Under the pieces are notes generated by a model. It did not search any database. It was not told the DNA's origin and saw only the letters and a program-made list of their open reading frames with translations. A DNA stretch of 38,092 nt. Origin: Myxococcales bacterium (GTDB lineage Bacteria > Myxococcota > Kuafuiibacteriia > Kuafuiibacteriales > Kuafuiibacteriaceae). Location of the stretch: NCBI GenBank assembly GCA_019634385.1, contig JAHQVK010000221.1, forward strand, positions 1 through 38,092. The letters are read 5' to 3'. Below are positions 1 to 38,092 of the stretch, in pieces (positions within the stretch are counted from its first letter, which is position 1; each line of letters begins with the position of its first letter). The translations under genes and the position numbers were made by a program.

Positions 1-102
1 CTTTCATCGGTTGCATACGCCCGGTATGCGCCCTCTTCATCCGGAGCGTTCCACGGAAAAGATACTTCGCGGATCACCCATCACACTTCTCCGATGGCCT
101 GC
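1..102. repeat. Repeat A, copy 1 (truncated by window start)
   Basis: This is the right-hand part of the A-family palindromic element. It contains the hairpin core GCATACGCCCGGTATGC, the inner arm CGTTCCACGGAAAA and the outer terminus GATGGCCTGC, followed by TA at 103-104. The same sequence recurs, with substitutions, at 22405-22577, at 30501-30672 (inverted) and at 37943-38092. The left arm lies outside the window. There is no gene in 103-171. Confidence 0.85.
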
Positions 103-171
103 TAGTGGTCAGGACCTTTCACGGAAAGACCGACCCATAGATGCGTGCAGGGCTAGATCAACCGGCTGCTA

Positions 172-354
172 GGGGATGTGTTTAATCTCCGGCTGCGGAG
201 ATTACGCCGTATCCCGTGATTGTGATGGTTCAGCCCCGGAGGGAGGGCACGGGATGTACTGGGCGAGGGGCCCGACAGGGTGGCGAAGCCACCGACCCCT
301 CACAAAGGTGGGATACAAGTCAGAACGCGGTCCAGAGTTTGATGAAGAGCGCCC
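172..354. repeat. Repeat B, copy 1 (degraded)
   Basis: This is a diverged, inverted copy of the B family seen at 24517-24696 and 30315-30498. It keeps the inner CCGGAGGGAGGG and GGGGCCCGA blocks, but its termini have decayed (GGGGATGTGTTTAATCTCC on the left, GAGCGCCC on the right). It is flanked by TA at 170-171 and 355-356, consistent with a TA target duplication. Reading frames through it are not convincing genes. Nothing recognisable is seen in 355-490. Confidence 0.7.
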
Positions 355-490
355 TAACAGGTTTTTTACGGAACGCCTCGATGACGATGGGCGCGCAGGC
401 TCGACAAATGAAACCAATGAACGGGGGCCTCGATTGACGTATAACAAGAAAAGACGGGCGAAAGGATGGTGGCTCCATCGGATCACCTAG

Positions 491-1105
491 CTACTGAGAT
501 TCGTTATTCTCTAGTCGACGGTTGAATCGGCGGACAACACCCTCAAAGCCCTCTTTTTTGAGGCTCACCTGAATCTCACGCTCGATATCCTTTCGCAAAC
601 TCACCCCATCAAGGGCGAAATCTTCCACCAGCCAGAGTCCAGATTGGCGGCGCATAAAAAATTCCAATTCGATCATGCCTTCGTCGATATGCTCTGCTGT
701 AACCATAACCACGTGGGATTGATTTTTTTTACCTTTATCTTGGAAACTCAGCTTCAGAGATCCAAAGAACTTTGCTGCATTGGGATAAGCGATCTCCGCG
801 AACATGCGGCGAAGGAGCTTACCAAACGCCGTACGTTGCTTCGATGAAAGGTCTTCGAAAAACCGGCCCAAAGCGGTCCTACTCAATCCCTCAAAATCCA
901 GATGTTTATGTAGATCTTCTACCAGGACATGGTTTTTTTCCCGTTGCGTCTCAGCCAAGGTTTTACCCTTTTGTGTGGTCTCAAATCTCTGCACCACTGA
1001 CACCATTGCTCGAACTTCGTCCACGGGGGAAACTGAGACTCCGGGTGCTGAGTTCTCCGGTAAGACTGTAGCGACCCAAAAGAGAATGTGTATGCTGCCG
1101 ACCAT
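491..1105 (-). CDS. hpnM: HpnM/MlaC-like periplasmic lipid-binding protein
   Basis: The 204-aa protein resembles the MlaC/Ttg2D (toluene tolerance) family, which includes HpnM of hopanoid clusters. The typical regions are visible: an LSRTALGRFFEDLSSKQR-like segment, a KLLRRMFAEIAYPNAAKFF helix, and the C-terminal LWLVEDFALDGVSLRKD strand-turn. Family members are periplasmic and carry phospholipids or hopanoids between membranes. The N-terminus (MVGSIHILFWVATVLPENSAP) is hydrophobic but lacks the usual basic residues, so it is a weak signal peptide; no in-frame start was found further upstream. Its 5' end overlaps the divergent TolC-family gene by 20 nt. The context with hpnG, hpnH and hpnO favours a hopanoid role over general MlaC function. 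Confidence 0.75.
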   Translation of the reverse strand: MVGSIHILFWVATVLPENSAPGVSVSPVDEVRAMVSVVQRFETTQKGKTLAETQREKNHVLVEDLHKHLDFEGLSRTALGRFFEDLSSKQRTAFGKLLRRMFAEIAYPNAAKFFGSLKLSFQDKGKKNQSHVVMVTAEHIDEGMIELEFFMRRQSGLWLVEDFALDGVSLRKDIEREIQVSLKKEGFEGVVRRFNRRLENNESQ

Positions 1106-2519
1106 AAATCGAACCCAACGAAGTCTCGCTCTATTCGTCTCCCGTGTCCATTACGTGCTAATATTTATCTTTAGCTGCGTACCCAATGTTGCTGGGGCCG
1201 CTGATCCCAACAATAGCGCTTCCACGGAGCAAGTCACGCTTGCTCGAGCTCTCAGCATCGTTTGTGAAGAGCATCCAGAAATTGGCGTGCCGAAAGCAGC
1301 AGTCGCTGAGGCTACTGCTGCTGTAGCCCGTGCTCGAGCGGCTAGATACCCCCAAGGTGAAGCCAACCTCATGTTTGGTATCGTCAACGGGGCTGCGACT
1401 GGTGATGTCCCTGATGAGCTCCCTGATGAGTTGGCGCCGCTCTTTGCTGAAGGGGGGCCAAACGACCCATTGAACAACCTTGGACCGTTTATACGAGGCA
1501 CTATACGCTTGACTCAGCCAATTTTTACTTTTGGTAAAATTACCCAAGGCGTTGAGGCGGCCAAGGCTGGGGTTGGGGCACGGAGGGCCTATCTAAAGAA
1601 AGTCTGTGTGGACCTTCGGTTGCAGCTTCGACAGCTTCACTATGGGTACCAACTCGCCGCTGATCTCTATCGCTCGCTTCAAAAAGTAGCTAATGCGTTT
1701 ACTGAGGCCGAAAAACTCGCAGACGCTCGTCTTACAAGCGGAGATGGAGACATTACACAAATAGAAGTCTTGAAACTCAAGATCGCAGCTCACAGCTTAC
1801 GCCAGCGTCTCATCCAACTTAACAGCAAAAAGAACACCGCACTATTCGCTTGGCGGCGTGCTCTGGGGTGGTCCATTGATGCATTGATATTTCCAGCATC
1901 CGATCGTCTAAGAGCAGTAGAAGCTATCGCATACTCTCCGAGTGAAGATGAAAACACCGAGTCTCAACCCGCCTGGCAAGCCCTATCTGCTGGCCTCCAA
2001 GCCCGGCAAGCAAGAGCATCTGCTGCATCTCGCCGCCTCTACCCTAATCTTTTCCTAGGTATATTTGTCGACGCAAGTTGGGCACCCACTCGCGACGATA
2101 TCCGGAACCCTTTCCTCCGCGACGAATTCAATCGGATACGGGGGGGCCCCATATTGGGCCTTCAATGGGATCTCAATTTCGCTCAGCACCTTGCGAACAA
2201 GGCTCAGGCTGAAGCTCAAGTGGCAAGTCATATAGCCAAGGTCGAGCAAGCTAGGGTCGGCCTCCCTCTGCAATTACGGGCCGCATATACTACCTACCAA
2301 GAGAAAAAGGCGACCCTTGCCCTAAGTCAAACAAACCGAAAGACGGGGCGTAGCCTCTCGTTCCTAGCCGCCACCAATTTCCGCCTTGGGCTTGGACAGC
2401 CCAAAGAGGTCCTTGAATCCCTAGGACTCTATGCAAAAGTGCTGGGAGAGTACTTTGAGACCATATATGAGTATAATATGGCGGCGGGGACCTTGGTCGA
2501 ACTCACTCAAGGGATTTAG
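1086..2519 (+). CDS. TolC-family outer-membrane efflux protein
   Basis: The 477-aa protein has the periplasmic alpha-barrel pattern of outer membrane efflux proteins (OEP/TolC). It has a signal peptide (basic N-region, then HYVLIFIFSCVPNVAGA), an N-terminal VTLARALSIVCEEHPEI-type repeat start, Ala-rich helices (AAVARARAARYP) and the TQPIFTFGKI motif preceding the first barrel strand. A second half repeats the pattern (ARASAASRRLYPNLFLGI, then LGLQWDLNF). It would form the outer-membrane channel of a tripartite exporter; no inner-membrane pump or adaptor is present in the window. ATG at 1086 was chosen because the signal peptide follows it; the longer open frame upstream overlaps hpnM. The 3' end overlaps hpnG by 17 nt tail to tail. 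Confidence 0.85.
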   Translation: MCMLPTINRTQRSLALFVSRVHYVLIFIFSCVPNVAGAADPNNSASTEQVTLARALSIVCEEHPEIGVPKAAVAEATAAVARARAARYPQGEANLMFGIVNGAATGDVPDELPDELAPLFAEGGPNDPLNNLGPFIRGTIRLTQPIFTFGKITQGVEAAKAGVGARRAYLKKVCVDLRLQLRQLHYGYQLAADLYRSLQKVANAFTEAEKLADARLTSGDGDITQIEVLKLKIAAHSLRQRLIQLNSKKNTALFAWRRALGWSIDALIFPASDRLRAVEAIAYSPSEDENTESQPAWQALSAGLQARQARASAASRRLYPNLFLGIFVDASWAPTRDDIRNPFLRDEFNRIRGGPILGLQWDLNFAQHLANKAQAEAQVASHIAKVEQARVGLPLQLRAAYTTYQEKKATLALSQTNRKTGRSLSFLAATNFRLGLGQPKEVLESLGLYAKVLGEYFETIYEYNMAAGTLVELTQGI

Positions 2520-3270
2520 ATACCAAGAGCGCTTCTTGTACGACATCAGCCAGCCGCTGGGCAGCCATATTAAGCCTCCGTCTCAAAACACTTAGATGCC
2601 GCCACGAACTCGGGTTACATAGTGCTCGAGCGACAACAGAAGAGCGCCGTATCGAACCATCTGGTCGAGACGAAGCAACAACTTCGAAAGGCAAGTCTTC
2701 CCCAGCTCCATCACTCACCACCTTAAGAACAGACATCGGTATCTCCGCATCCTGTGCCACTTGGGCATAGGCCCAAGACTCCAGGTCAACCACAACAGAA
2801 GCCGGTCGACCGAGTTCATGCCATAGTGCCGCTTTCTCTATCGCAGAACCAAGAATCCGCGGAGTACTGACAAGCTGACCACCAATGTGGGGTGGGTTCT
2901 CCAGCCATCGATGAAGTGGTGAACTTCTTCCTTGCGACCCAGCCAACCGAACTGAACACCCCTCCACAAGCGCGCCGATAGGCAACGCCTCAGACACCCC
3001 ACCACCCAACCCGATAGCCACAATATGATCCGGCTGCGCCCTTCGGATAAACTCCCGTAATTTCCGCGACGCAGATAGTGCCCCGTCACCAGTCACGCCA
3101 AGCCATACACCGTTTACTTCTTCCAGCTCCTTTCCACGCACACCCACACCCATGCGGCGGCGAAGCGGGGCCTGCTCTTCTGGTAGAGCAGAAACGATCA
3201 GTCGCCTCCGGCCGTGGCCTCTTCCCGAGCAACCGAGTCCTCGCTCGTTAACTATGCGCCCATCTGCCAT
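2503..3270 (-). CDS. hpnG: Adenosylhopane nucleosidase HpnG (phosphorylase family)
   Basis: The 255-aa protein belongs to the PNP/MTA nucleosidase fold. It shows the N-terminal LIVSALPEEQAPLRRRM strand with the acidic residue, HIVAIGLGGGVSEALPIGALV, and the active-site region SVVVDLESWAYAQVAQDAEIPMSVLKVVSD, equivalent to the VDMEaaa...R-vSD motif. HpnG removes adenine from adenosylhopane to give ribosylhopane, the step after HpnH. Its start overlaps the hpnH stop by 19 nt, so the two are translationally coupled. The first roughly 22 residues precede the fold and are Gly/Arg-rich, so the true start may be later. The assignment rests on fold motifs plus the hpnH neighbour. Confidence 0.82.
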   Translation of the reverse strand: MADGRIVNERGLGCSGRGHGRRRLIVSALPEEQAPLRRRMGVGVRGKELEEVNGVWLGVTGDGALSASRKLREFIRRAQPDHIVAIGLGGGVSEALPIGALVEGCSVRLAGSQGRSSPLHRWLENPPHIGGQLVSTPRILGSAIEKAALWHELGRPASVVVDLESWAYAQVAQDAEIPMSVLKVVSDGAGEDLPFEVVASSRPDGSIRRSSVVARALCNPSSWRHLSVLRRRLNMAAQRLADVVQEALLVSKSLE

Positions 3271-4406
3271 TTGATCATTCGGAACAGATCGCGAGGGCGT
3301 TCGTGAAGATTCATAACTGTAGATGCCTCAAACCCGGAGTGCATCATGCAATTCTGGCAGGCTGAATCCTTCCGAGACTCCCAATACGCCCAATCCACCT
3401 CTGTCCAAAACGTGTGGAAGTCCCCGTAGAAGTCTTTTCCAACAAGATAGCATGGCCCCTTCCAACCCTTTGGGGTGTACGTCACCGTACTCCATGGTGA
3501 ACATAAATATTCCCGGAGACCAGCTGCGAACTCTAAAAAGAGTGGGGTGCTCATCAGCGGAAACCGGTCAGAAAATGTAAGAATTCGCTGAAACTTTGTA
3601 AAAATTTCTTCCCTCGCAAGAAAAATATCACGTTCTACCGACTCATAAGAATAACCTGGGGACAGGAGAATACCGTCAATCCCAAGGTCAGTAACTAAGC
3701 CACACAGAGCCTCTATTTCATCGGTGCTCGTTTCCTTAAAAATAGTGGTGTTGGTAGTGACATGGTAGCCTAGCGATTTTGCTTCTTGGATCATTTTGAT
3801 AGCGTGAGCAAAAACGCCCTGACGGTTGCATACTCGATCATGAGTCTCCTGGAGTCCGTCCAGATGAATATTTAGAGTGAGGCGTTGGTTCGGCTTAATA
3901 CAACCGAAGACCTTCTCTTGGAGCGTCAAAGCGTTGGTACAGAGATAAATATGACGCTTTCTCCTAATAATTTCCTGCACCAACTCTTCAATCTCTGGGT
4001 ATAGTGTTGGTTCACCACCGCAAAGAGATACAATAGGTGCCTTGCTAACCTCCACCGCGTCGAGCGCACTCTCCAGCGGCATTCGATCCTGAAGTTTACC
4101 CGTATGGCGTTCCGTCGCGCACCCCAAACAAGCCAGATTACATGTGTATAGTGGCTCCAACATCAACACCAGCGGAAACCTTTTGTTACCCTGGAGTCGA
4201 TTTCGTATCTGTTGGGCAACCATCGACCGGGTAATATGGGCGGGCATTTTTGCCCGCCGGGGAGACTTGTACGGTTTAGATGGCAGAACATCAGCGGATG
4301 GCTTAGCCCGTTCCTCAGCCCTCATCTGCATCTGCTTATAGCTAAACTGTGTTTCCGGAAGTGACGGCAACGCCGGAGTCTTTCCTGGATTTTTTGACCC
4401 ATCCAT
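3252..4406 (-). CDS. hpnH: Adenosyl-hopene transferase HpnH (radical SAM)
   Basis: This radical SAM enzyme joins 5'-deoxyadenosine to diploptene to make adenosylhopane, the first side-chain step of bacteriohopanepolyol synthesis. The cluster motif CNLACLGC (Cx3Cx2C, Cys89/93/96 from the ATG used here) follows FPLVLMLEPLYT, as in HpnH. SLCGGEPTLYPEI is the SAM-binding GGE motif. The C-terminal SPWSTVTYTPKGWKGPCYL and CQNCMMHSGFE segments are also family-typical. The open frame runs to a TTG at 4442. ATG 4406 is used here, but TTG 4424 lies 6 nt after a GGAGG. The first 53-65 residues are extra relative to the usual family start near MPAHITRSMVAQ (ATG 4247). It lies immediately downstream of a sulfotransferase gene. 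Confidence 0.92.
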   Translation of the reverse strand: MDGSKNPGKTPALPSLPETQFSYKQMQMRAEERAKPSADVLPSKPYKSPRRAKMPAHITRSMVAQQIRNRLQGNKRFPLVLMLEPLYTCNLACLGCATERHTGKLQDRMPLESALDAVEVSKAPIVSLCGGEPTLYPEIEELVQEIIRRKRHIYLCTNALTLQEKVFGCIKPNQRLTLNIHLDGLQETHDRVCNRQGVFAHAIKMIQEAKSLGYHVTTNTTIFKETSTDEIEALCGLVTDLGIDGILLSPGYSYESVERDIFLAREEIFTKFQRILTFSDRFPLMSTPLFLEFAAGLREYLCSPWSTVTYTPKGWKGPCYLVGKDFYGDFHTFWTEVDWAYWESRKDSACQNCMMHSGFEASTVMNLHERPRDLFRMIKWQMGA

Positions 4407-4438
4407 ACCGAAGATCACGTACAATAACCGCCTCCGGG

Positions 4439-5599
4439 TCAAGCTCCCGCCTGCATACTGACCGGAATATCATAAGACCAGCGCCGAATGTATGGCTGCC
4501 AAACCTGCTGCACACGAGCCAATTCAGAGGTCGAAAGTGATAATGTATTTTTACGGTAGTCGCTGATCGATCGTAGATACTTGGTAACTCGGCCCTGGTT
4601 TTCCCACCATCCCGGCAAAGACAACTGCTTATGCACCTTGGCCAAAACATCCAATGGCTGAGATGCCAGCTCTTCATAACTCAATTCAATAAGCCGATTT
4701 GCCGGTAGTGCAGTGGAGTCCTCATCGTATTTTCGCATAAGCGAAAGATAGCTAGATTGAATGAATTGTTCGAGATCCACGTGTGCATACGATTGCAACG
4801 CTAACTCGCTCAACAGGCGCGTATAGTACAGGCGAGTGGATGCATACACCTCATAGGGGTTTCGACGGATATGAATAAAGCGCGCACCCGGAAATATTCG
4901 TGATAGTTGAGCAATTCGAGCCGTATACACGGGATTTTTGATCAAAATCCGCGGCTTCTGCTGATGCCAACTGACTTTTTCTAGAAAACGCCGCAATCGG
5001 CATGCCCATTGTTCAACTTCTTGCGGCGACACCCCTTCAAAAAAGACACTCCGTCTGAAGGAATTAGCAAAGTCACGCGGGAAATAGACCGCATGGAACA
5101 CCGACAGCAAGTGTTGATTGGCCAGCGGTATTTCGTCTTCCTGGGGGGAACGAGGCGTCACTGCCACCCGGTCTACGTATCGATTTTCGGGTAAAGACCG
5201 CTCCAACCACGCCTTCAGCCACACCGCTAAGGTCAACATCTGGTCCGGTAGTCCCGCACTCAACGGCGTGACAATTCCTAGCGCAGATGACTGAGCTAGG
5301 AGATTGTGCAAGTGGGTTGTACCGGACCGCCAGTGTCCTATAATAAAGACCGGATCAAGCAGAGACTCTGCATGGTTTCTGTAGTGGCATTCAACTATTT
5401 TTTCCAGCCAACCAAAGGGCGCACGAACGAGTGCAGAGGCAATCATCGCTGTGATCAAACCCACATGCTTCATCTCCACCCCTCCATTTTTTACTAACGC
5501 CTGCATGAGGAGGGACAATCGAGCCCCCATTAGAGGATGCTGAAAGCTAGGATGCATCATTGGAAATATAAATAGATGAACCAAGAATGTTAAGATCAT
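4439..5599 (-). CDS. PAPS-dependent sulfotransferase (family 3-like), copy 1
   Basis: The 386-aa protein has the two cofactor motifs of the sulfotransferase fold. The 5'-phosphosulfate loop is IIGHWRSGTTHLHNLL near residue 87, and the 3'-phosphate site is ARFIHIRRNPYEVYASTR. The conserved C-terminal LRSISDYRKN segment is also present. The family transfers sulfate from PAPS to hydroxyl or amino groups of small molecules or lipids. The N-terminal 40 residues are hydrophobic, which could mean membrane association. The gene sits between the HpnO-sulfotransferase pair and hpnH, on the same strand, and its end abuts hpnH. A hopanoid substrate is an inference from this position only. It shares architecture with the 6193-7338 gene, so the two are likely paralogues. 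Confidence 0.85.
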   Translation of the reverse strand: MILTFLVHLFIFPMMHPSFQHPLMGARLSLLMQALVKNGGVEMKHVGLITAMIASALVRAPFGWLEKIVECHYRNHAESLLDPVFIIGHWRSGTTHLHNLLAQSSALGIVTPLSAGLPDQMLTLAVWLKAWLERSLPENRYVDRVAVTPRSPQEDEIPLANQHLLSVFHAVYFPRDFANSFRRSVFFEGVSPQEVEQWACRLRRFLEKVSWHQQKPRILIKNPVYTARIAQLSRIFPGARFIHIRRNPYEVYASTRLYYTRLLSELALQSYAHVDLEQFIQSSYLSLMRKYDEDSTALPANRLIELSYEELASQPLDVLAKVHKQLSLPGWWENQGRVTKYLRSISDYRKNTLSLSTSELARVQQVWQPYIRRWSYDIPVSMQAGA

Positions 5600-5779
5600 C
5601 TGGCAGACCGGACGTGTTCGAAGTCCTAATACTCGGGTAATTGTACCATTCCCACTCTCTACTTGGACTTACATACTCTCAAGACTCACGAGCCATGAGC
5701 CACCGACGAGCGTCCGTCAGGGCTTATAGGCAGTCATAACTACCGTGAAATACCCGAGCTAACTGAAAGGCGACCTATA

Positions 5780-6001
5780 CAGCAGAAATCACTTGGGTTG
5801 AACCCAAGTTCCTGCTTCTACGCGGGCCTATGCCCCGCTGCGCGACCACTTGGTGATTCTTACAGAATCAATTCAAGGGGTCTTTGCTATACAGCAGAAA
5901 TCACTTGGGTTGAACCCAAGTTCCTGCTTCTACGCGGGCCTATGCCCCGCTGCGCCACCACTTGGTGATTCTTATCGAATCAATTCAAGGGGTCTTTGCT
6001 G
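5780..6001. repeat. Repeat C, tandem pair (copies 1a and 1b)
   Basis: Two nearly identical units of about 110 bp (5780-5889 and 5892-6001) stand head to tail, with TA before, between and after them. Each starts CAGCAGAAATCACTTGGG and ends with a GGTCTTTGCTG-like terminus that matches the start in inverted orientation. Inside each is a near-perfect palindrome ACTTGGGTTGAACCCAAGT and a GATTCT...GAATC hairpin. The family recurs inverted as a pair at 35275-35497 and singly at 37651-37760. The rest of the 593-bp gap (5600-5777 and 6004-6192) shows nothing recognisable. Confidence 0.9.
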
Positions 6002-6192
6002 TAACCACGTCCGACCCAAGAGACAAGCCAGTTGCGGGAGCTAAGAAGGAGCAAGTAAACCTATGTAGAGTGAGAAGCCTCTGGCGAAGATAACCCATTT
6101 GGCAGCCCTGCCAAAACGCTTGGTCAAAACCTAGAAACTGATAGTGCGCCGTCTATCCATTGTACCCTACAACGACACATCGTGCACACAAT

Positions 6193-7338
6193 CTATCTAA
6201 ACTTAGTAGAGTATCCCCATCGGTCAAAATACGGAGACCAAGCCTCAACAACTCGCTGCTGTACTTCCTTCGGTAAGGGATGATAATGGTTCTTCTTATA
6301 CCCAGAAATACGCTTCATGTAGGCTTGTATTCTCAAGCGGGCTTCATCAGCCAAATTGATACCTAGTTGGCTATAGATCTTTTCTAACACAGCTAAGGGA
6401 TTGCGCACCAGATCATCATATCCCACCTCTACTAGTTGCTCTGATGATAGTTTTCTCGCATCTTCTTCATATGAAGAATACATGGATCGGTAGCGCCACA
6501 AAATAAAAGCCTCGCGGTCTCCCGCATTCTTCCAAGGCTGAAAAGCATAGATACCAGCAGTTTTTTCCTCCATTCTTTGCGTTGAGGAAAAGACCAACCA
6601 TGGATCTCGATGAATATGAATGAATTTTGCGTCGGGAAAAACCTCAAGCAAATACCGAATTTTTCCAGTGTGATCAGGGGACTTGAAAAGCAGCCGCTTG
6701 TGATCACCATACCGAACCATCAACTTCTTGGCAAAACGCTGGAGCGAGTCCTTCCATATCTCTTGTTCACGCGGTGTCGAATCCTTCAGGGTCAGATAAG
6801 ACTTAAACTGCTTCCATTTCTGGGGAAAATGACGAACCATTTGTATTGATAGCAAGGTTTGCGCACACAACGCTCGTTCATCCTCTATAGGACTAGAGGG
6901 ATCTATCTCAACATTATCTTGAGGTCGCTTGCTGATCGTAAACCCGGAAGCAGGTCCGTGCACAATCCGCTCGAAAACAAGGAAAGAATTGGGGAACACT
7001 GCCTGAAGAATTGACGGGTACGCAAACTGAGGGTCGCAAGAAAGAATATTCCACAAGTGAGTTGTTCCGCTTCGGTAATGTCCCAAAACAAAAATCGGCG
7101 CCCGCACGGTGGCTTTGCGGACCGCCTCTCTGTACTTTAAGGTTTCCACCAATGCAGCCACCGAGTTGATCATAGCCATGCCTGATCCAAAAAGGGTCCG
7201 AGCTAAGTACCGCATATGGATCTGTGACCCATACTGGCGTAGAAAATTTCCCCACTGAGAAACTGTCATGCCGTTGAGAGGGCTAAACAGATTCTCAGCA
7301 AGATATTGTTTTGTCTCTTCATCATTCGGCATCTTCAT
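6193..7338 (-). CDS. PAPS-dependent sulfotransferase (family 3-like), copy 2
   Basis: This 381-aa sulfotransferase has FVLGHYRSGTTHLWNIL (5'-phosphosulfate loop, about residue 82) and AKFIHIHRDPWLVFSSTQR (3'-phosphate site). KSPDHTGKIRYLLEVFP and the C-terminal MKRISGYKKNHYHPL are also family features. It starts 9 nt after the HpnO-type aminotransferase, so the two are almost certainly co-transcribed. It is similar in length and motif spacing to the 4439-5599 protein but clearly diverged, which suggests an old duplication with different acceptors. No PAPS-synthesis genes are seen in the window. A role in modifying an aminated hopanoid is inference from neighbours. Confidence 0.85.
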   Translation of the reverse strand: MKMPNDEETKQYLAENLFSPLNGMTVSQWGNFLRQYGSQIHMRYLARTLFGSGMAMINSVAALVETLKYREAVRKATVRAPIFVLGHYRSGTTHLWNILSCDPQFAYPSILQAVFPNSFLVFERIVHGPASGFTISKRPQDNVEIDPSSPIEDERALCAQTLLSIQMVRHFPQKWKQFKSYLTLKDSTPREQEIWKDSLQRFAKKLMVRYGDHKRLLFKSPDHTGKIRYLLEVFPDAKFIHIHRDPWLVFSSTQRMEEKTAGIYAFQPWKNAGDREAFILWRYRSMYSSYEEDARKLSSEQLVEVGYDDLVRNPLAVLEKIYSQLGINLADEARLRIQAYMKRISGYKKNHYHPLPKEVQQRVVEAWSPYFDRWGYSTKFR

Positions 7339-7347
7339 TGTAACACT

Positions 7348-8745
7348 CTATGGTTTAGCTTTTCGATGAGGTGACAAAGCCTGACTGGCTAGATGAGTCC
7401 CAAGTTCCCAGATGGCTCCGGGTACCCGGTGACAATCCGCTATTGTTGCGTTCAACCCTCTTTGAATCCAGTCACAATCGCTCCGACTTATCACCAGAGG
7501 CGGCAATAGTTTAATCACCGGCATCTCGTGCCCCGCTACTTGGGCGAGGATCTTATATTCTTTAAGCAGGGGAACGAGAACGAGCTGGCAAAATAGACCA
7601 CGATTTACTTTCTGTAACAGATGCCAAGCCGTCCGAAGTTTAAGAGACCGTGGTTCACCAAATTCAATAGCCAGCATCAATCCCTTGCCACGTACGTCCT
7701 TCACAAACTCATACTGCTCTTTGAACGGCAACAAGGTCTTGAGGAGGTGCTCGCCAAGCTCATGGGCCTTGCGTACAAGTTGCTCGTCTTTAAGCACCTG
7801 GAGCGTTGCGAGACCGGCCGCCATCGCAAGGTTATTTTTCCCAAAGGTCGAGCCATGAACTACAGCCCGATCCATGCGGTCGAATACTCGATCGTATATA
7901 AAAGACTTGCTCAACACCGCGCCTACCGGAACATGTCCGCCGGATAATCCTTTTGCTGTCAGCAACATGTCCGGCTCCAGGTCCCAATGCTCCACCGCCC
8001 ACATTTTCCCCGTCCTCCCGAGCCCACATTGTACCTCATCTGCAACAAATAACGTTCGGTGCTTCTGGCACAGTCGTTGTGCTTCTAGCCAATAACCATC
8101 ACTAGGTATATGGACTCCCTTGCCCTGGATAGGCTCAAAGACAAACGCAGCCACATCCCGTGAGTGCAAAGCGGCCTCTAAGGCACCAAGATCATCAAAT
8201 GGAACGGACCGACAGCCGGGCAACAAGGAACCAAAACCCCTCCGAAAAGCGGTTTCGCCGTTCAAGGACAACGAACCCATAGTTAACCCATGAAAGCCAT
8301 GTTCGAGGAACAATATTCGGTCCCTACCTGTAGATGCCCGTGCGAACTTGATCGCCGCTTCCACCGCCTCCGTGCCCGAGTTGGTAAAAAAAACTTTGGT
8401 CAAACCAGTAGGGGCGGTGGCTACTAACTGCTCTGCCAGCAACCCGCTCAGAGCAGACACATCCATTTGCACAAGATTCGGCCAATCAGATTCAATGACT
8501 TCCCTTAAAAAACTGCGTACGACGGGGTGGTTTCGCCCCAAAGCGAACGTACCAAACCCACTAAGGAGATCCAGATAGCGTTCATCAGCATCATCAAAAA
8601 GGTAAGCCCCATGAGCTCGAACATAGTGTCTATCGAAGCCTATGGTCTTCAGAACCCTCACCATTTGCTGATTAAGGTATGATTCATGAAGCTCAAATTT
8701 TTCCTTCCTTCTCTGACTGAGTAGGGATGCTAGCGTCTGATCCAT
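7348..8745 (-). CDS. hpnO: HpnO-type class III aminotransferase (PLP)
   Basis: The 465-aa PLP enzyme belongs to the class III (ornithine/acetylornithine) aminotransferases. It shows FFTNSGTEAVEAAIKFAR, HGFHGLTMGSLSL, LFVADEVQCGLGRTGKMW and the Schiff-base lysine in LLTAKGLSGG (Lys265). HpnO makes the C35 amine of aminobacteriohopanetriol. The long N-terminal helical extension before the fold and the position beside hpnG/hpnH favour HpnO over an arginine-pathway enzyme. ATG 8745 was chosen; the frame extends to a TTG at 8769 with no support. The gene is transcribed away from squalene synthase, with a sulfotransferase 9 nt downstream. Confidence 0.82.
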   Translation of the reverse strand: MDQTLASLLSQRRKEKFELHESYLNQQMVRVLKTIGFDRHYVRAHGAYLFDDADERYLDLLSGFGTFALGRNHPVVRSFLREVIESDWPNLVQMDVSALSGLLAEQLVATAPTGLTKVFFTNSGTEAVEAAIKFARASTGRDRILFLEHGFHGLTMGSLSLNGETAFRRGFGSLLPGCRSVPFDDLGALEAALHSRDVAAFVFEPIQGKGVHIPSDGYWLEAQRLCQKHRTLFVADEVQCGLGRTGKMWAVEHWDLEPDMLLTAKGLSGGHVPVGAVLSKSFIYDRVFDRMDRAVVHGSTFGKNNLAMAAGLATLQVLKDEQLVRKAHELGEHLLKTLLPFKEQYEFVKDVRGKGLMLAIEFGEPRSLKLRTAWHLLQKVNRGLFCQLVLVPLLKEYKILAQVAGHEMPVIKLLPPLVISRSDCDWIQRGLNATIADCHRVPGAIWELGTHLASQALSPHRKAKP

Positions 8746-8834
8746 CCGTTTAACATTACAGCACACCAACCGCCAAAAGGGTCAAGGCCAGAGGGACACC
8801 AGGAGGGTGATTTCGGTATCTTTTAACCGTTCTC

Positions 8835-8863
8835 TTGAGATAAGTTAGCGCCAGAATGATACT
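8835..8863 (+). promoter_or_regulatory. Candidate sigma70 promoter for squalene synthase
   Basis: TTGAGA (8835-8840) and GATACT (8858-8863) are separated by 17 bp, matching 5 of 6 and 4 of 6 of the sigma70 consensus. They lie about 95 bp upstream of the squalene synthase ATG. The whole 8746-8956 interval is the divergent control region between hpnO (minus) and the synthase (plus). No obvious minus-strand promoter was picked out. This is a motif match only. Confidence 0.35.
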
Positions 8864-8956
8864 TATAGGACTGGTAAATCAATAGCTCTGGTATCCATTG
8901 CAACTGGTGTGGGTCGCGTGCATACCAAGACCGTAGAAAAAGGCAAGAAGAACTAA

Positions 8957-10057
8957 ATGAGTAGTGCGCGAAGTGCGGAAGCAAGAAATAAAAACATAAA
9001 GAAGACCACATATTATCCATCAATAGGTCCGGTCCATAACCTCGAACAACCATCAAATACTGCTGAGGATCGTGAGTTTATTCATCGCACGGTCCCAACC
9101 GTGTCCCGAACCTTTGCTTTATCCATCAACGCCCTTCCCTCCCGTCTTTCGACAACGGTGGGCACGGCATATCTTCTATGCCGTATAGCGGACTCGATCG
9201 AAGATGAGGTCGGCATACAATCGGAGCGAAGACATCAGCTTTTTACTGACTTCCGTCAGCTCATGCTTGGGGAGGGTGACCTGCATCAGTTTTGCAGTGC
9301 GCCGGAGTGGAAGGATATTCCACCCGCGCACGCGGCACTCTGCCAAGGTGCCCATCATGTCTTTGCCGTATTCCGCGCACTATCTCCCCCAGAACAGGAG
9401 GCGATTTTATCTCCAGTTTTGGAACTTGCTGAGGGAATGAGTGAGTATGTCCGCCGAGCGTCGCTTGAAGGACAGCTTCATATCCGGAGTATGGAGGACC
9501 TCGATCGTTATTGCTACTATGTGGCAGGGACCGTGGGTAAACTACTGACAAATCTCTTCTTAGCGCATGCTGCCCCGTTGAAGCCACAAACCGCTACCCT
9601 TCTCCATGAACGAGCGGTGCCTTTTGGTCTAGGACTTCAGCTAATAAATATCCTGAGAGATATTGATGCCGACCTCCAACGAGGAGTATGCTTCATCCCG
9701 AGTGACCTACTACAGCCACTTGGTCTGCGGCCTCACCATCTGCTCGACGCAAACTACCACGCCGAATTTCGTGAGCTCACCAACACTATAGCCAATCACG
9801 CTCGCAAGCAGCTCAAACAAGCAATCGAATATACGATGGCATGGCCATCGTCGGAAGCAGATGTTCGGTTTTTCTTAGTTGTCCCCCTCACCCTAGCCTT
9901 GCGAACACTGAGTATCATGACCAGCTCCCATGAACCGTTGACCACATCAAAAATATGTAGAGAAGAGGTTCTTGAGCTTTTCCAGAAAATTCAACAATTT
10001 GTCGAGCAAGATGACCAACTAGAGGCTTTTCTCTACAACTTGCTGACCGGGTCATAA
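8957..10057 (+). CDS. sqs: Squalene synthase (single-enzyme type)
   Basis: The 366-aa head-to-head prenyl synthase carries the two Asp-rich Mg-diphosphate motifs: DSIED (from Asp79, in LLCRIADSIEDE) and DIDAD (from Asp235, in LGLQLINILRDIDADLQRG). The family markers TVSRTFALSINALP and DLDRYCYYVAGTVGKLLTNLF are present too. The YCYYVAG...G and NILRD arrangement is like one-step squalene synthases, which condense and reduce two FPP to squalene, rather than the HpnC/HpnD pair. No HpnE-like amine oxidase is present, which fits. ATG 8957 follows a purine-rich AAGAAG. The cyclase gene starts 20 nt downstream, so the two form one operon. Confidence 0.88.
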   Translation: MSSARSAEARNKNIKKTTYYPSIGPVHNLEQPSNTAEDREFIHRTVPTVSRTFALSINALPSRLSTTVGTAYLLCRIADSIEDEVGIQSERRHQLFTDFRQLMLGEGDLHQFCSAPEWKDIPPAHAALCQGAHHVFAVFRALSPPEQEAILSPVLELAEGMSEYVRRASLEGQLHIRSMEDLDRYCYYVAGTVGKLLTNLFLAHAAPLKPQTATLLHERAVPFGLGLQLINILRDIDADLQRGVCFIPSDLLQPLGLRPHHLLDANYHAEFRELTNTIANHARKQLKQAIEYTMAWPSSEADVRFFLVVPLTLALRTLSIMTSSHEPLTTSKICREEVLELFQKIQQFVEQDDQLEAFLYNLLTGS

Positions 10058-10077
10058 ACCCATAATAAAGAGCGGTC

Positions 10078-12162
10078 ATGACTGCTTCTACGGTCGATGA
10101 ATCAGAGTCTACCACTCCTCTAGGTAAACAGGTCACCGCCATTGTGAACGCGGGCCTCGAGTTTAGCCGACAAACACAGGCTTGTGATGGCTATTGGGTG
10201 GGTCGGCTAGAATCTAATTCATGTATGGAGGCTGAGTGGATACTCGCCCTGTATGTACTAGGTCTAGAGGATCACCCTCTAACAAAACGGCTTGGACGAG
10301 CACTGCTCAAAGAACAACGAACGGACGGTAGCTGGGAGGTATTCCGAGACGCTCCGAACGGTGATATAAACACGAGCGTAGAATGTTACACTGCCCTAAG
10401 ATGCATTGGTTGTCCGGCTGATAGCGCAGAGCTCATCAAAGCTCGTAAGTGGATTTTACTGCACGGTGGTCTCCGGAAAACACGCGTTTTTACACGATAC
10501 TGGTTGGCGCTACTGGGCGAATGGCCCTGGCGCTCGACCCCTAATTTACCTCCAGAAATTGTCCACTGTCCCCAATGGTTCGTCTTTAATATCTACAACT
10601 TTGCTTCATGGGCTCGCGCGACGTTGATGCCATTGTCGATATTGAGTGCAAAACGACCAGTTGTCCGTTTGCCACCAGATCGTCAACTCCACGAACTTTT
10701 CCCAGGAGGACGAGAACAATTTGATACCCAACTGCCAAAACCTCAAAAGTGGTTGAGTTGGGAAAATTTGTTTCTCCGGTTGGACCGTTGGCTACATCGC
10801 CTTCAAGACTGGAAGGTTATACCATTTAGACAAGCAGCAGCAGATCGCGTGTTATCGTGGATTGTTCAGCACCAAGACGCTGACGGCGTATGGGGAGGGA
10901 TCCAACCACCCTGGATATATAGTTTATTAGCTTTGCATTTTTCTGGTTACCACCTTGAACATCCAGTTCTTAAGAGGGGACTTGATGCACTCAACGACCG
11001 TCGCTGGAGAATCGATATTGAAGAAGCCACATATATATCGGCAAGTACTTCACCGGTCTGGGACACGGTCTTAACCCTCCAAGCTATTCAGGAAGCTGAA
11101 GCGGAAGAAACACTATCTGACTCGGTACAGCAGGCGGTTCATTGGCTTATTAACCGCCAAGTCAGGCATGTTGGGGACTGGGCTGTTCATGCTCCGCAGG
11201 TACAACCAGGGGGCTGGGCCTTTGAGTATGAGAATGTCTATTATCCGGATGTGGACGACACCGCGGTAGCAGTCATGGTTCTATCCCGTCTCCAAGCTAA
11301 CAAGGACATTGATCTTACACTTGTAGCAAAAGCCACGGAAAGAGCGGAGCAATGGTTGCTCGGTATGCAGTCCTCATCGGGAGGTTGGGCGGCTTTTGAT
11401 CGGGGCAACAACCGAGTTTTTCTTACAAAAATACCCTTTGCCGACTTTGGTGAAGCCTTGGATCCCCCGAGTGTAGACATCACTAGTCACGTGCTTGAAG
11501 CCCTTGCCCATCGGGGCTACACCCAGCAGCACCCAGCTGTTACGCGAGCGCTCGCTTTCATTCAGAGTGAACAAGAATCAAACGGTAGCTGGTTTGGCCG
11601 ATGGGGCGTCAACTATATCTACGGGACCGCCGCCGTGTTGCCCGCCTTGCGGGCAGTGGGACTTGACATGACTGAAGATTGGGTTGTTCGTGCTGCTGAT
11701 TGGTTAGCCCACCATCAGAACCCAGACGGGGGATGGGGGGAGTCTTGTGCATCGTACGTGGATCCAATCGCTCATGGTTGCGGACCGAGTACTGCTGCTC
11801 AGACTGCCTGGGCTCTCATGGGGCTGTGCGCTGTCCGTCGATCCTCAGACCTCGAAACCGTTCGACAAGGGGTACACTGGCTGATTGCACACCAAATCAG
11901 TACAGAAAATTCGCTACCCACATCATCCACTAAGTCTACGCTATCGACGGCCGGAGGCACATGGATAGACCGAGCCTTTACTGGGACTGGTTTTCCCGGC
12001 TATGGCGTTGGGCAAAACGTTGCGCACCACAAATCAGGAACTCAGGCGAAGCTTTCCCAGGGAATAGAGCTTAGTCGCGCGTTCATGCTTAGTTATCACC
12101 TATATAGTCACTATTTCCCCATCACCGCCCTCGCTAGGGCAAACAAAACGTTCGAGTTGTAG
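10078..12162 (+). CDS. shc: Squalene-hopene cyclase
   Basis: The 694-aa class II triterpene cyclase turns squalene into hopene/diplopterol at the inner membrane. The catalytic DVDDTA motif (general acid Asp) is at about residues 391-396. Several QW repeats are visible (DGVWGGIQPPW, SGGWAAFDRGN, NGSWFGRWGVNYIYG, DGGWGES), as is the C-terminal FPGYGVGQNV. The length is slightly above the usual 630-680, partly from a Ser/Thr-rich stretch near residues 615-630 (TENSLPTSSTKSTLSTAGG). It is co-directional with squalene synthase upstream. The next gene starts 110 bp downstream on the same strand, so read-through into the Pom-like genes is possible. Confidence 0.96.
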   Translation: MTASTVDESESTTPLGKQVTAIVNAGLEFSRQTQACDGYWVGRLESNSCMEAEWILALYVLGLEDHPLTKRLGRALLKEQRTDGSWEVFRDAPNGDINTSVECYTALRCIGCPADSAELIKARKWILLHGGLRKTRVFTRYWLALLGEWPWRSTPNLPPEIVHCPQWFVFNIYNFASWARATLMPLSILSAKRPVVRLPPDRQLHELFPGGREQFDTQLPKPQKWLSWENLFLRLDRWLHRLQDWKVIPFRQAAADRVLSWIVQHQDADGVWGGIQPPWIYSLLALHFSGYHLEHPVLKRGLDALNDRRWRIDIEEATYISASTSPVWDTVLTLQAIQEAEAEETLSDSVQQAVHWLINRQVRHVGDWAVHAPQVQPGGWAFEYENVYYPDVDDTAVAVMVLSRLQANKDIDLTLVAKATERAEQWLLGMQSSSGGWAAFDRGNNRVFLTKIPFADFGEALDPPSVDITSHVLEALAHRGYTQQHPAVTRALAFIQSEQESNGSWFGRWGVNYIYGTAAVLPALRAVGLDMTEDWVVRAADWLAHHQNPDGGWGESCASYVDPIAHGCGPSTAAQTAWALMGLCAVRRSSDLETVRQGVHWLIAHQISTENSLPTSSTKSTLSTAGGTWIDRAFTGTGFPGYGVGQNVAHHKSGTQAKLSQGIELSRAFMLSYHLYSHYFPITALARANKTFEL

Positions 12163-12272
12163 TCGAGCTCTGCGTTTCCCAGGTAGGCGAAGTTCTAAAT
12201 AGCAACTCTTTATGGCTTCGAGCGAACAAAAGTGCAAAAAGGACCCTTAACATCGTTTTGTCGTGTCCAACT

Positions 12273-13871
12273 ATGAGTATGGTGTCGTCAGAAGAATCAG
12301 GCTCAAAAAGCACCCAAGAGAGTAGCCTGCTTGCCGCCTTGGAACGGATTGGTTTTCTGGAATGGCGACTGGAACAACTGGGGGCTGAGCTTACCACCGA
12401 AAGGGCCAAGCTACATGAGCATCGTTCAGAACTTGCTCGATCTTCTCGTCGGGAGGCAGAAACCGCAGAGACCATTCGGGACCTGCGGATGCAGCTCGCG
12501 CAAACGCAAGAGGAATGCACCCTGCTCAGTCGAAGGTACCTCGAAGCCGAAGCAACCCGTAACAAGCTTGAACAGAATGGGGGGCAGGCCTCCATAGCGC
12601 AATTAGCAACCGACTACGCTCGATTACTTGCCCGCGCCAAAGCGGCTGATCGTCAAGAGGAGGAGCTAGCTCATGCTAACGAACGAATCTCTCGACTACA
12701 GGCCCAGCTCAATCGCTTCTTCGAGCGATTGATTCAGTGGCAACATGCTACTGCCTCTGATGACCCAGACGCCATTGATCTCATAGAACTTATTTCCGAC
12801 TTACGCGGAGAGACTCTCCGTTTAGAGGCCGCCAATGCTGCACAGCGACGGCATGCAAATGCATTGGCGGAGGCACTCGCCAACGCAGAAATCCAGCAAC
12901 CATCGGAGCTCAATCCATACGACGAAGACTCACTGAACACCCACGTCCGCGTGCTGGACTCCGAAAGTTCCCAACCGCCATTCCGGACATCGATACCTTC
13001 ATGTCATAACGAAGCAGCTGTCAAAGTGGCCAAAGAAAGATGGGAATCTGGAACCGCTAGCGAGGGAGCCTTAGCCTCTACTTACCCCCCTGAATCCCTC
13101 GCTCAAGAGAACGAGCAGGCGATGATGACTTCCGAGACAAATGAGGTACCCATTCGTCTCGCTGATGCGTTATTTGCGCTTAGCTGCTCTGATGTCGATC
13201 AAAAAGGCGCCAAAAAACTTCTTGAATCACTCATGAGTGAGCAACCAGTCGCCATTCGTGCAGAACTCCTTGAATTGCGTGGTATCACTGGCCGCCTTGC
13301 GCCAACGCTCTTAGGAGCGGTTGTGTTTGAAGCATCGACTTTCGAGGCTCGGTTGGCTGCAGTGCGTGCGCTTGCCGATATTGGAGGACCGGTAACGTCT
13401 CTAGTGCTCAACCACTGTCTAGATGCGCAAGATTGGCGGCTGCGAGCAGCAGGTGCCGAAGGTTTACTCAGTGCTCCTATTCTTCCGCTCCCAGACGCCC
13501 AGCGCGCGTTTCATCGAGCATTAGCGGATTGTGACCCAAAAGTTCGCCGTCGAGCGGCTGTAGCTGCCGCAGGCTCTTCCGCATGCACCGAGGAGATTCT
13601 CATGGTCTACCTCTTTGACAAAGATGCCCAAACTCGGAGGGCCTTAGCCGTGGCCGTGGGTGAGAGAGGTGGCATCAAAGGTCTTTTCGCCTTATCGCGA
13701 CTACTTCATGATCCTGACCTTCAGGTTAGACGAACGGCCGCACGCGCACTGGAGCGCCGCCTAAGTCTTCGGCTACCAAGCCATCTAGATAATTCGGAGA
13801 AAGATCGTAGGATCGCAGCTCGCGCGATTCGCGAACGACTTATCGAGCAGTATCAGTCATGCAGCAGGTAA
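12273..13871 (+). CDS. PomY-like coiled-coil and HEAT-repeat protein
   Basis: The 532-aa protein has no enzymatic motif. Residues about 16-215 are strongly heptad-like and charged, a coiled coil. Residues about 215-290 are a low-complexity linker. Residues about 292-525 are HEAT repeats, for example EARLAAVRALADIGG, WRLRAAGAEGLLSA, PKVRRRAAVAAAG and LQVRRTAARALERR. PomY of Myxococcus combines an N-terminal coiled coil with HEAT repeats and stimulates PomZ; this protein lacks a Pro-rich C-terminal tail. ATG 12273 (or 12279) was chosen; the frame opens to TTG 12258, and no convincing ribosome site is seen. It overlaps the ParA gene by 13 nt, implying coupled translation. It could instead be an unrelated HEAT scaffold, but the partners argue for the Pom assignment. 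Confidence 0.7.
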   Translation: MSMVSSEESGSKSTQESSLLAALERIGFLEWRLEQLGAELTTERAKLHEHRSELARSSRREAETAETIRDLRMQLAQTQEECTLLSRRYLEAEATRNKLEQNGGQASIAQLATDYARLLARAKAADRQEEELAHANERISRLQAQLNRFFERLIQWQHATASDDPDAIDLIELISDLRGETLRLEAANAAQRRHANALAEALANAEIQQPSELNPYDEDSLNTHVRVLDSESSQPPFRTSIPSCHNEAAVKVAKERWESGTASEGALASTYPPESLAQENEQAMMTSETNEVPIRLADALFALSCSDVDQKGAKKLLESLMSEQPVAIRAELLELRGITGRLAPTLLGAVVFEASTFEARLAAVRALADIGGPVTSLVLNHCLDAQDWRLRAAGAEGLLSAPILPLPDAQRAFHRALADCDPKVRRRAAVAAAGSSACTEEILMVYLFDKDAQTRRALAVAVGERGGIKGLFALSRLLHDPDLQVRRTAARALERRLSLRLPSHLDNSEKDRRIAARAIRERLIEQYQSCSR

Positions 13872-14809
13872 GCTATCCACGCCGGCGTTTTGCCGAACTC
13901 TTGAGTATGTCGGAGTCCGAACTCGACGCCACCGAGCAGGCCGCGTTGGATCAACTCGGAGAGGCTAAGGTCCGGTACAGTTCCGCTGACCTATCTCGAT
14001 ATCGCGAATTAACTCGTCGCTATCCTCCTCAAATTGCTCATCGGTTTCAGCTTTTTCTCAATTTCAAAGGTGGTACAGGAAAGACAAGTTTATCCGTATC
14101 CTATGCCCATCGGATTGCCGAAATGGGTCACCGAGTATTGATCGTTGATCTCGACTCTCAAGCTCATGCCACTAAGTGTTTGGGCTACGATGGTGAGGCA
14201 CTAGACGAAACTCTCTATGATGTGCTGGTGCACAAGCGCCCGATCCATGAAGTTAAGATAGAAACACCACTGACCCAGCTCCATCTTCTGCCATCGAGCT
14301 TACGCATGGCGACTATTGATCTTCAGCTCATGCCAATGTCCAGCCGAGAGTTGCGGCTAAAAAAAGCCCTTGCCGAAATAAACGGCGACTATGATCTGAT
14401 TGTAATGGATGCGCCGCCAGCATTCGGACTGATGAATCTGAACGCCATTGTTTCGGCACAAGACCTATTTGTACCTGTCCTTCCGGATTTTCTTTCTTTT
14501 CATGGCCTAAAACTACTTTTTGAAACCATTGACGACGTTGCTGAAGATTTGGATCATGAGCTGGACCGAATTTTTGTGGTGATCAACCAGTTTAATCCTA
14601 CTACAACAATAGCAAGGTCGGCACGCGAAGCTTTAGAGAGTCATTTTTCGGAGTATCTTTTGCCGTCAGTAATACGACAATGCACCAAGTTCGCGCAGGC
14701 CTCTAGTGAGGGTGTACCCATATTCTTGTTCGATCCTAGTAGCAAAGGTGCGCAAGATATTCAGCGAATTATCGACGCCACATTACTTCCAAGAGGAGGC
14801 GAGGGATAG
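13859..14809 (+). CDS. PomZ-like ParA/MinD-family ATPase
   Basis: The 316-aa P-loop ATPase has the deviant Walker A KGGTGKT (signature Lys70, Lys75), the switch region VDLDSQAHATKC with Asp99, and YDLIVMDAPPAFG as Walker B. The N-terminal roughly 60 residues are an extension before the fold (RRRFAELLSMSESELDATEQ), as in orphan ParAs that bind partner scaffolds. ParA/MinD proteins dimerise with ATP, bind the nucleoid or membrane, and are released when a partner stimulates hydrolysis. No ParB or parS-like partner is seen. Instead the gene lies between two coiled-coil proteins, which is the pomX/pomZ/pomY arrangement of myxobacteria. Overall length and motif spacing are close to PomZ. The start overlaps the upstream gene. 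Confidence 0.88.
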   Translation: MQQVSYPRRRFAELLSMSESELDATEQAALDQLGEAKVRYSSADLSRYRELTRRYPPQIAHRFQLFLNFKGGTGKTSLSVSYAHRIAEMGHRVLIVDLDSQAHATKCLGYDGEALDETLYDVLVHKRPIHEVKIETPLTQLHLLPSSLRMATIDLQLMPMSSRELRLKKALAEINGDYDLIVMDAPPAFGLMNLNAIVSAQDLFVPVLPDFLSFHGLKLLFETIDDVAEDLDHELDRIFVVINQFNPTTTIARSAREALESHFSEYLLPSVIRQCTKFAQASSEGVPIFLFDPSSKGAQDIQRIIDATLLPRGGEG

Positions 14810-14814
14810 GAGGC

Positions 14815-17322
14815 ATGAAATCGGGATTTGAGGGCGCATTACCCCGTCGCAAACCGCGAACTCGTTTGGGTTCGATGCTTGCTGATCTTCCGGTAGTACC
14901 CCAAGAGACTACTTCTGCAGAAGCTTCTGATGAACCTGATGATGCATCATCTTCGAATGAGCCTACTAAAAGCTCCTCTCGAAAGCGCTCGAGCCGCTCA
15001 GAAAAGAAGCGAAAAGGCTCATCTTCATCCCGGCGCTCAAACTCCATGCCGGCTGGTGATACTTCTGTCGATGTATCACCAGCCGCATCCGCAGCTATAG
15101 TTGAACCCGAATCTACTTTACCCTCTGTACCTCAAAATCCCTCATCCACCGACACAGCCAAACCCCAGCGAGGCTCCGCTTCTCCGAACGCCAAAATCAC
15201 AACCGAAGCAGAGACTCAAACAGACGAAGTAGAGACTCAGACAGAAGAAGTACAAGCGTCCCCACTCGAACCGTCCAGATCCTCGACGAAAGCTACCTCT
15301 CAAACCCAAGTTGCATCAGTAACCACACCACAAGCTGAAGCACCCAACTCGCCCGTCGAGAATTCGGGCAAGTCGCCCACCAAGACGGGCTCCACACCCC
15401 CGCTGACGAAACCAACACCAGACCAGACAACAACAAGCTTTGAGCAGCAGCAACTACTTGAGCAGCAGCAACTACTTGAGCAGCAACAACTACTTGAGCA
15501 GCAGCAACTACTTGAGCAGCAACAACTACTTGAGCAGCAGCAACTACTTGAGCAGCAACAGCCACCTGAGAACCCAGCACCCGCGTACGTACCAACGACC
15601 GCCAGCCCTGGGTTAGAAGAGACCCCGTCCGCTGGTGACGAACCGCAACCAGTCTTCGCTGCTGATCCTCGTCGTCCCCATGCCTCAACCTCGGAAAGCA
15701 CAACAACCCCTTTGGTGGACAACCCCGGGTCGGCTTCGAAGCCGACCACTTCTCAGCCAAACACGGTGAAATCTGCGGCGCAAAGAACCACCACCCATCC
15801 GTTGCCATCTCCGCTTCCGCAAAGCCCAGAACAAGCTAGCACAACTACCACTAGCGGTCGGCGACCACCGAGCCCCAGCAGCACATCATCACCTAGTCGG
15901 AACGGGTTTGTATCCTTAGATTCACCGGATCTATCTCATAGTATCTCGGTTAGCTCCCCCACACCGCCGGCCCAATCCCAAATAGACAATTCAACAAGTG
16001 GACACTCAGAAGTACCCTCCATTCGGCATCCAAAAGTAATCAGCGACTATGAATTCGTGAGCCATCTCCCAACCAAGGATAGCAACCCAACCCAAAACAC
16101 TTCTTTATCGTCCACAGTTGAACAGAATCAAAACCGCACATCCAACTCGGATGTAGGCTCCTCAGCAACTTCTCCGGAAGAAGTTTCGCTCTCGTACCTT
16201 TCCGAACATTCACGACGGCCGCATCTTAGACCCGTGGACACACTGGCAGACGTACAGACAGCGCCCACATCTCGCTTACGGGAGATCCGGAATAAGCTCC
16301 CAGAGGTCAACCCTCTACAATCACCGACAAATACTTCCAACATGTCGGAATTTAATAGTTCCGATCCCAGTTTGCTTCACCTCGAAACTTCCGAAGCACT
16401 GCTGGACTCGCTTTCCACACTGGAGGGCCGCATGGCGTCCGATCCTTCTACCTTTGTTGGTCCCCAGCCTCGGTTTACACAGTCAACTAAAGAAGAATCT
16501 CAGTATCCCGAAGAGCTAGAGCCAGACCAGCAAACATATATTGCCTCCTTACGAGCTGCGGTACGAGCCCGAACTCAGTCGCAGGAGGTTGACAAGTCTA
16601 CCGAATCATCCAGGGAAAACGATAGCTCACGGCCCAGAACCGTTCCGCCAGGCGGAGAGATAGTTAAGGCCGGTCGGGAACGCATCGATGCTCTCAGAGA
16701 GAGACTGGCTGAGGCCGCACGTCGAAGCCAAGTGCCTAGCGCTGAACCCCTCACGACCGCTTCACGTATCCGCGCGACAGTGGAATCTCTTCGAAGGGAG
16801 CTAGCAAGCACAAATACGGTACGGAAGTCATTACAAACAAAGGTTGATACCCAAGCGGACCAAATTTTACAGCTACAGAAGGAACTGGAAAACGAGCGCC
16901 GAGCTCGGGTTAGTGCAGAAGCACTCGCTGATGAACGAGAACGAGTAACCAAAGAGTTGCTGGACGAGTCCGAAGCCCTTGCCGAAGAACGAGATCTGGC
17001 TCTTTCTCGCATTGCAGAACTGCGATCGCTTGAGACCTCCCGTGAAGATATTTTGCATGAGCTGGAGCAAGCGCTTCATGACAAGGACGGTGCTCTAGAC
17101 GGCGCGAGAAGTCGCATTCTCGAGCTCCAAGACGCACTCGACGCCACCTCCACCGATATGACGGTCTTAGAGAGCAAGTTGACGGAAGCTCAAGAGACCA
17201 TGGAGCAGTCAACAAACAAGATACGAGCCCTCGAGAGCCAAGTGGAAGAAGCTAGAACTACCCGGGATGCTCTCCTGGAAATTGAACGTCTAGTAAGCAA
17301 CTCGAGTAGTTCCGCTCATTAG
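14815..17322 (+). CDS. PomX-like disordered plus coiled-coil scaffold
   Basis: The 835-aa protein starts 5 nt after the ATPase stop behind a perfect AGGAGG. Residues 1-22 are basic and contain K13, P14, R15 in KPRTRLG; M. xanthus PomX has an N-terminal PomZ-activating peptide in which Lys13 and Arg15 are essential (recalled knowledge). Residues about 30-610 are Ser/Thr/Pro/Gln-rich and probably disordered, with an EQQQLL tandem repeat at about 210-251. Residues about 615-830 form a long coiled coil (ERIDALRERLAEAARR, QLQKELENERRARVSAEA). It is about twice the size of M. xanthus PomX, the extra length being in the disordered part. It would be the polymerising scaffold of a division-site positioning complex. 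Confidence 0.72.
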   Translation: MKSGFEGALPRRKPRTRLGSMLADLPVVPQETTSAEASDEPDDASSSNEPTKSSSRKRSSRSEKKRKGSSSSRRSNSMPAGDTSVDVSPAASAAIVEPESTLPSVPQNPSSTDTAKPQRGSASPNAKITTEAETQTDEVETQTEEVQASPLEPSRSSTKATSQTQVASVTTPQAEAPNSPVENSGKSPTKTGSTPPLTKPTPDQTTTSFEQQQLLEQQQLLEQQQLLEQQQLLEQQQLLEQQQLLEQQQPPENPAPAYVPTTASPGLEETPSAGDEPQPVFAADPRRPHASTSESTTTPLVDNPGSASKPTTSQPNTVKSAAQRTTTHPLPSPLPQSPEQASTTTTSGRRPPSPSSTSSPSRNGFVSLDSPDLSHSISVSSPTPPAQSQIDNSTSGHSEVPSIRHPKVISDYEFVSHLPTKDSNPTQNTSLSSTVEQNQNRTSNSDVGSSATSPEEVSLSYLSEHSRRPHLRPVDTLADVQTAPTSRLREIRNKLPEVNPLQSPTNTSNMSEFNSSDPSLLHLETSEALLDSLSTLEGRMASDPSTFVGPQPRFTQSTKEESQYPEELEPDQQTYIASLRAAVRARTQSQEVDKSTESSRENDSSRPRTVPPGGEIVKAGRERIDALRERLAEAARRSQVPSAEPLTTASRIRATVESLRRELASTNTVRKSLQTKVDTQADQILQLQKELENERRARVSAEALADERERVTKELLDESEALAEERDLALSRIAELRSLETSREDILHELEQALHDKDGALDGARSRILELQDALDATSTDMTVLESKLTEAQETMEQSTNKIRALESQVEEARTTRDALLEIERLVSNSSSSAH
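15442..15567 (+). repeat. 18-bp in-frame tandem repeat (EQQQLL) in the PomX-like gene
   Basis: Six 18-bp units GAG CAG CAR CAA CTA CTT run from 15442 to 15549, followed by a seventh, degenerate unit (GAG CAG CAA CAG CCA CCT). Units 3 and 5 use CAA where units 1, 2, 4 and 6 use CAG in the third codon, so units 3-4 and 5-6 look like a 36-bp duplication. Gain or loss of units keeps the frame. The encoded Gln/Leu stretch would be helical within a disordered region. Confidence 0.95.
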
Positions 17323-17386
17323 AGGGGACCACTAAGTGTTCAGCACTATCTAACTAGCCCAACCTGAGCTTTCAATCGGCGGGTTT

Positions 17387-18301
17387 CTATCCTCTGGACC
17401 GACTACGTCTGCGTTGGCGCGACTGGCCGCGCCCGCTCCTCGTTCCGCGGGGGCTGCGGGAGCGCGACCGCGACGGACGGACTCTACTCTTTCGTCGGCT
17501 ATCGCGTTCACGCTTCACAGACCGTCGCTCATCGCGGGAACGTTTCTTAGGTGAATCTCGATACCGTTTCGTTCGGGAATCTCGTCGGTACTGTTTCGTG
17601 CGGGGATCGCGGGTCCGTCTCGTTTGAGAATCGCGGGTCCGTCTCGTTCGAGTAGGTTCAGCACGGCGAGCATCACGAGATCGTGGACGGGCCACCCGCT
17701 GGACCGGAGGCGACCGCGAACGACGCACTGAGGCGTATCCTCGAGGTCTGTAATAGCGTTGGTAGCGTGCACGACGCCCTAGACGGTAAGGGGCAGGAAC
17801 GAAACGAACGACCCGCTGCCTAAACAAAGTCTGAGGACAAAAAACCCAAGCACCACCGAAGATCGTTGCCCCGCTAAGGACACCCCCTTGCCACCGAGCC
17901 TGGGGCGGAAGAGGCGCCCAACCCACATAGTCATTGTCCGTAGTCCAAACCACCCAAGATGGCGCATAGGTATAGCCAGGCACCCAAACCCAACCGTAGA
18001 CTGACGTTGTGACCCAACGGCCATAGTGAAACGGAATGCGCCCCCACGCGAACTGTGAGTGCCACAACCAACCGTCTGCAGTGTCCTCCCAGTACCCAAC
18101 AGAATAGGGCCGCCATTTGGGACGCATTGCACGTGGTCTCCATACTTGTCCGTAGTCATTGACCTCAAGCCATTCCCCGTGCGGGGAGAGAGTCTCGTGA
18201 ATCTCCTGCTCAGTGACAGAAGCCCACCCTTGCGTCGTTGTGCAAACTACCGACACGAGGATCAAAACACCGGTAAATAAGCGTGGTTCCAGAAAATGCA
18301 T
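17387..18301 (-). CDS. Exported DUF6600-like protein with Arg/Ser-rich tail
   Basis: The 304-aa protein starts with a signal peptide (LFTGVLILVSVVCTTTQGWA). Residues about 28-165 are very Trp/Tyr-rich with repeating GYW, GRW and YGWVWVPG elements (PFHYGRWVTTSVYGWVWVP, VGWAPLPP), the pattern of the DUF6600 family of exported proteins. Residues about 195-304 are extremely basic and built of repeated RDSRTKRYR, RRTRD and RSRSRSPRG units, resembling an RS domain. Function is unknown; the basic tail could bind polyanions such as LPS, DNA or polyphosphate (inference). The frame opens to GTG 18337; ATG 18301 gives the better signal peptide. It is convergent with the PomX-like gene, 64 bp away. Confidence 0.75.
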   Translation of the reverse strand: MHFLEPRLFTGVLILVSVVCTTTQGWASVTEQEIHETLSPHGEWLEVNDYGQVWRPRAMRPKWRPYSVGYWEDTADGWLWHSQFAWGRIPFHYGRWVTTSVYGWVWVPGYTYAPSWVVWTTDNDYVGWAPLPPQARWQGGVLSGATIFGGAWVFCPQTLFRQRVVRFVPAPYRLGRRARYQRYYRPRGYASVRRSRSPPVQRVARPRSRDARRAEPTRTRRTRDSQTRRTRDPRTKQYRRDSRTKRYRDSPKKRSRDERRSVKRERDSRRKSRVRPSRSRSRSPRGTRSGRGQSRQRRRSRSRG

Positions 18302-18401
18302 ACCAGTAAAAACGTAGAACAGCGGCCTTACATTCACGTGATAGACGTCAGTATCTTGGAATACTCTCTATCATAATTACCTACACATAGAACTCGGGAA
18401 A

Positions 18402-18605
18402 CTAGAGCGCGTTTCTAACATAGACCGGAACTCTTGCGAAGTGGTTGATTTGACTCAACATTCTGACTCGCAAGAGCAAACCACCACTCGTGCGATCATC
18501 TCCAGACTCAAGACGAAATAGCACTCTCGGTCCCAATGGCTTATCGTGGCGAGTTTGAGCCGCCAGCGGTGCCAGAGGATTATTCGTTGTTCGCGTGCCC
18601 GTCAT
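18402..18605 (-). pseudogene. GroES-like short ORF or fragment
   Basis: A 67-aa reading frame contains DKPLGPRVLFRLESGDDRTS followed by GGLLL, which closely resembles the first strands of GroES (KPLGDRVLV...TxGGI). The rest of GroES (the mobile-loop end, PDTAKEK and the C-terminal half) is absent; the tail RVRMLSQINHFARVPVYVRN does not match, nor do the other two frames. It could be a truncated groES remnant or a small unrelated protein. An overlapping plus-strand frame (18536-18802) is less convincing. Outside this ORF, the 18302-18658 interval holds nothing else recognisable. Confidence 0.35.
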
Positions 18606-18658
18606 GTTCAGGAGTCTGTATCTTACATACTCAGGAACCGGCATCTCACCATGTGGAC

Positions 18659-20347
18659 CTACGTCGGCTCATCCAGAAAATAGTTGAAATGCACCGCAGC
18701 TTCTTCGTGAAGAATATCATACGCATGAGCTGGCGTCCGTGCTTCAAACAAACGAGCCTGAACTTCGGTATCCATGCCAACAGTACGGGCCAAGGTGGCT
18801 AGAACCTCAAGATGCCGTTGGCGCTGGCCTGGGGGCGTCGCAAGGAGCACCATACAGTGTATCGCTCTTCCGTCGGGAGCCTCAAAATTGAGGCCCAAGC
18901 GACTGATAGCCATCACCCCATACATTTGATTAATCTCTGTCAACTCACCATGGGGAATCGCCAAGCCGCCCCCAAGACAAGTGGATACTTCATTTTCACG
19001 TTGGAGCACAGATCGGGCCAATGCTTCCCGATCAAGCCTAAGGTGATGCGAACTGACTAACAGATCTACCAATTTCCGAATAGCTTCCGGTTTAGACTCA
19101 GCGGAAAACTCGGTGACAATGTTCTCCTCTTGAAGAAAATCAAGCAGACGTTTCCCATCCATACCTGCTTCCCCGGACCGACGTAGAGCCATCCGGGTCA
19201 GCAGAGGTCCCACGATTTCATTTGAAGTCACCGCTGTCAGAACAGAAGCGGTAAACATCGACTGGAAGGAGGCAAAAGCGGGCTCGTCTTGGATGAGAAG
19301 CACTAAGCCCACCGCAACCCCCGCTTGAGGAATCAGGGCTAGACCAAGATTCCTTTGGACCGACAATGTTGCCCGAACAACCCTCATCGCGAGCCAACCA
19401 GAAAGAACTTTTCCGAGTGCACGAAGAATGAAAAACAACCCAGCAATGGCGGTCACCAAGCCGAAGGACTCGAGCTTCAAATGCATCCCGGCCAACGTGA
19501 AAAAGATCGTCAAAATCACGGGGATAAAGTCCTCAAAAAACGCGTCCACCAAGTCGGAGCGTTCCGGAGTAAGATTTGCTTGGACAACTCCGAGGGCTAG
19601 GCAAGACAGGAGAGGACTCACTCCCACCCGCATGGCCAATCCAACCGCTAACAGCAATGTCATCACTGCCATGGTAGTGAGCGGTCCCCGCCCTTTGACC
19701 AACCGATAGGCGAGTAACCTTACAGCGATAGCCAAACTAGCACCGATGGTCACCGCCACCAGCACATTGATGATCGGTTGCTCCAAGTGAGCCACCCCGG
19801 AGATCGACGAAACCGAAAATGCTCGCGCCACCTCAAAAAGAAAAATGCAGGCCAAGTTGTTGAGGGCAACCGCGGCCACGAGAGTTTTTACGAAGACACC
19901 GCGTGCGTGAAGCTCCCGGACCAAAGCGACCACCGTCGCTGGCGCGGTGGCTATGGATACTGTCGCATAGAGGATGGACTCTGCCGGGGGACGACCTCCG
20001 ACCAACCATAAGCCGAGAAACACCAGCGAAGGAGTGATAGTAATCTCTGCGAGAAGTAGGACACCAAGCCTGCGTCCAGCATTACGAAGCCTCTTCAAAT
20101 TGAGGTGGGAGCCAACCGTCACCGCGATAAGTCCCAGGGCGAAATCTGTGAGAGGCTTGAGTCCATGCAGCGCATGCTCACTGACCAGGGCAGCTCCCGA
20201 CTGACCCACCAGCACCCCCGCAACAACCTGTCCCGTAATGCTCGGCAAAGAAAGACGTTTTGCTAGCGCTCCCCCAACCTGGCCAGCAACGATTACAAGA
20301 GCAATGGTGAGGAGGGGATCCGCCTCAGGCGAAACTAACTCAGACAC
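18659..20347 (-). CDS. CPA2 cation/proton antiporter with C-terminal PTS EIIA domain
   Basis: The 562-aa protein has about 12 hydrophobic segments in residues 10-385 of the Na+/H+ exchanger fold, with typical signatures (LPSITGQVVAGVLVG, LTDFALGLIAVTVGSHLN, the long central helices). Residues about 405-555 form a fructose/nitrogen-type EIIA domain with the phosphorylatable His466 in LAIPHGELTE. Such fusions couple ion exchange to PTS phosphorylation or sense metabolic state; the phosphodonor is unknown and no EI/HPr genes are seen here. The start is GTG 20347, since no better in-frame start precedes the first membrane segment. It lies downstream of, but divergent from, the peroxiredoxin gene. 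Confidence 0.9.
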   Translation of the reverse strand: MSELVSPEADPLLTIALVIVAGQVGGALAKRLSLPSITGQVVAGVLVGQSGAALVSEHALHGLKPLTDFALGLIAVTVGSHLNLKRLRNAGRRLGVLLLAEITITPSLVFLGLWLVGGRPPAESILYATVSIATAPATVVALVRELHARGVFVKTLVAAVALNNLACIFLFEVARAFSVSSISGVAHLEQPIINVLVAVTIGASLAIAVRLLAYRLVKGRGPLTTMAVMTLLLAVGLAMRVGVSPLLSCLALGVVQANLTPERSDLVDAFFEDFIPVILTIFFTLAGMHLKLESFGLVTAIAGLFFILRALGKVLSGWLAMRVVRATLSVQRNLGLALIPQAGVAVGLVLLIQDEPAFASFQSMFTASVLTAVTSNEIVGPLLTRMALRRSGEAGMDGKRLLDFLQEENIVTEFSAESKPEAIRKLVDLLVSSHHLRLDREALARSVLQRENEVSTCLGGGLAIPHGELTEINQMYGVMAISRLGLNFEAPDGRAIHCMVLLATPPGQRQRHLEVLATLARTVGMDTEVQARLFEARTPAHAYDILHEEAAVHFNYFLDEPT

Positions 20348-20561
20348 GGGCCGGCGCAGCCTACATCGGATGGCTAGTTAGGAGAGCTCAAACTTGGCAT
20401 CAACCCTACAATTTGCCGCTTACACGCGAACAGGAGAAGGGTTTGTGCTCGTTGCAGCACCTAAACCTGCACGCCCTTGGCCTCCAAGGGTATCGTTGAG
20501 TGTCGAATTGGATATCAAGTCTGTAAGATGCCGTGATAGTAAGCCATTCTAAGGATCACGC

Positions 20562-21293
20562 ATGAACCTAAAACAACGTGAAGGACAAAAAGTGCCTGAG
20601 GTCAGTTTTCAAACCCGTGAAGATGGAGCGTGGAAAACCGTTACCACCAACGACATTTTCTCAGCTAAGAAGGTTGTTGTATTCTCCCTACCAGGCGCCT
20701 TTACCCCCACTTGCTCAGCGAGTCATGTACCTCGCTACGACGAACTTGCCTCCGTGTTCTTTAGCTTGGGGGTTGATGCGATCGCGTGTGTGTCTGTGAA
20801 TGATGCATTTGTCATGAACGCGTGGCGTGAAGCTCAAGACGTGGAGAACGTATATTTCATCCCCGACGGTAACGGGGAATTTACCGAGAAGATGGGGATG
20901 TTGGTAGAGAAGGATAATCTTGGCTTTGGTCGCCGCTCTTGGCGATACTCGATGCTTGTTGATGACGGGACTATCAAGAAAATGTTCATCGAGCCCAATA
21001 AGCCCGGTGATCCTTTTGAAGTCTCCGACGCAGACACGATGCTTGGATATTTAGTTGGAGACAAAAAGACGCTGGTTCCACCTGATATCGTTCTATTCAC
21101 TAAAGCTAATTGCGGTCACTGTAAGCGCGCAAAGGCAGCACTTAGTGAAAAGAAACTTCCATTTGAAGAGATCTTAGCAAGCCCCCGGATTCTAAAAGCA
21201 CTCTCTGATAATCAAACAACACCCCAGGTGTTTATCAATGGCAAACTCGTTGGGGGTGCTGATGAAGTAATCCAGTGGCTAGCTGACAAGTAG
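20562..21293 (+). CDS. Peroxiredoxin-glutaredoxin hybrid (Prx5-Grx)
   Basis: The 243-aa fusion detoxifies peroxides using glutathione. Residues 1-165 are a Prx5-type peroxiredoxin with the peroxidatic Cys51 in PGAFTPTCSASH and VNDAFVMNAW. Residues about 170-243 are a glutaredoxin with the CGHC active site (Cys184/187), TTPQVFINGKLVGG and the C-terminal helix. The hybrid is a known architecture. AAGGA lies 8 nt before the ATG. The gene precedes an exported rhodanese by 54 bp on the same strand, so a shared redox/sulfur operon is possible. The 214-bp upstream gap is the divergent control region with the antiporter gene. Confidence 0.95.
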   Translation: MNLKQREGQKVPEVSFQTREDGAWKTVTTNDIFSAKKVVVFSLPGAFTPTCSASHVPRYDELASVFFSLGVDAIACVSVNDAFVMNAWREAQDVENVYFIPDGNGEFTEKMGMLVEKDNLGFGRRSWRYSMLVDDGTIKKMFIEPNKPGDPFEVSDADTMLGYLVGDKKTLVPPDIVLFTKANCGHCKRAKAALSEKKLPFEEILASPRILKALSDNQTTPQVFINGKLVGGADEVIQWLADK

Positions 21294-21347
21294 GCACACC
21301 CGCACCCATCACAACCATCAAACCATTGGATTTTATTGTCATAGAAA

Positions 21348-22280
21348 ATGTCGTATGATGGTCCCGTTCAGAGCATGAGCTGCGCTCTATTGATCTTAAC
21401 CCTTTCCAGTATCTTACCCCTCAACTCTGAGGCTCGACCCGTGTTTATATCCTCTCCCCAGCTAGACCAATTTTTGCGTTCATCCAAAGAAGTTCGTGTC
21501 ATCGATGCGCGGGGCACAACCGCAGATGCGCCGTACGTTGTTGGCGCAATCGTCACAAGCTGGAAAGAAATACGAGCGGGTTGGCTCAGAGATGGGCGCC
21601 TGGCTCCCACACACAAGGCCCGTGCCTACTATAGCCTCCAAGGTGTGGACGTCAGGCATCCTATTGTTGTCTATGGAGCAGCTCACCAGGGATGGGGCGA
21701 GGAGGGACGAGTATGGTGGGATTTGACCATACTCGGTCATCCCAAAGTATATATTTTGGACGGAGGGATCAATGCGTGGCTGAGATACGGTGGAAAGACT
21801 TCAAAGACTGCCGCACCTCCCAGAGTTGGATATTTTCCAGAATCCGTCCCCCCATCTACATCCTTGCGTCTAAACGCTCAGAACGTTCTCAGTCTCCTAC
21901 AGAACAAAAAAAGTATCATCCTCGACGTACGTACATACAAAGAGTACCATGGAGCTACACCCTACTTATCACCAAGAGGTGGACATATCCCGGGAGCAAA
22001 ACATTTTCCTTGGAAACACCTACTGACATCCAACGGTCTCCTCCGATCAGAACAGCAAATCACCCAGCTAATGAGACATGTTGGTATAACACCTCAAACA
22101 TCCCTTGTTGCCGCCTATTGTACCGGAGGAGTTAGATCTGCTTTTACTATCGCCGTCTTGACTCACCTAGGTATTCAAGCAGCTAACTATGATGGGTCAT
22201 GGTGGGACTGGTCTAGCCAAGATTACTTACCCATCAGTACCACTCACCCACCACTCGAAAAAGTCAACTCCGAGAACTAA
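21348..22280 (+). CDS. Exported two-domain sulfurtransferase (rhodanese)
   Basis: The 310-aa protein has a signal peptide (MSCALLILTLSSILPLNSEA, from ATG 21375 or the upstream ATG 21348) and two rhodanese domains. The first has VRVIDARG and VYILDGGINAWL but lacks an active-site Cys, as is usual. The second has the catalytic Cys258 in YCTGGVRS, preceded by GGHIPGAKHFPW. It would act in the periplasm, moving sulfane sulfur from thiosulfate or a similar donor to cyanide or thiols. It follows the peroxiredoxin-glutaredoxin gene. The A/D repeat block begins about 10 bp after its stop. Confidence 0.9.
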   Translation: MSYDGPVQSMSCALLILTLSSILPLNSEARPVFISSPQLDQFLRSSKEVRVIDARGTTADAPYVVGAIVTSWKEIRAGWLRDGRLAPTHKARAYYSLQGVDVRHPIVVYGAAHQGWGEEGRVWWDLTILGHPKVYILDGGINAWLRYGGKTSKTAAPPRVGYFPESVPPSTSLRLNAQNVLSLLQNKKSIILDVRTYKEYHGATPYLSPRGGHIPGAKHFPWKHLLTSNGLLRSEQQITQLMRHVGITPQTSLVAAYCTGGVRSAFTIAVLTHLGIQAANYDGSWWDWSSQDYLPISTTHPPLEKVNSEN

Positions 22281-22290
22281 CTTTACCTGA

Positions 22291-22402
22291 TAGCCTGTTG
22301 ATTTGGCCATGTGTGTAGCTCTCTAGCCCGGCTTTTCTTTTCGTGAAACGCTCCGACGACGAGGCGAGCGTACCTGGCGGTACGCGACCAAGGAGAGACT
22401 TC
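22291..22402. repeat. Repeat D, copy at 22291 (diverged A-like element)
   Basis: This stretch recurs at 37832-37940 in the same position next to an A element. Its core (TTTCGTGAAACGCTCCGACG, then the hairpin GCGTACCTGGCGGTACGC) aligns with the reverse complement of the A core (TTTTCCGTGGAACGCTCCGG, then GCATACCGGGCGTATGC). It therefore looks like an old, partly decayed A element in the opposite orientation. The minus-strand frame through D and A is not a credible gene. Confidence 0.7.
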
Positions 22403-22404
22403 TA

Positions 22405-22577
22405 GCAGGCCATCAGAAAAGTGAGTTAGGCGCTTCGCGGGTCCTTTTTCCGTGGAACGTCTGGACCGGCTTCGCCTTTCATCGGTTGCATACGCCCGGT
22501 ATGCGCCCTCTTCATCCAGAGCGTTCCACGGAAAAGATACTTCGCGGATCACCCGTCCCACTTTTCTGATGGCCTGC
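22405..22577. repeat. Repeat A, copy 2 (complete)
   Basis: This complete 173-bp palindromic element has the termini GCAGGCCATCAGAAAAGT and its inverse ACTTTTCTGATGGCCTGC. The inner arms are TTTTTCCGTGGAACG/CGTTCCACGGAAAA, and the tip hairpin is GCATACGCCCGGTATGC. It is flanked by TA on both sides (22403-22404 and 22578-22579) within CTAG. It carries no gene. The structure fits a non-autonomous transposable element with TA target duplication. Confidence 0.92.
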
Positions 22578-22638
22578 TAGATATTCATGCACTCAGCAAG
22601 TGTTTTCTTACCCAACTCGGCAGACAACCCAGTTGGGC

Positions 22639-24405
22639 TCATTGTAGTCTTCTATCTTGCGGATAAGGATATATATCGGGATGTTCATCACTTAAAATGG
22701 ATGTCTGCGCTGCTTTCCACCACTGCACAGAAAATATTTCTGGATGATGTTGTTCAAATACCTTCCGTAGTCTTGGTGTTCCCCACAAAAAATATCTAAA
22801 CTCCTCTGGATAAATATCCCGCTCATCCGCTACCACCTGAGTTTCACTGCCAAACACGCCCATATCTTCCGGTAGAAGCTTAAAGCGGCACTCTGATAGA
22901 AGTAATATCTCGTCATAGTCATAGAACACCACTCTTCCTCTTCGAGTAACTCCGAAATTTTTAACCAACAGGTCTCCAGGAAAAAGTCCAATCGCAGCCA
23001 GATCTTTGATTGCCTGACCGTGATCAATCACCGCCTCGAGAGCCAATGGCTCATCCACCTCGTGAACGTATAAGTTCAAAGGATATACTTTTCTCTCGAT
23101 ATATATCTGCTCTATGATCACCTCATTTCCGACACACCTAACCGTCTCCGCACACTCATTCAATAATTCATCCAGCACGTCTTTTGAAAATCTTGTAATA
23201 TTAAAACGAAGTCTTTCATAACCTTGAGCATCAACCAGTCGGCCGGCACGGTCATGAGCCTCAACCAACCGATAAGCTTGATGTACTTTTTCCCTAGTGG
23301 TTGTTTTTGGTTCGGCAAACCGATCTCGGATAACTTTAAACACCAAATGGTAGTTTGGGAGGTGAAATACGGCCATCACCATACCTTTTGCTCCAGGCGC
23401 CAACTCAAATCTTTCCTGTGTCTGCTCCATATGACGATACAAACCACGATAGCGAAGGGTCTTTCCGTGCTTACAAAACCCAAGACTTATGTATAACTCT
23501 TCCAAGGGTTTAGAGGGTAACAGAGTCCGCAGAAAACCTACCAGTTCCATTGGCCGTCCTACATCCACGAAAAAATATGATCGGGTAAAGCTAAACACTG
23601 TGCTCACTTCAGTTTCCGACAAGATCACAGCATCAACTTTCACTCCGTCCGGACAGTTGATTAGAGGCAATATCAAAGGAACTATGCGATGAGCCCTGCG
23701 AATACGAGCCACAATGTAGGCGCTTTTACCTCGATATAAGAGCGGCTCCACCACCTCAATTACGTCAAAAGAATTGATCCCGGACCGTTCACGAAGATGT
23801 TCACTAATACGAAAAGCAACCTGATGAGCATCAGTCTGGATACATTTCCATGTCACCTGAATGGAAAAGGATCTCAATATGTTCTCAATGAGAACTTCCA
23901 AAACAACCGACGGGTACCAACGATTAAAAATCGGGGATTCTTCGCCATTGGGAAAAAGCACATTGTCTAGCCAAATAAATTCAAGCTCTTTATCAAAACC
24001 TATCGTCCGAAATACACGACGGGTAAGGGAGTTAAAGAAAGTTTCTGATAGTTCTTCGTCTGCCCGGTTGAGTACACTTCGCGCATAGATATCTTTCATC
24101 AGTCGCCAGATATGCCGGTCAAGAAACCGACTACCCATTTTTATTTGGAGCGTCGTGACCAGTTCTTGTAGGGTCTCACCGTACAAGTTTGATCGACGCT
24201 TCAATCCGTCCCGGGCTCCCGCCCAATCACGGGTTTCGAACCACAGCCGAGCCTCTCTCGTTAGCTCCTTAAACTGTCTCCGGTAGTTATTGAGGTACGT
24301 GAGGACTAACTCTGTCGCATGCTCAGGAAGCTCCACGGATACCAGCTTAGCAGGCTGTCGGAAGAAGGTATTGTGCGATTCGCGAAGCTCTTTTTTGTGC
24401 AGCAT
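22639..24405 (-). CDS. aceK: Isocitrate dehydrogenase kinase/phosphatase
   Basis: The 588-aa bifunctional enzyme phosphorylates and dephosphorylates isocitrate dehydrogenase, directing carbon between the TCA cycle and the glyoxylate bypass. The AceK ATP loop APGAKGMVMAVFHLPNYH is followed by LVFKVIRDRF (about residues 335-362). The catalytic region is FPGDLLVKNFG and VVFYDYDEILLL. The N-terminal regulatory half has the family start YRRQFKELTREARLWFETRD. The length is normal. No isocitrate lyase or malate synthase gene is in the window, so it is not in the enteric aceBAK arrangement. It is bracketed by repeat A (downstream) and repeat B (upstream). Confidence 0.96.
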   Translation of the reverse strand: MLHKKELRESHNTFFRQPAKLVSVELPEHATELVLTYLNNYRRQFKELTREARLWFETRDWAGARDGLKRRSNLYGETLQELVTTLQIKMGSRFLDRHIWRLMKDIYARSVLNRADEELSETFFNSLTRRVFRTIGFDKELEFIWLDNVLFPNGEESPIFNRWYPSVVLEVLIENILRSFSIQVTWKCIQTDAHQVAFRISEHLRERSGINSFDVIEVVEPLLYRGKSAYIVARIRRAHRIVPLILPLINCPDGVKVDAVILSETEVSTVFSFTRSYFFVDVGRPMELVGFLRTLLPSKPLEELYISLGFCKHGKTLRYRGLYRHMEQTQERFELAPGAKGMVMAVFHLPNYHLVFKVIRDRFAEPKTTTREKVHQAYRLVEAHDRAGRLVDAQGYERLRFNITRFSKDVLDELLNECAETVRCVGNEVIIEQIYIERKVYPLNLYVHEVDEPLALEAVIDHGQAIKDLAAIGLFPGDLLVKNFGVTRRGRVVFYDYDEILLLSECRFKLLPEDMGVFGSETQVVADERDIYPEEFRYFLWGTPRLRKVFEQHHPEIFSVQWWKAAQTSILSDEHPDIYPYPQDRRLQ

Positions 24406-24516
24406 TCAAACGAAGAAGAATCACACCGATCGTAAGTGAATGACGAGACCCGCCGGCAGGCTGATGTTCACGCAAAAAGAGCGAATTAGGGCCAAAACTT
24501 TTTATTAGCTTGGTTA

Positions 24517-24696
24517 GGGCGTGTCTTTACCCTCCGGACCGCGATCGGACTTGTTTCCCACATGTGTGAGGCATCGGTGGCTTCGCTACCATTTCGGGCC
24601 CCTCGGCCCTGTACATCCGGTACCCTCCCTCCGGGGACAACCACTCACAAACGCGGGATACGGCGTCATCTCTCCAGCCGGAGGGTAAGACACGCC
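24517..24696. repeat. Repeat B, copy 2
   Basis: This 180-bp element has inverted termini GGGCGTGTCTTTACCCTCCGG and CCGGAGGGTAAGACACGCC, with TA on both sides (24515-24516 and 24697-24698). Inside are GTGAGGC, GGGCCCCTCGGCCC and CCCTCCCTCCGGGG blocks shared with the other B copies. No gene is supported in 24406-24827; the reading frames there run through the repeat. Confidence 0.9.
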
Positions 24697-24827
24697 TACT
24701 ACACCTGCGTCCGGTTCTCCTACGGAGATCAAGGCATCCATGACGCCAAAGCACATGGAGAGGTCCCCCTCCGTGCCTGAGTTTCTTATGATCTCCTTTG
24801 AGAAGCTTGGTGAATATTCGGTTCCCA

Positions 24828-25511
24828 TCATTGTTCGACTTCAAACAACAATGTTTCGTCGGATATGGTGTAAGCATCTCCGTTACCCACCCGAGCATGC
24901 TGAATCTTGTCCCCATTGTGCCAAACGCCATTCGCTGATCCTAGATCCTCTATCCAGAGATCCCCTTCGATGAAGCTGAGCTTGGCATGCTGCCGACTGA
25001 TTTTGGTGGAAGGCACAACAATATCGCAGGTTCGGCTCCGACCAATGATCATCGTTTCTCGATCCACACGAATGGTTGCACCATTCGACATAGTGCATAA
25101 CCATTCGTAGCGTCCAAGTCGCATACTTGAAGTATTTGTCCCTGCTTCAGACGGCCCCAGAAGTGATGTAAGATTTTCGCTGTTTTTTGGTGCTGGTGGT
25201 CGCCATTCCGGGTCTATAGCAATCGGAGCAATTACCGGAAAAGCTGCCGCTCTTCCCTCTCTAGCCATGTTACGAAACTGCTTCTCGATCCCCACGAGAT
25301 TAAATCGCACTCCACAGACATGACAAAGCGCGGTGAGAGGCAACTCAGTGACCGCATGTTCTAGCCAGTTTTGGGGACAGGATTGGTCGTTGTTGCAGGT
25401 AGTGAGCCAACCTAAACACTCGCGAACCATGTGCCGAAATCTTCCCCAATGCCCGGTCAAGGTCAACGGCACCGCATCCTCAGCCAGTATCGATGGTCGC
25501 GGTTGATGCAC
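24828..25511 (-). CDS. FHA-domain protein with N-terminal Cys region
   Basis: The 227-aa protein has a C-terminal forkhead-associated domain (about residues 140-225) with the conserved GRSRTCDIVV, SRQHA and DLGSANGVWHNGDKI. These are the residues that bind phosphothreonine. The N-terminal part contains a CNNDQSC and LCHVCGV Cys pattern, possibly a metal site, followed by a Pro-rich linker. The frame opens at GTG 25511; Met28 (25430) is an alternative. It lies 49 bp downstream of queC on the same strand. No Ser/Thr kinase or phosphatase is present in the window, so its partner is unknown. Confidence 0.78.
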   Translation of the reverse strand: MHQPRPSILAEDAVPLTLTGHWGRFRHMVRECLGWLTTCNNDQSCPQNWLEHAVTELPLTALCHVCGVRFNLVGIEKQFRNMAREGRAAAFPVIAPIAIDPEWRPPAPKNSENLTSLLGPSEAGTNTSSMRLGRYEWLCTMSNGATIRVDRETMIIGRSRTCDIVVPSTKISRQHAKLSFIEGDLWIEDLGSANGVWHNGDKIQHARVGNGDAYTISDETLLFEVEQ

Positions 25512-25560
25512 CGTCCAGTATCACTCGTCGCAGAGCACTGGAGATGTAACCCATGAATCC

Positions 25561-26253
25561 CTATGTATAGCAGGTAGGGTCTTTCAATCCGGCGCCCTCA
25601 AAACCTTGGCGGCGCAACACACAGGAGTCGCAGAGACCACACGACTTGTCTCCTGAAGGGTTATAGCAGGAGTGGGTAATGGCCAGATCGACTCCTAAGT
25701 CCACGGCTTTCTGGATAATCTGTGGCTTCGTCATCGAGATCAGTGGTGCATGCACTCGGTACTGGCCTCGTCCTTCGACCCCGTCCGCAGTCGCCAGGTT
25801 AGCAAGGCGTTCAAACGCCTCGACAAACGCCGGGCGACAGTCTGGGTACCCAGAGTAGTCAATGGCATTCGCGCCAAAGAAGATGTCAAAGGCTCCCAAA
25901 GTCTCCGCCCAACTAAGTGCTATCGACAGGAATACTGTGTTTCGGGCTGGGACATAGGTTATAGGGATTTCGTCTGACTTGCCCCTGTAAGCCGGCACAG
26001 CGATGCTTTTCTCAGTAAGAGCAGATCCGCCGAAGCCATTCAGGCCTACCTGTACTGTGACATGTTCAAGCACACCAATAGAAGCAGCCACCTTCTTAGA
26101 GGCCTCTAGTTCCAACCGGTGTCGCTGTCCGTAATCACAAGAAAGAGCGTAGACAGCAAATCCCGTTGATTTGGCCATAGCCGCTACGGTGGCCGAGTCC
26201 ACTCCCCCACTCAGCAACACAACCGCTTTTGGCTTACCATTCACTTCCGTCAC
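25561..26253 (-). CDS. queC: 7-cyano-7-deazaguanine synthase QueC
   Basis: The 230-aa enzyme makes preQ0 from CDG, ATP and ammonia for queuosine. It has the PP-loop [12 protein letters not shown] at the N-terminus, [28 protein letters not shown], and the C-terminal zinc ligands in [20 protein letters not shown]. The open frame continues upstream to 26487 and into the tRNA gene. GTG 26253 was chosen because it follows AGGGGGG, puts the PP-loop at the normal distance and gives the usual family length. Other queuosine genes are not in the window. Confidence 0.93.
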
Positions 26254-26420
26254 GATCCCGGCATCCCCCCTAGCGCTTCTATTGTCCAGAGCGATTGGTA
26301 TTCCCCTAGCTCTAATCCCAGAGTATGCGGGGCCGTTTAGGAACAAACCAACCATACGCATGAACCCTTTACATTCGCGCTCGAGGACGCTAGGTGACCG
26401 GAACCGGCTAATTACAGGGA

Positions 26421-26502
26421 GCGAGGGTGGCGGAAATGGTAGACGCGCTGGGTTTAGGTTCCAGTGGGGTAACCCGTGGGGGTTCAAGTCCCCCCTCTCG
26501 CA
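26421..26502 (+). tRNA. tRNA-Leu (anticodon UAG)
   Basis: The acceptor stem GCGAGGG pairs with CTCTCGC (one G-U). The D arm contains TGGTAGACGCG. The anticodon stem CTGGG/TCCAG encloses the loop TTTAGGT with the UAG anticodon (26455-26457). There is a long variable arm (TGGGGTAACCCG), then the T arm GGGGG TTCAAGT CCCCC. The discriminator is A, and CCA is not encoded. The long variable arm and anticodon identify leucine; it reads CUA and related codons. It lies 54 bp upstream of tig. Confidence 0.97.
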
Positions 26503-26556
26503 TTCATCTTTGCCAGCACATTCAGCTGAGCCAGCCTAATTTATTAGGGCTTGAAT

Positions 26557-27903
26557 ATGAGCACAATCGAGGTTGAACAGCTCTCGGATGTAGAGCGAAA
26601 AATTACGGTGCAGATTCCCTGGGAGAAGGTCCAGGAAGAGCTCGATGCGGCCTACTCCGGTCTGCAACGTCGTGCCCGTGTAAAAGGTTTTCGTCCGGGC
26701 AAAGTGCCTAGGAAAGTCTTGGAACAGTTCTATAAGCAGACGGTTGAGGGTGAGGTACTGGGTCGACTGATCGATGATGGTTATCGATCAGCGGTTGATC
26801 AGCATGAGCTGTTTCCGATCGACCAGCCAAACTTAGAGGCTTTTCCAAAGGTAAATAAAGGCCAGCCCATCGAGTTCATTGCTCGGGTAGAAGTCAAGCC
26901 GGAGATCAGCCCCCAAAAGGTTGATGGTCTGTCAGTAACGCGAAAAATTCGCGCTATTGAGGATGTAGAGATTGAAGCTGAGCTCGAGAGCCTCAGAGAA
27001 AAAGCCTCGATAGTCGAGGCTATCACCGATCGGACACACGCAGAGCCTGAAGATCTTGCGATTGTCGACTTTTTTGGCTTCGTCAACAACGAATCTTTTA
27101 AAGGTGGCAAGGGTATTAATTATACCATCGAACTAGGGTCTAAGAAGATGATTCCCGGATTTGAGGAGCAAATTGTCGGGATGCAAATCGGCGAGGAGAA
27201 AACTTTTCGACTCCGCTTTCCTGACGGTGAAGGGCCAGACGAGGCTCAGGGAAAAGATGTTGACTGGAAGGTTGAGCTCAAAGAACTCAAAAAGAAGACC
27301 CTGCCGGAACTTGATGATGAGTTTGCCAAAGATCTCGGTGAGTTCGACACTTTGGATGAGCTAAAGAAAAGTATCAGTGACAATCTAGCTACCCGAGAAG
27401 ATGCTCGTGGACAACGCGCACTACGGAACGCAGCAATGGAAGCATTGGTGGAAGCTAATCCCTTTAGCGTTCCAGACCGCATGGTCGATCGACAGATCGA
27501 AGCCATGCTCAATGACACCCTACGCTATATCTCCGACAAAACTGACCCGCGAGTAACTGAGGCGGTTGAAAAACTGAAGGTAGACGCTCGTCCCTCCGCG
27601 GCGAAGCAAGTGGCGGCCACACTACTTCTGGAGGGGGTGGCCCGCGCAGAGAAGCTAGAAGTTAGCGAAGAAGAAGTTGAGGGCAGAATACAAGAACTTG
27701 CCCGAGAACACCGGATGCCCGTACCTCAGGTCCGAAAGCAGTTGGCTGAAAATAATCAGCTGGATAGCATCCAATACAACCTGCTGCAGGATAAGGCTCT
27801 TGATCTTGTCATCTCCAAAGCCAATGTGACTGAAGTTACAGTAACAAAAGAAGAACTAGATGATGCAGAGAGTGCACCGCCGGACTCGGAGGACTCCGAC
27901 TAA
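26557..27903 (+). CDS. tig: Trigger factor (ribosome-bound chaperone)
   Basis: The 448-aa peptidyl-prolyl isomerase and chaperone docks at ribosomal protein L23. The ribosome-binding signature GFRPGKVPRK starts at Gly44 (matching F44-R45-K46 of E. coli). The FKBP domain spans about residues 150-245 (DLAIVDFFGFVNNESFKGG, MIPGFEEQIVGMQIGEEK). The helical C-terminal arms follow, ending in an acidic tail. ATG 26557 was preferred over the in-frame TTG 26551; AGGG lies about 9 nt upstream. The tig-clpP-clpX order is the conserved proteostasis locus. Confidence 0.97.
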   Translation: MSTIEVEQLSDVERKITVQIPWEKVQEELDAAYSGLQRRARVKGFRPGKVPRKVLEQFYKQTVEGEVLGRLIDDGYRSAVDQHELFPIDQPNLEAFPKVNKGQPIEFIARVEVKPEISPQKVDGLSVTRKIRAIEDVEIEAELESLREKASIVEAITDRTHAEPEDLAIVDFFGFVNNESFKGGKGINYTIELGSKKMIPGFEEQIVGMQIGEEKTFRLRFPDGEGPDEAQGKDVDWKVELKELKKKTLPELDDEFAKDLGEFDTLDELKKSISDNLATREDARGQRALRNAAMEALVEANPFSVPDRMVDRQIEAMLNDTLRYISDKTDPRVTEAVEKLKVDARPSAAKQVAATLLLEGVARAEKLEVSEEEVEGRIQELAREHRMPVPQVRKQLAENNQLDSIQYNLLQDKALDLVISKANVTEVTVTKEELDDAESAPPDSEDSD

Positions 27904-28039
27904 ACCACCAATCAAGTAGATATCAGTTAGGATGACATAAGCTCTTGTCTCAGGCTCAGCTAACTCCATTGCAGAGTAAAGCTAGACGAGGGGAAAAATA
28001 GCAGTCACCATCCATGAGCCTGGGGTTACTTCTCGGGTG

Positions 28040-28070
28040 CACTGTCAGACTAGTGAATACTAGTACAGTG
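28040..28070 (+). promoter_or_regulatory. Hairpin upstream of clpP
   Basis: CACTGT(CAG)ACTAGT-GAAT-ACTAGTACAGTG forms two 6-bp stems stacked across a 3-nt bulge, with a GAAT loop. No U-run follows, so it is not a standard terminator. It lies between tig and clpP, about 95 bp before the clpP start, and could be an operator (ACTAGT is also self-complementary) or an RNA processing site. Nothing else recognisable is seen in 27904-28164. Confidence 0.3.
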
Positions 28071-28164
28071 GTTATCCGCCAAGCTTGTAGGGTAGCAAGC
28101 CCAGGTCTAAAGCATGAGAAAGGTACATAACTGCACCGAACTCATGATTCGGAGAGAATACACA

Positions 28165-28773
28165 GTGAGCTACTTTGTCCCTTATGTTCTCGAGCAAACT
28201 CACCGGGGTGAACGTCAGTACGATATTTGGTCACGCCTAATGAAGGACCGAATCGTATTTATCGGGACGGAGATAACTGACGATTTTGCGAATGTGGTCG
28301 TAGCACAGCTACTGTTCTTGGAATCCGAGGATCCGGACAAGGATGTCAACTTATACATCAATAGCCCCGGCGGCTCGATCACTGCGGGACTGGCTATATA
28401 TGATACTATGCAGTACGTTCGGTGCCCAATTACGACGATCTGCATCGGCCAAGCCGCTTCCATGAGTGCTGTGCTACTCGCCGCCGGAGCTAAGGGCCGT
28501 CGCAAGGCCCTACCTAACTCCCGCATTATGATCCATCAGCCTATGGGAGGCGCTCGCGGACAGGCATCAGACATTGAGATCCAGGCCCGAGAGATTCTCC
28601 GAATGAAGGAAGTGCTGTATTCCACACTGAGTGAGCATACGGGAAAAACGGTGGAAGAAATTGAACGAGACTCCGACCGTGATAAATTTATGTCCTCTGA
28701 GGAAGCAAGGGCTTATGGACTCATAGATGATGTGGTGTTTAACAAGAAGGCTTCCACTGACGGAAATGCCTAG
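28165..28773 (+). CDS. clpP: ATP-dependent Clp protease, proteolytic subunit
   Basis: The 202-aa serine protease forms the tetradecameric Clp chamber. The catalytic triad is Ser99 ([10 protein letters not shown]), His124 (RIMIHQP) and Asp173 (IERDSDRD), with the same spacing as E. coli ClpP. The start used is GTG 28165, preceded by GGAGAG at 8-nt spacing, giving the usual N-terminus [20 protein letters not shown] 28144 and 28114 would add residues that are not conserved. clpX follows after 67 bp. Confidence 0.97.
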
Positions 28774-28840
28774 GGTCGCGACTTTTCGGCGACTCCGAGA
28801 TTGAAAGACCGGAAGTTTTCGGGCTCCATGATGGTGTTAC

Positions 28841-30118
28841 ATGGCTGAGCGAGGGAATAGGGAGGACGGTTACGGTGGCAACCTCACCTGCTCCTTCTGT
28901 GGGAAATCGCAGAAGGAGGTAAAAAAGCTCATCGCTGGTCCGTCTGTCTACATATGCGACGAATGCATTAGCCTCTGCAACGACATCATCGCTGAGGAAC
29001 AGGATAAGGACGGACCTCCGGATGGCGGGTTTAGGGTACCGAAACCATCCGAAATAAAGGTAGTTCTTGATGACTACGTCATCGGGCAAGAGCGAGCAAA
29101 AAAAGCTCTCGCTGTTGCCGTTCACAATCACTACAAACGGGTCCAATCCAATCTGGACGATCCCAACGAAACTGATGATGTTGAACTTCAGAAGTCCAAC
29201 ATCCTTCTCATAGGGCCATCGGGATCCGGAAAAACACTGTTAGCGCAGACGCTAGCTCGCATTTTAAACGTACCTTTCACCATCGCTGACGCCACGACTC
29301 TGACAGAGGCGGGTTATGTGGGTGAAGATGTGGAGAACATCCTCGTCAATCTCCTACAATCAGCTGATAATGATATCGAGCGTGCCAGCCGGGGTATTGT
29401 TTACATCGACGAAATAGATAAGCTCGCTCGCAAGAGTGAGTCGCCGTCGATAACCCGCGATGTCTCAGGAGAGGGTGTTCAACAAGCTCTGCTGAAGATT
29501 ATCGAAGGTACGATGGCCAATCTTCCCCCCAAAGGTGGTCGCAAACACCCCCAGCAAGACTTCGTGCAGATGGACACAACCAACATCTTGTTCATTTGTG
29601 GGGGAGCATTTACCGGGCTCGATAGCGTGGTTGAGCAGAGAGTCGGGAAAAAGAGCATGGGTTTCGGCGCCGAGATCCGATCAAAAAAAGATCGGGCCAT
29701 AGGAGATCTTCTGGGCGAAGTTCAACCCGGCGACCTACTCAAGTTCGGTATGATTCCAGAGTTCACTGGCCGACTACCGGTGATTACCTCGCTCAACGAG
29801 CTTGACGAAGAAACACTCACCCAGATTCTCGTCAAACCAAAGAATGCGCTACTAAAACAGTACCAGCGCCTTCTTGAACTTGACGGCGTGAAATTGTCTT
29901 TCACCGACGAAGCCATCCAGTCGGTAGCTCACCAAGCTATGAGCAAAGGCACTGGCGCACGAGGTCTGCGGGCCATAGTTGAAAGAAGTATGCTCCGGGT
30001 AATGTACGAAGTACCTGCTCGAAAAGATGTTCTTGAGGTTGTCATCACTCGCGAAGCCGTTGAAGGGCAAGAAGCTCCCAAGGTGATTGCGGGATCTGTC
30101 GAACGAACTGGCACTTGA
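28841..30118 (+). CDS. clpX: ATP-dependent Clp protease ATP-binding subunit ClpX
   Basis: The 425-aa AAA+ unfoldase has an N-terminal zinc-binding domain ([11 protein letters not shown]...CDECISLC), Walker A GPSGSGKT, the pore loop GYVGEDV, Walker [13 protein letters not shown] and sensor 2 [12 protein letters not shown]. The ClpP-docking loop reads MGFG where many ClpX proteins have IGF or LGF, a conservative change. It unfolds substrates and feeds them to ClpP, and follows clpP directly. The 30119-30845 interval downstream contains no gene, only repeats B and A. Confidence 0.98.
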
Positions 30119-30314
30119 GACCAAACCAACGGAGGCAATCAGCTCGGGTTCCCCACCGTGCTCAAAGGCATACCTGCAGCTAATGCACCCTCTTTTAGTG
30201 CATACCCAACCGCAGACGGTACCCGTCCAAGCTACCTGTTCGGAAAATACGTTCACAGTAGCCCGAGTCCGGATTCTGAAGTCTTTATAGAATGGGTTGG
30301 TACCCATAGTCCTT

Positions 30315-30498
30315 GGGCGTGTCTTTAACCTCCAGACCGCGTTATGACTTGTTTCCCCCATTTGTGAGGCGTCGGTGGCATTGCCCCCCGTTTCGGGCCC
30401 CTCGGTCCGGTACGTCCAGTACCCTCCCTCCGGGGCCAACCCCTCACACCCACGGGATAACGGCGTCATCTCCGCAGGCGGAGGTTAAAGACACGCCC
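30315..30498. repeat. Repeat B, copy 3
   Basis: This 184-bp copy has inverted termini GGGCGTGTCTTTAACCTCC and GGAGGTTAAAGACACGCCC, the best preserved of the three. Internal blocks match copy 2. The right side abuts TA (30499-30500), which is also the left TA of repeat A copy 3. The left side has TT instead of TA. Confidence 0.93.
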
Positions 30499-30500
30499 TA

Positions 30501-30672
30501 GCAGGCCATCGGAAAAGTGGGATGGGTGATCCGCGAAGGTTCTTTTCCGTGGAACGCTCCGGATGAGAGGGCGCATACCGGGCGTATGCAACCGATGAAA
30601 GGCGAAGCCGGTCCAGACGTTCCACGGAAAAAGGACCCGCGAAGCGCCTAACTCATTTTTCCGATGGCCTGC
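30501..30672. repeat. Repeat A, copy 3 (complete, inverted relative to the others)
   Basis: This 172-bp palindromic element starts GCAGGCCATCGGAAAAGT and ends with its inverse. The inner arms are TTTTCCGTGGAACG/CGTTCCACGGAAAA, and the tip hairpin is GCATACCGGGCGTATGC. TA lies on both sides (30499-30500 and 30673-30674). It stands directly against repeat B copy 3. The remaining bases to 30845 hold nothing recognisable. Confidence 0.93.
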
Positions 30673-30845
30673 TAGTGTTCTCCCGAATGGAATACCTACC
30701 GATCGGCATGCGACCAAAAAGGCTTCGTTGTCGCCTATATCCTTATATAGCTAGGTCAATAGCTGCGGGGGCAAACGATCTACAAGGCAATATGGACGAG
30801 CATCTATATCCGGCACCTATGTAATTGGTTACCGTTGTTATAATC

Positions 30846-32222
30846 ATGCGGTCGCTTATAGCTCTGAGTGTTTTAACCTACATGTCGGTTGAAGGCTCAG
30901 CATGGGCCAATGTACTAGTATCTCCCCCTTCATCCCAGCCGGAACTCCGCAGAGTGGACGCTGTTGTATTGAGATCGCCGGAATCAGGTTTTCAACTCCT
31001 CCAGCGGCTCACGCTGACAAATACCGAGCATAGCCAAATTGTATGGCTGAGCGTCCTACCTTCTTTGCCCGACGTAAAGATAGGTCCGTCAGTCTTCGCT
31101 GAGCTGGCTCGCACCGTTGACCACCCCCAGAGTTACTCGGAGCAGCTCCGTCGAAACCCATTTGGTCCTTCTGTACTAACGATAGTATCACGCCAAATAA
31201 ACCCAGAGCTCTCTTCCCGACCCCTGATTGCCGCCACTGAGCGACAACTACAAATTCATGACTTGCGGTTTTTTCCCCCTACCGAGCCCGTTATACAAAA
31301 ACACAATACCCAACTACCGGAGGAGCTAAACCTATATCTAGGGCAACATAGCATCGAGCTTTCACCAGATGTGACTCAGCAAATTATCAGTAATGTCCGG
31401 AACGGGGGGGTCGTTCTCGTGGCTGTACTACATGATCCTGAGCCTGGCCCACAGCCCGCCCAAGTCGGCCCTCTTCACCTGAGCTTCGGAAGCGGTCACC
31501 CGACCATCCCACTACTGCTGCCCGCTAGTCATTCCCTCGAATTGGTTGTGAGTGCACTTGGCTCCACACCTTTAGCACCCCTCGAGTTGCCAGCTAACAC
31601 AAGCGACATCGATGGCAAAAACCCAGTTGCGCAATCGGACAGCCGAAGTAACGTGCTGTTTCTCGGTCGACTAGGTTTGTTTCCCTCCCTTCAAGCCCAT
31701 TTGTTTGAGGCATTCGGTGACCACATACGGTCCGAAACCATTCTTACCCACATGTCGATCACCACCACGGATCTCAAGCTGCCTGCCCTTCATCTGGTCT
31801 CCGCTGACGAAAACCCCCAGGCACCACTAGGCCGAGCCCAAATGCCCAATCCACCGGGTAATCCTACCGACCTGCTCCTCTGTATTTTACTTGGCTTAAC
31901 CCCGCTCGGTTTTACTCCCGAGATTTGGCTTCTGTGGTTCATTGGCAAACAAGTTCGCGGGACCCATCGAGGCGCCGGTTGGGGTGAAGTTCGTCTCGCG
32001 CGTCAATTGGCTAGTGTTTGGTGCCTAGTAGTTGCTGCGTATTGGCTCTATACACTCGTGGACATCGCGCGCGTAGCTTCGCTCGGCCCACTACTAATTG
32101 GCACCGTTCTTATCGCGGTTCCAGGCGGACGTCATGAACCGATGCCCGTACGGATTCCGTTCAAAAAGGAACAAGCAGCCGACGAGAGCCCAACAAAAGA
32201 CCACAATCCTGCTCGTGCGTAA
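30846..32222 (+). CDS. Exported, C-terminally membrane-anchored protein of unknown function
   Basis: The 458-aa protein has a signal peptide (MRSLIALSVLTYMSVEGSA, cleavage near WAN). A mostly beta-type extracytoplasmic region of about 310 residues follows, then two hydrophobic stretches near the C-terminus (LLLCILLGLTPLGF and WCLVVAAYWLYTLVDIA...LLIGTVLIAV), and a charged cytoplasmic tail. I recognise no family. Phrases such as VDAVVLRSPESGFQLLQRLTLTN and QIINPEL-like segments give no enzyme motif, and there is no Cys in the ectodomain. ATG 30846 was chosen over the in-frame TTG 30825. It ends 26 bp from the convergent zinc-ribbon gene. Confidence 0.7.
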   Translation: MRSLIALSVLTYMSVEGSAWANVLVSPPSSQPELRRVDAVVLRSPESGFQLLQRLTLTNTEHSQIVWLSVLPSLPDVKIGPSVFAELARTVDHPQSYSEQLRRNPFGPSVLTIVSRQINPELSSRPLIAATERQLQIHDLRFFPPTEPVIQKHNTQLPEELNLYLGQHSIELSPDVTQQIISNVRNGGVVLVAVLHDPEPGPQPAQVGPLHLSFGSGHPTIPLLLPASHSLELVVSALGSTPLAPLELPANTSDIDGKNPVAQSDSRSNVLFLGRLGLFPSLQAHLFEAFGDHIRSETILTHMSITTTDLKLPALHLVSADENPQAPLGRAQMPNPPGNPTDLLLCILLGLTPLGFTPEIWLLWFIGKQVRGTHRGAGWGEVRLARQLASVWCLVVAAYWLYTLVDIARVASLGPLLIGTVLIAVPGGRHEPMPVRIPFKKEQAADESPTKDHNPARA

Positions 32223-32247
32223 CCTATCAACCCATCAAGCTACCTGA

Positions 32248-32679
32248 TCATGCGCGACTATGAACCAGAAGACGGGGACCATCTCGGAAGATCACCTCTG
32301 CCTTATTGTCCGTTTTCAGGGAAAACACGATACCGGTGCCAAACTTCGGATGCTCAACAACCTGATGCATATCGAGGGGAGCACGTATTGAATATTGTTG
32401 GGCTTGGTTAAGATCCACGACTTTGGCCAACGATTCAAAATCAACCGTTGAGGCTGCAGCCGCTTCTTCTCTCTTCTTTCTTGCACTTTTTCTTTTGGCG
32501 GCAGTTGCCTCACTCGCAGAATCTGGTGACCGATACGTGTGCGTCTTGGTACAGGTGTTGCACTTAACTTTGACGATCTTATCGCCATCCATGGCTACCA
32601 CAGTGTGTGCGAGAACCAGCCCCGGACCACACGAAGGCAGACACTTTGAATCGATATCGTCTCCTACTTTAATGCTCAT
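32248..32679 (-). CDS. Small zinc-ribbon protein with UvrD/CarD-like Tudor tail
   Basis: The 143-aa protein has an N-terminal half with C-x3-C (CLPSC) and KCNTCTKTHTYR, a likely treble-clef or zinc ribbon. A basic helix follows (AAKRKSARKKREEAAA). The C-terminal segment VVEHPKFGTGIVFSLKTDNK, continuing AEVIFRDGPRLLVH, resembles the Tudor-like domain at the end of UvrD/PcrA helicases and in CarD, which contacts RNA polymerase. A role in transcription or repair is inference; I know no characterised homologue. It is divergent from rpsN, 153 bp away. Confidence 0.65.
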   Translation of the reverse strand: MSIKVGDDIDSKCLPSCGPGLVLAHTVVAMDGDKIVKVKCNTCTKTHTYRSPDSASEATAAKRKSARKKREEAAAASTVDFESLAKVVDLNQAQQYSIRAPLDMHQVVEHPKFGTGIVFSLKTDNKAEVIFRDGPRLLVHSRA

Positions 32680-32832
32680 CGGAATCGTAAACGCGCGTGG
32701 CGCTAGTATTCCTGCTATAACTGATGCGAGCCGGTTGGCAACTAACGGTGTGCGTCACCATCGTGTTTCAAGCGAATTACACTTGCCAATTCATAAACTC
32801 ATTGGCAGCTTCCCCGCTCCAAAGAACAGCGT

Positions 32833-33138
32833 ATGGCGAAGAAATCAAAGATCGAGCACAACCTGCGCCGCAAATCCATGGTAGACCGGTATGCCGACCG
32901 TCGAACCAAGCTGAAGGCGGTTATCAGCGATCCGAATACGCCCGATGAGGAGCGGTTCGAGGCCGTTCGGGCGCTAGACCGGTTGCCACGAAATTCGAGC
33001 CGTACCCGCGTTCGCAACCGGTGTCGCGTAACAGGCCGACCACGGGCATTTTATCGTAAGTTTGAGATCTCCCGTGTGGCGATGCGGGATCTCGGATTGT
33101 CAGGTCAAATAGCAGGTCTTAAGAAGGCATCTTGGTAA
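32833..33138 (+). CDS. rpsN: 30S ribosomal protein S14 (zinc-free type)
   Basis: The 101-aa S14 has the family core RTRVRNRCRVTGRPRAFYRKF, continuing EISRVAMRDLGLSGQIAGLKKASW, and the long N-terminal form. It lacks the CxxC...CxxC zinc ligands of the short type (only one Cys is seen). It stands alone, not in the spc ribosomal operon. In other bacteria a stand-alone zinc-free S14 can be a Zur-controlled back-up for a zinc-containing copy; no clear Zur site was found in the 153-bp upstream region. Confidence 0.96.
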   Translation: MAKKSKIEHNLRRKSMVDRYADRRTKLKAVISDPNTPDEERFEAVRALDRLPRNSSRTRVRNRCRVTGRPRAFYRKFEISRVAMRDLGLSGQIAGLKKASW

Positions 33139-33219
33139 AGAGACGAACAGTGCCCGTACCTTATCCCGAACACTCCGCATTCGAGATTGAGGACGCTGAG
33201 AAAGTATCAGGGCAACTAT

Positions 33220-33486
33220 TTATTCGTCGTCGGCCTCGATAACTTGGGCTACGGAAAGCGATCCTTTCTCGTCATCTGATAATATAGTTTTAATTACAGC
33301 CAGAGAACGGCGCTCATCCTCCTCGCGTACCCATACTTCGATGTAACCCTGATCGAGTGGAATTCCCCCTACCAGCTGCGATGCAAGCTCGTTACGTATC
33401 TCCGCGTAGATACCTCCCCCTTCAAGGGCTGACTTCACAATATAGGCCATCACGGCCACTCTCCCGGAGTAAACTCGTACCATGCG
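33220..33486 (-). CDS. DUF2007-like small protein
   Basis: The 88-aa protein MVRVYSGRVAVMAYIVKSAL has the DUF2007 pattern: a start strand, a helix that spans the sequence, then GGIYAEIRNELASQLVGGIP and YIEVWVREEDERRSLAVI. The family is a small alpha/beta domain of unknown function, sometimes called putative signal transducing. ATG 33486 was chosen; upstream codons of the frame overlap epmA. It is divergent from epmA, 52 bp apart. Confidence 0.75.
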   Translation of the reverse strand, partial: RMVRVYSGRVAVMAYIVKSALEGGGIYAEIRNELASQLVGGIPLDQGYIEVWVREEDERRSLAVIKTILSDDEKGSLSVAQVIEADDE

Positions 33487-33538
33487 ACAAGCCTTCATAC
33501 CTTGACGAAAGCGTACCATTTCGCCACGCGCAAGACTG

Positions 33539-34516
33539 ATGACCAAGCCCAGTCGGACATACATTCCTCCTAAAACCGTGCTCAGGGCCCGTAAGGTAAT
33601 GAACGATACCGTCCGTACATTTTTTGATCAGCGAGGCTTTCTTGAGGTTGAAACCCCAATAGCGGTCACCTCGCCCGGCCTGGAACCTCACCTCGAGATC
33701 TTTTCAACCGTAGCACACAGCCCTGATGGAGCGACTGAGCAGCTGTTTCTCCACACCTCACCTGAGTACGCGATGAAGCGAATGTTGTCGCGGCAACTGG
33801 GCAATATCTATCAGATCGCGCGAGTGTTTCGGAATGGGGAGCGCTCTGCCACCCACGCACCCGAGTTCACCATGGTCGAATGGTATCGGCAGCCTGGTGA
33901 ACTGAAAGAAATCGCGGACGATGCTGCAACACTTATCTCTCAGGTTGCGGTCGCTTTAGGTGGTTGGCAGCCGAGTCATATCCATTCCCTCTCCGTCTCT
34001 GAAGCCTATCTTGCAGCTGGACTCGGAGATCCTCTTGCGCACATAGGAGACCTTGAGGGTCTTCGTAATGCCTTAGATATCCCTCCCATTGATGGTGACG
34101 ACTGGGAAGCAGTGTTTTTCCGAGCGTTTATCACCCGTGTTGAGCCTAGCTTTAGTCCCGATGCCGTAACAATTCTTAGTGGTTATCCAGCATCTATGGC
34201 TGCTCTTGCCAAAATTGACCCCAACAACCCGAGGCAAGCCCGACGATTTGAAGTTTTTGTCGGATCACTAGAGCTTGCCAACGCTTTTGACGAACTCGTG
34301 GATCCTCAGGAGCAACGCTGTCGGTTCGAAGAGGACTTGCGGATACGAAAGGCTTTGGGACGCTCCTGCCCGCCTTTGGACGAAGATTTGCTCTCCGAGC
34401 TCCCTAAAATCGGTCAGGCAGCAGGCATCGCACTCGGTCTTGATCGTTTGCTCATGAGATGTCTCCAGCTTCCCTGCATTCAAGACGTCATTCCGCTTTC
34501 GCCAAGACCTGGTTGA
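33539..34516 (+). CDS. epmA: EF-P lysine-lysyl ligase EpmA (GenX/PoxA/YjeA)
   Basis: The 325-aa class II aminoacyl-tRNA-synthetase-like enzyme lacks the anticodon-binding domain. It attaches beta-lysine to elongation factor P. The family sequence FFDQRGFLEVETPI, the TSPEYAMKRML segment, motif 2 FRNGERSATHAPEFTMVEWY and motif 3 GIALGLDRLLM are clear. The length equals the E. coli enzyme, excluding LysS. EpmB and efp are not in the window. trmB follows after 34 bp on the same strand. Confidence 0.95.
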   Translation: MTKPSRTYIPPKTVLRARKVMNDTVRTFFDQRGFLEVETPIAVTSPGLEPHLEIFSTVAHSPDGATEQLFLHTSPEYAMKRMLSRQLGNIYQIARVFRNGERSATHAPEFTMVEWYRQPGELKEIADDAATLISQVAVALGGWQPSHIHSLSVSEAYLAAGLGDPLAHIGDLEGLRNALDIPPIDGDDWEAVFFRAFITRVEPSFSPDAVTILSGYPASMAALAKIDPNNPRQARRFEVFVGSLELANAFDELVDPQEQRCRFEEDLRIRKALGRSCPPLDEDLLSELPKIGQAAGIALGLDRLLMRCLQLPCIQDVIPLSPRPG

Positions 34517-34550
34517 CGATCAGTCATGTACCGCGACATGCCTGGACCTC

Positions 34551-35297
34551 GTGGCACGCAGGGTACGAAAACACGCCAACCCCTTTAACGTTGACGTACG
34601 CCTTGAACGCTTAGTCCAAGAACAGCTCTTCGGTAAAAAGGCTGCGCTGGAAGTAGACGTAGGTTGTGGCGCAGGGGACTATATTCTTCAACGAGCTATC
34701 ACTCATCCCGAGTCCAACTTTCTTGGATTCGAAATTCGAAAGCCACTTGTGGAAGCAGCCCTAGCCCGAGCTAGGGCAAAAGGCGTTCGGAACGTCTGGT
34801 ACTTTTACGCCAATATCCATGACAACTACGACTTTTTTCCATTAGGTGAAGTCTCACGTTTCTGTATCCAGTTCCCAGATCCATGTTTCAAAAAAAAACA
34901 CTGGAAACGGAGAATTCTCCATCCACTATTCGTCCGGCAAATGGGCAAGTTACTGCCCATCGGTGGTGAAATCTTCGCGCAGTCCGATGTTCATCCGCTA
35001 GCGGAAGAAATGTACACATTCCTTGACGCTGAGTGCGCCATCAAAAGCATCCTCCCTCCAGATCTTAGAGCTCCCAATCCGTTTCCGGAACGAACAGAGT
35101 GGGAGCGCCACCATGAAACAGAGAACGAGCCGGTATATCGCATGCTATTTCGCAAAATAACCGAACCCAGTGGCGATATACCAAAGATACCATTCCGGGA
35201 CACCAATCCCCTCCGAGCATCTTCTCCAAACTCAGAAATTGATCGGATTCTGGGACCCTATTCCCACCAGAATAACGGCAAAGACCACTTGATTTGA
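34551..35297 (+). CDS. trmB: tRNA (guanine-N7)-methyltransferase TrmB
   Basis: The 248-aa Rossmann-fold methyltransferase places m7G46 in tRNA. It shows the SAM motif EVDVGCGAGDYILQ with the acidic FEIRKP, the signature FPDPCFKKKHWKRR (usually FPDPWPKxRHxKRR, so W and P are replaced), and the C-terminal TEWERHHETENEPVYRMLFR. The start is GTG 34551, because nearby ATGs are out of frame. About 30 residues follow the last conserved segment. The final eight codons and the TGA stop (35295-35297) lie inside repeat C, so the insertion created the present C-terminus. Confidence 0.93.
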   Translation: MARRVRKHANPFNVDVRLERLVQEQLFGKKAALEVDVGCGAGDYILQRAITHPESNFLGFEIRKPLVEAALARARAKGVRNVWYFYANIHDNYDFFPLGEVSRFCIQFPDPCFKKKHWKRRILHPLFVRQMGKLLPIGGEIFAQSDVHPLAEEMYTFLDAECAIKSILPPDLRAPNPFPERTEWERHHETENEPVYRMLFRKITEPSGDIPKIPFRDTNPLRASSPNSEIDRILGPYSHQNNGKDHLI

Positions 35298-35497
35298 TTC
35301 TGTTAGAATCAACAAGGAGTCGCGCAGCGGGGCATTGCCACGCAGAGAAGCTGGAACTTGGGTTCTACCCAAGGGATTTCTGCTGAACAGCAAAGACCAC
35401 TTGGTTTGATTCTGGATGAATCAACAAGGAGTCTCGCAGCGAGGCATTGCCACGCGGAGAAGCTGGAACTTGGGTTCTACCCAAATTCTTTCTGCTG
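35275..35497. repeat. Repeat C, tandem pair (copies 2a and 2b, inverted)
   Basis: Two units (35275-35385 and 35388-35497) stand in the opposite orientation to the pair at 5780-6001. The outer right end CTGCTG is followed by TA (35498-35499). The left end is altered (TAACGGCAAAGACC instead of TACAGCAAAGACC), and TAACGGCAA recurs just after the right end. The internal palindromes are partly decayed. The left unit contains the stop codon of trmB. No convincing gene or signal is seen in 35498-35743. Confidence 0.88.
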
Positions 35498-35743
35498 TAA
35501 CGGCAATTGTCATCACGGGATCGGTTTATCTTCAGAAGATCCTATCGCTGATGATGAGGTACGCACTCCGCGCAATGCCAATACGGCGTACAGAAAGATG
35601 AAGCAAGCCATCAGCACAACAGGCAAGCCCTCAGGCCGAGTGATAAGTTCAACCCAGGCCGGCCATTCAGTCTCCGTAGCCACGCAGTTGGTTTATGCCC
35701 CAATTTACTTACGGTCAAGACCATGCGACGGTGCGAATACATA

Positions 35744-37582
35744 ATGAAGACCGTAGCGGCGATAACCATCATGGCCTGGATATCGTTACTAATCTACGCC
35801 TGTACTGCCTCAACTCCGCTGTCGGCCAAGGCCGTTTCCGAGCCAGTGGGACCAACTATCGTGGTCATTTCACCAGCAGGGCAAAAAGACGGGGACGGTA
35901 GTATTTTGAGACCATACGCTAGTCTTCAATATGCTCTTCAGCATAGTACGGCTGAAATTATACGATTGATGCCCGGAACCTATGATGAAGATCAACTTAT
36001 TATTAGTCGCCCGGTTCAAATAGAGGGCGTGCAATCGGCAACTATAAGTACGCATACGTTTATTGGTGCTGACAATGTGCAGATCAAACAACTGCGTTTC
36101 CTTCAGGGACTTCGAGTCGGGCTTGCTCGAAACGTAGTCCTTAGGGATGTTGATATTATCGCCGGGAAGCATGATCAGGCACTGATGGTACATGGCTCCG
36201 ATATGATACTACGCGACAGTATGCTCCGAGGGGGATTGGGCGCCGTACTGGAAACAACCTCCTCGACTGTAGTCGTTGACAATTCTGAACTCATCGCGGA
36301 GAGGTCTGAACGAAATATCCTAATCGACAGAAGTAAGGTCGATATAACCAATACCACATGCAAAGGTGGGCAGCTTGCCATCATCCATATTGTTGAAGGC
36401 TCAACGCTTGCTATCAACCAGTCTCACCTTGGTCCCGCTCAGGGTAGTGGCCTCATGCTCTACGGCCGAGACTCATTTTCAACGATAAGTAACAGCACTT
36501 TGCACAACATTTCAGGATATAGCATATTAGCACATCACGGTGCTCTGACAATCAGCTCATCTACCATCAGTGCGGGCGGCTCCGCGGCCATCTATACTAC
36601 TGGCGCTAAAATTTTTCTCAGCGATAGCATACTCTCAGGAGTCAAGACGGCGGTCATTCACACGGCCGCTCACAAGCATGAATCTCCCCATGTTGAGCTC
36701 ACAAATCTGCAGATTCATCATGGGCTAGTTGAATCAGCTCTTCTCATAGAAGCCGGCTACGTGCGCCTTAAAGGCGTTCACACGACAACCGTCCCCCTAC
36801 CCCTCGTAGCAACTTCAACAGTTTTTCGAGCCAGTTCCCTCAAAGAGGCAGTGAACAATTCAACTATTGAGCATAGCAACACAACAAATTCTTCCACAAC
36901 TGGGATTCAACTAAGTACGAACACCTCAACATCAGCAAAAGCCAACAACCCAAGCACTAAATATTCCACATCATCCAAATCTTTCACAGCAACCAGTAGT
37001 GCCTCACTCAATACAACTACTCATGACACCGAAGAGCCTCCCAGTAGCAACTCTACCCCCACCAAAATCCGACCAGCAATTTTGGTCCGTAACTCTTCTT
37101 CAAAGCTCGTGGTGAGCAATACCCATATATCACATCCACGGGGAGTCGGTTTAGTAGCAGAAAATGATGCTACGATAGATATAGACCAGCTTGTAATAAG
37201 CAATCCAGCTGGCGATGGCATTAGTTTAAGTAATTTACGCGAAAAAGCAGCCCAGGTACGCAATACAACAATAACGCATTGCCATAAAGGTGTAGGCCTG
37301 CGCGTGCTAGATTCGCAATGGGTTCAGTTAGACAGTCTCAGAGTAAGTAATTGTCCCAAGAGCAGTGTTATTTTCGGCGATAATAGCAGGGGCTCAATAC
37401 GAAGCTCTCAGCTACAGGGCAGTCGTCTTGGTATCGGAGTCTTTGGTGGTTCCTCACTAATAGTTTCTACTTCCACCGTGCTAAGCTCCGTCTGGTCTGT
37501 ATTTGGCGACTGTATCGACAACACGCAAGTCATTGATCAAGGAGACAACATATTCGATAGCCACAGTCGCTTTTGTCCCTAG
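35744..37582 (+). CDS. Beta-helix lipoprotein with Ser/Thr/Asn-rich insert
   Basis: The 612-aa protein has a lipoprotein-like signal (basic start, AAITIMAWISLLIYAC, lipobox IYAC). After ISPAGQKDGDGSILRPYASL, typical of the start of right-handed parallel beta-helix proteins, come many 20-25-residue rungs (DNVQIKQLRFLQGLRVG, NVVLRDVDIIAG, STLAINQSHLGPAQGSG). A stretch of about 70 residues near 370-440 is rich in Ser, Thr and Asn, then the rungs resume. The fold is used by polysaccharide lyases and surface adhesins; no catalytic site is recognised. The upstream GTG/ATG starts at 35723-35731 are less likely. It would sit at the cell surface or in the periplasm (inference). Confidence 0.75.
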   Translation: MKTVAAITIMAWISLLIYACTASTPLSAKAVSEPVGPTIVVISPAGQKDGDGSILRPYASLQYALQHSTAEIIRLMPGTYDEDQLIISRPVQIEGVQSATISTHTFIGADNVQIKQLRFLQGLRVGLARNVVLRDVDIIAGKHDQALMVHGSDMILRDSMLRGGLGAVLETTSSTVVVDNSELIAERSERNILIDRSKVDITNTTCKGGQLAIIHIVEGSTLAINQSHLGPAQGSGLMLYGRDSFSTISNSTLHNISGYSILAHHGALTISSSTISAGGSAAIYTTGAKIFLSDSILSGVKTAVIHTAAHKHESPHVELTNLQIHHGLVESALLIEAGYVRLKGVHTTTVPLPLVATSTVFRASSLKEAVNNSTIEHSNTTNSSTTGIQLSTNTSTSAKANNPSTKYSTSSKSFTATSSASLNTTTHDTEEPPSSNSTPTKIRPAILVRNSSSKLVVSNTHISHPRGVGLVAENDATIDIDQLVISNPAGDGISLSNLREKAAQVRNTTITHCHKGVGLRVLDSQWVQLDSLRVSNCPKSSVIFGDNSRGSIRSSQLQGSRLGIGVFGGSSLIVSTSTVLSSVWSVFGDCIDNTQVIDQGDNIFDSHSRFCP

Positions 37583-37650
37583 GATAAACTGCCAAACTCG
37601 ACCAGAAACTATCCTTGAGAATCTGGATAATCAGACTATTCCGCTTCATA

Positions 37651-37760
37651 CAGCAGAAATTACTTGGGTTGAACCCAAGTTCCTGCTTCTACGCCGGGCT
37701 ATGCCCCGCTGCACGACCACTTGAATTGATTCTATAAGAATCAACAAGTGGTCGTTGCTG
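37651..37760. repeat. Repeat C, copy 3 (single unit)
   Basis: This 110-bp single unit is flanked by TA (37649-37650 and 37761-37762). The termini CAGCAGAAATTACTTG and CAAGTGGTCGTTGCTG are imperfect inverted repeats. The internal palindrome ACTTGGGTTGAACCCAAGT is intact, followed by GATTCT...AGAATC. It is the cleanest view of the basic unit because it is not tandem. Confidence 0.92.
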
Positions 37761-37831
37761 TAGAAAACCACCTATGTCAGACTCAGTCTAGATTGAATCA
37801 AGCCTCCATATCTCACGCCCCTTTTCGGTAC

Positions 37832-37940
37832 TAGCAAGCTGTTGACTTGCCATGTGTGTAGCTATCGTGCCAGGTTTTTAGTGATACGCTCCGACGACGA
37901 GGCGAGCGTACCTGGCGGTACGTGACCGAGGAGATACTTC
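37832..37940. repeat. Repeat D, copy at 37832 (diverged A-like element)
   Basis: This region matches 22291-22402 along its length with scattered changes (GTGATACGCTCC against GTGAAACGCTCC; GGTACGTGACC against GGTACGCGACC). Like that copy it ends at the TA of an A element, so the D-A pair was copied or inherited as one unit. Confidence 0.7.
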
Positions 37941-37942
37941 TA

Positions 37943-38092
37943 GCAGGCCATCTGAAAAGTGAGTTAGGCGCTTCGCGGGTCCTTTTTCCGTGGAAGGTCT
38001 GGACCGGCTTCGCCTTTCATCGATTGCATACGCCCGGTATGCGCCATCTTCATTCAGAGCGTTCCACGGAAAAGACACTTCGCGGATCACCC
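37943..38092. repeat. Repeat A, copy 4 (truncated by window end)
   Basis: This is the left and central part of an A element in the same orientation as copies 1 and 2: GCAGGCCATCTGAAAAGT, then TTTTTCCGTGGAAGG, the tip hairpin GCATACGCCCGGTATGC and CGTTCCACGGAAAA. It runs off the window. It differs from copy 1 at several positions, so the two ends are not one element split by a circular cut. Confidence 0.88.

Follow-up and report, generated by a model that had tools for sequence, protein, structure and literature searches.

A probable PomXYZ division-placement operon with a shortened PomY in a deep-branching lineage of Myxococcota

Three adjacent genes in the window (the whole stretch of Myxococcales DNA that we analyzed, 38,092 nucleotides in length) are, as judged from their sequences, near certain to be orthologues of pomY, pomZ and pomX. 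The reading that we favor, with a probability of about 75%, is that they form a PomXYZ operon with which a deep-branching member of the Myxococcota positions its division site, and that this operon is a variant whose PomY has lost the C-terminal ATPase-activating region. PomXYZ is distinctive among the ParA/MinD positioning systems in having two activators. Work on Myxococcus xanthus concluded that both activators and all three domains of PomY are required. The operon in the window is correctly named, is of a kind widespread in the phylum and, as a naturally occurring variant, is directly relevant to these recent claims.

The operon and its three products

The window belongs to a draft metagenome assembly (G000) of 5.39 Mb in 257 contigs, which is 93% complete. 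Its family is represented within the Myxococcota by four genomes and the remaining listed genomes share only the phylum with it, so the lineage is deep-branching. The pomY orthologue (12273..13871, + strand, 532 aa, with an alternative TTG start at 12258), the pomZ orthologue (13859..14809, + strand, 316 aa) and the pomX orthologue (14815..17322, + strand, 835 aa) are open reading frames on the same strand. Since pomY and pomZ overlap by 13 nt and pomZ and pomX are separated by only 5 nt, the three genes resemble a single operon. The order pomY-pomZ-pomX was constant wherever the flanks were complete and is the same in Myxococcus. Beyond pomY and pomX, the neighbors of pomZ include genes for a squalene-hopene cyclase and a DUF6600 protein. 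No parB adjoined the three genes, so that the neighboring genes do not make up a ParABS locus, and no chemotaxis or carboxysome gene was present among the scanned window proteins.

The central gene encodes a ParA/MinD ATPase (Pfam AAA_31, 6.6e-45) that is 54% identical to the PomZ of M. xanthus AM003 (L114). It carries a deviant Walker A motif, KGGTGKT, at residues 70-76 (14066..14086, + strand; from the translation and alignment) and retains G62, K66, D90 and K268, which comprise the Walker A residues, the catalytic Asp and the DNA-binding Lys. The residue numbering is secure because L114 has the stated letter at each of the 21 PomZ contact positions that have been published (PMC13170346). 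In a maximum-likelihood tree, the PomZ clade containing both M. xanthus and the window had 100/99 support against an outgroup of ten long-branched ParA proteins from outside the chemotaxis (PpfA) and carboxysome (McdA) types. The nearest relatives of the window PomZ were those of G016, a genome of its own family, and of the SZUA-336 contig. True PomZs were 53-67% identical to the window PomZ and the other ParAs of its own genome were ~33% identical over a comparable length; this identity gap and the synteny agree with the tree despite the long outgroup branches.

A PomY HMM built from Myxococcaceae only had the pomY frame as its sole match in the window (E 2.2e-7), and hhalign aligned the PomY profiles of the window clade and of the Myxococcaceae at 99.7% (E 3.7e-27) over 406 columns that included the N-terminal coiled coil. 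AlphaFold2 placed this coiled coil at residues 11-204 (12303..12884, + strand). It starts with the signature SLLAALERIGFLEWRLEQL, which among 6616 other ORFs was outranked by just two, both true PomYs. The model then showed a disordered stretch (residues 211-305) followed by HEAT repeats at residues 307-506 (13191..13790, + strand; Pfam HEAT_2, 1.5e-10), whose fold matches in the PDB were alpha-Rep/HEAT proteins. A basic helix (residues 509-531, EKDRRIAARAIRERLIEQ) is the last element, and the stop codon comes right after it.

PomX was recognized at its two ends. Its first 22 residues (14815..14880, + strand) form the putative activator peptide, MKSGFEGALPRRKPRTRLGSML as compared to MKKAFEQNVSRAKPRLRLGALT in M. 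xanthus, with K2, F5, K13 and R15 as in M. xanthus; of these, activation strictly requires K13 and R15 (PMC7993993). Only one of 64,479 other start-site peptides equaled its profile score, and that one is itself a real PomX, in a displaced position. The C-terminal coiled coil, at about residues 641-835 (16735..17319, + strand; from alignment and HMM), corresponds to the scaffold domain of M. xanthus PomX. A C-terminal PomX HMM built without the window lineage matched it with 66.4 bits (E 3.7e-20; next ORF 0.11), and the coiled coil scored 71 bits versus 29 for the best of 100 heptad shuffles. The window PomX was not found with a Myxococcaceae-only profile of the whole protein, and the conserved ends were therefore scored separately. 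Between them lies a low-complexity region rich in S, T, P and Q, in which an 18-bp tandem repeat present in 6.6 copies (TRF; 15440..15557, + strand) is read in frame as (EQQQLL)n within the disordered region.

Most of what a first-pass annotation had proposed from the letters of this stretch was borne out: three overlapping or abutting genes without a ParB; the architectures of coiled coil with HEAT repeats, ParA ATPase and disordered protein with a C-terminal coiled coil (Pfam, AlphaFold2, HMMs); the identities PomY, PomZ and PomX with the ATPase gene in the middle as in Myxococcus (tree, profiles, synteny); and a PomX much longer than the known one, which at 835 aa was the longest of 128 (median 369). 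The two checks that it had named also came out in its favor, as the ATPase grouped with PomZ and both partners matched PomY and PomX profiles built without the window lineage. The N-terminal extension that it had singled out in the ATPase is present (64 residues), but M. xanthus PomZ has one too and the feature is standard for PomZ. Likewise, the hopanoid genes that it had placed beside the operon do lie upstream (squalene synthase and squalene-hopene cyclase), but this neighborhood is not conserved. Among 146 stretches of the ingroup locus, a number of them overlapping one another, the cyclase adjoined pomYZX in no case but the window; we rejected a hopanoid link, and these neighbors are incidental.

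The missing activator region of PomY

The annotation had also suspected a divergent version of the system and had described PomY as lacking a Pro-rich tail. The divergence was supported by the loss of the gD region from PomY and by the longest PomX, while the remark on the tail was right but understated, as PomY lacks all of the mapped activator region, gD included. The alignment of the window PomY ended at about residue 450 of the 697-aa L114 PomY, in which alpha5 lies at 599 and gD starts at ~639. By this comparison the predicted protein ends after the HEAT repeats and is without the disordered tail, alpha5 and the winged-helix gD domain. A gD profile, which matched the PomYs of most families (E<=1e-9 in gD-bearing PomYs), detected no gD in the PomYs of the window, G016 and SZUA-336. 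When the whole G000 genome was searched for gD, the best value was 0.31 as compared to <=2.3e-18 in six gD-bearing genomes; relocation of gD elsewhere in the genome was ruled out by this search. It is very improbable that the short PomY reflects faulty assembly or gene decay. Although the genome is a draft metagenome assembly, the overlap of the pomY stop with the pomZ start leaves no space for more PomY, gD is found nowhere else in the genome, and gD is equally missing from two independent genomes, G016 and SZUA-336, whose PomYs are 28-39% identical and have intact coiled coil and HEAT repeats.

The absence of gD is not confined to these relatives. It was missing from the PomY of five of the eleven genomes in family f8, and from all eight Gemmatimonadota PomYs for which upstream sequence was available. 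On the PomZ tree, the presence and absence of gD amounted to four state changes; support within f8 is weak, the safe minimum is three changes, and the count cannot distinguish loss from gain. Because gD occurs in most branches, repeated loss appears the likeliest history.

In M. xanthus PomY the ATPase-activating region was mapped to residues 496-682, and deletion of either 496-623 or 624-682 abolished the activity (PMC13170346). We found the M. xanthus alpha5 nonamer to be limited to Myxococcus, Corallococcus, Pyxidicoccus, Citreicoccus and close kin, apart from a variant that occurs in L060 and a less convincing one in L070; elsewhere the best match resembled shuffled sequence. The window PomY had no alpha5-like 9-mer above the shuffled background (p 0.86), and survival of such a peptide in the short PomY was rejected. 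Of the eight residues proposed to form the alpha5 pocket, the window PomZ nevertheless retains seven (A147 is Gln), and the putative alpha5-binding residues were conserved family-wide, including in lineages without alpha5 and gD. Since the pocket is kept where alpha5 is absent, its conservation does not follow the distribution of alpha5 and may be due to a different ligand.

These observations bear on the alternative that PomY has remained a second activator by means of a different surface, for instance the basic helix that follows the HEAT repeats. This helix aligned with SERRRQVAALRERIARR of SZUA-336 and with a basic stretch in M. xanthus, which together with the conserved alpha5 pocket favors the alternative, but its M. 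xanthus equivalent falls outside the mapped activator region (PMC13170346) and the alpha5-like signal is at background level; we consider it unlikely. A different loss was seen in both genomes of family f16, whose PomY kept the HEAT repeats and gD while the N-terminal coiled coil was absent from the gene and the adjoining sequence. By these module losses, the window and f16 PomYs correspond in nature to PomY CC-HEAT and PomY HEAT-IDR, respectively, two constructs of which neither rescued a pomY deletion in M. xanthus (PMC10307791). PomY CC-HEAT still made round, PomX-dependent condensates (PMC10307791), but normal division was restored neither by this construct (PMC10307791) nor by PomY without 496-682 (PMC13170346).

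A proposed mechanism and its distribution

In the reading that we favor, the PomX coiled coil would polymerize into one scaffold, which PomY would coat and on which it would condense via its coiled coil and HEAT repeats, recruiting FtsZ. This cluster would be held on the nucleoid by DNA-bound PomZ-ATP dimers, and hydrolysis by PomZ would be triggered solely by the PomX peptide. The flux of PomZ that results would pull the cluster to the middle of the nucleoid, and the Z-ring would form there. PomY would no longer be a second activator but a condensate-forming recruiter of FtsZ. Activation by PomX only, with a nucleoid-tethered cluster, is the simplest reading because PomX retains its peptide and coil, PomZ its motifs, and PomY its coil and HEAT repeats, all of them intact. 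Since PomY CC-HEAT and PomY without 496-682 fail in M. xanthus, something must make up for the shortness of PomY. Candidates from the comparison are the longer PomY coil, the basic helix at the C terminus of PomY, the great length of the PomX linker, and the PomZ changes A147Q and E219A.

E219, a residue of the PomX-peptide pocket of PomZ, is Ala in both the window and G016. This was counted against the favored reading, as were the alpha5 pocket, which with seven of eight residues kept may be occupied by another binder, and the state of the genome, which is incomplete and fragmented.

It is also improbable that the operon is PomXYZ by descent and now positions another cargo or has no role in division. 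ParA-type systems are often re-used, and pomZ was absent from two further genera within the family, one of them with a 97% complete genome, so PomZ is not indispensable in the family. However, the three genes stay together across the phylum with no cargo gene linked to them, FtsZ is present in G000 (FtsZ_C, E 3.1e-32), and MinC (PF03775) was not found in this genome, in a search whose control gave a signal in 6 of 14 reference genomes.

With the window PomZ as the query, 140 of 195 Myxococcota genomes matched at E<=1e-40, a few of them being weaker ParA matches near 1e-41. On these matches PomXYZ is ordinary in the Myxococcota. The system has been described as myxobacterial, and reports of PomX and PomY concern the Cystobacterineae (PMC7993993, PMC13170346). 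pomZ also occurred in 8 of 395 genomes of the phylum of G195, a metagenome-assembled genome named Gemmatimonadetes, and in 4 of 121 genomes of its family; the assignment of these copies to the Gemmatimonadota is by the names of the assemblies. Their PomX peptide is exemplified by MKSGFDANVPVRKPRTAIG (L186). An ScpA encoded ~5 kb from the G195 operon was 57-63% identical to those of family mates versus 37-44% to those of Myxococcota. We therefore place the G195 operon in a Gemmatimonadota chromosome and rejected Myxococcota contamination for this copy; the flanking gene compared for a second copy, G209, is patchily distributed. SZUA-336 is not claimed as a further phylum, as one of its flanking genes best matched the window's own family. 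According to a 2024 study (PMC11271474), PomZ seems to be missing from Gemmatimonadota genomes, for which none of the known division-placement systems was reported, and the pomYZX copies are a concrete candidate for division placement there.

More tentatively, and at slightly less than even odds, PomXYZ may be modular. Here gD and activation by PomY would have been lost at least three times, leaving activation to PomX alone and restricting PomY to forming condensates and recruiting FtsZ; the alpha5 surface of PomZ would serve another, universal partner; and the form without gD would have reached part of the Gemmatimonadota. If this holds, that phylum gains a division-placement system thought to be absent from it. 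Natural PomYs without the mapped activator region, and others without the coiled coil, make the two-activator conclusion from M. xanthus testable and allow activation, condensate formation and the FtsZ role to be told apart.

Comparison with known systems

Like ParABS and MinCDE, the operon has a ParA/MinD ATPase that would be driven by a partner with a basic N-terminal activator peptide, but no adjoining ParB/parS or MinC. PomZ forms a clade separate from the other ParAs in these genomes, with an identity of at most ~35% over their length. The Gemmatimonadota loci (L103, L133, L186 and others) share the yzx order, the PomX peptide and the PomY without gD; they differ in phylum and in a PomX of only ~320 aa, and in the PomZ tree their sister was the f2 copy (L041) rather than the window clade. 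With M. xanthus the operon shares the yzx order, the PomZ ATPase motifs, the PomX activator peptide (K13, R15) and coiled coil, and the PomY coiled coil and HEAT repeats. It differs from M. xanthus in a PomY without the IDR/alpha5/gD region, in a PomX that is twice as long and S/T/P/Q-rich where the M. xanthus protein is Ala/Pro-rich, and in a longer helical coiled-coil region of PomY, which extends to residue 204 as compared to 106.

PomYZX operons under other taxonomic labels

Operons of pomYZX were identified in Gemmatimonadota MAGs (loci L103, L106, L133, L144, L154, L165 and L186-L189), and in the PomZ tree the PomZs of this set formed a single clade (support 100/98) adjoining L041, a PomZ of family f2. 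The record of L154, which lies within this clade, is labelled Gammaproteobacteria. PomXYZ of the Anaeromyxobacter type was also detected at L164 and L168, on contigs labelled Fibrobacter and Chitinispirillaceae, which may reflect mis-binning or transfer.

The SZUA-336 contig QJZC01000007 (L097/L191) bears pomYZX as well. Since the acyl-CoA ligase flanking this operon had its best match in the window's own genome and family, and PomZ was absent from the other sampled genomes of the class to which SZUA-336 is assigned, the contig is probably mis-binned or the genome misplaced. Within the window's family, PomZ was not found in two other genera, G015 (92% complete) and G017 (97% complete), and MinC was likewise absent from both.

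Sequence features of PomZ and PomX

The N-terminal extension of PomZ in the window (13859-14050; SYPRRRFAELLSMSESEL...YSSADLSRYR) resembles, by its sequence, a MerR/excisionase-type helix-turn-helix. This extension is common to the PomZ family. An 18-bp tandem repeat of 6.6 copies in pomX (15440-15557) is in frame and encodes (EQQQLL)n; its overall length likely differs among strains.

PomY domain variants

Five of the f8 PomYs (L040, L043, L048, L076 and L078) have a C-terminal end, for example RDPVRAALRRLVLEGGSR, that looks like the first helix of the winged-helix domain gD followed by a stop codon, suggesting that gD was perhaps eroded more recently there than in the window clade. At the f16 loci L037 (genome G162) and L038 (genome G161), the gene upstream of pomZ is PomY. 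Both f16 PomYs have the HEAT repeats and gD, and no N-terminal coiled coil was present within or next to the gene. This truncation, in which the coiled coil is gone and gD is kept, is the opposite of that in the window PomY.
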